From positions 124,001 to 188,000 of the forward strand of contig CALEDJ010000045.1 of assembly GCA_937951485.1 (NCBI GenBank): a stretch of 64,000 nt of DNA, written 5' to 3'. How positions within the stretch are numbered: the first letter of the stretch is position 1; each line of letters starts with the position of its first letter. The stretch comes from an uncultured bacterium. GTDB taxonomy: Bacteria > Hydrogenedentota > Hydrogenedentia > Hydrogenedentales > CAILVY01. The position numbers and the translations under genes were made by a program. Below are positions 1 through 64,000 of the stretch, one piece after another. The notes beneath the pieces were generated by a model that saw only the letters and a list, made by a program, of their open reading frames with translations, did no database searches and was not told where the DNA came from.

Positions 1-1711
1 CCGGGGGCGCCATGGCGAAATCGAGGCAATCAATCAGCCCGTCGCCGTTGAGGTCCAGCATCGCGAACTGCGCGGGCGTGATATACATCGCAACCTCGTT
101 GTAGGTGACTACGCCATCGCCGTTGACGTCAATGTAATTCAGCGGGTCTTCGCCGATCAGCGATGGCAGCACCGGCAGGAACGGCAGCACTTCTTCAAGG
201 GAGAGCAGGCCGTCGCGGTTCACGTCCGCCAATGCGAAAACCATGTCAATGTCTTCGGGATACACCAACCAGGCAGGCAGGACAGCCCTCAGTTCCGCCC
301 GGGAAATCATCCCGTCGCCGTTGAGATCAATCACCGGCCATACGAAGTACAGCCAGTCTTCCAAGTCGCGCGGCACGGGACAGACAACCGGCGGCTCCCC
401 TTCGCCCTCGCCTTCGCCTTCGCCCGGCAATGGCCCACATACGTCCGGCGGCGGGATGATGTCGTTGCAGTCAATCACGCCGTTGCCATTGCGGTCCGCC
501 AAGGAGAACTGCTCCGGCGTCAGGAGGTCTTTCACTTCGGCATAATCCAGCACGCCGTTCCGGTTCCAGTCCAGCGCCGCCGGCAGCGGGTACATGCCCA
601 ATGCCGCGAGAATATCCGGTAATATCGGCATCGTCTCTTCGTAGCAAAGCAGCCCGTCCCCATTGATGTCCATGACATCGAAGATCATTTGGAACGTCGG
701 CATGTAATCATATTCTTCCGGTACGAAACTGGTTGCCTCAGCGAAAGAGAGCATTCCATCGCCATCGGCGTCCATGAGCGGCCAGGCGATGGCCAGCAGC
801 ACACCGACATCATCCGGCAGCGGACAGGGCGCCGGCGGAATCTCGAAATCAAGACAGTCAATCACGCCGTCGCCATTGCGGTCCAATTGCGCAAACTGTT
901 CCGGTGTCACATACTCGGATACTTCGTTGTGGGTAATGACGCCGTCGCCGTTCAGGTCAACATAATCCAGCGGATCGCCGCCAAGAAGGCCGGCCAGCAG
1001 CGGCAGGAAGTTCTGGATTTCTTCCATGGTAATTTTCCCGTCGCCATTCACGTCCACCAGGGCGAAAGCCATCTCAAAATCGCTTTCATTCACCAAATCA
1101 TCCGGTAGAATCCTCCATAATTCTTCGCGAGAAATCCCCCCATCACCGTTCAGGTCAATCACGGGCCAGACGAAGCGCAACAGCACTACAGGATCAGTGG
1201 GCACGGGACAACCCGGAACCGGCGGTTCTCCTTCTCCTTCTCCTTCTCCCTCGCCTTCGCCCGGCGGCGGCACATCGCCGATATCGCCACAATCAATCAC
1301 GCCGTTACCGTTGCGGTCCAGCACATCGAACTGTTCCCGCGTGGCAAAATCGCTGACTTCGGAATACTGGATCAACCCGTCGCCGTTCATGTCCACCATA
1401 CCCAACAGCCCGCCGGGCGCCAGCATGGGGAGCAACGGCAAAAGCACGATAATTTCGTTCCGCGTAATCACCCCGTCTCTGTTCCTATCCACCAGATCGA
1501 AGTACTCCCGCTCCAGCGGATACACCGCGAGCAGTTCACTGTACGAAACGCCCCCGTCGCCATTGGCGTCCAGCAGCGGCCAGATCAGGTCCAACAGCAC
1601 CACTGGATCATCCGGCAGCGGACACGGCGCCCCGTGCCCCGTCCCAGACGCCGGAAACGCCATCGTCAACGCCGCCGCCAGCAGCACGCTCATCCATATC
1701 GCGTTACGCAT
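1..1711 (-). CDS. Secreted EF-hand/dockerin-like repeat protein with Gly-Glu linkers (C-terminus beyond window)
   Basis: The frame opens with ATG at 1711, preceded by AGGAG, and stays open to the left edge, so at least 570 residues are present and the C-terminus is missing. Residues 1-25 form a signal peptide (MRNAIWMSVLLAAALTMAFP). The rest holds about 16 calcium-loop-like motifs of the form DxNGDGxI or DRNGNGVID, grouped four to a module; modules open with CP-L/V-P and a WPL(I/M)D stretch. Two modules are joined by linkers of alternating Gly and Glu (around 400-425 and 1228-1262). Such motifs resemble dockerin type I or EF-hand loops and probably bind calcium outside the cell. No catalytic domain is visible in this part. 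The name is structural; the function is unknown. Confidence 0.85.
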   Translation of the reverse strand, partial: MRNAIWMSVLLAAALTMAFPASGTGHGAPCPLPDDPVVLLDLIWPLLDANGDGGVSYSELLAVYPLEREYFDLVDRNRDGVITRNEIIVLLPLLPMLAPGGLLGMVDMNGDGLIQYSEVSDFATREQFDVLDRNGNGVIDCGDIGDVPPPGEGEGEGEGEGEPPVPGCPVPTDPVVLLRFVWPVIDLNGDGGISREELWRILPDDLVNESDFEMAFALVDVNGDGKITMEEIQNFLPLLAGLLGGDPLDYVDLNGDGVITHNEVSEYVTPEQFAQLDRNGDGVIDCLDFEIPPAPCPLPDDVGVLLAIAWPLMDADGDGMLSFAEATSFVPEEYDYMPTFQMIFDVMDINGDGLLCYEETMPILPDILAALGMYPLPAALDWNRNGVLDYAEVKDLLTPEQFSLADRNGNGVIDCNDIIPPPDVCGPLPGEGEGEGEGEPPVVCPVPRDLEDWLYFVWPVIDLNGDGMISRAELRAVLPAWLVYPEDIDMVFALADVNRDGLLSLEEVLPFLPVLPSLIGEDPLNYIDVNGDGVVTYNEVAMYITPAQFAMLDLNGDGLIDCLDFAMAPP

Positions 1712-2371
1712 GGCCTTGGTTCTCCTCTTGGGTTGAATCGCAATAATCTCGAATATCCACTTCTCTCCTTTTACTACGATATCACGAGGCATCCTGTGTG
1801 TCAATACAAATTGGCGCAGCGCGCGGCATAAAGAAGTATTCGTCACAGGGGAACGGGTCTGTCCGTTCGTGTCAATTTTGGCGCACAGGCTTCAGCATGT
1901 CGGGTAAGAAAGGCGGCACATCCCCCTGCTCCCGTACAAAAGAACCGCCTCCGCGTCTGTTCTTCGGGGGGGGTATGATAGCGAGGCATTTGCGAAATGG
2001 ACTATTCTGGCGTTCAAGAAAACGAAATGTCTGGGATTTTGATGGAACTGAGGTCCGAAACGCCCATTTCGCAAACGCCTCATGGCAAACATGGAATATA
2101 ATGATATTCTGGATTTACTTATGATGGAACTTTCAATCTATAATATGAGACAAGGAGGACGTTTTTTAGAATTTTTCTGCGTTTAAGAAATTTCTTGTCA
2201 AACGAATTGAACTGCCGGCGGCCCAACCGTCTGGAAAAAAATTGTTTTCTTTATCCGTATGTGTGCCATATTGAAATTTGTTCGCAATGGACACCTGAGC
2301 CATACAGCGTGCGTAAAATGTTGTGTGCCATGATTTGCGTTCTTGGACCGTAAGCAAACAGGAAGAGCAGT
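1712..2371. other. Intergenic region, partly AT-rich, no supported gene
   Basis: This 660-base gap separates the divergent EF-hand gene and the response regulator. Short open frames on both strands have no family resemblance. It contains an 18-bp inverted repeat (listed separately). A TATAAT hexamer at 2139-2144 lies just before an AAGGAGG at 2151-2157, but no start codon follows at usable spacing. From about 2100 to 2370 the base composition is much more AT-rich than the neighbouring genes, which fits a promoter region for the regulator gene. Confidence 0.5.
1983..2081. repeat. 18-bp inverted repeat with one mismatch
   Basis: The arm at 1983-2000 (GAGGCATTTGCGAAATGG) matches the reverse complement of 2064-2081 with a single mismatch. 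The arms flank 63 bases. There is no T-run, so it is not a typical terminator; it looks like a REP- or MITE-like intergenic element or a long-range hairpin. Confidence 0.6.
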
Positions 2372-3034
2372 ATGTCCATCAAGATTCTTCTGGCAGATGA
2401 TCATCGGTTGATGCGGGAAGGACTGCATGATCTCCTGATGCGCGAACCGGATTTCACAGTGGTCGGCGAAGCCGCAACCGGTAAAGAAACGGTGCACCTG
2501 GTCAGGAAACTGCAACCCGATGTGGTGCTCATGGACATTACGATGCCGGACCTGGGCGGCATAGAGGCCACCCGGCGCATTCTGTGCGCCCCATCGCCGC
2601 CTAAGATAATCGCGCTGTCCATGCACATGGAAAAAGAGTTTATCACGGACATGCTGCGGGCGGGCGCATCGGGATATGTGCTGAAGGACTGCGCGTTCTC
2701 GGAATTGGCGCTGGCCATCCGCACTGCGGCGCAGGGCAAGACCTATCTCAGCCCCGACATTGCGGACCTGGTTGTGGAGGAAGCGGTGCAAAATGCGGAT
2801 TCCTCAACCTCATCGGAGGACCTGGCATTTGCAGTGCTTACCCCCCGTGAACGCGAAGTCCTGCAATTAATCGCGGAAGGCCGCACTACCAGGGAAATCG
2901 CCGCCGCGCTTGGGGTCAGCGTGAAGACCATCGAAACGCACCGCCAGCATATCATGGAAAAACTCGACCTGCGCAGCGTTGCCGCGCTCACCAAATACGC
3001 CGTCCGAGTGGGCCTCACCTCGCTCGATAAGTGA
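2372..3034 (+). CDS. NarL/FixJ-family response regulator
   Basis: A 220-residue two-domain transcription regulator. The receiver domain (about 1-125) has the acidic pair D9/D10, phospho-acceptor D55 in VVLMDITMPD and the conserved Lys in GYVLKD near 105. The C-terminal LuxR-type helix-turn-helix begins LTPREREVLQLIAEG (about 157-171) and continues GVSVKTIETHRQHIMEKL. GAGCAG lies upstream of the ATG. It comes first in a plus-strand run of receiver-domain genes and is the only one there with a DNA-binding output, so it is a candidate partner of the downstream kinases. The gap of about 470 bases to the next gene suggests its own transcription unit. Confidence 0.92.
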   Translation: MSIKILLADDHRLMREGLHDLLMREPDFTVVGEAATGKETVHLVRKLQPDVVLMDITMPDLGGIEATRRILCAPSPPKIIALSMHMEKEFITDMLRAGASGYVLKDCAFSELALAIRTAAQGKTYLSPDIADLVVEEAVQNADSSTSSEDLAFAVLTPREREVLQLIAEGRTTREIAAALGVSVKTIETHRQHIMEKLDLRSVAALTKYAVRVGLTSLDK

Positions 3035-3502
3035 TTCGCAGCGATTTTAGCGCAATGGCATGGATTGCCGGGGCGCACTATAGGACCTTTTAGATCCCCC
3101 GGCGCTGCGCGCCACTGTGCTTGAATCTAACCAGTTTGTCAGGTTTTGCGCAATTCCTGAATCAGGAATTCCCCTATACCCTCTTCTGTTGGCCTATGAT
3201 ATGCTTTAATAGAGTCAGATATTTGCGGGATTATCGGCGGAAACCGGAAGATTGAGGAAAAGCACGCAAAAAGCATTTTGAAGGTGTTTTCTATATAGGG
3301 CTGGATATGACGGGGATGGTTATGTGGGTAGCCGCTCATATCCGCGGCAGGCGCCTTGTGGAAGGGAGAAGTATAAATAAGATATCAGAAGATACGCCAC
3401 TGCAATGATACTTAAGGGATTATGTAAGCCCGTCACGCTTTGCCAAGGAGGTGATTCCCTGCGTTCCCCAATTTATTTAATTTAATGGAAGGAATGATGA
3501 TC
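3035..3502. other. Intergenic region with palindrome and orphan Shine-Dalgarno
   Basis: No gene is supported here. Contents are: CCCCGGCGCTGCGCGCC near 3098, which recurs in variant form at 44.8 kb; a perfect odd-length palindrome at 3152-3170; AT-rich sequence from 3200; and AAGGAGGTGAT at 3446-3456, an almost full anti-16S complement with no ATG, GTG or TTG at normal spacing. The region probably carries the promoter of the hybrid kinase. Confidence 0.45.
3152..3170. promoter_or_regulatory. Perfect 19-nt palindrome, possible operator
   Basis: The sequence AATTCCTGA-A-TCAGGAATT reads identically on both strands around a single central base. It lies about 120 bases after the response regulator stop and 330 bases before the hybrid kinase. 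A dimeric regulator could bind it; no known consensus is matched with certainty. Confidence 0.4.
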
Positions 3503-6445
3503 ATGCTCGGAGGCGCACGACAAATTCCTGTGGGGTGGGTGGCGACCTGTCTTTTCGCTGTGATCGCTGTGGTTGCAGGCGGGGCGGGATACTGGTTTTA
3601 TCAACAGGAAACCGAGACCATCAAGCGGCAGAAGTGCGCGGAGTTGCAGGCGATTGGGGACTTGAAATCCGATCAAATCGTGGCATGGCGGCAGGAGCGG
3701 CTTTGGGACGTCACTCTGCATTCAAAGGACGTTTTCATGCGGAACGCGATCGCCGAGTGGCGGCGGAATGCCGACAGCGACGCAATAAAATCCTACATCG
3801 TTCAGCGACTGGAGATGGTATGCGGGCACTATAATTACCAGAATGCATTGCTTGCCGACCCGGAGCGCGGGCTTCTTTTTTCCCTGGACCCGCGCGTGAC
3901 ACACCTGGAACCCGAAACGAAAGCGCTTGTGTTGCAGGTGCTTGCGTCAGGTGCAGCGGCATTTGGCGATATGTTCAGATGTCCTCATTGCAATCAAGTG
4001 CATCTGGATGTTGCGGCGCCGATTCTGGACGATGCCGAACGCCCTGTTGCGGCGCTCGTGTTGCGCAGCGATCCCGAGGCATATCTCTATCCCCTCATTC
4101 AGTCATGGCCTCTTCCCAGTCGAAGCGCCGAAACCTTGCTCACACGTCGGGATGGAGACGACGTGCTGTTTCTGAATGATCTCCGCCACCGCCCTGATTG
4201 CGCCCTTGCCCTGCGCATTCCGCTGTCGAGGAAGGAGGTGGCGGCGGTGCAGGCGGCCCTCGGCAGGATTGGGACCTTTGAGGGACGGGATTATCGGGGC
4301 GTCGCGGTGTTGGCGGATATCCGTCCGGTGCCCGATTCGCCGTGGTTTCTGGTCGCCAAAGTGGACGCCGCCGAAATTTTTGCCGAAGCCCGTTACCGGG
4401 GCTTGATGATCCTGCTTGTGGTCATGCTCGGCATCGCTTTGACCGCAGGCGCAATGGCCTTGTTGTTCAACAACCGGGAACGGCGCCTGTACCAGCGGCT
4501 CTATGCCGGCGAACGTGAGCGGCGTAATCGCCTGGAGGAAATCCGCGCCATTCTCTACGGCATCGGCGATGGCGTCATTGCCACGGACGCCGCCGGGTGC
4601 ATCACCCGGATGAACCCCGCCGCCGAAAGCATCACAGGGTGGAACGAATCAGAAGCGTTGGGACGCCCCCTTGACGAGGTCTTCCGCATCATCAACGAAG
4701 ACACCCGCGCCGAGGTCGAGAATCCGGTGGCGCGCGTGCTGCGCGAGGGCCAGATTGTCGCTCTGGCGAATCACACGATGCTTATCTCCAAGGACGGGAC
4801 AGAACGCCCCATCGCGGACAGCGGCGCGCCTGTTTATGACGAGACGGGCGCGATCATCGGCGTCGCCTTGGTCTTCCGAGATCAGAGCGCGGAGCGCGCG
4901 ACGGAAGCGGAGCGCAGACGACTTTCCATGGCGGTGGAACATGCCGCCGAGGCGATTGTCGTGACAGACCAGACAGGCGAAATTCAGTACGTCAACCCCG
5001 CCTTTGAGCGGATTACGGGCTACTCACGGGCGGAGGCCATCGGTCAGACCCCCCGGATACTCAAAAGCGGCAAACACGATGCCGGCTTCTACAAGCGGAT
5101 GTGGGATGCCTTGACACGCGGGGAGGTGTGGACCGGGCGTTTTACAAACAGGCGAAAGGATGGGAATCTCTATGAAGAAGAAAAGACCATTTCGCCTGTT
5201 GTGGATGAAGAGGGGAAGATTGTCAATTATGTCGCGATTGGGCGGGATGTATCCGACCGGGTGTCGTTGGAGCGGCGTCTTCGGCAGGCGCAGAAAATGG
5301 AGGCGATCGGCGCGCTTGCGGGCGGCATCGCGCACGATTTCAACAATGTGCTGGCGGCCATCATCGGCTACGGGCAGATGGCGGATTCCGCCCTCCCTGC
5401 CGACAGTCCTTTGCACCGCGACCTGGGCCAGGTGCTCACCGCGGCGGAGCGGGCGCGGCAACTGGTGCACCAAATCCTGACTTTAGGCCGCCAGGAAGAG
5501 CAGGATCGTCAGCCGGTGGAGTTGGGGCTGGTGGTCCAGGAGGCGATCAAACTGCTCCGCCCATCGCTGCCGAGCACCATTGAAATTCAAACCCACATCA
5601 ATCAAGATGCGGGGTTGGTGTTTGCGGACCCCACCCAGATGCACCAGGTCATCATGAATCTCTGCACCAACGCCTATCATGCGATGCAGACGTCCGGCGG
5701 CGTGTTGAAGGTATCCGTGGATGCGTTCGAGGCCGATGCCCAGTTTGTGCAGTCCCGTCCCGGCCTGCACGAAGGGCCGTATGTGCTCCTTTCGGTCAGC
5801 GATACCGGCTGCGGCATGGACGCGGAAACACTGGAGCGGATTTTCGATCCCTTTTTCACTACCAAACCGAAAGGCGAAGGCACGGGGCTGGGTCTGGCCA
5901 CGGTACACGGCATTGTATCTGCGCACGGCGGCGTGGTCTACGCCTATAGCCAGCCGGGCAAGGGCAGCACGTTCCACGTCTATCTGCCGCGCAGCGACCT
6001 CGTCATGGCCGGAGAACCGCTCCCGATGGAACCCGTTCGCGGCGGCCATGAGCGCATCCTCGTGGTGGACGACGAGCCTCCCCTCGCCCAACTGATGGAG
6101 GCAATGCTGAAACGCTACGGCTATGACGTCATTACAATGGCCAGCGCCACGGAGGCACTTGCCGCCTTTCAGAAATCCCCCTATCTTTTTGATTTGCTTA
6201 TTTCTGATTTCACCATGCCCAAATTGACCGGCGATCAGTTGGCGGCGGAAGTGAGGCGCGTGCGCCCGGAACTGCCCGTCATCGTGATGACGGGATTCGC
6301 CGATGACGCGCTGAGGGAGCGCCTTATCCAATCGGGCATCACCGTGCTCCTCACAAAGCCCATATCCGCTGAGAAGATAGCCAAGGCCGTGCGGGAAGCG
6401 CTTGACAAACGACCGGACACGGTCACCCATAATAGGAGGATTTGA
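3503..6445 (+). CDS. Membrane hybrid sensor histidine kinase (sensor-PAS-PAS-HisKA-HATPase-REC)
   Basis: About 980 residues from the ATG at 3503, chosen because GGAAGGA sits 10 bases upstream; in-frame ATGs at 3485, 3494 and 3497 are alternatives. Two membrane helices (about 11-32 and 301-322) bracket a periplasmic sensor region with a CPHCNQVH motif near 160. Two PAS domains follow (about 344-465 and 472-590), then HisKA with H611 in GGIAHDFNNVLA, an ATPase domain (N box MHQVIMNLCTNA, GTGLGLATVHG), and a C-terminal receiver with acids near 856/857 and phospho-acceptor near 902 (LLISDFTMP). There is no Hpt domain, so the attached receiver may self-regulate. The next gene starts immediately after the stop. 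The ligand is unknown. Confidence 0.93.
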   Translation: MLGGARQIPVGWVATCLFAVIAVVAGGAGYWFYQQETETIKRQKCAELQAIGDLKSDQIVAWRQERLWDVTLHSKDVFMRNAIAEWRRNADSDAIKSYIVQRLEMVCGHYNYQNALLADPERGLLFSLDPRVTHLEPETKALVLQVLASGAAAFGDMFRCPHCNQVHLDVAAPILDDAERPVAALVLRSDPEAYLYPLIQSWPLPSRSAETLLTRRDGDDVLFLNDLRHRPDCALALRIPLSRKEVAAVQAALGRIGTFEGRDYRGVAVLADIRPVPDSPWFLVAKVDAAEIFAEARYRGLMILLVVMLGIALTAGAMALLFNNRERRLYQRLYAGERERRNRLEEIRAILYGIGDGVIATDAAGCITRMNPAAESITGWNESEALGRPLDEVFRIINEDTRAEVENPVARVLREGQIVALANHTMLISKDGTERPIADSGAPVYDETGAIIGVALVFRDQSAERATEAERRRLSMAVEHAAEAIVVTDQTGEIQYVNPAFERITGYSRAEAIGQTPRILKSGKHDAGFYKRMWDALTRGEVWTGRFTNRRKDGNLYEEEKTISPVVDEEGKIVNYVAIGRDVSDRVSLERRLRQAQKMEAIGALAGGIAHDFNNVLAAIIGYGQMADSALPADSPLHRDLGQVLTAAERARQLVHQILTLGRQEEQDRQPVELGLVVQEAIKLLRPSLPSTIEIQTHINQDAGLVFADPTQMHQVIMNLCTNAYHAMQTSGGVLKVSVDAFEADAQFVQSRPGLHEGPYVLLSVSDTGCGMDAETLERIFDPFFTTKPKGEGTGLGLATVHGIVSAHGGVVYAYSQPGKGSTFHVYLPRSDLVMAGEPLPMEPVRGGHERILVVDDEPPLAQLMEAMLKRYGYDVITMASATEALAAFQKSPYLFDLLISDFTMPKLTGDQLAAEVRRVRPELPVIVMTGFADDALRERLIQSGITVLLTKPISAEKIAKAVREALDKRPDTVTHNRRI

Positions 6446-6446
6446 T

Positions 6447-7241
6447 GTGGCCAGGGAAGGAACGGTGCTGGTCGTTGATGACGAGGCAATGGTGCTGGAA
6501 CTGCTGCACCGCCAACTGACGCAACTGGGGTATGCGTGCCGCCTGGCCGACGGCGGACGCGCCGCCCTGGAGATGCTTCGGGGGGATGAAGTGGATGTGG
6601 CCCTGATTGACCTGATGATGCCGGATATGGACGGGTTTGCAGTGCTTGAAGCAATGCAGACGGACGCCTTGGACACGGTCGCCGTCGTGCTGACCTCCTA
6701 CGGCAACGTGGGGAACGCCGTGAAAGCAATGAAAAGCGGGGCCTTTGATTTTGTCGAAAAACCCGTGGATATGGCGATTCTCGAAAGCGTGGTTGATCGC
6801 GCGCTGCGGCATCGCCAACTCCTCATCGAGACCAAGCGCATGGAAGAGGCGCTGCAATCCGCGTATCGGGATTTGGAGCGAAAGGTCGAAGATCGCACGC
6901 GCGAACTTACCGCGCTCAATAAAGCGCTCCGAAAAGAGAACCAGGAGCGCGCAGCCACGGAAGAAAAACTTGACAAAGCGCACCGCGAGGTCGAGCATCT
7001 GCTCGCGTCCATGTCGTCGTTCCTGATTGGGGTGGGCAGGGACTTGCGCATCAATCGCTGGAACGCCGCAGCGGCGATTGCTTTCAACCTTCCGGCGGAA
7101 CACGTCATCGGCAAACGCTGCGAAGAAGCGGGGTTCCCCTGGGATTGGAATTTCATCGTCAAGCATGTGCCTGGGTGGCCGGAAGTGGATAAATCGGTCC
7201 GGCTGCCTGAACTTCAGTATCGCCGAACGGACGGCACATAA
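6447..7241 (+). CDS. REC-coiled coil-PAS N-terminal part of an interrupted histidine kinase
   Basis: The GTG start at 6447 has AGGAGG seven bases upstream and lies directly after the hybrid kinase stop (6443-6445). Residues 1-125 are a receiver (DDE at 11-13, phospho-acceptor D55 in ALIDLMMP). A charged coiled coil follows (about 130-200), then the first half of a PAS domain (FLIGVGRDLRINRWN). The frame ends at TAA 7239-7241 in the middle of the PAS domain. The same frame continues at once with GYLGFSLNPVRDEQGALNG, the expected second half of PAS, then the kinase core. I therefore read 6447-8174 as one gene split by a single nonsense codon: mutation, sequencing error, or less likely readthrough. 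Confidence 0.85.
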   Translation: MAREGTVLVVDDEAMVLELLHRQLTQLGYACRLADGGRAALEMLRGDEVDVALIDLMMPDMDGFAVLEAMQTDALDTVAVVLTSYGNVGNAVKAMKSGAFDFVEKPVDMAILESVVDRALRHRQLLIETKRMEEALQSAYRDLERKVEDRTRELTALNKALRKENQERAATEEKLDKAHREVEHLLASMSSFLIGVGRDLRINRWNAAAAIAFNLPAEHVIGKRCEEAGFPWDWNFIVKHVPGWPEVDKSVRLPELQYRRTDGT

Positions 7242-7289
7242 GGCTATCTCGGATTCTCACTCAATCCCGTCAGGGATGAACAGGGCGCG

Positions 7290-8174
7290 TTGAATGGATT
7301 CTTCCTGCTGGGCACGGACATCACCGAGCGGCGCAATCTAGAGGTGCAACTGATCCAGGCGCAGAAACTGGAGTCCATCGGGCAATTGGCGGCGGGAATC
7401 GCCCAAGAAATCAACACGCCGACACAGTATGTCGGAGACAATCTGGAGTTTCTGCGCGATGCCTTCGGCAATTACCAGCAGTTGATGGGGAGATATTCGG
7501 AATTATTGGAAGCGGCGAAAACGGGCGCGGTCCATCCGCAACTTGCAGCGGAGACCGAAGCGCTTGCCGGGGAACTGGACCTGGCCTACCTGACCGAGCA
7601 AATCCCGCGGGCGATTGCGCAATCCCTGGAAGGGGTCTCCCGTGTGGCGAAGATCGTGCAGGCCATGAAGGAGTTTTCACATCCCGAAATCGGCGAAAAA
7701 ACCCCCATTGACATCAACCGGGCCATCGAAAGCACCATCACGGTCGCGCGCAACGAGTGGAAATACGTGGCGGAAATGATCACCGATTTCGACGCCGGGC
7801 TGCCCCTGGTTCCCTGCCTGGCCGGCGAGTTCAACCAGGTGATCCTGAATATCATTGTCAATGCGGCGCACGCCATTGCGGACGTCGTGCGCGAAAGTCA
7901 GACGAAAGGCGCGATCACGATCACCACCCGCCGCGAGGGCGATTGGGTGGAAATCCGCATCCGGGATACGGGGACCGGTATTCCGGAACATGTGCGCAAC
8001 CGTGTCTTTGATCCGTTCTTCACCACCAAGGAGGTCGGCAAGGGCACCGGCCAGGGGCTGGCCATCGCGCGCAATGTAATCGTCGAAAAACACGGGGGAA
8101 CACTTACCTTTGAGACAGAGCCGGGCAAAGGAACAACCTTCGTTATTCGCCTCCCAATGCAGGAGACGGCGTAA
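7290..8174 (+). CDS. Kinase core half of the interrupted gene (PAS end, HisKA-like, HATPase_c)
   Basis: The frame is open from 7242, right after the TAA; TTG at 7290 is the first possible independent start, with no convincing Shine-Dalgarno. It encodes the end of PAS (LLGTDITERR), a HisKA-like helix (KLESIGQLAAGIAQEINTP) and a complete ATPase domain (N box QVILNIIVNAAHA, DTGTGIP, FFTTK, KGTGQGLAIARN). The usual phospho-accepting His of AAGIAHEIN is Gln here (CAA at 7404-7406), so classical autophosphorylation is doubtful even if the stop were repaired. The TAA stop overlaps the ATG of the next gene. It could be an active ATP-binding fragment or a remnant. Confidence 0.8.
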   Translation: MNGFFLLGTDITERRNLEVQLIQAQKLESIGQLAAGIAQEINTPTQYVGDNLEFLRDAFGNYQQLMGRYSELLEAAKTGAVHPQLAAETEALAGELDLAYLTEQIPRAIAQSLEGVSRVAKIVQAMKEFSHPEIGEKTPIDINRAIESTITVARNEWKYVAEMITDFDAGLPLVPCLAGEFNQVILNIIVNAAHAIADVVRESQTKGAITITTRREGDWVEIRIRDTGTGIPEHVRNRVFDPFFTTKEVGKGTGQGLAIARNVIVEKHGGTLTFETEPGKGTTFVIRLPMQETA

Positions 8175-9319
8175 TGGACGGGAACAAGCAGCATGTGATG
8201 TTCGTGGATGATGAACAGCCGATTCTGGAAACCTATGAGCGGATGCTGCGTTCTGAACGCCGGGAATGGGACCTTCACTTTGCGCCGGACGCGGACACGG
8301 CGCTCCAAATCGCCGCGCAGCACGACCTGGATGTCATTGTAACGGACATCCACATGAAGGGCAAAGACGGCTTCGACCTGATTCGCGCGTTGCAGGCGTC
8401 GGAACGCACCGCCCGCATCCCGATCATCGTCGTTACCGGAGATACGAAGCCAACCCTGAAGCGCCGTGCACTCGATTTGGGCGCGACCGACCTGCTCACC
8501 AAGCCCCTGAACAGGGAAGACATGGTCGCGCGCATCCGCAGCGCGCTGCGGCTCAAAGCCTATCAGGACCAGGTGGAAGAGCAGGTGCGCACGCTGGATA
8601 CCCAGGTCAAAGAACGCACCCGGGCGCTGGAACGGTCGCACCGGGACATCGTCTGGCGGCTGGCCAAGGCCGGCGAATTCCGCGATGACGAAACCGGCAA
8701 CCATGTGGTGCGCGTCGCCTGTTATGCCCGCGCCATCGCCCAGGGACTGGGCGCCCCCGCCGACTTCGTCAATACGCTGTTTCTTACAAGTCCGCTGCAC
8801 GACATCGGCAAGATCGGCATTCCCGACAGCATTCTGTTGAAATTGGGGCCGTTGACGCCCGAAGAGCGAAAAACCATGCAGCAACACTGCCACATAGGCG
8901 CGGCAATCCTCTCCACCGAGCCTCGTGCGGTCGCCGTCGCCCGGCACCGCGAAGTATCCGGGCAGGATTCCGAAGGCGACATCCCGAGGAATCCATTGCT
9001 GCACATGGCGATGGCCATTGCCAGGCATCACCATGAGAAGTGGGATGGCACGGGCTATCCGGACGGCCTCGCCCGTGACGCGATTCCGCTGGAGGCGCGA
9101 ATCGTTGCGTTGGTGGATGTCTTCGATGCCTTGACCTCCGTGCGCCGCTATAAACCCGCATTCTCGTTGGAAAAGTCCATCGAAATCATCCATAAAGATG
9201 CGGGCCGCCATTTTGATCCCGAACTGGTCGCCGCCTTTGACCACAACCGGTCGGAGATCGTGGCCATTCACAGCGAACTGCAGGAAGCGGAAGCGTACTG
9301 GAATCCGCTGGAAGGCTGA
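8174..9319 (+). CDS. REC-HD-GYP response regulator, predicted cyclic-di-GMP phosphodiesterase
   Basis: 381 residues. The receiver (about 6-125) carries DD at 12-13 and phospho-acceptor D58 in VIVTDIHMKGKDG. A short coiled coil links it to an HD-GYP domain (about 155-360) with the metal-binding HD at 209-210 (LHDIGKIGIPD), HHEKWDGTGYPDGL near 286-299 and DVFDAL near 315. All hallmark residues are present, so hydrolysis of cyclic di-GMP is likely, as in RpfG-type proteins. Its ATG overlaps the previous stop (TAATG) and the next gene begins two bases after its stop, so it is translated as part of the cluster. Confidence 0.92.
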   Translation: MDGNKQHVMFVDDEQPILETYERMLRSERREWDLHFAPDADTALQIAAQHDLDVIVTDIHMKGKDGFDLIRALQASERTARIPIIVVTGDTKPTLKRRALDLGATDLLTKPLNREDMVARIRSALRLKAYQDQVEEQVRTLDTQVKERTRALERSHRDIVWRLAKAGEFRDDETGNHVVRVACYARAIAQGLGAPADFVNTLFLTSPLHDIGKIGIPDSILLKLGPLTPEERKTMQQHCHIGAAILSTEPRAVAVARHREVSGQDSEGDIPRNPLLHMAMAIARHHHEKWDGTGYPDGLARDAIPLEARIVALVDVFDALTSVRRYKPAFSLEKSIEIIHKDAGRHFDPELVAAFDHNRSEIVAIHSELQEAEAYWNPLEG

Positions 9320-9321
9320 TC

Positions 9322-10524
9322 ATGAAGAGCATTCTTTTTGTGGATGACGAGCCGAACGTCCTCGAAGGACTGCAACGCATGCTCTATCCCATGCGAAAAG
9401 AGTGGCGCATGGTCTTTGCGCAAAGCGGCGAAGAAGCGCTGAAGCGCATGGAAGAGGAGCCGTTTGATGTCATCGTGTCGGACATGCGGATGCCCGGCAT
9501 GGATGGGGCGACCCTGCTGGCCGAGGTTATGAAACGCTTTCCGCAGACTGTCCGGATAGTGCTGACGGGGCAGACCGGCAACGAAAGCGTATTCAGGTCC
9601 GTGGGAGCGGCCCACCAATTCCTCATGAAACCCTGCAATCCGACTGCGCTCAAGGCGTGCGTGGACCGCGCATTCACGCTGCGTGATCTGCTCAACAACG
9701 ATGCACTCAAACGCGTTGTCGCTCGCGTGGAAAGCCTGCCGGCCCTGCCCGCCACCTACACGCGGCTTATCAAGGAACTCCAGTCGCCGGAGACCTCCCT
9801 TGCCGCCATCGGCAAGATCATCGAAACGGATGTGGCGATGACCGCGAAGGTGCTGCAACTGGTCAACTCCGCCTTCTTCGGCCTGCGGCAGCATGTAGCC
9901 AGTGCGACGCAGGCGGTGACTTATCTCGGCCTGGACACCATCAAGGCGCTGGTGCTTATGGCCGGCGTCTTTGCGCAGGCGCATGTGACCAAACTCACCG
10001 CCGCCTTCTCCCTGGAATCCCTCTGGCGTCACAGCATGCTGGTCGGCGTCTATGCGCAGGCCATCAGCCGAAGCGCCGGCGCCGATGATGAGACGATCAG
10101 GAATGCGTTTACGGCGGGAGTGCTCCACGACGCCGGCATCCTGATCCTGGTGGAAAATTTCGCAGAGGATTACAGGAAAATCCTGGAGATTTGCGAAACC
10201 AGGCAATTGCCTCTGGCCCAGGTGGAGGAAGCCGGCCTCGGATGCACTCACGCGGGCATCGGCGCTTATCTCCTCGGCATCTGGGGGCTGCCGGACCCCA
10301 TCGTGGAGGCCGTGGCGTTTCACCACAGCCCCGGCCAGTGCGCCGCCAGGATTTTCACCCCCCTGAGCGCAGTGCACATTGCCGATGTCTTCGCGCACGA
10401 AATGACCGAAGCGGAGCATTATGAGCCGGGCCGCAAACTGTGTCATGAGTATCTTGAAGCGCTGGGGCTTCAGGAAAAGTTGGGGCAGTGGCGCGAAATT
10501 TGTTCCAAAGACATTTCCAAGTAG
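9322..10524 (+). CDS. REC-HDOD domain protein
   Basis: 400 residues. The N-terminal receiver has DDE at 8-10, phospho-acceptor D54 in VIVSDMRMPGMDG and Lys in FLMKPCNP. The rest matches an HDOD domain (about 130-335): LPALPATYTRLIKEL, DVAMTAKVLQLVNSAFFG, SATQAVTYLGLDTIKALVL, AGVLHDAGILIL. HDOD domains resemble HD hydrolases but usually lack the full metal site and act as protein-interaction modules in signalling. The start has GGCTGATC upstream and lies two bases after the previous stop. Function within the cluster is inferred only from context. Confidence 0.9.
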   Translation: MKSILFVDDEPNVLEGLQRMLYPMRKEWRMVFAQSGEEALKRMEEEPFDVIVSDMRMPGMDGATLLAEVMKRFPQTVRIVLTGQTGNESVFRSVGAAHQFLMKPCNPTALKACVDRAFTLRDLLNNDALKRVVARVESLPALPATYTRLIKELQSPETSLAAIGKIIETDVAMTAKVLQLVNSAFFGLRQHVASATQAVTYLGLDTIKALVLMAGVFAQAHVTKLTAAFSLESLWRHSMLVGVYAQAISRSAGADDETIRNAFTAGVLHDAGILILVENFAEDYRKILEICETRQLPLAQVEEAGLGCTHAGIGAYLLGIWGLPDPIVEAVAFHHSPGQCAARIFTPLSAVHIADVFAHEMTEAEHYEPGRKLCHEYLEALGLQEKLGQWREICSKDISK

Positions 10525-10557
10525 TGAAGGAATCCAAGCATTCTGAGAGAGGATGCC

Positions 10558-11718
10558 ATGAACGAAAAAATCCTGTTTGTGGACGATGATCCCAACGTGT
10601 TGGAAGCGTATCAACGGAAACTCCAGCGCGTGCTGGCGGTGGACACGGCCCAGAGCGGCCAGGAAGCGCTTCAGTGCATCGCGACCAGGGGTCCGTATGC
10701 CGTGGTCATCGCCGATATGCATATGCCCCTCATGAACGGCATCGAGTTCCTGTCGCGCGTGAAAGAGATGGCGCCCGACACGGTGCGGATGATGCTGACG
10801 GGCAATGCCGACATTCGCACCGCAATCGAGGCGGTGAACGAGGGCAATATCTTCCGGTTTCTTACAAAGCCCTGTCCCCCGGAGGTTATCGGGAAAGCGC
10901 TGGCCGACGCGATCGGCCAATACCGGCTTATCACCGCCGAAAAGGACCTTCTGGAAGACACCCTGAACGGCGCCGTCGAAATCCTCGTCGAAATCCTCTC
11001 CCTGACCGATCCGGACGGGTTCGGACACGCCATGCAACTGCGCAACATGGCCAGAATGACCATGCGCTTTCTGAACATGCCGAAGTCGTGGGATATTGAC
11101 CTCGCCGCCCTGCTGCACAACCTCGGCAATGTGCTCCTTTCCCGTGATCAACGCGCGCAAGACGCCCGGCTTGAGTTGAGCGCCGGGGAAGCCCGAAAAA
11201 TTCAGGAACGCGCGCCCGAACTGGCCTACGAACTCCTTTGTCATATCCCCCGGCTGGAGCCGGTGGCGCGCATCATCCGGTATCAACAAAAGAATTTCGA
11301 CGGTTCCGGTTTCCCCGAAGATAATGTTTCGGGAGCGGATATTCCCATCGGCGCGCGGATTCTCCGAGTGCTCGTTGACCTCAGCGACCTGGAAGCGAGG
11401 GGCTTCTCAAAACGTTCCGCGCTGGCACGCATGCAAAACTGCAGCCATTGGTATGATCCCCGCGTGCTCGATGCCGCCATCGCGCTGTTCCTGCCCAGGG
11501 AGAGCGCACCGCGCATTCAGACCGCCAGCGCCGAAGAAGCGCGTCTTTCCGGATTACAGGTCGGCGACGTACTCGTCTCCGGCATACGCACGAAAGACAA
11601 CCGGCTTCTGGTCAAAGAAGGAGAGGTTGTCACTGCTTCCTTGCTGGCGCATGTGCGGGCCTTCGCGAAAATGGCGGGGATTCAAGAGCCGGTAAAGATT
11701 AAGCGCCCCTCCGTCTGA
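10558..11718 (+). CDS. REC-degenerate HD-GYP protein
   Basis: 386 residues from an ATG preceded by GAGAGGATGCC. The receiver has DDD at 9-11 and phospho-acceptor D53 in VVIADMHMP, with FLTKPCPPEV. The second domain follows the HD-GYP layout (GHAMQLRNMARM, LAALLHNLGN, NFDGSGFPEDN, ARILRVLVDLSDL) but the HD pair is HN at 187-188 and GYP is GFP. Metal binding and hydrolysis are therefore doubtful; it may bind nucleotide or partner the intact HD-GYP protein two genes upstream. The C-terminal 60 residues (GDVLVSGI..DNRLLVKEGEVV) resemble a small beta domain often appended to such proteins. A terminator-like hairpin follows. Confidence 0.88.
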   Translation: MNEKILFVDDDPNVLEAYQRKLQRVLAVDTAQSGQEALQCIATRGPYAVVIADMHMPLMNGIEFLSRVKEMAPDTVRMMLTGNADIRTAIEAVNEGNIFRFLTKPCPPEVIGKALADAIGQYRLITAEKDLLEDTLNGAVEILVEILSLTDPDGFGHAMQLRNMARMTMRFLNMPKSWDIDLAALLHNLGNVLLSRDQRAQDARLELSAGEARKIQERAPELAYELLCHIPRLEPVARIIRYQQKNFDGSGFPEDNVSGADIPIGARILRVLVDLSDLEARGFSKRSALARMQNCSHWYDPRVLDAAIALFLPRESAPRIQTASAEEARLSGLQVGDVLVSGIRTKDNRLLVKEGEVVTASLLAHVRAFAKMAGIQEPVKIKRPSV

Positions 11719-11732
11719 AGGGAAAAGCGCCT

Positions 11733-11759
11733 TGAAGCAATTGCTTCACCCCCTTTTTT
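11733..11759 (+). terminator. Rho-independent terminator-like hairpin after the signalling cluster
   Basis: The palindrome TGAAGCAATTGCTTCA (11733-11748) is followed by a C-run and six Ts. It lies 15 bases after the stop of the last receiver gene and fits termination of the plus-strand cluster. Confidence 0.65.
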
Positions 11760-11910
11760 GCCTTTTTCCTGCTCGGCACGCAACTCGCACGCCCCTCTCG
11801 TGACATCAGTCAACCTCTCCCCCTTTTTCGACAGGACACTTACCCTCCTCCCGTCCGCCTTCTCCTTGGACGAAACGCCTGTATTGCGTTACAGCATGGC
11901 AAAACCGGGC

Positions 11911-12135
11911 TCAGGCGCGCTGCACGTTTGCCGCCTGCGGGCCTTTCTCGCTCTCCCACAGTTCATAGGTCACGTTATCGCCCTCGCGAAGCGTCCGAAA
12001 TCCTTCCATTTTAATGGCCGTGTGATGGACAAACACATCCGGCGCGTCTTCGCGGGCGATGAATCCGTACCCCTTCTGGTCGTTGAACCACTTCACTTTC
12101 CCAAACATCCGCTGACTCACTTCCACCTCAGGCAC
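11911..12135 (-). CDS. Cold-shock domain protein
   Basis: 74 residues from GTG at 12135, chosen because AAAGGAGG lies seven bases upstream and because this gives the family's usual length; the frame stays open further upstream. The sequence is a single cold-shock domain with [15 protein letters not shown] (RNP1-like) and DVFVHHTAI (RNP2-like). Such proteins bind single-stranded nucleic acid and act as RNA chaperones in the cytoplasm. Cysteine synthase lies upstream on the same strand, but an intervening consensus promoter about 100 bases before the start indicates independent expression from a leader, as is common for csp genes. Confidence 0.93.
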
Positions 12136-12236
12136 GCCCCCGCCTCCTTTCTGCTGCGGGTGAAGCGCATCCTGAGACACCCGACTGTCTCCTGACACGC
12201 TTCAATCCCTATACTTCCTCATTAATCTCAGTCTAT

Positions 12237-12265
12237 AGCGTAGCGCAAAGTCGGCTATTTGTCAA
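12237..12265 (-). promoter_or_regulatory. Sigma-70-type promoter of the cold-shock gene
   Basis: Read on the minus strand, TTGACA (12265-12260) is separated by 17 bases from TACGCT (12242-12237). Transcription would start near 12230 and give a leader of about 95 bases. A second TTGACA with a weak CATGAT box occurs further upstream (about 12315-12342). The whole 12136-12428 gap is AT-rich and holds no gene. Confidence 0.65.
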
Positions 12266-12428
12266 GATAGGGCGTATTATAATTTATGCCCTTAAACTGA
12301 TTAAATTATAAAAATCATGACAATAATGCGAGGAAATGTCAAGTAATATACCCAAATTAGTCATATTTGGTTCATGGCACTGCAAGGATTTCGGGGAAAC
12401 GGGTGAGGATTGCAGTGTGTTTTCACTG

Positions 12429-13316
12429 CTAAAGGAGCGCGGTGCTGAAATAGCGTTCTGCGCGGTCGGGCAGGACGGTGGCGATGTTGCCGGACATTGC
12501 CTGGGCTATACGGCGCGCGGCCCAGACATTGGCTCCGGAGGAGATGCCGACCAGCAATCCATAATCGCGCCCCAGTTGACGGGTGGTTTCGATGGCGTCT
12601 TCGTCGGTGACTTCGATGACCTCATCTATGAGAGAAACATCGAGCACGGCGGGAACGAATCCATCGCCGATGCCTTGGATTTGATGGAGCCCGGGTTCGT
12701 GCCCGAGCAGTGCGGAGGCGTTTTTGGGTTCCACGGCGACAATGCGCACGCCCGGTTTTCGTTCTTTGAGAAACGAACCCACGCCCTGAAGCGTGCCGCC
12801 GCTGCCGACCCCGGCGACAAAGCAGGCGATGTCGCCGGTCAGTTGCCGCCAGAGTTCGTGGGCGGTTTCTTCATAGTGAATCCGGGGATTATCGGGATTC
12901 TCAAACTGCTGCGGCACAAAAACCCTGGAATCCTCCGCCGCAATTTCCTTCACCTTGTCCACCGCCCCCTGGATACCGGCGTCTGCGGCAGTGAGGATGA
13001 GTTCCGCCCCCAGCGCCTGAATGAGTTTTTTTCGTTCCACGCTCATATTTTCGGGCATCACGATTCGCACCCGATAGCCTTTCAGGCGGCCGACCAGCGC
13101 GATGCCGATGCCGGTATTGCCCGAGGTGGGTTCCACGATAATCGAATCTTTCCGAAGCCGGCCATCGCGTTCCGCGCCCTCAATCATCGCCAGGGCCACG
13201 CGGTCCTTGATGCTGCCGCCGGGATTGAGAAACTCCGCTTTGGCATATACGTTTTCATCGCGGAGTCGTATCAGGGGCGTATTTCCAATAAGCGTAAGGA
13301 TATTGTCCGTAAGCAT
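12429..13316 (-). CDS. cysK: Cysteine synthase (O-acetylserine sulfhydrylase)
   Basis: 295 residues from ATG at 13316, the start matching the family N-terminus (ILTLIGNTPLIRL); the open frame continues 12 codons upstream. It is a PLP enzyme of fold type II: the Schiff-base Lys lies in NPGGSIKDR, the substrate loop is PTSGNTGIG, and the phosphate-binding loop is GVGSGGT. It makes cysteine from O-acetylserine and sulfide in the cytoplasm. Related cystathionine beta-synthases share the core but usually carry extra domains, absent here. It faces away from the DUF3748 gene; no cysE is nearby. Confidence 0.9.
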   Translation of the reverse strand: MLTDNILTLIGNTPLIRLRDENVYAKAEFLNPGGSIKDRVALAMIEGAERDGRLRKDSIIVEPTSGNTGIGIALVGRLKGYRVRIVMPENMSVERKKLIQALGAELILTAADAGIQGAVDKVKEIAAEDSRVFVPQQFENPDNPRIHYEETAHELWRQLTGDIACFVAGVGSGGTLQGVGSFLKERKPGVRIVAVEPKNASALLGHEPGLHQIQGIGDGFVPAVLDVSLIDEVIEVTDEDAIETTRQLGRDYGLLVGISSGANVWAARRIAQAMSGNIATVLPDRAERYFSTALL

Positions 13317-13690
13317 GACAAGATTCCCACCTTCCGATCCCTGGCGCTGCATTGTAACATGGGACTGAGTGGGTGCGGTAATGGGGCGCGGGTGTTGTCA
13401 ATTCAGGAGGGCGTGCGTAGAATGAGACGGACACGGACAGAAGAGCGTTTTTCTGAAGGCGTCCGTGAAAGTCCGTGTGTGTCCGTGTTTGCGGCCGATG
13501 GCGCATGGTCGTTGCTGAACGTGCGTATCTACTTGTTTGATCGGCAGATGAACGCACACGCGGGCGCCTTTGATCAGGAAGGCGGTTTCACGGATCGGTT
13601 GTATCGCCGGCGATCACCGGTGGCAATCAGAGAATGACGGAATTGGATTTTCGCCGGCGCGCCTCCAGGGCAAGAAGCGGGAGAATGCGG
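13317..13690. other. Divergent intergenic region with repeated TCCGTG motifs
   Basis: The gap lies between the divergent cysteine synthase and DUF3748 genes. Around 13427-13495 it holds GACGGACACGGACAG and, 30 bases later, GTCCGTGTGTGTCCGTG, forming an imperfect inverted repeat. Promoters for both flanking genes must lie here, but no confident hexamer pair was seen. No gene is supported. Confidence 0.4.
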
Positions 13691-15094
13691 ATGTTTCACA
13701 TCAGGAACGTTTTGGGGATGATTGTCGTGACGGCGGCCACGGCGTCCGGAGGAAGTGACACGATGCCTGAGGAGCGGCAAATCACGTTTTCGTGCAAGAA
13801 CCACGAATTGGACAACAACGACAATTTCTCGCCGGACGGGCGTTTCCTGTGTTACGACACGCGGGAAACGGTTGGACCGGGTATCGAGAATTCGCAATCC
13901 ATTGAACTGGTGGAAATCGAAACCGGCCGGGAGATCGTCATTTACCAGCCGCCGGCGTCCGTCACCGGGGCGCAGGCGGCGCCGGGCGTGGGCGCGGCGT
14001 CGTATTCCTGGACGGAGCCCAGGGTCGCGTTCATCCACGGGCCGTTGCTGGAGGAGGTGCCGGCGCGGGGCTATTACGGCAAGCCGAACCGGAACGGTGC
14101 GGTCGTGCAGGCGGACGGCCCGCCGACATTGCAGGACGGACGTTATCCCATGGCGTGGCTGGACCTGCGCGACGCGGCCACAAACCGCGATACCATCCCC
14201 GGCGCGCATCGTGGCGGCACGCACCGCCATGAATACAGCCGCGATGGACGGCGCATCGGCTTCACCTATGATGATTTTCTGCTGCCGCGGTATGACCGCA
14301 CCATCGGCTATATGGAGCGGCATCCAAATGCGCCCGCCCCGGCGGAATGCTGGTTCGCAGTGCTGGTTGCGCCCGCCCCGATGGATCAGGCGAAGCCCGG
14401 CGAAATTGAAAAGGCCTATGGCGATTCGTGGGTGGACGCGCAGGGAACCATGCGCGCCTTCATCGGCAAGGTGCGCAACGCGGACGGTGTCACGTATGAG
14501 GAGTCGCTCTTTGTCGCCGACATTCCGGTGGACGTGGACATCACCACGGCGGATGCCGGATCCGCAGCGCGTTATCCACGCCCGCCGCAGGGCGTTTCGG
14601 TGCGGCGCCTGACACATGCGTGGGCCGGGGGCGTAGTGCGGGGGGCGCCCGATGGAACAAGAATCGCCTATTACGGCAAAGCCGCCGACGGCAGTAAGCA
14701 AGTATTCATCATCCCCGCCGATGGTTCGGACCATGCGGAAGACCCCGCCAAACGACCCGTGCAGGCGACAAGCCTGCCGCACGGGACGGAAAGCGGTCTC
14801 AGGTGGCATCCCTCCGGCGAAACCATCTTCTGCGTCAGCAACAACGGCATCGCGGCCACCTGCGTCATGCCCGGTCCGCGCTTCGGCCAATCCGTTTTTC
14901 TGACGTCGCAGGGCGACACACCGCCCCGCTATGCGCTTGTTGTCTCCCCTGACGGTCGCCGCCTCGCTTACAACAAGGCCGTGGCCGCCAAAGATGCCGA
15001 CGGGAAACTTTGCACAAACTACGCCGGAGCGGATTTCAGCCAGATATTCCTTTTGGATATTGGGGAAACCACGTGGCTGCCGGATAAACCGTAA
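13691..15094 (+). CDS. DUF3748 (YidR-like) secreted beta-propeller protein
   Basis: 467 residues from ATG 13691, which follows GGGAGA and opens a signal peptide (MFHIRNVLGMIVVTAATA). The mature part begins QITFSCKNHELDNNDNFSPDGRFLCYDTRETVG and repeats TolB/PD40-like motifs (FSPDGR, RDGRRIGFTYDD, GAPDGTRIAYY, VSPDGRRLAYNK). The HGPLLEE and GAHRGGTHRHEYSRDG stretches match what I remember of E. coli YidR and the DUF3748 family. Its biochemical role is not known; a periplasmic propeller is the structural inference. It ends 22 bases from the convergent polyphosphate kinase. Confidence 0.8.
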   Translation: MFHIRNVLGMIVVTAATASGGSDTMPEERQITFSCKNHELDNNDNFSPDGRFLCYDTRETVGPGIENSQSIELVEIETGREIVIYQPPASVTGAQAAPGVGAASYSWTEPRVAFIHGPLLEEVPARGYYGKPNRNGAVVQADGPPTLQDGRYPMAWLDLRDAATNRDTIPGAHRGGTHRHEYSRDGRRIGFTYDDFLLPRYDRTIGYMERHPNAPAPAECWFAVLVAPAPMDQAKPGEIEKAYGDSWVDAQGTMRAFIGKVRNADGVTYEESLFVADIPVDVDITTADAGSAARYPRPPQGVSVRRLTHAWAGGVVRGAPDGTRIAYYGKAADGSKQVFIIPADGSDHAEDPAKRPVQATSLPHGTESGLRWHPSGETIFCVSNNGIAATCVMPGPRFGQSVFLTSQGDTPPRYALVVSPDGRRLAYNKAVAAKDADGKLCTNYAGADFSQIFLLDIGETTWLPDKP

Positions 15095-15115
15095 CAGGAA
15101 CAGGGTGCGGCGACG

Positions 15116-17119
15116 TTATTCCACAGGCTCAGTGGATGCGATCTTCTGAAAATACCGCCAGGTATCCAGTTGCGCCTGGTGGGGTTCGCCCTCATTGGGC
15201 ACATATTGATTGGTCTGCATGGCGTCGAGGATGCGCGCTTTGACGTTGTCCTGTATTTGGAGAGCCATGATATCCATGACCTGCCGTTGCAGTTCCTTGT
15301 CGTAGATGGGGAAAGCGGTTTCGACGCGCCAGTCTATGTTGCGCTCCATGAGGTCGGCGGAACTCATGTACATCACGCGGTCCTGGTCTTTGCCGAAGAC
15401 ATAGATGCGCTGGTGTTCCAGGTAGCGGTCGAGAATGGAGATGGCGCGGATGTTGGGGTGGGGGAGCATGGCGTAGGTTGTTCGTACGATGAGGTCCAGA
15501 TGCACGCCGGCATCCGCCGCCTCGCGCAGTTTGGCGATGATCTTCGCGTCGGTGAGGTGATTGATCTTGAAAAAGATATAGCCGTCGGGACCTTTTTCCG
15601 TTTCACGCTGAATCAGTTTGTTGAATGTTTTCCGGGTATTGAAGGGCGACACGACGAGGTGTTTGAACTTGGGGGTGGAGATGGCGCGCATGCCGGCGCT
15701 TTGCTCGAAAAACTCGAAAGTGTCTGCCACTTCCTGGGCGAGCCGCTTGTCGGCGGTGAGCAGAATGCTGTCCACGTAAAGCCTGCCAGTCACCTCGTTG
15801 AAGTTCCCTGTGGACAGGCCGACATAGCGCACGCCGTCGCGGACGATGAGCAGGAGTTTGCTGTGTACCTTCAGCGGCTGGGCGCCATAGGTGACGGTCG
15901 CGCCCTCTTCAATAAGCCGTTCTGAAATGCGGATGTTGTTTTCCTCGTCGAAGCGCGCCTGCAACTCCACATTCGCATATATCCGCTTGCCGTTGCGGGC
16001 GGCGTTGATCAGGGCGTTGACGACGCGCGAGGGATTCGCGGCGCGGTACACCGTCATGCGGATTTCCTGCACCTTCGGATCAATGGCCGCCTCGCGCAGC
16101 AATCGGATGACGTGGTCAAAGGACTGGTAGGGATAAGTGATGAGCAAATCGCGGCGGCGGATGATGTCCATCATCGGCGTGCGGTTCCCGTCCAGGGCAG
16201 GGTGCTTCGCCACCTCCAGCCGTTGATAACTCAGGTCGGGCCGGCGCGCGGGGAAGTGCATCAGGTCGCGCATATTGTGATAGCGCCCGCCCGGAATCAC
16301 CGTGTCGTCATCGCTGATGCGCAGTTCCTTCCGGAGCAACTTGAAGAGGCCGACGGGCATGTCCATGTCATAGACCAGCCGGGTCGGGCGGCCGCCCTTG
16401 CGCTGGCGCAGCACCTTCTGCATCTTGCGGACATAGCCTTCGGAGAAATCGTTGTCTATGTCCAGTTCCGCGTCGCGGGAAATCTTGAATTCAAACGCTT
16501 CTATTTTGTCGTACTGGAAAATGTAGAAGACCTCATCGAGCGAATGGCGGATGACATCGTCAATGTACATGATGTTGCCGTTGGGCAGTTCGACGAAACG
16601 CGGGAGCGTGGAGGGAATTTCGAGGATGGCGTAACGGGGTGTCTTGCCCTGCATTTTCACGCCAAAATACAGCGCTCCGTCAATGAGTTGGGGCATGGGC
16701 CGGTCTTCTCGGAGAATGATGGGGACGAGATTGGGCAGCACGCGATCATGAAAGAATTCCTGGAGCCAGTCGTGCATATCCTGCTCGTGGGAAATAATGT
16801 CATCTTCTTTCAGCAGTTTGACGCCCTGCGCGGCGAGCGCATCGGTGATATCGGCATAGGCCGCCTGGAATCGCTCATCCAGTTCACGGGCTTTTTCATT
16901 GACCACCTCGAGCACATCGGTGACGCCCTTCTTGCCGAGTTCGATCATGCGGTGCATGATGGCCACGCGCACCTTGAAGAATTCGTCCATGTTGGACGAA
17001 AAGATGCCGAGGAATTTAAGGCGTTCGAGCAGCGGGTTGCGGTGGTCCTCCGCTTCCTGGAGCACCCGTTCGTTGAAGGAAAGCGTTGAAACTTCTCGAA
17101 TCTGATAAAGATTTTTCAT
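15116..17119 (-). CDS. ppk1: Polyphosphate kinase 1
   Basis: 667 residues from ATG 17119 (a GTG two codons earlier is also possible). The protein follows the PPK1 order: N-terminal helical domain (FNERVLQEAEDHRNPLLERLKFLGIFSSNMDEFF), head domain, then two phospholipase-D-like domains. The autophosphorylated His lies in PLKVHSKLLLI (about residue 419), and a second conserved block is IFFKINHLTD. The enzyme reversibly polymerises the gamma-phosphate of ATP into polyphosphate, typically at the inner membrane. Length is close to the family norm. The gene converges with DUF3748 and has no phosphatase gene (ppx) beside it. Confidence 0.95.
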   Translation of the reverse strand: MKNLYQIREVSTLSFNERVLQEAEDHRNPLLERLKFLGIFSSNMDEFFKVRVAIMHRMIELGKKGVTDVLEVVNEKARELDERFQAAYADITDALAAQGVKLLKEDDIISHEQDMHDWLQEFFHDRVLPNLVPIILREDRPMPQLIDGALYFGVKMQGKTPRYAILEIPSTLPRFVELPNGNIMYIDDVIRHSLDEVFYIFQYDKIEAFEFKISRDAELDIDNDFSEGYVRKMQKVLRQRKGGRPTRLVYDMDMPVGLFKLLRKELRISDDDTVIPGGRYHNMRDLMHFPARRPDLSYQRLEVAKHPALDGNRTPMMDIIRRRDLLITYPYQSFDHVIRLLREAAIDPKVQEIRMTVYRAANPSRVVNALINAARNGKRIYANVELQARFDEENNIRISERLIEEGATVTYGAQPLKVHSKLLLIVRDGVRYVGLSTGNFNEVTGRLYVDSILLTADKRLAQEVADTFEFFEQSAGMRAISTPKFKHLVVSPFNTRKTFNKLIQRETEKGPDGYIFFKINHLTDAKIIAKLREAADAGVHLDLIVRTTYAMLPHPNIRAISILDRYLEHQRIYVFGKDQDRVMYMSSADLMERNIDWRVETAFPIYDKELQRQVMDIMALQIQDNVKARILDAMQTNQYVPNEGEPHQAQLDTWRYFQKIASTEPVE

Positions 17120-17231
17120 GCCCACGGATCAACTGACTGGTTTGGCCGAACGCGAATGGTCTCTATTGCCACCAACAAATCACATGATACCCTGCGCATC
17201 AACGCTGACATCAGCGCTTCTGCCGCCCGCA

Positions 17232-18710
17232 TCAGAATGAGATGTCCAGCCGCGCGAGATGCGCCAGCAACTGGCGGCGCGCCAGCGGCCAGAGTTCGCG
17301 CGGCGTGTCATCATAAGCCTTTTCCAGGATTTTGTCCAACGAGGCCGCCCCCGCAGCAATGGCTTGCCGGATTTTCTCTTCCCTGTTCAGCCGATGCGCG
17401 ATAAGCGCCCGAAACAAATCCTTGCCGCTGTGGTTCCAGGTCGGCAGGCCATGGCCGGGAATGGTGAAAGCGATATCGGCCTGCGCCAGGCGTTCCAGTT
17501 GTTGCAGGTATTGCGTCATATCGCCGCCGAGGTCCGGGGCAATGAGAATGGTTCCCGGATTGGCCGCCATATCGCCGCATATGAGCGTCTGCGTGGTCTC
17601 CTCGATGAAGCACAAGTGGCCGGGGTCGTGGCCGGGCGTGTGGAGGCAGCGGATGCGCCAGGGTGTTTCGCCCTTGATTTCCAGCATATCGCCTTCGTCG
17701 AGAAAGCGGTCGGGACGGATTTCCGGCGCGCCGGGATTGGGCCGCGCGAGGGCATGGGCGCAGACCGGCGCGCCGTAGGTTTCCCGCAGAAACCCCGCCG
17801 CCCCGGCATGGTCGGCGTGCGCGTGGGTGAGCAAGACCGCCGTCACCTTCCCCCCCAGCAGACACAAGCGGTCCAGGTGTTTTTTCAGGCGCATTTTTTC
17901 GGTGTCATCCGTTGCGCCGGGATCAATCACCGCCAAATCCTCCACACCGACCACCACGCAGTTGGTGTGTGTGGCGGGCGGCAGGGTATGCGTGCACAAG
18001 GGAATGATGGAAATGCCCGGGCGCGGCTCGAAACGCTCGGTAATGACCGGATCGCGGCTGGGGTTGTCCACCATGTAGGGGATCGCCTCTTCCGGGGTGA
18101 AATGCGCCAAGTGCCGCACGATATACGCCACAGGGGTTGACAGCCGGATGGCGCCGGCGCGCCAGCGCCGCAGGGCCTCGCCCGGCCGCATCCATTCCAC
18201 GCCGACAATTTCGCTGTCCGGCCCCTCCGCCTCTTCCCAGGCCGGCCCCACATAGTCATGGAAAAAATACTGGGTTTGAAACCGTACCGGCGAGAAAGCC
18301 GGGGTGGTCCACATGCCTGCGGCCAGGAACGCCGCTGCGTCAATCCGGCGTCCCATACGGCGCAGCATGCGGTCAAACGTGTCCTGTTTGCGAAGCAGGG
18401 CCTGGCGGGCTTTGCGCAGGAAATTGTGATCGGGCATGGCGCCTGTGGCGAGAAACAGGCCGGTTTCCTCAAACACTTCCCGCGCCGCCGTGAAGATGCG
18501 CTGCGCCATCGCCGGGTCCATGGCGCCATCCACCAGGTCCGGCGTGTCTTCTTTGTCCACCGCGCCGCCGGGGAACGCATGGTGCCCGCCCATGAATGTC
18601 AACCGTTCGCTGCGCCGCACCATGAGCACCTTGCCGCTGTCGCGTCGAAACAGCACGCAGGCCGCGGCCTGGCGCGGGGGCAAGTGACTATGGGTGTCCC
18701 ACGTGGTCAT
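17232..18710 (-). CDS. Nudix hydrolase-metallo-beta-lactamase fusion
   Basis: 492 residues from ATG 18710 (no strong Shine-Dalgarno). Residues about 15-200 are a Nudix domain: GGHHAFPGGAVD followed by AREVFEETGLF, the REx2EE metal motif. Residues about 225-430 are a metallo-beta-lactamase fold with THAHADHAG, CLHTPGHDPGHLCF, LICGDM and PGHG, all ligands present. A short winged-helix-like tail (LLAHLARLDISF) follows. The architecture resembles LACTB2-like hydrolases with an added Nudix domain; substrates could be acyl-CoA or nucleotide conjugates for the two centres, but the sequence does not say. Neighbouring genes on both sides run on their own. Confidence 0.88.
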   Translation of the reverse strand: MTTWDTHSHLPPRQAAACVLFRRDSGKVLMVRRSERLTFMGGHHAFPGGAVDKEDTPDLVDGAMDPAMAQRIFTAAREVFEETGLFLATGAMPDHNFLRKARQALLRKQDTFDRMLRRMGRRIDAAAFLAAGMWTTPAFSPVRFQTQYFFHDYVGPAWEEAEGPDSEIVGVEWMRPGEALRRWRAGAIRLSTPVAYIVRHLAHFTPEEAIPYMVDNPSRDPVITERFEPRPGISIIPLCTHTLPPATHTNCVVVGVEDLAVIDPGATDDTEKMRLKKHLDRLCLLGGKVTAVLLTHAHADHAGAAGFLRETYGAPVCAHALARPNPGAPEIRPDRFLDEGDMLEIKGETPWRIRCLHTPGHDPGHLCFIEETTQTLICGDMAANPGTILIAPDLGGDMTQYLQQLERLAQADIAFTIPGHGLPTWNHSGKDLFRALIAHRLNREEKIRQAIAAGAASLDKILEKAYDDTPRELWPLARRQLLAHLARLDISF

Positions 18711-18943
18711 GGCGTCATGGTGGCAATAATTGTCTGTCCAGTCAAGCCAGGCAAAGGACGCAAAGGACCAAAGCGACGGGAAGGACAGAGGGACGGCAGC
18801 AATGCCGCACACAGGGCGCGATTCTTGCGCAGCGGCTGATGAGAGACAGACGGTCCGGATTTGTTTATAATGCCTGTATCAGAAATCGCCGGCGGCGCGT
18901 TGTGCGGGAAATCGAGCGTTGCCAAGACGGAGGGAAGATCATC

Positions 18944-20404
18944 ATGGACGCGCTGTTCAATCGCAGAACCTTTTTGAAGTCCACGGCGGCGTTGTCGGCC
19001 ATCACTGCCTGGCCGGGATTGGGCGCGGCCACGCTGGGAACGGCCCTGGCGCCGACATCCGCCGGGAAGAAACCGGGAATCGTGCGGGGGGCCTTTTTCT
19101 ATCCACCGGCGCAGGTGGTGCTTGACGGCAGGTGTGAAGACAACTGGAATGTCCACAATTGGTTCACGTGGCCGGGCAACCAGTTCAAGCCGGAGGAACA
19201 GCAGGGCAAATTCATGGCCGAATTGCAGCGCATGATCACGGGACTCAATCTCGAACTGGTCATGGATGACGCCGCGATCTACACCGACGCGGGCATTCAG
19301 GCGTTCATTGCGGACATTCAGGCATCCAAGCCCGACGCCCTCCTGCTTTTCAATTTCTGGAACAGTTTCAGCGCAAAAATCTATCCCATTCTTGACGCCT
19401 ATGATGGCCCGATTATCCTGTACCATCCCCTCGGCGCCAGCCATCAACTGCCGCCGGAACGTTTCCGCACCGGGCCGCGCTTGTACTATATTCATTCCAT
19501 TGAGCATTATGCCGCGCTGGAAAACGGCCTGCGCGCCATCCATGCCAGGACGCGCATGGCGCAGAGCAGACTGTTGCGCGTATCCGGAAAACTTCAGGAA
19601 GAGTCGGACGACATCGAGCCGTTTTTCAATACGGCTATCCACAGCGTGCCCGCCGCGCATTTCAACGACCTGTTCGATGAAACGGAACTGACGGCGGAGA
19701 TGCGTCAGGTCGCGGACGCCGTCCGTGCGCACGCCGTCAGAGTTACCGATCTCGCGGATGAGGCGTTTCTGGATGCCGTGCGCGCGCATGCCGCCGTACA
19801 GAAACTTATGGAGCGGCACCAGGCGGATGCCATCACCATTGAATGTCTTTTCCTGAAGCACCGCAAGCCCTGCCTGAGTTTCGCCATCAACAACGGCAGG
19901 CTCATTCCCTGCGGCTGTGAGAACGACCTGAACGCCACCCTGTCGCTGATGCTCGGCGCGCAACTTTTCGGCGTGGGCGGGTTCCAGCACAACCCGGAAT
20001 TCGACACGACGGAGAACCGCTATTTCGGCGCGCACTGCACCTGCACGCCGCAGATGCGCGGGGCCGGAAAAGAGGAAGCCCCCTACGAACTGCGTCCTTT
20101 CTTCCATCAATTGCCCAAGACCCTGGCGCTCGACGTCAAATGGCCGCCGAATGAACCGGTGACCCTCTTCAAATATCAGACGGACGGTCCGCTCCTGCAC
20201 GCCTGGAACGGCGAGGTGGTCAATTCGCCGGACTGTCCCCCCACGGGCGGCTGCGCCACGCGCGTGCTGGTGAAAATGCACGACGTGAAAAACATCTGCG
20301 ACATCTATCCCGGCACGCATCCATCATTGTTCTGCGGCAACTTCGCTCAGCGGGCCAAGGTCTTCGCAACACTCTATGGTCTCGACATCCGGACAAACGC
20401 GTAA
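18944..20404 (+). CDS. Tat-exported L-fucose/arabinose isomerase-like protein
   Basis: 486 residues from ATG 18944, chosen because GGAGGGAAG precedes it and it places NRRTFLKSTAALSAI, a twin-arginine signal, at the N-terminus. The mature protein has a sugar-isomerase-like layout: an alternating N-terminal region (DALLLFNFWNSF, PIILYHPLGASH), then TIECLFLKHRKPCLSFAINNGRLIPCGCENDLNATLSLMLGAQLF and a C-terminal beta region with GCATRVLVKMHD. The family resemblance is to L-fucose isomerase-related proteins; activity is untested and the Cys-rich CGCEND and CTCTP stretches are unusual for an isomerase. Export by Tat implies a folded, perhaps metal-loaded, periplasmic protein. Confidence 0.65.
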   Translation: MDALFNRRTFLKSTAALSAITAWPGLGAATLGTALAPTSAGKKPGIVRGAFFYPPAQVVLDGRCEDNWNVHNWFTWPGNQFKPEEQQGKFMAELQRMITGLNLELVMDDAAIYTDAGIQAFIADIQASKPDALLLFNFWNSFSAKIYPILDAYDGPIILYHPLGASHQLPPERFRTGPRLYYIHSIEHYAALENGLRAIHARTRMAQSRLLRVSGKLQEESDDIEPFFNTAIHSVPAAHFNDLFDETELTAEMRQVADAVRAHAVRVTDLADEAFLDAVRAHAAVQKLMERHQADAITIECLFLKHRKPCLSFAINNGRLIPCGCENDLNATLSLMLGAQLFGVGGFQHNPEFDTTENRYFGAHCTCTPQMRGAGKEEAPYELRPFFHQLPKTLALDVKWPPNEPVTLFKYQTDGPLLHAWNGEVVNSPDCPPTGGCATRVLVKMHDVKNICDIYPGTHPSLFCGNFAQRAKVFATLYGLDIRTNA

Positions 20405-20607
20405 AGCCCCCCCCGATCGGGGCTGTTCCGCCGCCGTCGGATGAACTGGTTCATCCTGGGCCGGGCGGATTCGTGCACTATGTATTGCGCCACGGAATAC
20501 ACGTGTATGGCGACACACCGGACTTGCCACAGCGCCCGCCGCGCAAATGACGGATTGTTCACTTCATGATGTGACACGCGGTATGCTGAGGATATGGGAG
20601 CATCGCA

Positions 20608-20922
20608 ATGAAGGTGCTATCAGAAAAAGATCGCAACGCCCTGCGCGCGTTTTGTGAGCGTTGGCGCATCCGGGAACTCGATCTTTTTGGGTCCGCGCTG
20701 CGGGAGGATTTCAGCCCCGGCAGCGACCTCGATTTTTTGGTGCTGTATCCGCCTGACGCGAAGATCACCCTCATGGACGAGGTGATGATGCAGGAGGAAT
20801 TGACGCAACTTTGCGGAAGGCCCGTAGACCTGGCCAGTCGTCGCGCAGTCGAAGCATCCCACAACTGGATTCGCCGCCAGGCGATTCTGGAAAGTGCTGA
20901 GCCGATCTATGTCGCGTCCTGA
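20608..20922 (+). CDS. MntA-like minimal nucleotidyltransferase antitoxin
   Basis: 104 residues. The minimal nucleotidyltransferase motif is intact: FGSALREDFSPGSDLDFLV (GSx10DxD). In MntA/HepT modules the transferase neutralises HepT, reported for other systems to act by AMPylating a HepT tyrosine. The end of the gene overlaps by 14 bases the start of a HepT reading frame that is broken soon after (20909-21070), so this antitoxin now appears without a functional partner. A second, intact pair with the same 14-base overlap lies at 32.7-33.3 kb. Confidence 0.85.
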   Translation: MKVLSEKDRNALRAFCERWRIRELDLFGSALREDFSPGSDLDFLVLYPPDAKITLMDEVMMQEELTQLCGRPVDLASRRAVEASHNWIRRQAILESAEPIYVAS

Positions 20923-21070
20923 CGACCTGGCTGCGTTAATTGATATTACTTGCGCGGCAAAGAATGTTGTTGTCTTGATTGAAGGCATGAATCGTTTCGA
21001 ATTTCTGCGGGACAAGGAAACCCAAGCCGCCGTTCAGCATCAGAAAATAGAACCTTTATTGCGGACCTGA
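20909..21070 (+). pseudogene. Truncated HepT toxin remnant
   Basis: The ATG at 20909 overlaps the MntA stop. The 53-residue frame starts MSRPDDLAALIDITCAAKNV and continues VVLIEGMNRFEFLRDKETQAAV, the normal N-terminal half of a HepT protein (conserved DxxT-Q-AV block). It then runs into unrelated sequence and stops at 21068. The C-terminal RxxxxHxY ribonuclease motif is absent and no continuation is seen in the other frames before the next gene at 21140. This is therefore a decayed toxin gene, cut off near the point where IGEA normally follows. Confidence 0.75.
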
Positions 21071-21139
21071 TGCACCCCGTGACCTCATAGCCACTCTTGA
21101 GCGCAATTTCCGCCATATCAAGAGGGATTGCCCTGTCCG

Positions 21140-23035
21140 CTATTTCAGCCCCAAAGCCTTTTGTTTTTTCTCGCGGGGCGCGCCGGTGGCGTCCCAGCCT
21201 CGGATGCGGTAGTAGGTTCCGAGCATCTTGCCGAGGGGGACGCGGGTGCGAGGGTCGCCGGGGATTTGGGGTTCGTCGGTGAGGCGTTTGGGCAGGGCGT
21301 CTTCTGCGGCGGTCAATCCCATGCGGATGTTGAGCAGGCGTTCGAGGGTGAAGCCGCGTTCTCCGATGCTTTTGAGCACGCCAACGTTCATTTTCATGCC
21401 GGTGACCGCGGCCAGCGCCTTCGTATAGGGGAAAAGCGGCAGGTGAATCGGCATCATGGACGCGGGCAGTCGGTCGAGCAGGCCGACCAGGCCGCCGGAA
21501 AGCGGCAACACGGCATTGACGAACTGGGCGATGGGGTTGCGCTGGTGGGTGATGAGCCAGCCGGGGTAGAAGGAGAACAGGGGGAAGAGGCAGCATCCGG
21601 CGGCGGAGATGCCCTCCATGAGGTTCTGGTTCAGGATGGTCAGGGCGGCCTTGGCGCGGTGGGTGTATGGGTTCATGCCCAGCCCCAACCCCTCCATCAG
21701 CACCAGATAGCCCGCGTTGAGGTGGCAGCCGCCGCGATTTGCCGTGGCGTAGCCCAGCCCCTGGCCCACGGCACCGCGCGGTTCGTAAGCGGCGAGTTCC
21801 AGTCCCTTCGCGTGGATGGCGAAGTCTTTGCCGCCGAGGCGTTCCGACAGTCGCCGCGTGCCCTCCGCGAGCAGGTCGCCGATGCCCCGACGATACGCGA
21901 TGCTTTCAATCACCTCGGCGATATTGTCGGTCTTGCCGAAGTGCAGCCCGCAGTCCCAGAGTCCCTTTTCCTGCAGTTCCATCGCGAAGCCGATGACGCC
22001 GCCCGTGCTGATGGTGTCCATGCCGAGTTCATCGAGCAGATAATTCCACTCGATGATGCGCTCCATGCTGTTGTTTTCCAGGTTCGGCCCCAGGAGACCG
22101 AGCGTTTCCAGTTCCGGGCCTTTGATGCGCTTGCCGTTAAGTTCGACCTGTCGCCCGCAGTTGATGTGACACGTCGTGCAGCCGATGGTCTTGATGAGAT
22201 GCTTCCCGGCGAGGGTCTGTCCGGAGAGCATGTCGTAATCTTTGAATGCGCCATGCTGGTAGTTGCGGGTGGCCAGCACCTTGTGCTCGTTCATGATCCG
22301 CAGCAGGAAGCCCGTGCCGTATTTGGGCAGTGCTTCGCCCGTGAGCGGATGGGCCTTGAGCATCTTGATCCAGCCCTTGAAAATGGCCCGCGCCTTTTCC
22401 GGATGGCGCATCTCTGTTTTGCGCGTTCCCGTGGCGGTGATGGCCTTGAGGTTTTTCGACCCCATCACCGCGCCCAGACCTGCCCGGCCTGCCGTCCGGT
22501 CCCCGCTGAAGATGCAGGCATAGCGCACGAGGTGCTCCCCCGCCGGACCGATGACCATTTTGCCGACCTTCTCGCCCAGGGTCTCCTGGGTCTCGCCCGT
22601 GGTTTTGCCCCAGAGGTGGCCGGCATCATGGAATTGCACCGCGTCTTCGGTGATTTCGATCCACACCGGCGATGCCGACTTGCCGGTGATGACCAGTGCG
22701 TCATAGCCCGCCTTTTTCAATGCGAGACCGAAATCGCCCCCACAGTTCGATGATGCGCAGAAACCCGTGAGCGGGGACAGCGCGGAGACGTTGAACCGAC
22801 TGGAGGACGGCGCGTTCGTGCCGGTCATTGGTCCGGTGGACACGACGAGCACATTGTCCGGTGAGAACGGGTCCGTGCCCGCCTGGAGATTGTCATAGAG
22901 GATTTTGGCGGCCATGATTTTGCCGCCCAGGTACATTTGGCGATCGGCATCCGTCCAAGGATATTCGCCGATCTCCCGGTCACTGAGGTTGATCTTCAGC
23001 ACTTTCCCCGCATAGCCGCCGTATCTGGTGCTCAT
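21140..23035 (-). CDS. aor: Tungsten-type aldehyde:ferredoxin oxidoreductase
   Basis: 631 residues, the family's usual length. N-terminal GGYAGKVLKINLSD and YLGGKIMAAKIL, then SRFNVSALSPLTGFCASSNCGGDFG and GSKNLKAI are typical of AOR domain 1. The cluster ligands appear as CTTCHINC (about residues 287-294) and a distant Cys near 479, the Cx2Cx3C plus C pattern that binds one [4Fe-4S] next to the bis-pterin metal site. Such enzymes oxidise aldehydes to acids (or the reverse) with ferredoxin, in the cytoplasm, usually under anaerobic conditions. No pterin-synthesis or ferredoxin gene is adjacent. It is divergent from the GH9 gene. Confidence 0.93.
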   Translation of the reverse strand: MSTRYGGYAGKVLKINLSDREIGEYPWTDADRQMYLGGKIMAAKILYDNLQAGTDPFSPDNVLVVSTGPMTGTNAPSSSRFNVSALSPLTGFCASSNCGGDFGLALKKAGYDALVITGKSASPVWIEITEDAVQFHDAGHLWGKTTGETQETLGEKVGKMVIGPAGEHLVRYACIFSGDRTAGRAGLGAVMGSKNLKAITATGTRKTEMRHPEKARAIFKGWIKMLKAHPLTGEALPKYGTGFLLRIMNEHKVLATRNYQHGAFKDYDMLSGQTLAGKHLIKTIGCTTCHINCGRQVELNGKRIKGPELETLGLLGPNLENNSMERIIEWNYLLDELGMDTISTGGVIGFAMELQEKGLWDCGLHFGKTDNIAEVIESIAYRRGIGDLLAEGTRRLSERLGGKDFAIHAKGLELAAYEPRGAVGQGLGYATANRGGCHLNAGYLVLMEGLGLGMNPYTHRAKAALTILNQNLMEGISAAGCCLFPLFSFYPGWLITHQRNPIAQFVNAVLPLSGGLVGLLDRLPASMMPIHLPLFPYTKALAAVTGMKMNVGVLKSIGERGFTLERLLNIRMGLTAAEDALPKRLTDEPQIPGDPRTRVPLGKMLGTYYRIRGWDATGAPREKKQKALGLK

Positions 23036-23258
23036 GGCATGACCCTTCCTCTGATTGGCACAACGAACCGCACATCCCCGGACAGCGTCCTATGCCGCCT
23101 TGCCCTCCAATGTAGCACAACCCGGCGCAGCCGTCCAACATTCGGAAGACCCGTGCGGGCGAATGTCAGGGGCTTGTTTCGCGGCGCTGCACCATTTATT
23201 GTAATGCCTTTGGCGCTGATGTTCCGGGGTCGGAACGGCAAAGCAAGGAAATGGAAAA

Positions 23259-26200
23259 ATGCTGGGATTGATTGCGACAGGGTTGTTGGCATTTTCGGCG
23301 GCGGGCGCGGATGCGCCGCCGATGCAGTGGGCGCACATGCTGACTTCACCTCCCCATGTCGCGCCGCTGGCGGCGGATATGCACCCGAACCCGGGCAGGG
23401 AGATCGTCGTCGCGGACGCGGAGGCGGGGACGGTGTATTGCCTCAGCGGACAGGGTGCGGTCTTGTGGGAATTTCAGACCGGCGCGGATGCGCCGTTGCG
23501 GGGGACGATGGCTTTGGGCCGGGGCAGGGACCGCGACACGCGGCTGTTGGCCGTGCCCGCGGGCGATACGGTGATCGTGCTGGACGCGGCGACGGGCGCG
23601 GAGCGCCACCGAACGGAAGTCGGCCCGATGGGACTTGGCGGGGCATGCTGGGCTGATTTGCGCGACGACGAAATGGACGTGATGATTGTCAGCACGATGG
23701 AAAACGGCGTGGCGGCCTTCGATGCGGAGGGAACGCCCCTGTGGACATATACCGCCGAGGACCATGATGATCCTCTGCGGATGAACGGACCGCCGGCCGC
23801 CGCCGATGCGGATGAAGACCGCATCCCGGAACTTTTTTTTGTGGCGGAAACGGGACCATTCTGCCTGGATGCCGATGGCAGGCTGCGATGGCGCGGCGCA
23901 TCGGGGGGGCGTTTTCTGGGCGCGGCGGCGGTTGCGCCGCCGGACCGGGATGGCGTGCCCCGGCTCTATTGCGTCTCGGCAGCACCGCCTGCGCTCCACG
24001 CCTGCGACGCCGCGACCGGCGACGCCTTGTGGCAGACGCCGCTCCAGGACGCCCCGGACGACGCCACGGCGAATGCTATCGCGCTGGCGGACCTCGATCA
24101 CGATGGGCGCTATGAAGTGCTTGTCGGCGATGCCGCCGGTCGGGTCTATGCCATCGCCGATTCGGGGACGCTTCTGTGGACATTCCAGACGCAGCGGCCG
24201 GGTCCCGTGGCCATCGCGATCGGTGATGTCAGCGGCGACGGCGGCCTGGATGTGGTCATCGCCTCGGCGGACCACGGGCTCTATTGCCTGGACCGCACAG
24301 GCGCGCTCCAGTGGCGATACGAAGCGGGCGGCCCGCTGTTGCACGCGCCTGCACTGGCCGATGCGGACGGCGACGGCCGCACGCAAATCCTGTTCGGCGC
24401 GGGCGACAAGGCCATCCGCAGCATCGGGCCGGGCGGCCCCTTTGTGCCTGCGCTCATGCCGTGGCCCGGCGCGCGCGCCGATGCCGCGCGTCGCGGGCGA
24501 CCGGCCATCCAGGAAGCCTTTGAACTCGATAAAGATGCACTGGAACCGATACCCGACGTCGCGCCGTTGCTCCTGACAGGCGGTTTTGAACTGCCCGCGC
24601 AGGACACCACCGGGGCGGAGGTGTCTCGCCCGGTGGGTTGGACGCTCGAATCCGGCGACGGCGCATGGATTCTGGACGAAACGACCAGATTCGCGGGGAA
24701 ATACGCGCTGAAGGTCCAACCCGAAAATGAACCCATCGTTGTCGTATCCGAAATCATCGCGATAACGCCCGACCTGCGCTGTGTCAATGCATCCGTGATG
24801 GCGTCCGGGGAGGGCATGCGCGCCGTGCTGCGATGGCGCAAACGCGACGGCGTGTCACGGGAAGATGCTTTCCTTGTGCGCGGCGCTGCGTCTGAACAGT
24901 GGCGACGCCATGTGCTGCACCAGGCGCGTCCCCCGCTGGATGCGACGGGTTTCCAGGTGGTTCTGCGCGCGGAGGCGCCGGGCGAGGCCGCGTGGTGGGA
25001 TGAAGTGCACGCGGAAGGCAATTTCGAGCGCGTGCCGCAGGCGCGGGTTTTCATCAACCAGGCCGGATATGAAATCCAAGCCCCCAAACGTTTCACCGTC
25101 TGGACCAGTTTTCCTGCGCGCAACGGCCGTTTCGCGGTGACCACGGCATCGGGGCCGGTTTATGAGGGAAACCTTCATGGCGGCGAGCGCCTGATTGGCG
25201 CATTCAACAGCGATTGGGGCGGCTATTACTGGCAGGGTGATTTCACCGATTTTGATACCCGCGGTTCCTACACAATTGCCGTGGAATTGGAAGGTGCCAG
25301 GGCAAACAGCCCGTCGTTCGACGTCGGCCCGCATCTGCTGTGGTACAGGACCGTCCCGCAGGCGTTGCGGGCGTTCACCCTGCACCGTTGCGGCGCTGCC
25401 GCGCCCGGCAGGAACACCCCCTGTCATCTCGATGACGCCTGCGGAGAGCGCCTGCTCGACGGCGGCTGGCACGACGGCAGCGACTACGACAAGACCCACG
25501 CGCTGGAGTATCTCTGGCATCTGGTCAACGCTTACGGCGTCGTGCGCTGGCGCATTGACGCCGCCGGGCCGGAAATGCAGCCCGGCGCAGCATGGCTGGA
25601 GGAAATTGAATGGGGCATGGAATTGGCCCTGAAGGCCGTGAATGATGATGGCGCCGTCTGCCCCATGCCGGTCTCTGATCCGGAGTATTGGGGGCCGCCG
25701 GAGTCGGAAACCGACAATGAACCCAATACGGGCGACGAGCGCCGGATCGCCGGGAACGAACAGGAGTCGGCGGCATGGTGCGCGGCGGCGCTCGCGCGTA
25801 TGGCGCGGCTTTTTCCGGAAGACAACGGGCAATATGCAGCCGCCGCGCGGCGCATCGTAGAAAAGGCGCTCAAGGACGGCGCGACAGGGCCGCTGCTCTT
25901 CAGCGCCGCGATGGACCTCTATCTGATCTCACGGGATGAGACCCACGCGAAAATCGTGCATGGGTGGTATCCGGGGCCGGAACCCGCCTGTGCGGAGGCG
26001 GTGGCCGCCTACGACGCTCTCGATATCCACGCCAGTTTCAATCTCGCGATGGCGTTGCAGGCCCAAGCCGACGCCTGTCTCGCGCGCGCGAACAACCCCT
26101 TCGGCGTCTGCGCCCGCAACGAGGAGGACCGGGCCGACTTTTTCGGCATGGGCGCGTCCGACCCGGCCCACCTGATCGGCAACACTTTGTACCTCCTCGA

Positions 26201-26567
26201 AGCGGCGCATATTGTCGCGCAGGCCTACCGATTCAAACCCACGCCGGAATACGCCGTGTTCATCTACGACCAGTTGAACTGGATTCTCGGCAACAATCCC
26301 TTCGGCATCAGCCTGATGGAGGGCATGGGGACCCACTTCGCGCCGAGTTATTTCCACCGCGCCGTCGCCGCCGGCGCGCCCCGCGCGGCCATCGCCGGCG
26401 TCATCGCGCATGGTATCCGCGGCACCGCCCCCGGCGACGAGCGCCCCGCGTTTGACATGAGCGGCGATGAACGCCCCGACCCGCGTACCAACGCTTGTTC
26501 CCTTCGCGCCAACGCTCAGTGGATCAGTACCCTGGCGAATCTCAAGCGCCTGCGCATGGGCGAGTGA
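23259..26567 (+). CDS. Secreted beta-propeller-CBM-like-GH9 family protein
   Basis: 1102 residues with signal peptide MLGLIATGLLAFSAAGADA. Residues about 25-400 are PQQ/FG-GAP-like propeller repeats (YCLSGQGAVLWEFQTG, DLDHDGRYEVLVGD, DADGDGRTQILFG). A jelly-roll-like module follows (about 425-585), then an immunoglobulin-like CelD_N domain (VFINQAGYEIQAPKRFTV, about 590-690) and a GH9-type alpha-barrel. GGWHDGSDYDKTH near 735 keeps the Asp pair of GH9, and LNWILGNNPFG marks the C-terminal part. The block that normally reads TNE is TNACSLRANAQW near 1077, so the catalytic acid Glu seems to be Ala. It may be a non-classical glycosidase or a binding protein. Confidence 0.82.
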   Translation: MLGLIATGLLAFSAAGADAPPMQWAHMLTSPPHVAPLAADMHPNPGREIVVADAEAGTVYCLSGQGAVLWEFQTGADAPLRGTMALGRGRDRDTRLLAVPAGDTVIVLDAATGAERHRTEVGPMGLGGACWADLRDDEMDVMIVSTMENGVAAFDAEGTPLWTYTAEDHDDPLRMNGPPAAADADEDRIPELFFVAETGPFCLDADGRLRWRGASGGRFLGAAAVAPPDRDGVPRLYCVSAAPPALHACDAATGDALWQTPLQDAPDDATANAIALADLDHDGRYEVLVGDAAGRVYAIADSGTLLWTFQTQRPGPVAIAIGDVSGDGGLDVVIASADHGLYCLDRTGALQWRYEAGGPLLHAPALADADGDGRTQILFGAGDKAIRSIGPGGPFVPALMPWPGARADAARRGRPAIQEAFELDKDALEPIPDVAPLLLTGGFELPAQDTTGAEVSRPVGWTLESGDGAWILDETTRFAGKYALKVQPENEPIVVVSEIIAITPDLRCVNASVMASGEGMRAVLRWRKRDGVSREDAFLVRGAASEQWRRHVLHQARPPLDATGFQVVLRAEAPGEAAWWDEVHAEGNFERVPQARVFINQAGYEIQAPKRFTVWTSFPARNGRFAVTTASGPVYEGNLHGGERLIGAFNSDWGGYYWQGDFTDFDTRGSYTIAVELEGARANSPSFDVGPHLLWYRTVPQALRAFTLHRCGAAAPGRNTPCHLDDACGERLLDGGWHDGSDYDKTHALEYLWHLVNAYGVVRWRIDAAGPEMQPGAAWLEEIEWGMELALKAVNDDGAVCPMPVSDPEYWGPPESETDNEPNTGDERRIAGNEQESAAWCAAALARMARLFPEDNGQYAAAARRIVEKALKDGATGPLLFSAAMDLYLISRDETHAKIVHGWYPGPEPACAEAVAAYDALDIHASFNLAMALQAQADACLARANNPFGVCARNEEDRADFFGMGASDPAHLIGNTLYLLEAAHIVAQAYRFKPTPEYAVFIYDQLNWILGNNPFGISLMEGMGTHFAPSYFHRAVAAGAPRAAIAGVIAHGIRGTAPGDERPAFDMSGDERPDPRTNACSLRANAQWISTLANLKRLRMGE

Positions 26568-26716
26568 ATCGTTTTCATTGCAGATGACCAAAAACATCTG
26601 ATGCAACCGTTGCCTTTTGTCCGGTCGGAAAAAGACGGCGACAAGGCATTATAATCATGCCCATGCGACAACCAGCCCCTAGTGGCACAAAGGGACAGAC
26701 AGAGGAGACTGATTTC

Positions 26717-28108
26717 ATGGAGTATCGGGTGGAACGGGACACGATGGGCGAAATGCGGGTGCCGGCGGACCGGTATTACGGCTGCCAGACGGCGCGTTCC
26801 CTGCATTTTTTCAGGATTGGCGAGGAACGGATGCCGCGCGAACTGATCCGCGCCTTCGGCATCCTCAAGAAGGCGGCGGCGCTGGCCAACTGCGATATGG
26901 GCCTGTTGCCGCAAGACTTGTGCGCCGTTATCTGCCGGGCGGCAGACGAAGTGATCGCGGGAACGCTGGATGACCACTTCCCCTTGGTCGTGTGGCAGAC
27001 CGGCAGCGGCACGCAGACGAACATGAACGCCAACGAGGTGATAGCGAACCGCGCCATCGAGATGCTCGGCGGAACGCTGGGCAGCAAGTCGCCCGTACAT
27101 CCGAATGACCACGTCAACATGTCGCAGTCCTCAAATGACACTTTTCCCACGGCGATGAGCATCGCGGCGGTGGAGCGCATCCGCGCGCGGCTCTTGCCCG
27201 CGCTGCGCGCGTTGCACGCGGTCCTCGCGGAAAAGGCGGCCGCCTTCCGCGACATCATCAAGATCGGGCGCACCCACCTGATGGACGCGACCCCGCTCAC
27301 GCTCGGCCAGGAGTTTTCCGGCTACGCGCAGCAGGTCGCCAACGGCATCGAGCGGGTCGAGTCCGTGCTGCCGAAACTGGCCGAACTCGCCATCGGCGGC
27401 ACGGCGGTCGGCACGGGCCTGAACACCAAAAAAGGCTACGCGGAACTGGTGGCCGCGAAGATTTCGGAAATCGCGGGCATGCCCTTCACGTCCGCGCCGA
27501 ACAAGTTCGAGGCGCTCGCCGCGCACGATGCGATGGTCATGGCGCACGGCGCGTTGAAAACCGTGGCCTGCGCCTTCATGAAAATCGCCAACGACATCCG
27601 CTGGCTCGGCAGCGGCCCGCGCTGCGGCCTCGGCGAACTCGTGTTGCCGGAGAATGAACCGGGATCATCCATCATGCCCGGCAAGGTCAACCCGACACAG
27701 TGCGAGGCGATGACGATGGTGGCGGGGCAGGTGCTGGGCAACGACGTGGCCGTGAACATCGGCGGCGCGTCCGGCAATTTTGAACTGAACGTCTTCAAGC
27801 CGCTCATCATCTACAACGTGTTGCAATCCGTGCGCCTGCTCGCTGATGCCGCCGATTCTTTCCGCGAGCATTGCGTGGCGGGCATCGAGGCGAACACACG
27901 CGCCATCGCGGCGCACCTCTCCAATTCGCTGATGCTGGTGACCGCCCTGAACCGACGCATCGGCTACGACAACGCCGCGAAAATCGCCAAGGCCGCCCAC
28001 GCCAACGGCACCACGCTCAAGGAAGAGGCGGTCCGGCTCGGGCTGCTTACCGCAGAGGAATTTGACGCGGCGGTGGACCCGACCAAAATGATCGGACCGG
28101 CCGAATAA
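26717..28108 (+). CDS. fumC: Fumarate hydratase class II
   Basis: 463 residues from ATG 26717, preceded by GAGGAGA; the frame is open 20 codons upstream but that part is not family-like. Signature blocks are all present: [67 protein letters not shown] and the superfamily signature [16 protein letters not shown] with the catalytic Ser. It interconverts fumarate and malate in the TCA cycle. The oxygen-stable class II form needs no iron-sulfur cluster. A TATAAT lies at 26650-26655 in the gap from the GH9 gene, which suggests its own promoter. Confidence 0.95.
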
Positions 28109-28358
28109 CAGGCCCAGGAACACAAACGAAATGCATGCTGATGCGTGAACAACATACTGCCTTGTATGGTGAGTGCAGCGGAGCGGAACGCAGCACAGTC
28201 ATCCTTTGGAGGGGCACTGGTGTGATTCAGGCACAGAAAGCATGGTGGACTCCATGGCATTTCATGCCGTCACACCGGCCCTGTGGTCTTCTTGGACGGT
28301 ATTGACGGGATTCACAAGGCGGGTTCCAAGCAGTGTATTCTATTGTAGCACATTACCG

Positions 28359-30056
28359 CTACATGCGTTCGGGGGCTTGGATGCCGAGGATGTGCAGAGC
28401 ATTGCGCAGGGTTTGCAGTGCGGCGCGACACAGGAGCAGGCGCGCCTCCATGATCGCGGGGTCGCCGGCCTGGAGCACGGGGCATTCGTGGTAGAAGGTG
28501 GTGAAGGCGCGGGCGAAGTCCAGCGCAAAGCCGGCGATGGGCGCGCAGGTGCGCTGGCGCAGGGCGGTGTCCACCACACCGGGGAATGCGGCCATGCGTG
28601 TCAACAGCGCCCACTCCGCGTCGGCGGCGAGGGGAAACGCATGGCCGGGCGTGTCGGGCAGGGGCTTGCCGTACTTGCGGAGGATGGAATTGATGCGCGC
28701 GCAGGAATACTGCACATACGGCCCGGTGTCGCCCTGGAATGAGAGGGCGGCGTCCATGTCGAAGATGACGTTCTTGTTCGCGTTGACCCGGAGCACCGCG
28801 AAGCGGATGGCCGCTACAGCGACCTGCTCGGCGATGGTCCGCTGTTCTTCGGGAGTGATGTCGTGGCATTGCTCCGCGACGCGTTCTGCGGCGAGAGCGG
28901 CGGCCTGGTCAAGGAAATCGGAGAGCAGCACGACATTGCCCTGTCGCGTGGACATTTTCCCTTCCTTGAGCAAAATGTAGGAGTAATAGACCGCTTCCGG
29001 CGCCTTGTGGCCCGCCGCTTCGAGGATCATGGCGAGTTGCTGGGCGTAGAGTTTGTGGTCTTCGCCGAGCACGATGAGGTTTACGTCCGCGCCCTTCTCT
29101 TCCTTGGCGATGGTATAGGCGAGATCGCGGCAGCCGTACATGGAACTGCCGTTGGCGCGCATGAGCACGAAATAGCGGCCTTCCTCCGCCGTATGGCCGA
29201 GTTTGGCCAAATCAACCACCAGCCGCGCTTCGTCGTCGGTGAACAGCGCGCCCCTGGCGCGGAGCGCCTCGAGCACGGCGTCGAGCCTTGGATCTTTGAG
29301 ATATTCCGACTCATGGTCGAAGACATCATAGGTTGCGCCGAGTCTGGCGAGCACCGCGAGTTGTCCCTGCAGGCAGAGGTCGGTGATCCGGCGGAACCGT
29401 TCCTGGGTTTCGGGGTCTCCCTCCTCCATTTTCGCCAGCAGCGCGTAGCCCTGCCCGGCAAAGGCGGAATCTTTCTCGGCGCGGGCGTTCGCCCGGACGT
29501 AAGCATCCAGAATGCCATCAAAACTCAGGTCTTCGAGTTCATCGGCGATCAACACCAGCAGGCCGATCTGGCGGCCCATATCGTTGACGTAATAGTGCAC
29601 CTCCACGTCGTAACCCTCGAATCGGAACAGGCGCGCGAGCGCGTCGCCGATCATGGCGTTGCGAGCGCGGCCCACATGCGGGCTGGCGTTCGGGTTGATG
29701 CTGGTGTGCTCTATCAGCGCGCGCATGCCGCGCCCGGACCCATTGGACCCGTGGCGGTCGCCGTCCGCCAGCACCGCCGCGACGATGCGTTTCGCGAATG
29801 CGGGGCGGTCCAACTTGAGGTTGAGATAGGGTCCCGCCGCGGCGACGGAGATCACCTCGGGACCGAACGCCACCGACTCGGCCACTTCCTTCGCGAAGAG
29901 CACTGGCGCGGTCCCATGCTTCTTCGCGGCGAGAAACATGGGGACGGCCACATCGCCCAGTGCAAGGTTGGGCGGCGCGCTCAACGGCAGATCATCTTCC
30001 GCCAGTTTGGAATAGGCCTTGAGCATGGGCGCAAGGACGGATTCAAACGGTTGCAC
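28359..30056 (-). CDS. argS: Arginyl-tRNA synthetase
   Basis: 565 residues. The class I signature appears as NPNASPHVGRARNAMIGD (HIGH-like, HVGR) and the second lysine loop as LLKEGKMSTRQGNVV. The N-terminal additional domain (NLALGDVAVPMF) and the C-terminal anticodon-binding domain (FHECPVLQ, ending LHILGIQAPERM) fit ArgRS. It charges tRNA-Arg in the cytoplasm and, unlike most synthetases, needs bound tRNA for amino acid activation (family knowledge). The upstream side (30057 onward) is divergent from a small peptide gene. Confidence 0.95.
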   Translation of the reverse strand: MQPFESVLAPMLKAYSKLAEDDLPLSAPPNLALGDVAVPMFLAAKKHGTAPVLFAKEVAESVAFGPEVISVAAAGPYLNLKLDRPAFAKRIVAAVLADGDRHGSNGSGRGMRALIEHTSINPNASPHVGRARNAMIGDALARLFRFEGYDVEVHYYVNDMGRQIGLLVLIADELEDLSFDGILDAYVRANARAEKDSAFAGQGYALLAKMEEGDPETQERFRRITDLCLQGQLAVLARLGATYDVFDHESEYLKDPRLDAVLEALRARGALFTDDEARLVVDLAKLGHTAEEGRYFVLMRANGSSMYGCRDLAYTIAKEEKGADVNLIVLGEDHKLYAQQLAMILEAAGHKAPEAVYYSYILLKEGKMSTRQGNVVLLSDFLDQAAALAAERVAEQCHDITPEEQRTIAEQVAVAAIRFAVLRVNANKNVIFDMDAALSFQGDTGPYVQYSCARINSILRKYGKPLPDTPGHAFPLAADAEWALLTRMAAFPGVVDTALRQRTCAPIAGFALDFARAFTTFYHECPVLQAGDPAIMEARLLLCRAALQTLRNALHILGIQAPERM

Positions 30057-30089
30057 GGGGACCCTCCGGGTTTGTATAACGGATTGCGA

Positions 30090-30118
30090 TTGGGAGGCAA
30101 TTCTCTCGGAAATATATT
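30090..30118 (+). promoter_or_regulatory. Candidate sigma-70 promoter for the small peptide gene
   Basis: TTGGGA (30090-30095) and TATATT (30113-30118) are separated by 17 bases. Transcription would begin about 70 bases before the small ORF at 30198. The match at -35 is moderate. The stretch also overlaps TATAAT at 30118-30123. Confidence 0.4.
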
Positions 30119-30197
30119 ATAATCCGTGAAGGAAACCGGGGCAAACCCTGATGCGGGGGCCTTCAACGCCAAAGGACGAAGGAAGAAAGGTCGAGCA

Positions 30198-30362
30198 ATG
30201 AAACATATTCATGCGATTTCGCGGATGGTCGCGCCGCCGCGCGCGCAAGTCTCGCTGGTCGAGACAATCATTCTGTATCTGATCGCCATCTTCTTCAACA
30301 CCTGGGACAATTTCCCAACGGTCATTCAGAATCTCCAGAAATACTACGCGAAGACCCCGTAA
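30198..30362 (+). CDS. Small single-span membrane peptide (54 aa), function unknown
   Basis: The ATG at 30198 follows AGAAAGGTCGAGCA, an acceptable ribosome binding site. The product has a basic N-terminus (MKHIHAISRMVAPPRAQ), one hydrophobic helix (SLVETIILYLIAIFF) and a short polar tail ending YYAKTP. I do not recognise a family. Support comes from the promoter-like sequence upstream, the ribosome binding site and the membrane-helix layout; against it are its short length and lack of known relatives. Confidence 0.45.
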   Translation: MKHIHAISRMVAPPRAQVSLVETIILYLIAIFFNTWDNFPTVIQNLQKYYAKTP

Positions 30363-30905
30363 GCATCCATTCCGCCGCTGAAGTGCTTCAAGAATGATGC
30401 CGCAGCGACAGGGCCTGCGCCTGATGATTTCAAGGATTCTTCCTCCACGCAAATCTCCGCTTGGGAATGCCTGACACATCATTGCTCTCTTATTCGAGGT
30501 TTTTCCGTCTTGTTCCCCTCACCCCATCCCTCTCCCAGAGGGAGAGGGGGGAAGGGGGCTCAGTGGGGGAGGGGGTTAATGACAAAACCTGATGAGTGCT
30601 GTCTCCCCCTCTCCCTCTGGGAGAGGGATGGGGTGAGGGGTTGCCGGGCACCGCTTCATGCTTCTCTCAGTTCGATCCCCCTCTCCCTCTGGGAGAGGGA
30701 TGGGGTGAGGGGGTGCCGGGCACCGCTTCATGCTTCTCTCAGTTCGATCCCCCTCTCCCTCTGGGAGAGGGATGGGGTGAGGGGGGGATCGACGGAATGG
30801 AAGACTTGCCACAGTGCCAGGAATGTATTCGACAGCACTGATTGGAGATATTGCGTCTATCCGGTCCGCCGTAAGGCGTGTCTGCTTAAGATAGACAAAA
30901 CGCCG
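30363..30905. other. Gene-free gap dominated by short repeats
   Basis: The gap separates the small peptide gene from the convergent end of the porin-like gene. Its middle is a tandem 72-bp repeat array with a reversed copy before it (listed separately). The open frames that read through the array on both strands have near-identical repeated translations and no family resemblance, and are not taken as genes. Confidence 0.6.
30515..30790. repeat. 72-bp tandem repeats with internal dyad, plus one inverted copy
   Basis: CCCTCTCCCTCTGGGAGAGG followed by GATGGGGTGAGGGG starts units near 30605, 30677 and 30749, a spacing of exactly 72 bases. The first two units also share GCCGGGCACCGCTTCATGCTTCTCTCAG in their right part; the third breaks off soon after the core. 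The same core lies in reverse orientation near 30515-30551. CCCTCTCCC and GGGAGAGGG make each unit a strong hairpin. Closely similar cores occur in intergenic DNA of many bacteria. Confidence 0.85.
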
Positions 30906-32399
30906 TCAAAATGAATAGCGTGCGCCGGCGTAGATGTTGGTGTTGCGCTGGAACTGGCCGAAGAAGGTGGTCTTTGATGTGCCCAGAAAGATGTTCGCGC
31001 CGCCCTCCACCGTCCAGTGATCATTGATTTTGTACTGCACGTTGGGGCGGAGGTAGGCGTCGAGGTCGCTCGGGCTGAAGTAGGTGAACATGGACAGGAT
31101 AAGGTTCTGGTTGAGCATGAGTCTGGTCAGGCGCGCGGTGATCACGTGGCGCGCCTGGTCCTTGGGCTTCACCCAGAACAGCAGGTTGCGCTTGTACTTG
31201 TCGTGGTGCATCATCACTTCCACGTAGTACTGGACGCCGCCCGTGAAATCCTTCATCAATTCGCGCTCATAGCCCGCCAGAAACCGGAATTCGCTGTTGT
31301 TGATGATCATGTTGTCGCCGGCGCGGTCCTGGCGCGAGTCGTAGTAACCGAGTTCGACATTCGCCATGCCCTTGCCGATGGGGCCGCGCAGGCTCGCGCC
31401 ATACACGTTGAGCCGGGGGAAGCGCGCCTGCATGAACGGAATGATCCGCTGTCCGCCGGGGCTTTTCCAGAATCCGGTGTAGCCGTAGATCGCCGCTTCG
31501 TACTTGCCGAAACTGCGATAGGCGCGCAGCGCGATCTCGTGGTCCTTGAACCAGCCGTTGGGGGCGGCGTAGTCCAGTTCCCTGCGGCGGCCATCGTACC
31601 GCTTGAACATCGGATTCCAGAAACTGATCCGGTCGCCGGTGATTATGCGGTCCGGATCGAAGAGCGGCGTGTACACCGCCTCGAAGTTCAGGAGATTGAA
31701 ATACGCCCCCGCCTTGATCGCATTCGACGGCGCTTTGAGGTATTCCACGTCGCGTCCGATGAAGAACGAGTTCCAGTCTTTGGGGAACAGGTCGTTGATG
31801 AAGAGCAGGTCGCCCGTGCCCCAGGTCAGAATCTGCCGCCCGATGCGGAAATCCAGATGCCGCGTCGCGGTCCATGTCAACCGCGCCTGGCGGACGTCAA
31901 TCCCGCTCTCATCGAAGACCACCCCGTCGAGATAGACGTCGGCGGTCGCCTCGGCCACCAGTTGCTTCCAGGCGTACTCGCTCTTCAACTGCACGCGCGT
32001 CTCCGCCATCGTCGCGGCCACGCGCGCCGCCGGATCGCGCTGCGTGCGCACGCCCCCGCGCGCTTCCCAGAACCCGTGGAGCGGCGGCAGCCGATCCCGC
32101 AGGCGCAGTCCTTCCCTGTCATTCTCCGGGGGCGGCGCTACTCCGGGCGCGGTATCCAACCCGACAGGCAGGGCGGGTTCCTCGGACGGCGTCGGCGCGG
32201 CAGGCCCCAACCCGGCGGGAAGTTCCGGCTCCGCCGGCGACGCCGGCGCTGTGGGCGCAAGCCCGGCGGGCAAATCAGGTTCTTCTTTCGCGGGCGGAGC
32301 AGCAGGCGCCAGTCCGGCGGGCAGCGGCGGCTCGGCAGCGTGCGCCGCCATGCCGAGCGCCACACTGAGCAGCGCCACAATCAAAAACCGTGCGGCCAT
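30906..32399 (-). CDS. Outer-membrane beta-barrel, porin-like (DUF1302-like), with Pro-rich N-terminal linker
   Basis: 497 residues from ATG 32399, preceded by GGGGAGCAGGA; earlier in-frame starts lack a signal peptide. Residues 1-22 are a signal sequence (MAARFLIVALLSVALGMAAHA). About 80 residues of repeated LPAGLAPAAP-type sequence follow (five copies, Pro/Ala-rich), then alternating amphipathic strands (YAWKQLVAEATADVYLD, LDFRIGRQILTWGTGDLLF) and a C-terminal Phe (YAGARYSF), the usual outer-membrane barrel ending. DUF1302-like porins are often found near MMPL-type exporters, and such an operon lies upstream here beyond a toxin-antitoxin pair and repeats. Its transported substrate is unknown. 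Confidence 0.8.
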   Translation of the reverse strand: MAARFLIVALLSVALGMAAHAAEPPLPAGLAPAAPPAKEEPDLPAGLAPTAPASPAEPELPAGLGPAAPTPSEEPALPVGLDTAPGVAPPPENDREGLRLRDRLPPLHGFWEARGGVRTQRDPAARVAATMAETRVQLKSEYAWKQLVAEATADVYLDGVVFDESGIDVRQARLTWTATRHLDFRIGRQILTWGTGDLLFINDLFPKDWNSFFIGRDVEYLKAPSNAIKAGAYFNLLNFEAVYTPLFDPDRIITGDRISFWNPMFKRYDGRRRELDYAAPNGWFKDHEIALRAYRSFGKYEAAIYGYTGFWKSPGGQRIIPFMQARFPRLNVYGASLRGPIGKGMANVELGYYDSRQDRAGDNMIINNSEFRFLAGYERELMKDFTGGVQYYVEVMMHHDKYKRNLLFWVKPKDQARHVITARLTRLMLNQNLILSMFTYFSPSDLDAYLRPNVQYKINDHWTVEGGANIFLGTSKTTFFGQFQRNTNIYAGARYSF

Positions 32400-32685
32400 T
32401 CCTGCTCCCCTCTCACCCAACAACCTACACCCATCCATGACACAAAGCCAACTCCTCATCCCCGCCCTTTGCCGCATCGTTCATTGGACCGATCTGTCGG
32501 ATCAGACCGATCAGACCTGTCCCCCTCGGTACACCGCTCCTGCGGTGTAACGCACTACGGCGACGCTCCCGCGTCGCGCCGTGCGGCAGCGGGCTTCACG
32601 GGAATACGTCAATCCCTGGCGCATAGCGCCTCAGTCATGCGTTGCACCGTGGGAGCGGTGCAACGAGGGGAAAATGCCCTAGAAA
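32400..32685. other. Intergenic sequence between HepT and porin-like genes
   Basis: No gene is seen. It includes GATCTGTCGGATCAGACCGATCAGAC near 32490-32515, an imperfect direct/inverted motif, and GTAACGCACTACGGCGACGC; similar TGTAACG stretches recur around 33390-33415. It may carry the porin promoter on the minus strand, but no confident hexamers were found. Confidence 0.35.
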
Positions 32686-33030
32686 TCAGACGTCTTGCCC
32701 AAGAATACGATCCAGGGTATTCACCAGTTCTGGCAAACTGCCTACGATGGTATCCCACAGAATGTCATAATCCACAAAATCATATCCATGAATGAGGCGA
32801 TGTCGCATACTGATTACCTTCTGCCAGGGGATTTCCGTATAGCGCGCTTGGGTTTCCGCCGGGACCTGACTGGCCGCCTCTCCGACAAGTTCCACCAAGT
32901 GGGTCAGCGCCAGGCGCAGTTTCTCATCGGCAGCGAGGTCCTCCCGGACCTGTTCGGCGGCCATGGCGATGGCCTTTCGGGCATAGTCCCGCATGTGCAG
33001 CAGCCGCACCTTGGGGTCACGTCTTGACAT
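32686..33030 (-). CDS. HepT-like ribonuclease toxin (intact)
   Basis: 114 residues. It begins MSRRDPKVRLLHMRDYARKA and ends with the HEPN catalytic signature RHRLIHGYDFVDYD (RxxxxHxY), preceded by LALTHLVELVGEAASQV. HepT proteins are RNases of the HEPN fold that are silenced by the partner nucleotidyltransferase. Its start overlaps the end of the mntA-like gene by 14 bases, the family's common order (antitoxin first). The downstream gap leads to the porin-like gene. Confidence 0.88.
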   Translation of the reverse strand: MSRRDPKVRLLHMRDYARKAIAMAAEQVREDLAADEKLRLALTHLVELVGEAASQVPAETQARYTEIPWQKVISMRHRLIHGYDFVDYDILWDTIVGSLPELVNTLDRILGQDV

Positions 33031-33322
33031 ACTGTGTCTCCGCCTCGGCGAGGACTTGGTCCCGGAAATACTTGCTCAGGCTTCGGGGGGTGTTGATCTC
33101 CACCGTCCGGCCCCCCATCATGCGCGAGAGTTCCTGCTCCATGTCGTAGAGTTCGAAAAGACCGACCCGCGCATCCGGTTCAAATTCAACCAACACGTCC
33201 ACATCGCTGTCAGGGCTGAAATCATCCCGCAGCACTGAACCGAACAACGCCAACCGGTGAATCCGATGCCGGAGGCAAAATGCTGCGATTTCATCTTTTG
33301 GGATGTCAATAGTCGCGTTCAT
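33017..33322 (-). CDS. MntA-like nucleotidyltransferase antitoxin (intact pair)
   Basis: 101 residues from ATG 33322; the frame is open 13 codons further, but this start gives the usual length. The active-site motif is FGSVLRDDFSPDSDVDVLV (GSx10DxD), followed by LFELYDMEQELSRMMGG and TPRSLSKYFRDQVL. It sits directly upstream of the HepT toxin with a 14-base overlap. The pair lies inside what looks like an envelope gene set and is bordered upstream by repeats, which suggests insertion. Confidence 0.88.
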   Translation of the reverse strand: MNATIDIPKDEIAAFCLRHRIHRLALFGSVLRDDFSPDSDVDVLVEFEPDARVGLFELYDMEQELSRMMGGRTVEINTPRSLSKYFRDQVLAEAETQYVKT

Positions 33323-33485
33323 CTCATCACATGCCTCATTAACGACTCCATTATACAGCATTCCCGGCGTGGCCGGTTTTCCCCCTCGTTACACCACGGG
33401 AGCGGTGTAACGAGGGGGAAAGAATTGTGTATTTCTTGGAGACCTGCGGTCCCATTGTATGAGTGGCTCCCGTAATGCTGGTAAC

Positions 33486-33549
33486 GTAGACGCGGCATCT
33501 TGCCGCGTTGGTCTTATGCCGAAGCGGCGCGGCAAGATGCCGCGTCTAC
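33486..33549. repeat. Perfect 22-bp inverted repeat (plus a third copy at 33586-33605)
   Basis: Positions 33486-33507 are the exact reverse complement of 33528-33549, around a 20-base loop. The core CGCGGCAAGATGCCGCG is itself dyad-symmetric and occurs again at 33586-33602 followed by TCT. Such elements can fold into hairpins in RNA or serve as REP-like sites. Confidence 0.85.
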
Positions 33550-33614
33550 TTTATCCGGCGTGGCTCGGTTAGGTGATACAAGCAACGCGGCAAGATGCCG
33601 CGTCTCCTTTATCC

Positions 33615-33765
33615 GGTGTGGCGCGGTCCCGCCTTCGCGAGACGCTACGGCGGACTCGCAGGAAACCGGCCACAATAGGAATTTTCTGGAGACCTTCGGT
33701 CGTAGGTGTGGCGTGGTCCCGCCTTCGCGAGACGCTACGGCGGACGAGCAGGAGACCGGCCACAA
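33615..33765. repeat. 61-bp direct repeat, 90 bases apart
   Basis: Copies at 33615-33675 and 33705-33765 share GGTCCCGCCTTCGCGAGACG and CTACGGCGGAC, then ACCGGCCACAA, with only a few differences. The ACCGGCCACAA end also appears twice around 47.3 kb, once in each orientation. The repeats lie in the gap upstream of the MntA/HepT pair. Confidence 0.8.
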
Positions 33766-33781
33766 CAGAGAAATGGCGAAC

Positions 33782-34591
33782 TCAGCGCAGGTATTCGCGC
33801 GGGGCGTTGCGCAGGAAGCGTTCGGTGAAGATGTTGTCGGGCAGGCCGACCTCGTAGGTGACGGTGGTGTATTCCATCACGGTCTCGCCGCCGATGTTGA
33901 TGTCTTCCATCTTCGCCCGGGTGACGGTCTGGTAACCCTGGATTTCCTGCACCTCGAGCGCCTGGGCCGTGCGATAAACCTTGCCGCCTTTCTCGTATTC
34001 AATCTTGACGGGCAGGAAGGTGCCTTTGTGCACATACACCTTGTAGGAGTCGAACTCGACCTGCCGGGGGTCCTTCGGGGTGTTCTTCACCACGTAGAAG
34101 TTCGCGGTGGTTTCCACGAGTTCGTGGTCGTCCTCGTCCAGCCCGCGCCCAGACACGTCTTCATAGAAGAAGTGCGAGCCGACGAAACTGGTGCGCTCGT
34201 CCGAAGCGGCGATGCGCCGCACCACGTCCAGCCCCGGCAGGTAGAGCCATCGGTCGTCATCGCGTCCGATGTGTTTGTGCACCATGAAGACCGTGCCGCG
34301 CACATCGGCGGGCGCGTGGAGATAGACGTAGAACTTCTGGCCCTCGTCGCGGTCGTCTGTGTTCAGGCGCAGGATGGTCAATTCGCGCTGGCGTTCGCGG
34401 CCCTGCGCGTCCCTGATGGTCATTTTGACCACGGCCTTGCCGTCCTTTCCCTGGTAATACGCGGCGTGGTTGGCGCGCTTGACGATCTCATTCACATCGG
34501 TCAGGTCCTGCGCCCGGGCGGTCACGCCCTGCGTCAAGGCCGTCACCAGCGTCGCCACCAGCGCCGCCCGAATCATCGCATGTTGTTTCAT
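33782..34591 (-). CDS. Outer-membrane lipoprotein-sorting-like protein
   Basis: 269 residues with a signal peptide (MKQHAMIRAALVATLVTALTQGVTARA). The mature part is a LolA-like beta-sandwich: VVKMTIRDAQGRERQRELTI, KFYVYLHAPADVRGTVFMVHKH, DRWLYLPGLDVVRRIAASDE, SFVGSHFFYEDVSGR. This matches the family annotated as outer membrane lipoprotein-sorting protein (PF17131-type), commonly encoded beside MMPL/RND exporters and thought to help move lipids or lipid-like cargo to the outer membrane. GGAGG lies upstream of the ATG. It follows the RND gene by about 60 bases on the same strand. Confidence 0.85.
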   Translation of the reverse strand: MKQHAMIRAALVATLVTALTQGVTARAQDLTDVNEIVKRANHAAYYQGKDGKAVVKMTIRDAQGRERQRELTILRLNTDDRDEGQKFYVYLHAPADVRGTVFMVHKHIGRDDDRWLYLPGLDVVRRIAASDERTSFVGSHFFYEDVSGRGLDEDDHELVETTANFYVVKNTPKDPRQVEFDSYKVYVHKGTFLPVKIEYEKGGKVYRTAQALEVQEIQGYQTVTRAKMEDINIGGETVMEYTTVTYEVGLPDNIFTERFLRNAPREYLR

Positions 34592-34652
34592 CGTGGTTAC
34601 CTCCTTTGCTCACGAAGGCCGCTCCGGCCTTCGCCATGTTCAGTTTACTGCG

Positions 34653-37541
34653 TCAACACGAGGGTTTGTCGTCCGGCGGCGCGCATTGCGCGCGGCGCGA
34701 CAGCAGCCAGCACGACGCCGCAATAAGGGGCAGCACCGCAAGGCTCACCCAACTCAGCGTGGTCCAGCCCAGGTGGAGGAACTGCTGCACATTCACCGCG
34801 ACCACGGCCACCGCCGCGAGGCCGGACACAATGCAGGTGCCGCAGTGGCAGGTCACTGTGCACACGCGGGTCTTCGGGAACAGCAGCGGTTCGAGCGTCT
34901 TGATCAGGGCGGGCAGCAGCACGAGCGTGGTCGCGCCCGACAAGAACAGGATCGCCGCCATGAAGAAGCCGACGGTGATGTAGGGCACCAGGGGCGCGAG
35001 CAGCAGCGGCAGGAAGCCCACCGCGACGACGATCACGTTGCGCATGATCGCGCGGGCCGGCTCGCCGAAGACCTCGCTGTGCGCTTCGGCCCAGGTGCCC
35101 TTTTCCGCGTAGATTTCGCGCGACCGCGCGAGGAAATGGATGGCGAAATCCACCGCCAGCCCCAGCGTCAGGGCGGACAGCACCGCGACCGGCATGTCGT
35201 AGTCTTTCCCCGCAAAGCCCATCACGCCATAGATGAGCGCAATGGTGAGGGAAAGCGGAATCATGCTCAGCAGGCCCCACAGGCCGGACCGGAACAACAC
35301 GATCATCATGAGCAGCACGATGAGGAATGCGCCCAGGAAAGACTGCGCCATGCCCCAGACCATCTTGTCCTGCCAGACGACGTTGATGTAGGTCAGGCCG
35401 AACCATTCCGGTTCCAGGCCGAAGGGCGGCGGATTCTCCGTCGTGAACGCCGCAATCGCGTTCACCACGCGGTTCATGTCCTGGTTGTCGCCGCTTTTCA
35501 ACTGCACCCAGATGCTGCCTTCGCGGTAGTCCGGCGTGACGAAGTGATAGAGGTCGTTGGGGCGGTGACTGCTCTCGAACGTCAGCAGACATTGCGCCAC
35601 AGCGCTGGCGGTGTCGGGGATGCGGTACGCCTCGTCCGCGCCCTCGAACAACTCGCGATGCACCGTTTTCACGAGGTCGGCGATGGAATTTGTCTTGCCC
35701 ACGATCGCCGTGGCCTCCAGCGCCTGCTGCATTTGCTCCAGATAACGCAGCGTCTCCGGCTGCTTATACAATTCACCACGCTGGCGTTCCACGCCGATGA
35801 ACCTTGCCAGGTCTTCCCATGCATACGCCGCGTCGCCCGCCGCCGCCGCCAGGCGTTCCTCGATGAAGTCCGCCGCTTCGGCCAGGAGCGCGTCCGCATC
35901 CGCGCCGCGCGCGCCGGCGGCGTCAGCGTTCTCGCGCAGGGCCGCCGCCGCTTCCACCAGGCCGGGACTCATTCCCTCGTGATCGCGCACGAACGCTTCG
36001 AGCCGCTCCCGCATGCCCGCCAGAAAATCTTCCGCGCTTTCCGCCGCGCCGGTGGGCCGCAGCGCAAGGTAGGCCATGTAGGTGCCGCCGAAATGCTCGT
36101 TCAGCACGGTATCCGCTACGCGGATCGGGTGCGACGCCTTGAACCACTTTGTCGGGTTGTCGTTGATGACGATGGTGCTCATGCCGTAGACCGACAAGAC
36201 CGCCAGCACCGCCGCGCCGGCGAAGATCAGTTTCACGCGCCGCCAGGTGAAGCGGTCCAGCCGGCCCAGGATGCGTTCCACCGGCGTATGCGCGGCGGGT
36301 TTTTCGTCCGCTCCCGCCGCATGCACCGCGCCGAAATTCTCCAGTTTCTTCTGCGGAATGAACATGATGTAGGCGGGGATGAAGCACATGGTCAAGAACC
36401 ATGCCGCGGCGATGCCAATCGCGACGAAAATGCCGAAGACCTGCACCGGTGGAATCGGCGTCAGCGACAACGAAGTGAAGCCCGCCATGGAGGTCAGTGT
36501 TGTGTAAAGCATCGGCATGAACAACGTCCGCATCACATCCGTCAGGGTTTTTCGCCGATCCTTCGTCAACTGGTAGCGTTCAAAGAATTCCGAAAGGATA
36601 TGGATCGAGTCCAGCACCGCAATCGGCATGATGAAAATGGGGATCATCGAACTCATGATGTGGACGGTGTTTCCCGTGATCACCAGCAGGCCCATCGTCC
36701 AGATCACCGACAGTATCGCCACGATCATCGGTGAGACAATCAGCACCAGTTTTCGGAAGAACACCAGCATCAGGAGGAAGATGACGAGCATCGCCAGCGG
36801 CGCCGAGATGGCCATCTGGATGAACATCTCCACGCCGAAGGTGTCGTTCGCCACCGGCAACCCCGTGATGTGGTATTGCTCGTCGCCGTCGTAGGTCGCG
36901 ATTTCCCGGCGCAACGCGGAGTACACGCGGTAACTCTGGTCCTTCGCGGTGATCGGCAGGTACAGCGAGATCATCTTGCCGCTCTCCGACACCAGCGTGC
37001 CCTTGAGGAACGGCAGGCGCATCGCCTTGTCGCGAATCGCCAGCGCCTCCTCGCGCGTCCGGGGCGGCTCCGGCATCAGCCATTCAAAACGCACCTCGCC
37101 CAGCCCGCCCTGCTCGATGTTGTCCACCGTGGACGGCGCCAGCAATTCGCTCACCACCACCCCGTCGTACTGGGTGGGGTCGTCCCTGCGCGGCCAGCGC
37201 AGGGTCTTGGCAAATTCCGTCAGCCGGTGAATCTTCTCCAGCGAGGCCGGATTGAAGACCCCGTCCGGGTCCTTGTCGTTGACGACGCCCACCACTACGA
37301 TGTCATACAGCGTGAGCGCCTTTTTCATCTGGTTGTGGAAAACGCGCACCGGCTCGTCGCTGCTGAGCATATTCTCCGGGTCCGTGTCCACCCGCAACGG
37401 CGGCAGCATGAAAAACACGCCGGGAAACAGCGTCGGCAATGCCGCGAGCAACAACAGGACCGCCGTCATCGCGATCATCACCCCCGTCACCAGGCGCGGA
37501 CGGTTCATCGAAAACTCAACCATTCGCATGCCCCGATTCAT
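34653..37541 (-). CDS. MMPL/RND-family exporter
   Basis: 962 residues. The N-terminus (NRPRLVTGVMIAMTAVLLLL) is the first membrane helix; it is followed by VDTDPENMLSSDEPVRVFH, a hallmark of the MMPL-type RND subfamily. Two halves each carry a periplasmic loop and a block of five helices (SAPLAMLVIFLLMLVFF, MPIAVLDSIHILSEF; second half SFLGAFLIVLLMMIVLF, LTLGLAVDFAIHFLARSRE). The periplasmic domain of the second half has an Ala/Glu-rich helical stretch around residues 520-580. Relatives export hydrophobic compounds such as hopanoids or lipids. Its first codon overlaps the thioredoxin-like gene (ATGA), and a LolA-like gene follows, so a lipid-transport operon is likely. Confidence 0.9.
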   Translation of the reverse strand: MNRGMRMVEFSMNRPRLVTGVMIAMTAVLLLLAALPTLFPGVFFMLPPLRVDTDPENMLSSDEPVRVFHNQMKKALTLYDIVVVGVVNDKDPDGVFNPASLEKIHRLTEFAKTLRWPRRDDPTQYDGVVVSELLAPSTVDNIEQGGLGEVRFEWLMPEPPRTREEALAIRDKAMRLPFLKGTLVSESGKMISLYLPITAKDQSYRVYSALRREIATYDGDEQYHITGLPVANDTFGVEMFIQMAISAPLAMLVIFLLMLVFFRKLVLIVSPMIVAILSVIWTMGLLVITGNTVHIMSSMIPIFIMPIAVLDSIHILSEFFERYQLTKDRRKTLTDVMRTLFMPMLYTTLTSMAGFTSLSLTPIPPVQVFGIFVAIGIAAAWFLTMCFIPAYIMFIPQKKLENFGAVHAAGADEKPAAHTPVERILGRLDRFTWRRVKLIFAGAAVLAVLSVYGMSTIVINDNPTKWFKASHPIRVADTVLNEHFGGTYMAYLALRPTGAAESAEDFLAGMRERLEAFVRDHEGMSPGLVEAAAALRENADAAGARGADADALLAEAADFIEERLAAAAGDAAYAWEDLARFIGVERQRGELYKQPETLRYLEQMQQALEATAIVGKTNSIADLVKTVHRELFEGADEAYRIPDTASAVAQCLLTFESSHRPNDLYHFVTPDYREGSIWVQLKSGDNQDMNRVVNAIAAFTTENPPPFGLEPEWFGLTYINVVWQDKMVWGMAQSFLGAFLIVLLMMIVLFRSGLWGLLSMIPLSLTIALIYGVMGFAGKDYDMPVAVLSALTLGLAVDFAIHFLARSREIYAEKGTWAEAHSEVFGEPARAIMRNVIVVAVGFLPLLLAPLVPYITVGFFMAAILFLSGATTLVLLPALIKTLEPLLFPKTRVCTVTCHCGTCIVSGLAAVAVVAVNVQQFLHLGWTTLSWVSLAVLPLIAASCWLLSRRAQCAPPDDKPSC

Positions 37542-37909
37542 AATGCGCTCCTTCCTTGTGCAATGCTTGTTTCCGAAACCGATGCGGACTTGCTCCCGTT
37601 TTTCGAGATCCGCGCCAAGCCCCGCGTAATCGCCGCCGCAATCACCTCCGGCGGCTGCACCCCCGCCAGCCGCGCCGCCTCCGCACCGTCCGCCAATACC
37701 ACCAAGGTCGGTACTTCACCCACATCATAGCGCCAAAGCATTTCCTGCGCCACCTCCGCGTCCACCCGGCGCACCCGCACCCGCCCGCCGAAATCCGCCA
37801 GCGCCCGCTCCAGGTTGCGCCGCTGCATCTCGCACTGCACGCACCACCGCGTGAAAAAGTCCAGCAATTCCAGCCGTTTGGAGGGGTGTTCGGACGATGA
37901 CTGCCGCAT
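37538..37909 (-). CDS. Thioredoxin-like protein
   Basis: 123 residues without a signal peptide. The thioredoxin-fold features are the active-site motif RWCVQC at 21-26, in place of WCGPC, and the cis-Pro loop GEVPTLVVL near 73. It should be cytoplasmic; the redox partner is unknown. The ORF overlaps the start of the RND exporter by four bases and lies 12 bases after a DUF2892 gene, so the three are co-transcribed. The reason for a thiol protein in an exporter operon is unclear. Confidence 0.82.
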   Translation of the reverse strand: MRQSSSEHPSKRLELLDFFTRWCVQCEMQRRNLERALADFGGRVRVRRVDAEVAQEMLWRYDVGEVPTLVVLADGAEAARLAGVQPPEVIAAAITRGLARISKNGSKSASVSETSIAQGRSAL

Positions 37910-37921
37910 CGGGACGCCTCC

Positions 37922-38125
37922 TCACCGGGACTCGCCGCAATGGCGCATCCCGGCTTTCTCCAGCACCCACATCATTGGACACCAGTTCGTGAAGCCCGAC
38001 TGAAGCAGGTTCAAGCCCACAAAAGCCGTCAGCCCCAGCCAATACGGATGGTGCGCCAGCGACAGCCCCAGGCTGCCCAGCACCACCACCCCCGCTATTG
38101 TCCGCAATGTCCGCTCAATATCCAT
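37922..38125 (-). CDS. DUF2892 small inner-membrane protein
   Basis: 67 residues with AAGGAGA eight bases before the ATG. It starts MDIERTLRTIAGVVVLGSLGL and has two hydrophobic segments, then NLLQSGFTNWCPMMWVLEKAG; the pattern NxxQSxxTxxCPxxxxL is characteristic of DUF2892 (YgaP C-terminal-like) proteins. In YgaP this domain is fused to rhodanese and carries a membrane role in sulfur handling; here it stands alone next to a thioredoxin-like gene, suggesting a thiol/sulfur link. It is the first gene of the minus-strand exporter operon. Confidence 0.85.
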   Translation of the reverse strand: MDIERTLRTIAGVVVLGSLGLSLAHHPYWLGLTAFVGLNLLQSGFTNWCPMMWVLEKAGMRHCGESR

Positions 38126-38564
38126 TGTTGTATTCTCCTTGGTTGTTGTGCCGAAGCGTTGTCAAGGAAATTGCAAGGATTGTGCCAACGAAAGGGGAAA
38201 CGGGAATAAAATTATAAGTCTATTGAAAACAACAATTTAGGATGCAGGATGGACAGCAGGCCCTCGAAAATTCGTTGCAAGACAACGTTGCATTGCATAA
38301 TTCTTTGCATTGCAACGATTCCCTGTGATGTTGCAGAGACAACAATAATATCTCTTGCCTTTTTGCTTGATGCCTTCCCTGTGCTGACCCGGGTTTTTCC
38401 CCCGCCCGGCCTGTTAAAGCGTGAACATGATGTGCTACAACGTGCTTGCTCTTTGACAGTTGGTTTTCCACCCCGGCCCGGCATGTTAAAGCGTGAACAA
38501 CGTACACGCTGCCCCCCTGTCCCTGCTATCCCTGTTGTCTCTTCCTGTGCTTCAGCGCTTGCGC
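38126..38564. other. AT-rich gap with inverted and direct repeats
   Basis: No gene is supported. A minus-strand TATAAT (38216-38211) lies about 90 bases before the DUF2892 start, without a good -35. CGTTGCATTGCA and TGCATTGCAACG (about 38289-38320) form an imperfect inverted repeat. CCCGGC-TGTTAAAGCGTGAACA is found at 38405-38427 and again, with slight change, at 38477-38499, 72 bases apart. The region is the promoter side of the exporter operon. Confidence 0.45.
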
Positions 38565-39371
38565 CTATCGTTGGTCTATGCGGTAGCCCGGCTGGGAGTA
38601 ATCCCGGACGTTGGTGCCGGGCCGCGTGGGATAGGCCATATTCCCTTCGATTTTGAGACTGGGTTTGGAATAATCGCGGGCATTGGTGCCGGGGCGGGTG
38701 GGGTGGATCATGTTGCCGTCAATGCGCGCGCCGGGCTGGGAGTAATCCCGGACGTTGGTTCCGGGTCGGGTCGGATAGACCTTGTCGCCATCAATCCTGA
38801 GTCCGGGCTTGGAATAATCACGCACATTGGACCCGGGGCGCGTGGGATAGATCATGTTGCCGTCCATGCGGGCGCCGGGTTGTGACCAGTCACGCACGCC
38901 GGTTCCCGGCCGAGTGGGGAAGATGTTGTCCCCTTCGATGCGATACCCCGGTTTTGAGTAGTCGCGGACGCCGGTGCCGGGGCGGGTGGGATAGATCATG
39001 TTGCCGTCCATGCGGGCGCCGGGTTGCGATCTGTCGGGGAGGGTCGTGCCCGGCAGGGTGGGGTAGATGTGGTCGCGAACGATTTTATATCCGGGCCGGG
39101 AATAGTCCCGAATGGTTGACCCCGGCAGGGTCGGATAGACGTTGTCGCGTTCGATGCGGTATCCGGGTTTGGACATATCCCGCACGCTGCTTCCCGGCAG
39201 GGTGGGATAAACCCTGTCCCGATCAATGACATAGCCGGGTTTGGAATAATCCCTGATGGCGCTTCCGGGATGCGTCGGAAATACCATGCCCCGCTGGGCA
39301 ATCGCGCCGCCCGCCAGCCAGATCGCGACCGCCACCATGCATGCCGCCCGCACACCAGGCCGTCTTTTCAT
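38565..39371 (-). CDS. Secreted protein of ten 24-residue repeats, family unknown
   Basis: 268 residues from ATG 39371, preceded by GAGGAAAC; the frame is open upstream but only this start gives a signal peptide (MKRRPGVRAACMVAVAIW, cleavage near AIAQ). Residues 30-268 are ten tandem units of 24 residues (last one 23) with consensus YPTRPGTNVRDYSKPGYRI followed by D/E, G, N/D and one variable residue. Units with KPGY and QPGA tend to alternate, giving a 48-residue super-period. There are no cysteines in the repeats and no hydrophobic core pattern of TPR or LRR type; Pro, Gly, Arg and Asp dominate. I recognise no family. An envelope or extracellular role is inferred from the signal peptide only. 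Confidence 0.8.
   Translation of the reverse strand: MKRRPGVRAACMVAVAIWLAGGAIAQRGMVFPTHPGSAIRDYSKPGYVIDRDRVYPTLPGSSVRDMSKPGYRIERDNVYPTLPGSTIRDYSRPGYKIVRDHIYPTLPGTTLPDRSQPGARMDGNMIYPTRPGTGVRDYSKPGYRIEGDNIFPTRPGTGVRDWSQPGARMDGNMIYPTRPGSNVRDYSKPGLRIDGDKVYPTRPGTNVRDYSQPGARIDGNMIHPTRPGTNARDYSKPSLKIEGNMAYPTRPGTNVRDYSQPGYRIDQR
38568..39284 (-). repeat. 72-bp in-frame DNA repeats encoding the 24-residue units
   Basis: The ten protein units correspond to ten 72-base DNA units (last one 69). Neighbouring units share long identical stretches, for example the reverse complement of CCGGACGTTGGT and ATAGATCATGTTGCCGTC, so copies have expanded or been homogenised recently, mostly in the central and C-terminal units. 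The first three units are the most divergent. Confidence 0.75.
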
Positions 39372-39685
39372 TGCAGTTTCCTCCTGTTTCCGATTTTCTT
39401 GCGGTTGTTTTCTCCCGTTTGTTGAATGATACCGGCTGAGAACATTTCGCATTCCATGGGGCCCGTGAGGCGCGGCCATCGCCGAAAGGTCGCATCGCCG
39501 TGCATACCGCACGTTCTGCATGCCCGGATTCACCCACATAATCAGACGAAAGAGAACAGAAAAAATTCATTGTTCCGATGGTGCTCCGGCCCCAGCCGTT
39601 CCGTGCGCCATGAATAACGGGTTTGCATGGAGACCACGCGCGTGGCATCATGAGGCCGGACAGGGGGAACAAACGGTCGGCGAAA
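39372..39685. other. Divergent promoter region between repeat protein and ClC genes
   Basis: No gene is supported; both flanking frames extend into it but without signal or family sequence. AT-rich stretches near 39405-39430 and 39540-39575 may hold promoters for the two divergent genes. No confident hexamer pair was seen. Confidence 0.35.
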
Positions 39686-41368
39686 ATGAAAGAACCTGAT
39701 ACAGAAGATAAGCGTGTGGCGCAGGATGGGTTGGATTCGGATGGGACGGAAGCGACGCGGCCTCAATCTCCGCGCCGCGATCGCGGTGCATTGCGGCCGC
39801 CGACAGACCTTCATGCGTGGCGACTCCTCCAACAGCGGCGGCGGCTGCAATTCTGGCGCGCGGGGGTGGTGGGGCTGGTGGCGGGGGGCGTGGCGGTGTT
39901 TTTCGAGCGGTCGCTCAACTGGGCGGAGGGATTGCGTTTTGAACTGCTGAGGTACCTGTACGCGGCGCATCCCACGTGGGGTTGGGTGGTGCTCCCGGTG
40001 GTGACAGGGGGTATCGGGGCCTGCATCGGATGGCTGACGGCGCGGAGTTGCCCCGAAGCGGCAGGGAGCGGTATTCCGAACGTCAAGGGCGTTCTGGCAC
40101 ACACGGAAACCATGTCCTGGAAGCGTCTGTTACCGGTGAAGTTTATCGGGGGCGTGTCCTGCATCGGCAGCGGATTTTCGCTGGGTCGCGAAGGCCCGAC
40201 GGTGCAGATGGGCGCGGCGGTGGGGCAGGCGGTGGGCGGGTTACTGCGCGTGCCTGCGCAGGCGCGCCCACATCTGATTGCCTGCGGCGCGGGGGCCGGT
40301 TTGTCCGCCGCATTCAATGCGCCCCTCGCGGGATTCATCTTCACCATCGAAGAATTGCAGCGGGAATTCTCGACGCTGACCTACGGGACAGCATTGATAG
40401 CGGCCGTTGTGGCGGATATTGTGATGCGCTCGATGATGGGACACGCCCCGGCTTTTTCGATTACCGGATACGCCACCCCGCCCCTGACGGAACTGCCGCT
40501 TTTTGGGCTGGTGGGGTTGGCGGCGGGATTGCTTGGCGTGGCGTTCAATATGGCGATCCTGTGGACCAAACGCCAGAGCGACAGGCATATCCGGCTGCGC
40601 CCCTGGCAGCGGGCCGGGCTGATTGGCGTGCTGGTGGGATTGGTCGGGTGGTTTCTCCCCGAGGTGCTTGGCACCGGGCACCGTGTCGCGGAACACGTAC
40701 TTCGCGGCGACTACGCTTCATATGACATGATCGGGTTTCTGGCGCTTCTTTTTGCCGGGAAATTCGCATTGACGGTCCTGAGTTATCTCGCGGGGGTGCC
40801 GGGCGGTATTTTCGCGCCCATGCTGCTGCTTGGAGCGGTCATCGGGCTTGCTGTGGGGCAGATGGGCTTGTTTCTGTTTTCGGACCTTGCGCCGACGCCC
40901 GCCGCCTTCGCCGTGGCGGGGATGGCGGCTTATTTCTCGGCGGTGGTGCGCGCCCCCCTCACCGGCATCGTGCTGGTCCTGGAAATGACCCATAACTATG
41001 AGCAACTCCTGCCCCTGCTGGTCGCGTGCATGATTGCCTACCTTGTGGCGGATCGGATGAATATCCGGCCCATCTATGATGCGCTGCTGCACTATTCGCT
41101 CGAACGGCGGGGTCCGGCGGCGTTGACTGCCGCCGAGCCGACACTCCAGGAATTCGTGGTGGAGCCGGAATCCTTCATGGACGGCTGCGCCATCCGCGAT
41201 CTGGGGCTGCCCGAGGGCTGCCTGCTGGTGACCATTACGCGCGCCCAACAGGAAATCATCCCCCACGGCGACACCATGCTTGCGGCGGGCGACCGCATCA
41301 CGGTCGTGGTGTCGGGACGACAGGGCCGCGCCTATGAACAACTGCACATGCTCAGCCGCGCATCCTAG
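39686..41368 (+). CDS. ClC-type chloride channel or H+/Cl- antiporter with C-terminal RCK_C-like domain
   Basis: About 560 residues from ATG 39686 (ATG 39650 is an alternative). Selectivity motifs are present: GSGIPNVKG, GREGPTVQMG with the external gating Glu, and GVPGGIFAPMLLLG. The inner proton Glu aligns with FTIEELQREF, which favours an antiporter. Ten or more hydrophobic helices span residues about 40-440. The C-terminal 80 residues (EFVVEPESFMDGCAIRDLGLPEGCLLVTITR..DRITVVV) form a TrkA_C/RCK_C-like domain instead of CBS pairs, suggesting ligand control. No strong ribosome binding site is visible. Confidence 0.9.
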   Translation: MKEPDTEDKRVAQDGLDSDGTEATRPQSPRRDRGALRPPTDLHAWRLLQQRRRLQFWRAGVVGLVAGGVAVFFERSLNWAEGLRFELLRYLYAAHPTWGWVVLPVVTGGIGACIGWLTARSCPEAAGSGIPNVKGVLAHTETMSWKRLLPVKFIGGVSCIGSGFSLGREGPTVQMGAAVGQAVGGLLRVPAQARPHLIACGAGAGLSAAFNAPLAGFIFTIEELQREFSTLTYGTALIAAVVADIVMRSMMGHAPAFSITGYATPPLTELPLFGLVGLAAGLLGVAFNMAILWTKRQSDRHIRLRPWQRAGLIGVLVGLVGWFLPEVLGTGHRVAEHVLRGDYASYDMIGFLALLFAGKFALTVLSYLAGVPGGIFAPMLLLGAVIGLAVGQMGLFLFSDLAPTPAAFAVAGMAAYFSAVVRAPLTGIVLVLEMTHNYEQLLPLLVACMIAYLVADRMNIRPIYDALLHYSLERRGPAALTAAEPTLQEFVVEPESFMDGCAIRDLGLPEGCLLVTITRAQQEIIPHGDTMLAAGDRITVVVSGRQGRAYEQLHMLSRAS

Positions 41369-41551
41369 AAAACATGTCCCAATCACTTGCTGACATTTCT
41401 TCCGGGACTGAGGAAGATCACCTCGCGTCATCTGTTGTTCGCTTTCCCGGATATTGCGTTCAGATGCATGGACGGACCACTCCAGTACGGTCCTTTTCCC
41501 GGAGTCTGTCGCAGATGATGAAAACATTGCCGAAAAACCTGTCGTCGGGGC

Positions 41552-41581
41552 TTGCCGAAAGCCCGGATGTTCTGCTACGCT
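41552..41581 (+). promoter_or_regulatory. Sigma-70-type promoter of the PP2C gene
   Basis: TTGCCG (41552-41557) and TACGCT (41576-41581) are separated by 18 bases. A transcript from here would have a leader of about 25 bases before ATG 41614, which supports that start over the longer open frame beginning at 41374. Confidence 0.5.
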
Positions 41582-41613
41582 ATGGAAGCGATGACTGGTT
41601 GCGGGGACTATAC

Positions 41614-42549
41614 ATGCGGCTCGATATTGCAGCGCAGACGGATACGGGAAGACGCAAGACCAAGAACGAAGACTACTACGGCGTGTATCGAGAAGATACG
41701 CCGGGGCTGAAGTTGTTCAAGGAAGGCGCTTTACTGGTGGTGGCCGACGGACTTGGAGGGCATATCGGCGGCGACATCGCCAGCAAATTGGCGGTGTCCA
41801 TTGTCCGTGACATTCTCAAGGAAGATCCGCCGCCCGCGCCCACCATCCACGATGAGATTGACGAACGTGATGAAGGGCCGCTGCCGCTCATGCGCGCCGC
41901 ATTCGCCAAGGCCAACGACAGTATCTATCAAACCAACAAGGACCTGGTCCAGGGAAAGCGTCCGATGGGCACCACCGTGCTCGCCGCCCAGATCGAACCC
42001 CGAAAGGTCTATGTGGCCAATATCGGCGATTCCCGGTGTTACCACATCCGGGACGGTGAAATCATCGCCCGCACCGAAGACCATTCCTGGGTGGATGAGC
42101 AGGTGAAGATGGGGTTGATGTCCAAGGCCGAGGCCGAAACCGACCGCCGCAAGAATATTGTGACCCGCTGCGTCGGCACCCATCCCGACATCACCGTGGA
42201 CACCTACCGGTGGCACATCGTGCCCGGCGACATGCTGTTGCTGTGCACCGACGGCCTCGTCAATATGGTCTCCGACTCGGAAATCAAGAAGGAATTCCGC
42301 AAAGACGGCACCGCCGCCGACATCGCGCAGCGCCTGGTCCGCCTCGCCAATGAGAACGGCGGCAAAGACAACATCACCGTCGTCGTGGCGTGCATCAGCC
42401 CGAATCCGGTGCGGCAAATCTATCTGCGTGCGCGCTCCTTTTTTCGGCGAAACCGGATCACCATCGGGTGGCTGATCTTCCTGCTCGTTTATGGCGCTGT
42501 ATGCGCCGCCGCCGGTTATTTCGCGGGGCTTCGTCGTTTGTTCTTCTGA
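41614..42549 (+). CDS. PP2C-family protein phosphatase with C-terminal membrane helix
   Basis: 311 residues from ATG 41614, where family similarity begins (MRLDIAAQTDTGRRKTKNEDYYG). Metal-binding motifs are intact: NEDYYG, VVADGLGGH, GTTVLAAQI, ANIGDSRCY, LLCTDGL and GGKDNITVVV. The C-terminus has a single hydrophobic helix (ITIGWLIFLLVYGAVCAAAGYF), so the catalytic domain faces the cytoplasm at the membrane. Such phosphatases remove phosphate from Ser/Thr and often pair with Hanks-type kinases; none is in the window. Confidence 0.9.
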   Translation: MRLDIAAQTDTGRRKTKNEDYYGVYREDTPGLKLFKEGALLVVADGLGGHIGGDIASKLAVSIVRDILKEDPPPAPTIHDEIDERDEGPLPLMRAAFAKANDSIYQTNKDLVQGKRPMGTTVLAAQIEPRKVYVANIGDSRCYHIRDGEIIARTEDHSWVDEQVKMGLMSKAEAETDRRKNIVTRCVGTHPDITVDTYRWHIVPGDMLLLCTDGLVNMVSDSEIKKEFRKDGTAADIAQRLVRLANENGGKDNITVVVACISPNPVRQIYLRARSFFRRNRITIGWLIFLLVYGAVCAAAGYFAGLRRLFF

Positions 42550-42672
42550 GTGCCGTCGGGGGCAAAGGGCGAAAGGACAAAGCGGTTTTGGAGACCCTCG
42601 GTCGAGATAGCGGATCGGCAGGGAAAAGGGCCAAAACGAGAATGGGGATCAGGGTGGGGCGTCGTTGTTTTC

Positions 42673-43428
42673 TTAGGGCAATGCGGCAGCGTAAAAGGGC
42701 AGCAGGTTGTGTCGCAAGGCTTCCACAGCGCGGCTGGCGCATTGGTGCTGTTCTTCGAGAAAACCCCGGCATTGCATGAAAAAGACTTGCTCTTCCGTGG
42801 ACACGTGCGGGGCGATTCCCCGCCTCGCATCATAGACACATCGGTGCGGCTGCCGCTCTTCCGAATGCCATATGACGTCAACCCGGCGCTGTTGTCGCGG
42901 CCAGGCACCCGACATGCGCAAGAAAATCATCAGCGAGAAGCCGTTGAAAAGCATCTCCGGCACGGCATTTTCAGCGCAGACCTGCTCGCGCGCTTCTTGC
43001 AGATCATCCGCATGCAGGCTGGTGGCCAGCATGTATCCTTTTTCCTGTAAGGCGCAATAGGCGCGCAGCGGTGCGCCCCAGAGATAGGCGAAATAAGGAC
43101 CGGCCCCAATCTCATGGCAGACAAAACACCGGCGACCGTCCGAGGGCGTCGCGCTTGCCTGACGCACGACCTCCGCTGTGGCAGCGACCAGTTCCATGTC
43201 CGGCGGAACAAGGTTGAGCAAAGCGCACATGACGGTGGTTTTCCCCGCGCCGCCGGGCCGCGCACCCACCATGAATGACGCGCCCCGCGCGATGCGGACC
43301 ATCAACCACGCCGCCAGGTCGAGGTCCAGTGTTCCCGCGTCGATCAGGTCCAGCATGGAGAGCATGCGCCCGCCGCGCTGGTTGCAACGGTCGAGTTCCC
43401 GGCAATGCCGTCGTACGGCGGCGTCCAT
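42673..43428 (-). CDS. Small secretion-ATPase-like P-loop protein attached to the dehydratase operon
   Basis: 251 residues starting three bases after the stop of the preceding dehydratase-family gene. A P-loop-like motif ARPGGAGKTTVMCALLNLVPP (first Gly replaced by Arg) is followed by ELVAATAEVV and GYMLATSLHADDLQEAREQV; the last resembles the His box (LVLSTLHTND-type) of GspE/PilT/VirB11 ATPases. The order P-loop, acidic region, His box, C-terminal domain fits a shortened secretion ATPase, but there is no N-terminal domain and no pilus or secretion gene nearby. It has seven or more Cys. Role unknown; coupling to the dehydratase proteins is inferred only from position. Confidence 0.6.
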   Translation of the reverse strand: MDAAVRRHCRELDRCNQRGGRMLSMLDLIDAGTLDLDLAAWLMVRIARGASFMVGARPGGAGKTTVMCALLNLVPPDMELVAATAEVVRQASATPSDGRRCFVCHEIGAGPYFAYLWGAPLRAYCALQEKGYMLATSLHADDLQEAREQVCAENAVPEMLFNGFSLMIFLRMSGAWPRQQRRVDVIWHSEERQPHRCVYDARRGIAPHVSTEEQVFFMQCRGFLEEQHQCASRAVEALRHNLLPFYAAALP

Positions 43429-43431
43429 GCG

Positions 43432-44685
43432 TCAATTCCTGCGCGCGGCAAGTGTCTCGATGAATGCCTCGATGCGTGTCTTCACCTGTTCATCGGACCA
43501 GGCGCGCGAATCGTTCATGTCGGCTTCGATCATCAGCGTGGGGATGTCGTGCTTTTCCATAAGCGCCTTGGCCAGTTCGTACTGACCGAAGGAATAGGCG
43601 CGGCAACTGCGGTTGGAATGCATGACGAAGCCGTCCAAGTGGAATTGCTTCACCATGCGGAGAAGATCGCGCTCCCGGTAGTCCAGCCCGTGGTTGATGT
43701 AACCGCCCATGTAGGTGGCGGCCATGGTGCGCAGGCGGTCGTTGGGATCGCGCAGATGCTCCGGCGCCTGGTAGCAGAATCCTTCGGGATAAGTGGAAAC
43801 CACAAGCGCCGTCTTGTAGGCGGCGAATTTTTCGGAAAGTTCCTTGATCTTGTACCAGATGGCGAGGTTGTCCCAGCCGAGCCGGAATGTTTCGCCCGGC
43901 ACCGAGGCGATGCCGGCTTCGATGCGTTGGCGGATTTCATCGCGGAGCAGTTCGTAGTATTCGATGCAGAGTTCCGTGCCGCGCAGGGTGACGATGGGCG
44001 CGAGATGGATGAAGGTGTCGAAGGAATTCATGGGGGCGGGGCGGTGCGCGAGCATGCCCTGGATTTCCCGCCAGAGCGCCGCGGCCCGCTCGGAGATTTC
44101 CAGGGTCTCGTCCAGTTTGTCGCGGTCAATCGGCCTGCCCACAATTTCGCCGACGGACTGTATCATCGCCTCCAGTTGCGCTTTGACATAGTCAATGGCT
44201 TCGGGGCGGTCGTCGCCATACTGGTACGGCGCGTCAATGTAGATGAGGGGCACGTCAAAAATGCGCTGCAATTCCTGGTACCACTTGGTCACGGTGTCGC
44301 AGATATTGTTGCAGCAGACCAGCAGGTCGGGCTTGGGCAGGCCGCCGGGCACGGGGCTTTTTTTGGTGTAGATGGACCCGAAGTCTGTGCGGGCATAAGA
44401 GCAGAGGTCACGGGAAAAACCCCGTTCCTCGGCGGCGGCGCACAGTTCGTCGGCGATGCGCGTGGCCCCGCACATGGCGGCGTGGTTTTCCGGGTAGATG
44501 GGAATGATGCCCGCGGCATAGAGGATTTCCACCGGCCCCCCGCTGGTGATCCATGCAATCTTCTGGTCCGTCCCCTCCGACATCTTGGCGATGCCGTAGT
44601 AGGTGGTCATGATTTCCTTCATGCGCTTGTACGCCTGAATGGGTACGCGTTCCTGTTCCGTCATAAGGCTCTGTCTTTCTTTCAT
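43432..44685 (-). CDS. 2-Hydroxyacyl-CoA dehydratase (HgdB/FldBC-like) subunit
   Basis: 417 residues from ATG 44685 with GGGAGCAAC upstream. The family pattern is clear: KIAWITSGGPVEILYAAGIIPIYPENHAAM (N-terminal), DLLVCCNNICDTVTKWYQEL, VPLIYIDAPYQYG, and MHSNRSCRAYSFGQYELAKAL, TLMIEADMNDSRAWSDEQVKTRIEAFIE at the end. Conserved Cys in CCNNIC and SCRAYS are candidate [4Fe-4S] ligands. These proteins form a two-subunit reductive dehydratase driven by an ATP-dependent activator. A BcrC/BadD-type benzoyl-CoA reductase subunit has the same fold, so the substrate cannot be told from sequence. Confidence 0.85.
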   Translation of the reverse strand: MKERQSLMTEQERVPIQAYKRMKEIMTTYYGIAKMSEGTDQKIAWITSGGPVEILYAAGIIPIYPENHAAMCGATRIADELCAAAEERGFSRDLCSYARTDFGSIYTKKSPVPGGLPKPDLLVCCNNICDTVTKWYQELQRIFDVPLIYIDAPYQYGDDRPEAIDYVKAQLEAMIQSVGEIVGRPIDRDKLDETLEISERAAALWREIQGMLAHRPAPMNSFDTFIHLAPIVTLRGTELCIEYYELLRDEIRQRIEAGIASVPGETFRLGWDNLAIWYKIKELSEKFAAYKTALVVSTYPEGFCYQAPEHLRDPNDRLRTMAATYMGGYINHGLDYRERDLLRMVKQFHLDGFVMHSNRSCRAYSFGQYELAKALMEKHDIPTLMIEADMNDSRAWSDEQVKTRIEAFIETLAARRN

Positions 44686-45024
44686 GAGTTGTTGCTCCCG
44701 GGCAGCGCTTCAGCCGAATCGCGTAATGTTTTCTTTATTGTTTGGACAACCATGTTTTCGTTTCCTGTTTCAGGAAATCAGTACAAGACATTCGTGGGCA
44801 TTCATACAAATAACCTCCCCCGGCGCTTCGCGCCACCCCCTTCAAAGGGGGATTTTGTAGCGAGATCCCGGGCAATGCCATATGTCTATAACAGCGCAAA
44901 TATCTTAATGCATGCAAATCCCCTTTGGGATATGAGAATGAAATCCCCCGTTGCAGGGGGCGTGGCGCAGCGCCGGGGGATGCAAAAAAACAAAGGGCGT
45001 GATTCGACAATTTGTGCTATTCCG
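44686..45024. other. Gap inside the dehydratase gene set with a long imperfect inverted repeat
   Basis: No gene is supported in this 339-base gap. Its main content is the inverted repeat at 44816-44981. The flanking operon genes run on through it on the minus strand, so it may affect the mRNA between activator and subunit genes. The AT-rich middle (44870-44935) forms the loop. Confidence 0.55.
44816..44981. repeat. About 40-bp imperfect inverted repeat flanking 84 bases
   Basis: The arm at 44817-44856 starts CCCCCGGCGCTTCGCGCCAC and ends AAAGGGGGATTTT; the arm at 44941-44980 starts AAATCCCCCGTTGCAGGGGG and ends GCAGCGCCGGGGGA. They are largely complementary. Each arm has its own short hairpin. 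The core also occurs near 3098, so this is a dispersed element. Confidence 0.75.
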
Positions 45025-45831
45025 TTATTGTATTGTGTTTTTATTTTCCGCGGCGTCGCGGGCGTAGAGCGCCGCGCCCAGGGCGCCGACTGTCTGCGGC
45101 TCTTCGGGGATGACCACCGGCATGCCGGCGGCCTGCTCGATGCCGCGCACGACGCCGGAATTTTTCGCGACGCCGCCGGTCATCATCAACACCGGGGCCA
45201 TGCCGACCCGCGACGCCAGCGCATACACGCGCTGGGTGATCGCGGCGCACAACCCCGCCAGAATGCGCGGCACGCTTTCCCCTTTGGCCAGCAGCGAGAT
45301 GACCTCGCTTTCCGCAAAGACGGTGCAGGTGGAGGAAATGCGGGCGGGGGCATCGGCGGTGAGGGCGAGGGGGCCGATGGCCGCGAGGTCCACATCCAGC
45401 GTGCGCGCCATGACCTCCAGAAAACGTCCCGTTCCCGCTGCGCATTTGTCGTTCATCTCGAATTTTTTGACCATGCCCTTCGCGTCCAGCGCAATGGCCT
45501 TGGAATCCTGGCCGCCGATGTCAATGACGGCGCGGACGCCTGGGTTGAGGGCGTGTGCCCCCCGCGCATGGCAGGTAATCTCCGTGACCGCTTTGAGGCG
45601 GCCCGCCACATTCTCGCGGCCGTAGCCTGTGGAGATGAGCGCGGCGATGGCGTCACGCGCGAGCCCCGCGTCGGCAAGCGCCTTCGCCACGACCGCGTCG
45701 GCGGCGGCCGCCAGGTTGCCCCCGCTGGGCAGCAGGGCGTGCGCGAGCACCGCGCCGTCGGCATCCACCAGCACCGCCTTGGTGGTGGCCGATCCGACAT
45801 CCACGCCCGCAAAACAAGGTTTCACGCCCAT
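45025..45831 (-). CDS. ATP-dependent activator of 2-hydroxyacyl-CoA dehydratase (BcrAD/BadFG-HgdC family)
   Basis: 268 residues. It has the actin-like ATPase phosphate-1 motif GVDVGSATTKAVLVD, the phosphate-2 and metal region VIDIGGQDSKAIAL, adenosine motif MMTGGVAKNSGVVRGIE, and Cys ligands in NDKCAAGTGRFLEVM and SSTCTVFAESEVISLL, which in this family bind a [4Fe-4S] cluster shared by the homodimer. It hydrolyses ATP to push a low-potential electron into the dehydratase. It overlaps the end of the upstream subunit gene by ten bases. Confidence 0.92.
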   Translation of the reverse strand: MGVKPCFAGVDVGSATTKAVLVDADGAVLAHALLPSGGNLAAAADAVVAKALADAGLARDAIAALISTGYGRENVAGRLKAVTEITCHARGAHALNPGVRAVIDIGGQDSKAIALDAKGMVKKFEMNDKCAAGTGRFLEVMARTLDVDLAAIGPLALTADAPARISSTCTVFAESEVISLLAKGESVPRILAGLCAAITQRVYALASRVGMAPVLMMTGGVAKNSGVVRGIEQAAGMPVVIPEEPQTVGALGAALYARDAAENKNTIQ

Positions 45832-46973
45832 GACGCGACTCTTCCCCGGAGCATCTCCGCAAAAGCCTCGACGCGCGTGCGCAGTTGCGCCGGCGCAGGC
45901 AAGTGCTGTTCCACCTCGAGCAACAGTGTCGGCATTTCCGCCGCTTCCAGCGTGCGACTGATATACGGATAGTCAAAGAACCACGGGTCGCAGAACTTCG
46001 TGAGCAAAAAGACCACGCCGTCGGCCTGGGCCGCGCGGGCGCGGTCCAGCATGTGCTGCGCCGCGTCGAATCCCGGTTTGTGAAAAGCCGGACAGGGCGT
46101 CCGCGCGAGATAGATTTCCGCCAACGATTCCAGCGGGTCGCCATCCGGCGGGTCCGGCAGAGAGAAAGACCGGGAACCCATGCAAAGATCGTCATCCACC
46201 ACGGCGCAGCCGGATTCCTCGATGGCCTTGATGAAATCTGCGTTTTGGCAGACGCTGCCCGCCACCAGCACGGCGGGACGCGGCCCGGGCGTGTCTTCCG
46301 GGCATGCCGCCACCGCATCCGCCAGCCGCGTTATCAACTCCAGGTGCGCCTGTTTCTCCATGAAAAACGACGCCGTCACCACGGCCAGCATTTCCGACCC
46401 CGAGATGACGCCCGGATGCGTGCGCCGCACCTCATAAAGCCGCCGCATTGCGGCGCGGTGTTTCTGATAGAGGCGGATGCTGTCCCACAACGCGTCATCG
46501 GCGACAGGCCCCGCAAGCGCCTCCACCGCCTGGCGCACCCGCTGCAACTCGCGGCGGAAAAAGGTCCGCGCGGGCGCGCCCTCGGTCTGCGTGGGCACGG
46601 ACACGACGATCACCGCCATCTCCGGGCGGTTGCGCCGCCAGAGATCGGCCACGTTCTGCATTGTATCGCAGGTATGCGAGAAGACCGCCAGCCGAAGAAA
46701 GTCGAACTCATTGGCGAGCGCGCTGTCCAGCGCGCTTCGCGCGAAACTGCACGCATAGGGCTGGATGATTTCATCCGCCAGGGTTGCGCCGCCCTCCCGG
46801 CCCAGAATGCGCACGGGGAGATAGCCCGCCGCGTGGAACAACTCCTGCGGCGCATAGGAACACATGAACCCGGCCACCTTGCGCCCCGCATTCGCCGCCG
46901 CGCGCGCCGCGCCGTAGCCTTCCGCCGCCGCCGCCTGACACGCCGCCACTTCCGAAAATCTCGTTGTCGTCAT
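45822..46973 (-). CDS. 2-Hydroxyacyl-CoA dehydratase-family subunit (partner)
   Basis: 383 residues from ATG 46973 (AGAAGGG upstream). Family features include KVAGFMCSYAPQELFHAAGYLPVRILG, QPYACSFARSALDSALANEFDFLRLAVFSHTCDTMQNVADLWRR, DGVVFLLTKFCDPWFFDYPYISRTLE and TLLLEVEQHLPAPAQLRTRVEAFAEML. It is the more diverged of the two subunits in the operon, with Cys in FCDPW and SHTCDTMQ as likely iron-sulfur ligands. Together with the activator and the gene at 43432-44685 it would form an ATP-dependent dehydratase or acyl-CoA reductase. Neither subunit can be assigned a substrate here. Confidence 0.85.
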   Translation of the reverse strand: MTTTRFSEVAACQAAAAEGYGAARAAANAGRKVAGFMCSYAPQELFHAAGYLPVRILGREGGATLADEIIQPYACSFARSALDSALANEFDFLRLAVFSHTCDTMQNVADLWRRNRPEMAVIVVSVPTQTEGAPARTFFRRELQRVRQAVEALAGPVADDALWDSIRLYQKHRAAMRRLYEVRRTHPGVISGSEMLAVVTASFFMEKQAHLELITRLADAVAACPEDTPGPRPAVLVAGSVCQNADFIKAIEESGCAVVDDDLCMGSRSFSLPDPPDGDPLESLAEIYLARTPCPAFHKPGFDAAQHMLDRARAAQADGVVFLLTKFCDPWFFDYPYISRTLEAAEMPTLLLEVEQHLPAPAQLRTRVEAFAEMLRGRVASWA

Positions 46974-47411
46974 CAGCCCTTCTTTCTTTGGTTTCAACGA
47001 TTCATTCCAGTGACGTGACCTTGGATGTTAACACGTCACCCCTTTTTGTGTCATTTCAGCAGATTGAAGAAAATATTGTTCCTGAACCCGTCGTTGCGAG
47101 TCCGTCACCGCCTTCGGCGGCAATCGGCTGAAGAAAGGAAACGCACTTTCTTGGCAATCCAACAATTTGAGCCTGCCCGCCAACCCTGAATCCTCGTCAT
47201 TGTGAGCGAAACGAAGCAATCTCCGATATCATGAGGTCGCCGTTGTTTCAGATTGCGCCGCACCGCTCGCAATAATGACTTCCGCTGTGGCCGGTCTCCT
47301 GACCGCGCCACACATCCGACCGCAGGTCTCCATCTTTCAGTTGTGGCACGGTCTGGAGACCGGCCACAACAACGATAAATATCGGGATTTCGCGCCGGGG
47401 TCCCCTGCATG
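46974..47411. other. Intergenic region with dispersed GGAGACC-type repeats
   Basis: No gene is supported in this gap between the URO-D-family gene and the dehydratase set. It contains GGCCGGTCTCCTGACCGCG near 47290-47308, the reverse complement of GGAGACCTGCGGTC at 47318-47331 and ACCGGCCACAAC at 47356-47368. The same motifs occur in the gaps near 33.4-33.8 kb and 42.59 kb. CGTTGCGAGTCCGTCACCG is near 47091. Confidence 0.55.
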
Positions 47412-48497
47412 TTACGCCGTGAACCGGCGGCCTTCGTCCAACATTGTCAGGTAATTGTCCAGCGGGATGTAATTGGCCACGCTGTTGCCGGTGCCCAGCA
47501 CGTAGCCGCCGCCGGGATGGCATGCTTCCAGGGTCTTCCGTACCCGTTTGCGGACCGCCGCTTCGTCTGCTCGACACAGGAAATCCACATCAATCCCGCC
47601 GAGGATGGCGATGCGGTCGCCATATTGACGTTTCGCCTCCACCACATCCTCAATAACGTCTTCAAAGGAGTGTTTTGCGTCAATGCGCACATCCTCGATC
47701 AGGTCTTCCATGATGGCGCGCAGATTGCCGCAGGAATGCAGCAGGTACGGCCGGCCCGCCGCGTGCGCCATCGCCGCCATTTCCCTGTGGCCGGGCAGCA
47801 CGAATTCCCGCATGTCCGCCGGGCTGATCAGCGTGCCGGTGCGGAATCCCATGTCGTCGCTGCCCCAGATAATACCGACCCGATCGAACTGCAGCAGCCG
47901 TTTCAGAAATACACGGTAATACGCCTGAACGCGGTCCCTGATCGCGGCCACAAGGTCCCGGTTTTCGCACAACGCCACGCACAGGGTCTCGTAGCCCATC
48001 AACCAAGAGAGATGCTCCGCGAAGTGCGCGAAGCCGCCGCTGCCCATGATGCACATGTTCTCGGGGAGGTGTTCCGAGAGCCATTCCAGCCCGGCCGTCG
48101 AAGCCTTGGCGGCGTCCGGCCACGGATATGCCTCGAACGTCTCCCAGGAAGTGATTGGCCCCTGGTGAAGATTTACAAAACTGCGGCCCGGCTCCCGCGC
48201 CAGCGGCGCGGTATCCTGCGTTGTGGCGTAATGCAGCAACCATTCCTGGCCCTCCAGGCTGTAGCGGACATAATCGTAACCGAGGAAAGACTGGAGGATG
48301 ATCTGCTTGCGCAGGGGGAAAAACCGGTCGCTGCGGTCCACCCCCTCGAGCAGGCCGAAACGTTCGCAGACCGCGTCCTGAACTTCGGGGTCAAGGAACA
48401 ACTCTATGTGATACACGCGGTCTGGTTCGCCCTCGCGAAGAATGCAGCGCCGCAATCCATGCCAATCCGGCGTAACCGCGCGTGAAAACGTATTCAC
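47412..48497 (-). CDS. Uroporphyrinogen decarboxylase-family (URO-D/MtaA-like) protein
   Basis: 361 residues from GTG 48497 (TTG one codon earlier is possible; AAGGG upstream). The sequence fits the URO-D superfamily of TIM barrels: IIWGSDDMGFRTGTLISPADMREFVLP, GRPYLLHSCGNLRAIMEDLIED, IDAKHSFEDVIEDVVEAKRQYGDRIAILGGIDVDFLC, and CHPGGGYVLGTGNSV. The HSCGN motif with Cys/His is typical of the methyltransferase-like branch that binds zinc, not of heme-pathway HemE. The reaction is unknown. It is on the same strand as the dehydratase genes but separated by 430 bases. Confidence 0.82.
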   Translation of the reverse strand: MNTFSRAVTPDWHGLRRCILREGEPDRVYHIELFLDPEVQDAVCERFGLLEGVDRSDRFFPLRKQIILQSFLGYDYVRYSLEGQEWLLHYATTQDTAPLAREPGRSFVNLHQGPITSWETFEAYPWPDAAKASTAGLEWLSEHLPENMCIMGSGGFAHFAEHLSWLMGYETLCVALCENRDLVAAIRDRVQAYYRVFLKRLLQFDRVGIIWGSDDMGFRTGTLISPADMREFVLPGHREMAAMAHAAGRPYLLHSCGNLRAIMEDLIEDVRIDAKHSFEDVIEDVVEAKRQYGDRIAILGGIDVDFLCRADEAAVRKRVRKTLEACHPGGGYVLGTGNSVANYIPLDNYLTMLDEGRRFTA

Positions 48498-48757
48498 CAA
48501 TCTGCCCTTACCCGTCCTGCGTATGCCTCGCCTTTCGGCGTCCCCGGCCGCCCGAACGCAAAGAATCTATCAGACTGTACTGAAATGATCAAGTGTGACG
48601 GGAGGGATTTGCGCAATGTTCTTCTCTTCAAGGACTGTTGGCATCAAAACAACATGGGACTTTGATATGAAGACGCATTATAGGGATCATGTCGCGAATG
48701 CCTGCCTGGATGGGAATAAAGTTGCAACAGGAAAGGTTGTGCTGGTAGGTTAAGTCT

Positions 48758-49168
48758 ATGTTCGAAAAGCGCAAAACAGGTATGCTCCTGATGGCGTTCT
48801 GGAGCGTGTTCAGTTGCAATCCCGCGATGCAGGGGATGGTGCTGTGCATTGCCGAAGAAGGTCATGTAGCACTCGAATTTCCCCCGCTCGGCGGGTGCAG
48901 CATGGCCGAAGAACAATCCGACGCCACGCCTGATTCGCCAGAGCGGAGCATGAAACAATGCGGCGCATGCACTGATGTCCCTCTTCCGGTTTCACAGGGC
49001 GACTTTCTGGGGACTGGGCCGCGTGCCGGTCATGACAAGGCACAATGGCCGATGATAAGTGTTGCGGAGGAACCAGAAAGCATTCATCTGCCGCCGATAC
49101 TGTCTTTGCGTTTCCCCCCCAATCTGGAGACAAATGCGCTCCTGCGCGCCACCATTCTTATCATTTGA
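48758..49168 (+). CDS. Small secreted Cys-containing protein heading the metal-efflux operon
   Basis: 136 residues with an N-terminal hydrophobic stretch (TGMLLMAFWSVFSCNPAMQG). The mature part has VLCIAEEGHVALEFPPLGGCSM and KQCGACTDVPLP; the Cx2C-D-V/I-PL pattern is one I associate with short proteins encoded just upstream of Czc/Cus-type operons. The start is uncertain (ATG 48758 or 48782). The gene lies 90 bases before the TolC-like gene on the same strand. A periplasmic metal-sensing or binding role is plausible but not shown. The gap 48498-48757 upstream holds no gene. Confidence 0.6.
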   Translation: MFEKRKTGMLLMAFWSVFSCNPAMQGMVLCIAEEGHVALEFPPLGGCSMAEEQSDATPDSPERSMKQCGACTDVPLPVSQGDFLGTGPRAGHDKAQWPMISVAEEPESIHLPPILSLRFPPNLETNALLRATILII

Positions 49169-49258
49169 TACCTTTCCTCCCTCCTTCGAAAAACGTTTGA
49201 AACCCGTCTCCCGTACGTTTTCATGTGAATGGCATGTGAATGCAGGAAATGTCCAACA

Positions 49259-50542
49259 ATGCTTCTTTCACCATTTTACTTGCTGGCGGTCTTTCTCGCA
49301 TCGGGTTTGACAGAAACCAGGCCATTGCCTGAGGAGCAATCTGTTTCGCTCTCATTGCGTGGGGCGCTGGGCCGCGCCCTGGAACATAGTCCGTCGCTCG
49401 CCGCTTTTGCCTGGGAACTCCGGGCGGCCGAGGCGCGGCTCCTCCAGGCCGGACTCCGGCCCAATCCGGAAATAGCGTTTGAATTCGAGGACATCGGCGC
49501 AGGAAGCGAGGATGCACAAGGCACGATTCTGGTGTCACAGAGGATTGAAATAAACGGTAAACGTGCGGCGCGCAAGCGGCTGGCGCAGTCCGAGCAAGAT
49601 TTGAGCCGCTGGGATTACGAGCGGGTGCGCGCAGACGTGCTCGAGCAGACAGCGACCGCGTTTATCGAGACATTGGGCGCTCAGGAACGCCAGAATCTGG
49701 CTGTTGACCTGGTGCGGCTCTCGGAGGCGGTTGCGAAGACCATTGGTCTGCGGGTTTCGGCAGGTCGCGTTTCACCGCTGGAGGCAGACCGGGCCAGCAT
49801 TTTGTTGTCGCTGGCGCAACTTGATGTTGAAGATGCCGCCGACGTTCTTTGGGCCGCCCGGCGCCGACTGGCGGCGAACTGGGGCGAAACAGCGCCGGAT
49901 TTCGAGGTCGTGTCTGGCCGCTTTGACACTTTGCAACCATTGCCCTCGTACGAGTCGCTGCGCGCGAAGGCGGCAGAAACCCCGGACCTGGCGCGGTGGG
50001 ACGCTGAAATCCAGCGGAGCCATGCCGGCTTGGCATTGGCGCAATCAGAACGTGTGGCGGACCCCACCCTGAGATTTGGTTTCTGGAACATGGGGGTTGC
50101 CTCGCGGGCGCGCAAAAGCGGCCTGGTGCTGGGTTTCTCGATTCCTCTGCCGCTCTTCGACCGGAACCAAGGGCGAATCCGCGAAGCGGAGCACCTGGTT
50201 CGGAGAACAAACGAAGAACGCCGCGCGGCAGAGGTGGCGCACCAGACGGATTTGTTTGGCGCATATCAAGCGGCTCAAGTGGCTTATCGTCGCGCCATCC
50301 AGTTGAAAGAATCCATCCTGCCCGATGCGGAATCGCTCAGTGAACGTATTCGGGAAGGCTATTCCCACGGCAAGTTCGGCTACCTCGAGGTGCTGGACGC
50401 GGAGCGCGCCCTCTTTGAATTGCGCACGCAATACCTCGATGCCCTCATCCAATACCACGGCGCGGTGCTGCGCATGCAACGTTTGACGATGACGGGTTTT
50501 TTCCATCTGGAAAATGAAGAAGACAAGGGCTTATCCGAATGA
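49259..50542 (+). CDS. Outer-membrane efflux protein (TolC/CzcC/CusC family)
   Basis: 427 residues from ATG 49259 (GCAGGAAA upstream), giving a signal peptide MLLSPFYLLAVFLASGLTET. The mature protein has the duplicated TolC-type layout: SLRGALGRALEHSPSLAAFAWELRAAEARLLQAGLRPNPEI, QRIEINGKRAARKRLAQSEQD, then a second copy with FSIPLPLFDRNQGRI and GYSHGKFGYLEVLDAERALFELRTQY. It forms the outer-membrane channel of the tripartite exporter. Its stop overlaps the start of the membrane-fusion gene by four bases (ATGA), so the operon is translationally coupled. Confidence 0.9.
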   Translation: MLLSPFYLLAVFLASGLTETRPLPEEQSVSLSLRGALGRALEHSPSLAAFAWELRAAEARLLQAGLRPNPEIAFEFEDIGAGSEDAQGTILVSQRIEINGKRAARKRLAQSEQDLSRWDYERVRADVLEQTATAFIETLGAQERQNLAVDLVRLSEAVAKTIGLRVSAGRVSPLEADRASILLSLAQLDVEDAADVLWAARRRLAANWGETAPDFEVVSGRFDTLQPLPSYESLRAKAAETPDLARWDAEIQRSHAGLALAQSERVADPTLRFGFWNMGVASRARKSGLVLGFSIPLPLFDRNQGRIREAEHLVRRTNEERRAAEVAHQTDLFGAYQAAQVAYRRAIQLKESILPDAESLSERIREGYSHGKFGYLEVLDAERALFELRTQYLDALIQYHGAVLRMQRLTMTGFFHLENEEDKGLSE

Positions 50543-51939
50543 ATATGAAATTATGGTTGTTGTGCGTTTTGGCTGGGACAGCCGGCGCAATCCTTGCGCT
50601 TGGATTGCGCGAAGCGTCGTTCCGTCTTCAAAAAAGCGTCCTGCCGCCCGGAAATACGATTGATGAATCCTGTCTCCTGGCACAAGCGGGTGAGACCTGC
50701 GGGGATGTCCGTGAGGAACATGGGGGAGAGAATGGCATCCATTCCTACTGCGGCCCTGGAATGGGTCTAACCATGTCTCTTGACGAAGTCCTGGCGGTGC
50801 GCTGCGAACATGCCGTGCTTGCCTATCGCTGCGACCAGTGCCGGTATGAGATAGGTGTGGTCGCTGTGCCACCGGAAATATCGGGGGTTGCTGAAAACGA
50901 GCGATTGGTCGCCTTTGATGTCTTGAAGCGGCGGCGGCTGAGCTCCGTCCATAGCTTCACGGGGGAAGTAAAATTCAATGAGTTGCGCACTGTCCGGGTC
51001 AGTTCGCCGATGCCGGGCATTCTGCGCGCGCTGAATGTTCAGCCGGGCGAGGCGGTTGCTCGGGACCAGGTGCTGTTTGAACTGGAGAGCGCGGAGATCA
51101 GTCAGTTGCTGGGGGAATACTTCGGAAATCGCACCCTGACGGAGATTGCCCGCAAGAATTACCTTCGTGAGAAGGACCTTCATGAGAAAGGTATTTCCGC
51201 CGAAAAAGAGATGCTCGATGCATGGATAGAATACGCGCAGTTTGAGGCGCGTCTCCGGACCGTCCGGCAGCAGTTGGCGGCCTTGGGGGTGGACGACGCT
51301 CAGATTCGAAATCATGACCAAGAGCCAGACGCGCCGTTTCGTATGGCGATCCGGGCGCCGCAGGAGGGGGTGGTAGTGTCGGTGCAGCGCACCGCCGGTC
51401 AGGTGACAGGGCCGGATGAACCTGTGTTAATCCTCTCCGATTTGGACACTTTGTGGGTACAGACGGACCTTTACGAACGGGATGTGCATCGTGTGTGGCC
51501 GCGGAACCTGTCTGGCGGCCAAGCGGCCGTGCGCACCGCGGCCTATCCGGATCATGTGTTTCAGGGCGTGGTGGGCTACCTTGACAACGTCATGGGTGAG
51601 ACAACGCGGACGGTGAAACTGCGCGTCGAGGTTGATAATACAAATCGGCTGCTGCGTCCGGGAATGTTCTGTTCGGTGGAACTCCCCGCGGAACCGGAGG
51701 ACGAAGTGCTGGCCGCACCCCGAGAGGCCGTGCTTCAGGATGAGGGCATGACGTTTCTTTTTGCGCATCTTCAGGACCACTATTACGTGCGCCGCCCTGT
51801 CAAAACGGGGCGTATGTTCGGCGACTGGATCGAAATCCTTGAAGGTGCGGCGGCCGGACAGACGATCGTGACACAAGGAGCCTTTCTGCTGAAGTCCGAT
51901 ATCCTGCGCGAGAAACTGGGCGCCGGATGTGCGGATTGA
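50539..51939 (+). CDS. Periplasmic membrane-fusion protein (CusB/CzcB family) with N-terminal Cys domain
   Basis: 466 residues. An N-terminal membrane anchor (LWLLCVLAGTAGAILALGL) is followed by a Cys-rich region with CEHAVLAYRCDQCRYEIGVV (about 94-113), a likely metal-binding zinc-ribbon-like insertion. The adaptor core follows: FTGEVKFNELRTVRVSSPMPGILRALNVQPGEAVARDQVLFEL, a coiled-coil hairpin (ARKNYLREKDLHEKGISAEKEM), then IRAPQEGVVVSVQRTAGQVTGPDEPVLILSDLDTLWVQTDLYE. It bridges the RND pump and outer channel. Order fits cusCBA/czcCBA. Confidence 0.9.
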   Translation: MNMKLWLLCVLAGTAGAILALGLREASFRLQKSVLPPGNTIDESCLLAQAGETCGDVREEHGGENGIHSYCGPGMGLTMSLDEVLAVRCEHAVLAYRCDQCRYEIGVVAVPPEISGVAENERLVAFDVLKRRRLSSVHSFTGEVKFNELRTVRVSSPMPGILRALNVQPGEAVARDQVLFELESAEISQLLGEYFGNRTLTEIARKNYLREKDLHEKGISAEKEMLDAWIEYAQFEARLRTVRQQLAALGVDDAQIRNHDQEPDAPFRMAIRAPQEGVVVSVQRTAGQVTGPDEPVLILSDLDTLWVQTDLYERDVHRVWPRNLSGGQAAVRTAAYPDHVFQGVVGYLDNVMGETTRTVKLRVEVDNTNRLLRPGMFCSVELPAEPEDEVLAAPREAVLQDEGMTFLFAHLQDHYYVRRPVKTGRMFGDWIEILEGAAAGQTIVTQGAFLLKSDILREKLGAGCAD

Positions 51940-51961
51940 GCACTGTGGGGATCATATCGCT

Positions 51962-54900
51962 ATGGAAGCACTGATTCGTTTCATGCTTACACATAAACTG
52001 CTGGTCGTCCTGTTGACGGGCATTGTCGCGGTGGGCGGTATGCTGGCGTGGCGCCATCTTCCGATAGACGCATTCCCCGATGTCACTAATGTGCAAGTGA
52101 TGATCTTGACGGAGGCGGCGGGCCTCACTCCGGAAGATGTTGAGCAACAGATTACTTTCCCCATCGAAGTGGCCCTTCAGGGGCTGCCACGGGTGCGCGG
52201 TGTGCGTTCGGTATCGAAATCCGCGCTGTCCCAAGTGGTCGTCGTGTTTGAAGACGGGGTTGATATTTATTTTGCGCGGCAACTGGTGCTTGAACGCCTT
52301 CAGTCCGCCCGCGAGGAATTACCGGCGGGCGTTGCGCCGAAACTGGCGCCGATCAGCACGGGCCTCGGCGAGATATTTCAGTACACGATCGAAAGCGATC
52401 GCCATGATGCGATGGAACTGCGCACCATTCAGGATTGGGTGGTCGCTCCATACCTGAGGACCATTCCGGGGGTGAACGAGGTCAACAGTTTCGGCGGTTT
52501 TGTAAAACAATATCAAGTTTTGGTGGAGCCGGACCGTTTGTTGCAGCATGGACTCTCGCTAGGAGAAATCACAGAGGTGCTGGCGCGGAACAACGCGAAT
52601 GCCGGCGGCGGTTTTCTGACACAGGGCTGGGAACAGGCCTATGTTCGGGGAGTGGGCCTGATCGGAACAGTGGAAGACATTGGAAACATTGTGCTGCGCG
52701 CGGAGGACGGCATCCCGCTCTACGTGAAAGACGTGGCCGAAGTGGTCATTGGTGCGCAAACGCGACAAGGCGCCGTAACCCGAGACGGAAAGGGCGAAAC
52801 CGTCGCAGGCATGGTCATCATGTTGCGCGGAGAAAATTCCAAGCAGGTGGTGGACCGTGTCAAAGCGGCATTACCCGTGATTCAGGCGTCGCTACCCGAA
52901 GGGGTCCGTCTCTCCCCCTTTTACGATCGCACCGACTTGCTTCAGTCGTGCGTGGCGACCGTACGCAATGCTCTGCTCGTCGGCGGACTTTTTGTCGTGC
53001 TGGTTCTGTTCCTGTTTCTGGGCAACCTGCGCATGGCGGCGGTGGTAGCGCTGTCGGTCCCGCTGACAGCCCTGATGAGCTTCCTGATGATGTATTTCAG
53101 TGCAGTCACTGCAAACCTGATGAGTCTGGGCGGACTCGCCATCGCTATTGGCGTCATCGTTGATGCCTCGATCGTCGTTTCGGAAAACATTGCGCGGCGC
53201 CTGGCCGAAAGCGGAAGCCCAGGGCGCGATCGCGTGGAGATTGTTTCTGACGCGGTTTTGGAAGTGGCGCGGCCGGTGCTGTTTGCCATTGCGATCATCG
53301 TTATCACCATGGTGCCTCTTTTCACGCTCGAAGCGATGGAAGGAAAGATGTTCAGGCCGCTGGCCCTGACGATGATTTTCGCCCTGATAGGATCGCCTGC
53401 AGTGGCGCTGAGCGTTGTGCCGGTGCTTAGCCTGGTTTTTTTCAAGACAAAAGGCGGTGGTGTGCGGCATCCCCTTGTGGCACTATTGCAGATCCCGTAT
53501 TGCTCCGTATTGGGGTTGGCTTTGCGCTGGAAACGATGGACTCTGGCGGCGGCGACGGCACTTGTGTGCGGCATGTCCGTGTTGGCTTTGGGGCTGGGCA
53601 CAGAGTTTCTGCCGGTACTCGACGAGGGCGCATTGGCGGTCAATGTGGTACGCCTGCCGTCGGCGTCGCTGGAAGGGTCGGTGAAAACAGGGGAATACAT
53701 AGAGCGGCTTCTGGCCTCATTTCCCGAAATACGCACGGTCGTAACCAAAACGGGCCGGGCGGAAATTTCGGAAGACCCGATGGGACCCGAGCAAAACGAC
53801 ATCATCATCATGCTGCATCCGCGGAAAATGTGGCCGCCGGGCCAGACCCGCGAAACGCTGATTGCCCGGCTCCAGGAAGCCCTTGAAAAGATTCCGGGGG
53901 TGCGATTTTCCTTTTCCCAACCGATCGCGCTGCGCGTCAATGAACTGATTTCCGGGATCAAGAGCGATCTGGCAGTCAAAATATTCGGACCCGATTTGGA
54001 CCTGTTGCGCGAAAAAGGAGCGCGGTTCGCCGCCATACTGAATACCCTGGAAGGGGCCGAGGATGTAAAGGTCGAACAAAGCGCCGGTTTCATGCAAATA
54101 GACATCCACGCCAACCGGTCGGCCATGGCGAGGCACCAGATCAACGTCGAAGATATCAATGTCCTTATCGAAACAGCGGTCGGCGGCAAAGTGGTTTCGC
54201 GAATCATTGAAGGCCAGAGGCGCTTTGATTTGCTGATACGTTATGCGGAACATGCGCGTAACGACATGGAAGCCCTTGCGAATCTTCTGGTTTCCACACC
54301 GTCGGGTGCGCGCGTCCCCTTGTCGGCGCTGGCGCATATCCAAATGGTCGAAGCGCCAGCCCAGATCAGCCGCGAGAATGGACTGCGCCGCATTGTCGTC
54401 GAATGTAATATCAGAGGACGTGACATGGGGGGATTTGTAGCCGAGGCGAGCGAACGACTCGCTGGAATAATTGCCGCCCTGCCGCCGGGCTGTTTTGTCG
54501 AATACGGCGGACAGTTTGAGAACCAGCAGCGGGCCATGGCCCGCCTTGCGATAATTGTGCCCCTGGCGATTCTTCTGATTCTGGTGATGCTGTTTTCGGC
54601 CCTCGGCTCGATGCGCCATGCCCTGCTTGTATTGGTGAACCTTCCGTTCGCGCTGATCGGCGGTGCAGCGGTGTTGCACTGGACCGGCATCAACCTCAGT
54701 GTCTCCACGGTCATCGGTCTTATAGCGGTATTCGGCCTGGCTGTGGAGAACGGCGTAATCCTCATAACTTTTGTCAATCAACTCCGTACGCAAGGAATCG
54801 GCGTGGAAACGGCGGTTCGAAAAGCCTGCGAACTGCGCTTCCGGCCCCTTCTCATGACCACCCTCACCACGCTCCTCGGCGTTCTCCCCATGGTGCTGAC

Positions 54901-55051
54901 CCGGGGCGCCGGCGCTGAAATCCAGCGTCCGCTCGCTCTGGTTGTGCTGGGCGGCCTGGCGTCTGCCTTGGTGCTCACCCTTGTGGTGTTGCCGGCGCTT
55001 TATATCCTTGTCGAGTCTTACTTTGAAAAACCACAACCCGACAATAGTTGA
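51962..55051 (+). CDS. Heavy-metal RND efflux pump (CzcA/CusA family)
   Basis: 1029 residues from ATG 51962, preceded by GTGGGGA. The HME-type signature AFPDVTNVQVMILTEAAGLTPEDVEQQITFPIEVALQGLPRV lies near the N-terminus, and GVIVDASIVVSENIARRLAES and VFGLAVENGVILITFVNQL are the Asp-containing and second-half membrane motifs. Twelve membrane helices and two large periplasmic loops are evident. It exports divalent or monovalent metal ions using the proton gradient; metal specificity cannot be fixed from what I can read. It completes the cusCBA-like operon. Confidence 0.93.
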   Translation: MEALIRFMLTHKLLVVLLTGIVAVGGMLAWRHLPIDAFPDVTNVQVMILTEAAGLTPEDVEQQITFPIEVALQGLPRVRGVRSVSKSALSQVVVVFEDGVDIYFARQLVLERLQSAREELPAGVAPKLAPISTGLGEIFQYTIESDRHDAMELRTIQDWVVAPYLRTIPGVNEVNSFGGFVKQYQVLVEPDRLLQHGLSLGEITEVLARNNANAGGGFLTQGWEQAYVRGVGLIGTVEDIGNIVLRAEDGIPLYVKDVAEVVIGAQTRQGAVTRDGKGETVAGMVIMLRGENSKQVVDRVKAALPVIQASLPEGVRLSPFYDRTDLLQSCVATVRNALLVGGLFVVLVLFLFLGNLRMAAVVALSVPLTALMSFLMMYFSAVTANLMSLGGLAIAIGVIVDASIVVSENIARRLAESGSPGRDRVEIVSDAVLEVARPVLFAIAIIVITMVPLFTLEAMEGKMFRPLALTMIFALIGSPAVALSVVPVLSLVFFKTKGGGVRHPLVALLQIPYCSVLGLALRWKRWTLAAATALVCGMSVLALGLGTEFLPVLDEGALAVNVVRLPSASLEGSVKTGEYIERLLASFPEIRTVVTKTGRAEISEDPMGPEQNDIIIMLHPRKMWPPGQTRETLIARLQEALEKIPGVRFSFSQPIALRVNELISGIKSDLAVKIFGPDLDLLREKGARFAAILNTLEGAEDVKVEQSAGFMQIDIHANRSAMARHQINVEDINVLIETAVGGKVVSRIIEGQRRFDLLIRYAEHARNDMEALANLLVSTPSGARVPLSALAHIQMVEAPAQISRENGLRRIVVECNIRGRDMGGFVAEASERLAGIIAALPPGCFVEYGGQFENQQRAMARLAIIVPLAILLILVMLFSALGSMRHALLVLVNLPFALIGGAAVLHWTGINLSVSTVIGLIAVFGLAVENGVILITFVNQLRTQGIGVETAVRKACELRFRPLLMTTLTTLLGVLPMVLTRGAGAEIQRPLALVVLGGLASALVLTLVVLPALYILVESYFEKPQPDNS

Positions 55052-55603
55052 GAATGATTATCTACGGCCCCCTTGTTTGAGCATCAACGTCCATGAAAAC
55101 GTGTGCACCGTCGTGTCTTTCCCCATGCCATGTGCGCCCCATCTTTCCGCGTCTCTTTCCGCGTCTCTTTCCGCCCGTGCGTATGATCACTGTGCACGGG
55201 AGAAACCAACATACACTCAGGGAAAACAGCAAGAAAGCGGCCCCCAAACGGGTCTGTTCCAAACGAGTCCGTCGCAGACGGACAAGCCGGGGCTGCCCCG
55301 TGTTTTTGCAAAACCAGCATAAAACCCTTGCAATACAATCTGATCGGTCGTGAACAGTTACCACGCATGAGCGTGGAGCATGTATCGGACGGTCCGGCAG
55401 CCTTCAAACGCGAACAGGCACTGTTGTTGCACCCGGCCGGACCGGGCGATATAATCCCCGGGTACGAATCACCGCGCAGGAGACCGGCGCGGCAGGGGGA
55501 TTCCGGCCGGAATCCGCTCCCAATTCCCGGTAGTATTGTTCATCCACCCAGGGATCGGACGCATCACAGGCGGGCGGTCCATTGCATCCAAGGAGATTGT
55601 TTA
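55052..55603. other. Intergenic region before argC, with 12-bp tandem repeat
   Basis: No gene is seen. CGCGTCTCTTTC is repeated in tandem around 55144-55174. A promoter for argC lies near 55427-55455 and gives a leader of about 140 bases. Open frames that run through this gap into argC have no family sequence. No arginine operator was recognised. Confidence 0.5.
55427..55455 (+). promoter_or_regulatory. Sigma-70-type promoter of the arg operon
   Basis: TTGCAC (55427-55432) and TATAAT (55450-55455) are separated by 17 bases. It lies about 150 bases before argC, in the right orientation to drive argC-argJ-argB. Confidence 0.55.
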
Positions 55604-56614
55604 ATGATTCGCGTAGGCATGGTCGGCGCCATCGGTTACGGCGGGCGGGAGTTCATGCGGCTCCTGGCCGCGCATCCGTCGGCGAAATTGACGGCGGCGG
55701 TGGAGGTGGAAAGCGGTAAGCGACTGGACGAGGTGCTGCCGGCGTTCCGCAAGGTGCTGGATTTGACGCTGGATCCGTTTGACCCGGAAGTCCTGGCGAA
55801 GAAGTGCGACGTGGTCTTCATCGCGGTGCCGGGCACGAAGTCCATGGCGTTGGGTGCGCAACTGCACGCGGCGGGCGTGCGCGTGATGGACCTGGGTTCC
55901 GATTTCCGTATCAAGGACCCTATCGCTTACAAGCAGTATTACAAGACGGACTACTCGCATCCGGAACTGGCGGCCAGGGCCGTATATGGTCATGTGCCGT
56001 TCTATCGGGAACAAATCCGGGATGCGGCTATTGTGGCGGTGCCCGGGTGTTTTCCCATTTCCATAATCACGCCGTTGCGCCCGCTGGTGGAAGCGGCCGC
56101 CCCGGAAACCCCGGTGGTGGTCAATTCGATCACCGGCGTGTCGGGCGCGGGCCGCGCCCTGAACGAGGTCTTTCATTTCCCGGCGATGAATGAGAACCTG
56201 CGCGCCTACCGGCTGGCGACGCACCAGCACATTCCGGAGATCGAACAGGAGCTTGGCGGCAGGGTCATGGTGCAGTTCACGCCGCATGTGGCTCCGCTCA
56301 CGCGCGGCATTCTCAGCACCATCGTGCTGCGTCCCTCCAAGCCCATTGATGTGGCCGCGATCTACCGCCGCTACGACGACGAACCGTTCGTGCGCGTGCT
56401 GCCCGAAGGGCAGATTCCCGACATCAACCATGTGCGCGGATCGAATTTCTGCGACATCGGCTGGGTCCGCGACGAGCGCACCGGCAATCTTCTCATCGTC
56501 AGCGTCATTGACAATCTCGTCGGCGGGACCGCCGGGATGGGCGTCCAGTGCATGAACGTGGCCTTTGACCTGGATGAGCGGGCCGGCCTCAACTTTCCGG
56601 GGATGGCGCCATGA
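55604..56614 (+). CDS. argC: N-acetyl-gamma-glutamyl-phosphate reductase
   Basis: 336 residues from ATG 55604, which follows AAGGAGATT. The NAD(P)-binding segment is RVGMVGAIGYGGREFMRLLAAHP; the catalytic Cys is in AIVAVPGCFPISIITPL; other matches are NSITGVSGAGRAL and FTPHVAPLTRGILSTI. It reduces N-acetylglutamyl phosphate to the semialdehyde in arginine synthesis. A four-base overlap with argJ (ATGA at 56611-56614) shows they are one operon. Confidence 0.95.
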   Translation: MIRVGMVGAIGYGGREFMRLLAAHPSAKLTAAVEVESGKRLDEVLPAFRKVLDLTLDPFDPEVLAKKCDVVFIAVPGTKSMALGAQLHAAGVRVMDLGSDFRIKDPIAYKQYYKTDYSHPELAARAVYGHVPFYREQIRDAAIVAVPGCFPISIITPLRPLVEAAAPETPVVVNSITGVSGAGRALNEVFHFPAMNENLRAYRLATHQHIPEIEQELGGRVMVQFTPHVAPLTRGILSTIVLRPSKPIDVAAIYRRYDDEPFVRVLPEGQIPDINHVRGSNFCDIGWVRDERTGNLLIVSVIDNLVGGTAGMGVQCMNVAFDLDERAGLNFPGMAP

Positions 56615-57819
56615 ACGCGATAGACGGCGGCGTCGCCGCGCCGCAGGGTTTCCGGGCGGCGGGTGTTGCGGCGAGGATCAAGAACCTGAAGTCCACCAAA
56701 AAGGACTGCGCTCTGCTGGTCAGCGATACGCCGGCTGCGATCGCCGGGGTATTTACCACAAATCTTGTGAAAGCCGCGCCGGTGCTGTGGACCCGCGACG
56801 TGTGCGCGCGGGGGCGCGCCCGCGCCGTCTTCGCCAACAGCGGCAACGCAAATGCCTGCACCGGCGATCGGGGTCTGGCGGACGCGCGTGCGACCGCCGC
56901 GCATGCGGCGGCGGCGCTTGGTGTCGCTGCCGACGAAATAGCGGTGCTCAGCACGGGCGTCATCGGCGTGCCGATGCCTATGGACCGCATCCTGCAGGGG
57001 GTGGACGCCTGCCTTGCGGCGCTGTCGCCGGACGGCGGCGCGGATGCCGCACAGGCCATCATGACCACCGACACGGTACCGAAATCCATGGCCGTCGAGG
57101 TGAACATCGGCGGGTGCCCTGTCCGCATCGGCGCGATGGCCAAGGGCGCAGGCATGATCTCGCCGAAGATGGCCACCATGCTCTGCGTCATCAGCACCGA
57201 CGCGCCCATCACGGCCCAATCCCTGCAGTTGGCGCTGACGGATGCCGTCGATCAGTCCTTCAACCGCATCTGCGTGGACAATGACATGAGCACCAACGAC
57301 ACGGTGATTTGCCTCGCCAACGGTCTCGCCGGCGATGATCCCATCGTGCCCGGCTCACCGGAATTCACGGTTTTTTCGGAAGCGCTTCAAGAGATATGTA
57401 CGGCACTGGCCCAGGCGCTGGTGCGTGATGGCGAAGGCGCAACCAAATTCGTCACCATCGCCGTCGAAGGCGCGGCGTCCGACACGGATGCGGAACGCAT
57501 CGCACGGGCCGTCGCGACCTCGCAACTCTGCAAGACGGCCTTTTTCGGTCAGGACCCCAATTGGGGCCGCATCGCCTGCGCCGCCGGATACAGCGGCGCG
57601 GCGTTTGACCCTGCACGCCTCAGCGTGTGGATTGGAGCGGTACAGGTGCTCGACAGCGGCCTGCCCGCGCCATATGAAGAGGCGGATGCGGCCGCTGCCA
57701 TGCGCGGGCGTGACATCGTCATCCGTATCCGGGTGGGTGATGGTCCGGGCCGGTGCCGTTTCTGGACCTCCGACCTCAGTCACGATTATGTTAGGATCAA
57801 CGCCGACTACCGAACCTGA
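56611..57819 (+). CDS. argJ: Glutamate N-acetyltransferase/amino-acid acetyltransferase
   Basis: 402 residues. It has the ArgJ N-terminus (GVAAPQGFRAAGVAARIK), AIAGVFTTNLVKAAPVLW, NSGNANACTG, LSTGVIG and the self-cleavage site GAGMISPKMATML with the nucleophilic Thr in MATML. Family members split into two chains at that Thr. It transfers the acetyl group from acetylornithine to glutamate, allowing the cyclic arginine pathway; a bifunctional role cannot be decided from sequence. It ends 15 bases before argB. Confidence 0.95.
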   Translation: MNAIDGGVAAPQGFRAAGVAARIKNLKSTKKDCALLVSDTPAAIAGVFTTNLVKAAPVLWTRDVCARGRARAVFANSGNANACTGDRGLADARATAAHAAAALGVAADEIAVLSTGVIGVPMPMDRILQGVDACLAALSPDGGADAAQAIMTTDTVPKSMAVEVNIGGCPVRIGAMAKGAGMISPKMATMLCVISTDAPITAQSLQLALTDAVDQSFNRICVDNDMSTNDTVICLANGLAGDDPIVPGSPEFTVFSEALQEICTALAQALVRDGEGATKFVTIAVEGAASDTDAERIARAVATSQLCKTAFFGQDPNWGRIACAAGYSGAAFDPARLSVWIGAVQVLDSGLPAPYEEADAAAAMRGRDIVIRIRVGDGPGRCRFWTSDLSHDYVRINADYRT

Positions 57820-57834
57820 GGAGGCGCGGGGACC

Positions 57835-58716
57835 ATGGAAGAAAGCATCCAGAAAGCGGCGGTGTTGACCGAGGCGCTCCCCTACATCCGCGAATTCGAG
57901 GGAAAAACCGTCGTGATCAAATACGGCGGTGCGGCGATGCTTGACCCGGCGTTGCGCAGCAGCACCGCCGAGGACATCGTGCTGATGAAATACGTCGGCA
58001 TGAACCCCGTCGTGGTGCATGGCGGCGGCCCCGCCATCAACCGCACCCTCAACCGGCTCGGCGTCAAGAGCGTCTTCAACGCGCAGGGATTGCGCATCAC
58101 CGACGACGCCACCATCGAAGTGGTGGAGATGGTGCTTGCGGGGTCGGTGAACAAAGACATCGTCCGGCTTATCAACCTGGCCGGCGGCGACGCCGTGGGT
58201 CTGTGCGGCAAGGACGGGAACCTTCTGCACGCCCGCCGGATAGAAACGGAAGACGGCAGCGACATTGGGCATGTCGGGCGCGTCGTCCATGTGCGGACGA
58301 AGGTGATTGAGGTCTTGTGTCACGCGGGCATGATCCCTGTGATTGCCCCCCTCGCCACCGACCCGCAGGGCGGCACGTGGAACATCAACGCCGATACCGC
58401 CGCCGGCGAAATCGCCGCGGCGCTCCAGGCGGAAAAACTGGTCTTTCTCACCGACACGCCCGGTCTGCTGCAGGACAAGGACAATCCCGAATCGCTGATT
58501 CATCAACTGAAATCGGAGGATGTGGAACGATTGAAGCGGGAAGGCGTAATCGCCGGAGGCATGGTCCCGAAAATCGAGGCATGCCTCAAGGCCCTGGACT
58601 ACGGGGTCCGCAAGACCCACATCATTGACGGCCGCGTCTCCCACAGCCTCCTGTTGGAAATATTCACAAAAAAAGGACTGGGCACGCTGGTCAGCCACGG
58701 CCGCGCCGCGGGTTGA
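57835..58716 (+). CDS. argB: Acetylglutamate kinase
   Basis: 293 residues, start after GAGGAGGCGCGGGGACC. Signature motifs: VVIKYGGAAM (ATP binding), VVHGGGPAINRTL, GLCGKDGNLL, INADTAAGEIAAAL and GGMVPKIEACLKAL. It phosphorylates N-acetylglutamate in arginine synthesis. Length and an N-terminal extension (MEESIQKAAVLTEALPYIREF) suit the arginine-inhibited hexameric type; that is inference. Last gene of argCJB; a symmetric element follows. Confidence 0.95.
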   Translation: MEESIQKAAVLTEALPYIREFEGKTVVIKYGGAAMLDPALRSSTAEDIVLMKYVGMNPVVVHGGGPAINRTLNRLGVKSVFNAQGLRITDDATIEVVEMVLAGSVNKDIVRLINLAGGDAVGLCGKDGNLLHARRIETEDGSDIGHVGRVVHVRTKVIEVLCHAGMIPVIAPLATDPQGGTWNINADTAAGEIAAALQAEKLVFLTDTPGLLQDKDNPESLIHQLKSEDVERLKREGVIAGGMVPKIEACLKALDYGVRKTHIIDGRVSHSLLLEIFTKKGLGTLVSHGRAAG

Positions 58717-58753
58717 CTTGCCCGCAATGGAGAGGGCATTGTTTCAATAAACA

Positions 58754-58777
58754 GTGTGCGCACACCGGTGCGCACAC
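58754..58777. promoter_or_regulatory. Perfect 10-bp inverted repeat between argB and exbB
   Basis: GTGTGCGCAC and GTGCGCACAC (58754-58763, 58768-58777) are exactly complementary around ACCG. It has no downstream T-run. It is 37 bases after argB and 30 before the exbB start, so it may be an operator or a weak terminator. Confidence 0.5.
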
Positions 58778-58807
58778 AAGCGCAGAAGCAGGAGTGAACC
58801 CGACATC

Positions 58808-59449
58808 GTGTTTGATATTTTCAATCCTTTCGAATTGATGATGCGCGGCGGCATTTTCATGTGGCCTATCCTCCTGTGCTCCATCATCGGCCTCGCCATC
58901 ACCATCGAACGTTTCATCTCGCTGCACCGGGCGGATATTGACACCCGCGAATTCATGGACACCATGCGCCAGGTGCTCCGCCAGAACCGCATCCAGGAGG
59001 CCATCCGCCTCTGCGACGCCACCAACGCCCCCGTCGCCCGCATCATGAAAGCGGGTATCATGCGCCACCGGGCATCCAAAGAGGACATCCGGGAAGCGAT
59101 GGAGGACGCCAGCCATCTGGAAATCCCCCGCTTGGAACGCTATCTTTCCGGACTGGCCACCTGCTCGAACATTTCGCCCCTGCTCGGTCTGCTGGGCACC
59201 GTGCAGGGCATGATCATCTGTTTCGCCCAAATCCAGACCAAGGGCGGCCAGGTCAACCCCTCGGATTTGGCCGGGGGCATCAGCACCGCCCTCCTTACCA
59301 CCGCCTTCGGGCTGAGCGTGGCCATCCCCCTGCTGGTGCTCTACAACTATTTCACCTCGCAAATCAGCACCCTGATTGCGGAAATGGAGATCAGCGCCGC
59401 GGAATTGCTCGAACTGCTCACCAGACACCGCGGCGACCGCGAGATTTAG
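58808..59449 (+). CDS. exbB: ExbB/TolQ/MotA-family proton channel protein
   Basis: 213 residues from GTG 58808 (AGGAG 13 bases upstream; the open frame continues but is not family-like). Three hydrophobic segments are visible: MWPILLCSIIGLAITIERF (about 18-40), SNISPLLGLLGTVQGMIICF (about 120-140) and GGISTALLTTAFGLSVAIPLLVLYNYF (about 155-185), with the conserved LLGLLGTVxGM and LxTTxxGLxxAIP blocks. It couples the proton gradient to TonB- or Tol-type work. The following exbD starts four bases after its stop. No tonB gene is in the window. Confidence 0.88.
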   Translation: MFDIFNPFELMMRGGIFMWPILLCSIIGLAITIERFISLHRADIDTREFMDTMRQVLRQNRIQEAIRLCDATNAPVARIMKAGIMRHRASKEDIREAMEDASHLEIPRLERYLSGLATCSNISPLLGLLGTVQGMIICFAQIQTKGGQVNPSDLAGGISTALLTTAFGLSVAIPLLVLYNYFTSQISTLIAEMEISAAELLELLTRHRGDREI

Positions 59450-59453
59450 GGCG

Positions 59454-59909
59454 ATGAAATTTCCCCGAAATGAAAAACACAAGGTCAAGGCCACCCTCGA
59501 CCTGACCCCCCTGATTGACGTCGTCTTCCAACTCATCCTCTTCTTTCTGCTCACCTCGACCTTCGTCGTCCAATCGTCCATCCCCGTCGAACTGCCTGAA
59601 GTCCAGGCGGAACTGCCCGCCCAGGAAAAACACCTCACTATCACCCTGGGACTCGGCGACGGCGGCCCCGAAAACCAGGGGCCGGTCAGCATCTCCGACG
59701 GCGAAACCGAAATCCTCATCGCCGAATGGGCTGAATTGCACGCCAAACTGCTCGAAATCCATGAACAGGACCCGGAAGCCACTGTCCTCATCTCCGCCGA
59801 CCGGGGCGTCACCACCGGCCGGCTGATCACCGTCATGGACTATGCCAACCGCGCCGGAATCACCAAATACGGCATCGCCGCCCAGCAGGTCGAAGAAGGC
59901 GGGTCATAG
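59454..59909 (+). CDS. exbD: ExbD/TolR-family protein
   Basis: 151 residues from ATG 59454, with AGGGCG upstream. It has the single N-terminal helix with the family Asp: LDLTPLIDVVFQLILFFLLTSTFV. The periplasmic part carries ELPEVQAELPAQEKHLTITL and VLISADRGVTTGRLITVMDYANRAGITKYGIA, the usual C-terminal half. It partners ExbB in a proton-driven complex. The next gene is 265 bases on and has its own promoter. Confidence 0.9.
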   Translation: MKFPRNEKHKVKATLDLTPLIDVVFQLILFFLLTSTFVVQSSIPVELPEVQAELPAQEKHLTITLGLGDGGPENQGPVSISDGETEILIAEWAELHAKLLEIHEQDPEATVLISADRGVTTGRLITVMDYANRAGITKYGIAAQQVEEGGS

Positions 59910-60054
59910 GTTGCGGACAGCAAGGACAGCAAGGATGACAAGGCCCCTCGGGAACAGCGCCGTTGGGTGACGAGAGATGGTTGGCGCGGCCTGTCAAAAT
60001 ACGCTTACTGTTTTTCCCAATAAAACCACAAAGTACCATTTTTCGCAGATTCGT

Positions 60055-60084
60055 TTTGGCGAAGCCGCACACGTTCTGCTATAC
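60055..60084 (+). promoter_or_regulatory. Sigma-70-type promoter of the ECF sigma gene
   Basis: TTGGCG (60055-60060) and TATACT (60079-60084) are separated by 18 bases, about 90 bases before ATG 60174. The sequence from 59910 to here is otherwise gene-free and includes short GACAGCAAG direct repeats just after exbD. Confidence 0.45.
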
Positions 60085-60173
60085 TTATCCCACAAGCAAC
60101 GGGAACCTTTTCGCCGAAGGCGGAATAACAGGTTGCAGCGGAAGATTGTTTTCGCAGCAATGATGGTCACGGC

Positions 60174-60863
60174 ATGGATGAGCAGCGATTACAAAAAGCG
60201 CCGGCGCACGGGGAAACGCGCTTCCGGGTGATTGATCCGGCGGGGCAGCCGCTCCGTGAGTGGAGCGACGAGGCGCTGATGCTGAAGCACGGCGAGGGCG
60301 ACGAGGAAGCCTTTGCGGAGTTGGTGCGGCGGCATCAGCGTGGGGTCCTGAACTACATCTTCCGGATGGTGCACAACCGGCATGTGGCGGAGGAATTGGC
60401 GCAGGAGGTGTTCATGGCGCTGGTGAAGAACGCGGGGCGCTATGAACCCACCGCGAAGTTCACCACCTACCTCTACACCATCGCGTCGAATATTGTGGCG
60501 AAGGAATGGACCCGCCAGAAGCGGCGCCCAAAACTCTTCAGCCTCTCCTCGTGGTTCTCCGGCCGCGACGAAGAGGACATCTTTGACCCGCTCGAGCACA
60601 GCGGCGACGAACGCGCGAACGTGCTTGCGGCGTTTCAGCGGGGCGAGATCAGCGAGGCGGTGAACGCGGCCCTGAACCATCTGCCGGAACATCAGCGCGA
60701 AGCCTTTGTATTGCGTCGTTTTCAGGACATTCCCTACGAAGAAATGGCCGAGATTCTCGATGTTCCCGTCGGCACGGTGAAATCGCGCGTGGTGCGCGCG
60801 GAGCGGGCGCTCCGCCCCTACTTGGAACGTTTCCGCGAATATGTGCAGGGGGTGGACGCATGA
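60174..60863 (+). CDS. ECF-type RNA polymerase sigma factor
   Basis: 229 residues. Region 2 is RRHQRGVLNYIFRMVHNRHVAEELAQEVFMALVKNAGRYEP followed by FTTYLYTIASNIVAKEWTR; region 4 is HLPEHQREAFVLRRFQDIPYEEMAEILDVPVGTVKSRVVRAERALR. It resembles the RpoE-like ECF sub-families; the linker between regions 2 and 4 (about 40 residues, acidic/Ser-rich) is a little longer than normal. Its stop overlaps the next gene by four bases (ATGA), so sigma and anti-sigma are co-translated. Confidence 0.93.
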   Translation: MDEQRLQKAPAHGETRFRVIDPAGQPLREWSDEALMLKHGEGDEEAFAELVRRHQRGVLNYIFRMVHNRHVAEELAQEVFMALVKNAGRYEPTAKFTTYLYTIASNIVAKEWTRQKRRPKLFSLSSWFSGRDEEDIFDPLEHSGDERANVLAAFQRGEISEAVNAALNHLPEHQREAFVLRRFQDIPYEEMAEILDVPVGTVKSRVVRAERALRPYLERFREYVQGVDA

Positions 60864-61549
60864 GCATGGACCACAAGGTCATCCTGCACCCAACGCGGCG
60901 GCAACTGGTGGCCTATGCCGAGTCGCTGGTGGACCGGCGCGCGCCGATTTCGGCGGCGCTTGGAGCGCACATCATGGCGTGCCCCGCCTGCGCGGCGGAA
61001 GTGAAGGCCATTCGCGCCTCCCTGGAATTCACGGCGTCCGCGCCCGGCATCGAGCCGTCGCAGGATTTGACGAGCCAGATTCTGCGGCGCGCCCAACAGG
61101 AACGGAACGGGCAAGGCCCGTCCCGCCGGCGGGTGTCGGTATTTGGAGCGCTGGCGCGCGCCGTGGTCTTTGCCGGGGCGATGGCCGCCGTGGCAACGCT
61201 GGTTTTCGGGGCGGCGCTGAACGCCGCGCCGTCACCCCAGGGCGTCGCGCCCGCGAATACAGCGCTGCACCCCGCCGTTGTCTCCGCGTCCAGTCAGGAG
61301 GCATTGCAGCGCGCGGCTGAGGAAGTACGCACGCTTGCGGCAGCGGTGCGCAGCGTGTCGGACCGCCCGCAAACCCCGCGCGAACGCGAACACCGCCACG
61401 CAGCGGCCCTTCTGGATGCCGACATCGCAGCGGCGCGCCAGGCCCTGCAGCGCAACCCCGGCTGCGAACGCGCCGAGGCCATCGTCAACGCCAACCTTCA
61501 GCGCCAGGCCGAAACGTTGCGCGCGCTGTACCTCGAACGCAGCCTTTAG
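60860..61549 (+). CDS. Zinc-finger anti-sigma factor
   Basis: 229 residues. Residues 30-50 contain GAHIMACPACAAEV (HxxxCxxC), the zinc-finger signature of ECF anti-sigma factors; upstream is a short helical segment that should bind the sigma factor. One hydrophobic helix (about 95-118, FGALARAVVFAGAMAAVATLVFGAAL) anchors it in the inner membrane. The periplasmic part (about 120-229) is Ala/Gln/Arg-rich and predicted helical, with no recognised domain. Overlap with the sigma gene supports the pair. Confidence 0.85.
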   Translation: MSMDHKVILHPTRRQLVAYAESLVDRRAPISAALGAHIMACPACAAEVKAIRASLEFTASAPGIEPSQDLTSQILRRAQQERNGQGPSRRRVSVFGALARAVVFAGAMAAVATLVFGAALNAAPSPQGVAPANTALHPAVVSASSQEALQRAAEEVRTLAAAVRSVSDRPQTPREREHRHAAALLDADIAAARQALQRNPGCERAEAIVNANLQRQAETLRALYLERSL

Positions 61550-61691
61550 GCGACACCAACCGTTTTCTCGGTCCCCCGCGCAAACAGGCCGCAAAAAAGC
61601 CAGTGTCCCTCTTTTCCGAAAATGTAGTGGAGACTTTCGGCCTCCGGCCCAATAAAAACGATCATTTACGAAAATAACTGTGGAAGTCGGG

Positions 61692-63161
61692 CTAGGAATC
61701 CTGCAAGTCTTTGGTCAGCCCCTGCATCTCGCGGTTGAATTCCGCCGTGACCTGATGGAAGACCTTGCTGGTGATGCGGGGGATGGTGTCCTGTACATCG
61801 GCATCGAGCGTGCTTTCACAGGTTTCGACGAGCAGCCGGTTGAAGAGTTTCGCGGCATAGCGGGGCATGCGCGTCTTGCTCAATTCCGCGACAATTTCCG
61901 CCCGCGAGATTTCGGGGGCAAAGAGGTCTTGCAGGTCAAAATCCCGCCCATCCTGGTCCGCTTTGCACACGGTGGCGCGCTCGATCAGCATTTCATAGAG
62001 GTGTTCGCCGGACCACTCCAGATGGATCATGTTCGCCTTGTCGGGCCGCGCCAGCAATATCAATTCCGGGTCGCCCTTGCGGATCGGCTCATAGAGTTGC
62101 TCGGGCAGCAGCATCTTGAAGTGGATGCCGGTGGTCTGGAGCATTTTGTTGTTCCACATCGGGCGGATGAACTCCGACATGTGCGCGTAACTGCCCGCAA
62201 GCATGGTCGGTTCGTCCACCTTGTCAATCACGACGGCCACGCGCGCATAGCCCGCCTGCTTGCACACGGCCACGGCCTTGCCCAGCAGGTCGTAACGCGC
62301 GGACTCGCTCAGCGGGTCCGTGCCCTTCATCGCCAGCGGCTGGCTCTTGAGATACTGTGAAGGAATCAGACGGAGCGCCCAGTCCAAATCGGGCAGATCG
62401 CGGTCAATCACCTGCACCGCGGCATGCAGCCGCCGCGCCAGCGCGCGGGTGAGCAGTTTCCGGTAAATCCAATAGCCGCCGAGCGTGCCGATGCACATCA
62501 GCGCCGTCCCCAGTTTGTCGCCGAAGCGCGCCGCGCCCGAAAATAGCCGGTGACGCAGAAGCGTCAGGGTGCGCCGGTATTCATGCGACCGGCTTGGCAG
62601 AAACAGCGCCGCCAGGAACAGCGCATCGTATTTGCTGTGCTCATTCCACGCGCGGGGTCTGCATTCTTTGGAGGACAGCATTTCCTCGAAGTGTCGCACG
62701 GTTTCCGCGAGGATGGCGTCAATGTGATGGGTAAGTTTCCAGTGTTCTTTGAGATCAGGGTGCGGCGCGTCTTTCCCGCGCATCTTCGACCACATGCCCC
62801 GCGTATGCCGCAGTATCTCTGCCATGCGCCGCTCCCATGCAGAGAGATAGGCGTTGAAATCGTCATAATTGATGAGCAGCGTTTTGCCGTCGCGTGTTGC
62901 CTGATCGCTTGCGTTGAACGCCTTCAGCGCGCTGTCCAGCGCGAGTCGCATGGCGGTTTTGCCGCTGCCTTTGAGGCCGAAGACCACTGAAGTCTGGTTT
63001 CCCGGCGGCGACCCGTAAAACTTCGGCCACTGCGGATGGCCGAAATGAAAGTCCCGCTTTTCCAGCAGCCGCAACAAGACCTCGTCGCCCTGCGCTTCTT
63101 CCGCGTTGGCGAAGGGATTCATCGTCAACCCGTGTTTCTCCAGAAACCGTTCAATTCTCAT
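61692..63161 (-). CDS. Unassigned P-loop ATPase with embedded hydrophobic segment
   Basis: 489 residues from ATG 63161, preceded by GAGAGGA (the frame is open further upstream but reads as unrelated sequence). The Walker A motif is VVFGLKGSGKTAMRLALD near residue 65. A candidate Walker B is VAVVIDKVDEP (about 325). Between them are a long helical region and one hydrophobic segment (ALMCIGTLGGYWIYRKLL, about 230). The layout suggests a KAP- or STAND-like AAA+ NTPase, yet I do not recognise the family. Neighbours are an anti-sigma factor and a partial kinase on the far side, giving no functional link. Confidence 0.75.
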   Translation of the reverse strand: MRIERFLEKHGLTMNPFANAEEAQGDEVLLRLLEKRDFHFGHPQWPKFYGSPPGNQTSVVFGLKGSGKTAMRLALDSALKAFNASDQATRDGKTLLINYDDFNAYLSAWERRMAEILRHTRGMWSKMRGKDAPHPDLKEHWKLTHHIDAILAETVRHFEEMLSSKECRPRAWNEHSKYDALFLAALFLPSRSHEYRRTLTLLRHRLFSGAARFGDKLGTALMCIGTLGGYWIYRKLLTRALARRLHAAVQVIDRDLPDLDWALRLIPSQYLKSQPLAMKGTDPLSESARYDLLGKAVAVCKQAGYARVAVVIDKVDEPTMLAGSYAHMSEFIRPMWNNKMLQTTGIHFKMLLPEQLYEPIRKGDPELILLARPDKANMIHLEWSGEHLYEMLIERATVCKADQDGRDFDLQDLFAPEISRAEIVAELSKTRMPRYAAKLFNRLLVETCESTLDADVQDTIPRITSKVFHQVTAEFNREMQGLTKDLQDS

Positions 63162-63410
63162 GGCGCTTCCTCTCTTGCAACGAACAGTGCCGCACAGCAT
63201 ACGGCATGAACCCGCCCCGGCACAAGCCCCATGCCATGCCCCGTGCCATGCCGGGTATTGATGGTGGAAAGCATGGGGTTCGTGCTTCAGCATGCTGGGG
63301 TGGCATTGACGCTTCGGGCTGTGTCGGCCCCACGCACGCGAAAGCGCAAACACCATGCCGGATGCAGGCACAAGAATTGATTGAGACGGCAATGGTCATC
63401 GGATATCTTT

Positions 63411-64000
63411 TCAGTGAGGGTCCGATGACGGCTGTGTTTTCGGGATGCGCACAAGCAGACAGGTATTGGGACAGGATGAATCCACCTCGATCGCGCCGTG
63501 GTGCGCTTCGACAATGTCCCGGGAAATACTCAATCCCAAACCGATCCCGCGCCCTTCTTTTTTCGTGGTGAAGAACGGCGTGAAGACCAAATTGCAGTGG
63601 TCGGGGGGAATGCCTGAACCGCTATCCATAACGGCAAATACAACGGCGTCGGCTTCCGCTTTCGCCGTCAGGTTTACCCACTTCTCGGGAAGATTTTCCA
63701 CGGCGTCGTAGGCGTTGTTGAGCAGATTCAGGAGCACCTGCGACAATTGCGAAGGCCGGCATTGCAGTTCGGCGTCGCAGATTTCGCCGAGATTAAGCGC
63801 AATGTTCCCCTTCTTGAAACGGTAATGGCACAATTCCACGGCATCGTCCACTATGCGCCGTACAGACGCGCTTCGGAAAGGGTCCGCCGCAGCCTCCCGG
63901 GAAATGCTCTGCAAGGCGCGCACGATATCGTCCATGCGATCCACATTGCGCACAATGCTTGCCGCGATACGGGGGTATTGCTGTTCGAGTGGTTCGTGAA
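63411..64000 (-). CDS. Histidine kinase C-terminal part (runs off the right edge)
   Basis: The frame is open to the window edge, so only the C-terminal 196 residues or so are seen. It has the end of a dimerisation helix (RIAASIVRNVDRMDDIVRALQSISR) and a complete ATPase domain: SQLSQVLLNLLNNAYDAVE (N box), AVMDSGSGIPPDH (G1), VFTPFFTTKKEGRGIGLGLSISRDIVEAHHGAI (F and G2). The phospho-accepting His lies outside the window. Output and ligand are unknown. The 250 bases between this stop and the P-loop ATPase start hold no gene. Confidence 0.85.
   Translation of the reverse strand, partial: HEPLEQQYPRIAASIVRNVDRMDDIVRALQSISREAAADPFRSASVRRIVDDAVELCHYRFKKGNIALNLGEICDAELQCRPSQLSQVLLNLLNNAYDAVENLPEKWVNLTAKAEADAVVFAVMDSGSGIPPDHCNLVFTPFFTTKKEGRGIGLGLSISRDIVEAHHGAIEVDSSCPNTCLLVRIPKTQPSSDPH

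Follow-up and report, generated by a model that had tools for sequence, protein, structure and literature searches.

The window, i.e. the whole 64,000-nucleotide stretch of DNA analysed here, encodes on its reverse strand a repeat protein of 268 residues with an export signal (38565–39371, stop included), translated from a single unbroken ORF with exact boundaries. The ATG at 39371 is favoured over an in-frame upstream ATG at 39539, because a Shine–Dalgarno sequence, AGGAGG (39380–39385, reverse strand), sits 8 nt ahead of it. The gene is present in one copy, as found by a search of its own genome, and its G+C content is that of the adjacent genes. The signal peptide, MKRRPGVRAACMVAVAIWLAGGAIA (39297–39371, reverse strand), starts with MKRR, continues into VAVAIWLAGGAIA with AIA at its end, and is followed by a glutamine; its hydrophobic stretch (maximum Kyte–Doolittle(11) value of 2.49) and AxA site bear out the clean signal peptide and secretion proposed in the first-pass annotation. 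A lipobox cysteine was looked for at the signal peptide and is absent. Judged by these features, the protein may be Sec-exported and unanchored, with the periplasm or the cell exterior as its predicted location, a placement that we adopt tentatively as part of the overall explanation developed below.

The array consists of ten 24-residue units arranged head to tail, as had been described, the final unit being 22 residues long. In the unit alignment, all on the reverse strand, unit 1 (FPTHPGSAIRDYSKPGYVIDRDRV) occupies 39210–39281, unit 2 (YPTLPGSSVRDMSKPGYRIERDNV) 39138–39209, unit 3 (YPTLPGSTIRDYSRPGYKIVRDHI) 39066–39137, unit 4 (YPTLPGTTLPDRSQPGARMDGNMI) 38994–39065, unit 5 (YPTRPGTGVRDYSKPGYRIEGDNI) 38922–38993, unit 6 (FPTRPGTGVRDWSQPGARMDGNMI) 38850–38921, unit 7 (YPTRPGSNVRDYSKPGLRIDGDKV) 38778–38849, unit 8 (YPTRPGTNVRDYSQPGARIDGNMI) 38706–38777, unit 9 (HPTRPGTNARDYSKPSLKIEGNMA) 38634–38705 and the 22-residue unit 10 (YPTRPGTNVRDYSQPGYRIDQR) 38568–38633. 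Identity of the protein with itself reaches 0.62 at a lag of 24 residues and 0.69 at a lag of 48, compared with at most 0.16 at any lag in 2000 shuffles, and TRF reports periods of 72 and 144 in the DNA of the gene. The units had been called near-identical, but pairwise comparison of all of them gives 38–83% identity (mean 60%) at the protein level and 51–81% (mean 65%) at the DNA level. Synonymous sites are nearly saturated between units (mean pS 0.62), whereas mean pN is 0.26, and pN is lower than pS in every pair. The same is true on average of six relatives, and the seven proteins tested span pN values of 0.05–0.31 against pS values of 0.35–0.80. Near saturation at synonymous sites, together with the retention of protein sites, implies that the array is old and has been maintained by purifying selection, contrary to the recent expansion suggested at first.

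The proposed alternation of KPGY and QPGA with a structural period of 48 residues survives in part. Position 15 of units 1–10 reads KKRQKQKQKQ, so that the alternation is seen in units 4–10 and is missing from units 1–3. Unit identity at lag 2 is above that of random unit orders (P = 0.002), with a weaker result for the lag-2 minus lag-1 difference (P = 0.08). K/Q alternation is likewise found in the relative L010, where pS is 0.36 at lag 2 versus 0.74 at lag 1; because of this low lag-2 synonymous divergence, the alternation in L010 can be read as the mark of a two-unit duplication. The rhythm was also sought in L008 and L009 and is absent from both, and overall the evidence for a two-unit period is weak.

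No match above the curated cut-offs was obtained in Pfam, NCBIfam, PHROG or PADLOC, in which sub-threshold matches cover short pieces (e.g. GalE with 21.4 bits versus 262.3). Similarly, the PDB sequence search yielded no family match, a literature search with the letters of the core motif found no papers, and collections of plasmid and phage records gave weak low-complexity matches alone, e.g. to a Salmonella autotransporter. Designed trefoils in the PDB reached E-values of 0.005–0.007, but over 16 profile positions, and were judged to be chance matches. The initial view that the repeat belongs to no known family is thus upheld by these libraries, and the relatives described below keep the reading frame. 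Single-protein scans of GTDB and IMG/VR retrieved no relative, and an alignment-based search was needed; viral scans with single phage members as queries added no contigs to those already found.

Genome and virus searches together identified about 17 distinct relatives, which according to their record labels come from other Hydrogenedentota, Nitrosomonadaceae, Thermodesulfovibrionia, Bacteroidia, Proteobacteria UBA664 and Thermoguttaceae, as well as from three unrelated phage groups. The window organism belongs to the little-studied phylum Hydrogenedentota, an assignment made at the level of order. Within this order, the repeat family is found in 5 out of 68 genomes, that of the window included, and it is absent from the two genomes of the same taxonomic family. 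Outside the order, scanning a single genome for each species detected members in Thermodesulfovibrionia, Bacteroidia, Proteobacteria UBA664, Thermoguttaceae and three Nitrosomonadaceae. Whole-genome searches were positive for 5 of 125 Nitrosomonadaceae genomes and, in each of the other four seed groups, for the seed genome alone (1 of 249, 1 of 197, 1 of 274 and 1 of 398). Several of these genomes were binned from metagenomes and consist of short contigs, so an individual phylum label may stem from a binning error. The phage copies occur on five contigs among the 2.9 million in IMG/VR, where the repeat gene lies beside Erf-like and exonuclease genes (L023/L024), near a terminase (L052/L053), or near a replication-initiation protein and a terminase (L056/L057). 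The family is rare, its members being spread thinly across several bacterial phyla and a handful of phages, and represents an accessory gene with a patchy distribution. Two peculiarities of the phage contigs are worth recording. L023 4935–5921 and L024 1–516 are opposite ends of one 34-kb contig, which carries two copies of the repeat gene together with a small gene downstream of it (LKxLKRxKKxG..), as if the module had been duplicated. The large terminase subunit at L052 6138–8663 seems to bear an intein, its terminase match being interrupted by a stretch that runs from Cys to HN and ends before S.

The window protein and its relatives share a signal peptide, tandem units and the core PTxPGTxxRDxSxPG; a signal-peptide-like N-terminus is present in nearly all relatives, including every one with a complete start. 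From 68 units of 17 proteins, the core can be written as [YH]-P-T-L-P-G-T-S-[IL]-R-D-[YF]-S-[KRQ]-P-G, in short PTxPGTxxRD[YF]S[KRQ]PG, followed by a variable x-x-[IV]-[ED]-[GR]-[DN]-x. Conservation peaks in the loop (D 100%, G 99%, P 95%, P 94%, T 94% and R 88%), although the values at the D and P/G sites are somewhat inflated, because the pattern used to collect units fixed D and demanded P, A, Q or E and G or E at two sites. Strand positions vary, with hydrophobic I/V/L conserved at unit positions 1, 10 and 20. Units are either 24 or 29 residues long, and in the longer ones, which occur in L010, L013, L014–16 and L020, the five extra residues always follow [IV][ED] (e.g. VERDSLGNEYAYPT, IEREGNRGMVLYPT and VERHDDGSVTFHPT). 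The expectation that copy number may vary is met between relatives, with about two, degenerate, units in L057, three in L014–16, L023, L046 and L052, four in L012, L013 and L049, five in L011, six in L008–L010 and L020, and ten in the window protein. In L010 (7959–8993), the six 29-residue units precede a C-terminal extension in which a stretch (NLDVRRRSENKxEVHDRETG..) is duplicated.

AlphaFold2 modelling of the six-unit relative L009 with the family alignment gave a mean pLDDT of 92.5 and a pTM of 0.75, all five models exceeding 90. The model contains twelve strands, two per unit, such that each unit is predicted to form one beta-hairpin, with the turn at G[DN] and PGTxxRDxSxPG as a long connection. 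For the full window protein, modelled with a different alignment, the mean pLDDT was 65.9; hairpins were placed at the same positions in units 1–3 and 5–8, the last two to three units were not modelled, and the overall model is only moderate. For repeat sequences, AlphaFold2 is known to return regular beta structures that are confident yet unrealistic (PMC11795689), and because of this over-prediction the overall shape stays open and model confidence is not relied on alone. With their high Pro and Gly content, the units could instead form an extended or disordered chain, in which case the hairpins would be a repeat artefact and the motif a linear one for binding, repeated so as to raise avidity. 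This seems unlikely to us: the trouble reported in PMC11795689 concerned perfect repeats, whereas four methods gave consistent models for diverged natural repeats, and the units here have diverged to 60% identity while retaining I/V/L at positions 1, 10 and 20. Moreover, the five extra residues of the longer natural units are located at the turn predicted for the hairpin, which supports the hairpins independently of AlphaFold2 confidence. All five L009 models, in addition, agree at pLDDT values above 90. In several VIA rows, the first and last residues of the L009 model align to neighbouring strands within closed propellers, a hint of ring closure in the six-unit model; an obligatory six-unit ring is, however, argued against by the occurrence of 3, 4, 5 and 10 units.

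Searches of Foldseek and VIA structure libraries, covering solved and viral structures, returned nothing above the noise range, but several known systems resemble the predicted architecture. MORN repeats (e.g. those of radial spoke protein 10 and Toxoplasma MORN1) have about 23–24 residues and one hairpin per unit, as is predicted for the units here; the window protein has a weak phmmer match to RSP10 (E 0.29), and MORN proteins appear low in the Foldseek ranking. However, the family core PTxPGTxxRDxSxPG contains no MORN consensus, the family carries an export signal, and the Pfam MORN model matched neither the window protein at E ≤ 10 nor seven relatives at E ≤ 1. Consecutive hairpins in one sheet, as in our model, are also found in the single-layer beta-sheet of OspA and the G-box of CPAP/TCP10; in VIA, an OspA mutant scored Z ~4.5 (50 residues, 2.2 Å) and TCP10 Z 3.3, and such scores, overall Z 2–4.5, are within the noise range. 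OspA is a lipoprotein, whereas the window protein has no lipobox, and neither OspA nor TCP10 shares sequence similarity with the family. The best VIA score, Z 5.9 (116 residues, 4.3 Å), falls among the LURP-like barrel At5g01750 and the LolA half-barrels, which have a curved antiparallel sheet in common with the model but are not built of tandem 24-residue units, and it is below the level that would mean kinship. We rate the family as undescribed, but its kind, tandem beta-hairpin repeat proteins, as known.

Conserved neighbour genes were sought across the loci of the relatives and none was found, neighbours changing from locus to locus, and the nearest relatives of the window gene share no conserved neighbourhood with it. 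Because neighbours differ between loci, the protein would act by itself or rely on housekeeping partners. A ligand is not indicated by any partner, adjacent gene or fused domain. A glycerophosphodiesterase-like gene, recognised by eye near L008 and within ~1 kb of L010, is absent at other loci and was treated as chance. A bSEFIR defence gene lies directly after L009 and a type I restriction operon directly before L014. Together with the carriage by three unrelated phage groups, these two neighbours would fit an envelope-modifying cargo protein for lysogenic conversion or superinfection exclusion, masking or changing the surface so as to stop adsorption or injection by other phages, with the bacterial copies captured from mobile elements. 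A possible analogue in role alone is CwpV, a surface repeat protein of Clostridioides difficile, which is reported to confer phage resistance (PMC4737114); it is likewise an exported repeat protein and differs in organism, anchor and repeat type. We give this cargo role a low probability, given that only five virus contigs among 2.9 million encode the protein, PADLOC has no match to it, defence or prophage neighbours are lacking at the window copy and at most other bacterial copies, and the two defence-linked neighbours may be chance.

Overall, the protein probably serves the cell envelope as a repetitive binder or coat component, a putative assignment for which the following mechanism may be proposed. 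Each unit would combine a short beta-hairpin (YxI[ED]-G[DN]-xxYPT) with a conserved loop locked by Pro and Gly (PGTxxRD[YF]S[KRQ]PG), and side-by-side packing of neighbouring hairpins would bring the loops into a regular row. Such a row could provide a multivalent surface for a repetitive partner in the envelope or the surroundings, a polysaccharide or the like, and the number of units would set reach or avidity; the tolerance of 2 to 10 units may be understood in the same way, as tuning of either. The gene itself would be a stand-alone accessory element that is gained and lost, and it is at times phage-borne. As a whole, this explanation, an accessory, horizontally spread, exported hairpin-repeat protein whose aligned conserved loops would bind multivalently, is put forward tentatively: the conserved loop residues could merely hold the fold, and the AlphaFold2 bias for repeats (PMC11795689), the mean pLDDT of ~66 for the window model and the want of a convincing match among solved structures all weigh against it.

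The same tandem, Pro/Gly-rich array with a variable number of units, encoded with an export signal by a single gene without partners, might also be expected of a passive subunit of a fibre, sheath or matrix, in which the repeat gives length and assembly and binds no specific ligand. Yet many relatives have only 2–4 units in ~90–150 residues (L012, L014, L023, L046 and L052), which is short for a fibre, an anchor, a sorting signal and a nearby assembly gene are all absent, and charge varies widely, making such a passive role rather improbable. The ice- or mineral-binding surface protein entertained in the first-pass annotation finds no support and is very improbable: beyond that suggestion and the regularity of the repeats, no tool result favours it, the conserved residues are P, G, R, D, K and aromatics in place of a flat Thr array or an acidic run, and the mature pI across the family spans 4.9 to 9.95. 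We also doubt that the family constitutes a new fold class, that is, an extensible hairpin repeat (2–10 units of 24 or 29 residues) that would be exported, exchanged by phages between phyla and envelope-modifying in phages and bacteria alike.

The repeat family is absent from every library searched, and its core is so strict that it can be recognized in phages as well as in different phyla. Should the hairpin model hold, the family would offer a simple scaffold that can be extended and that comes with natural length variants, of use in structural studies and design, and the phage link, if functional, would point to an unrecognized envelope-acting cargo gene.

Several further features were observed in the window. 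A 251-residue ORF at 42673–43428 (reverse strand) contains a GxGKT-like stretch and resembles a fragment of a secretion ATPase, with no Pfam match. At 30604–30785, a 72-bp tandem repeat is present in 2.5 copies that are 99% identical; its period is also 72, yet its sequence is unrelated to the protein repeat. Just downstream of the repeat gene, a 29-nt direct repeat (38399–38427 and 38471–38499) is 93% identical between its copies, which lie 72 bp apart, and the 16-nt core of the repeat, TGTTAAAGCGTGAACA, has no further occurrence anywhere in the window (0.03 expected by chance). Also downstream of the gene, at 38272–38318, lies an inverted repeat, the 14-nt arms of which (TCGTTGCAAGACAA and TTGCATTGCAACGA) are 86% complementary and 19 nt apart.
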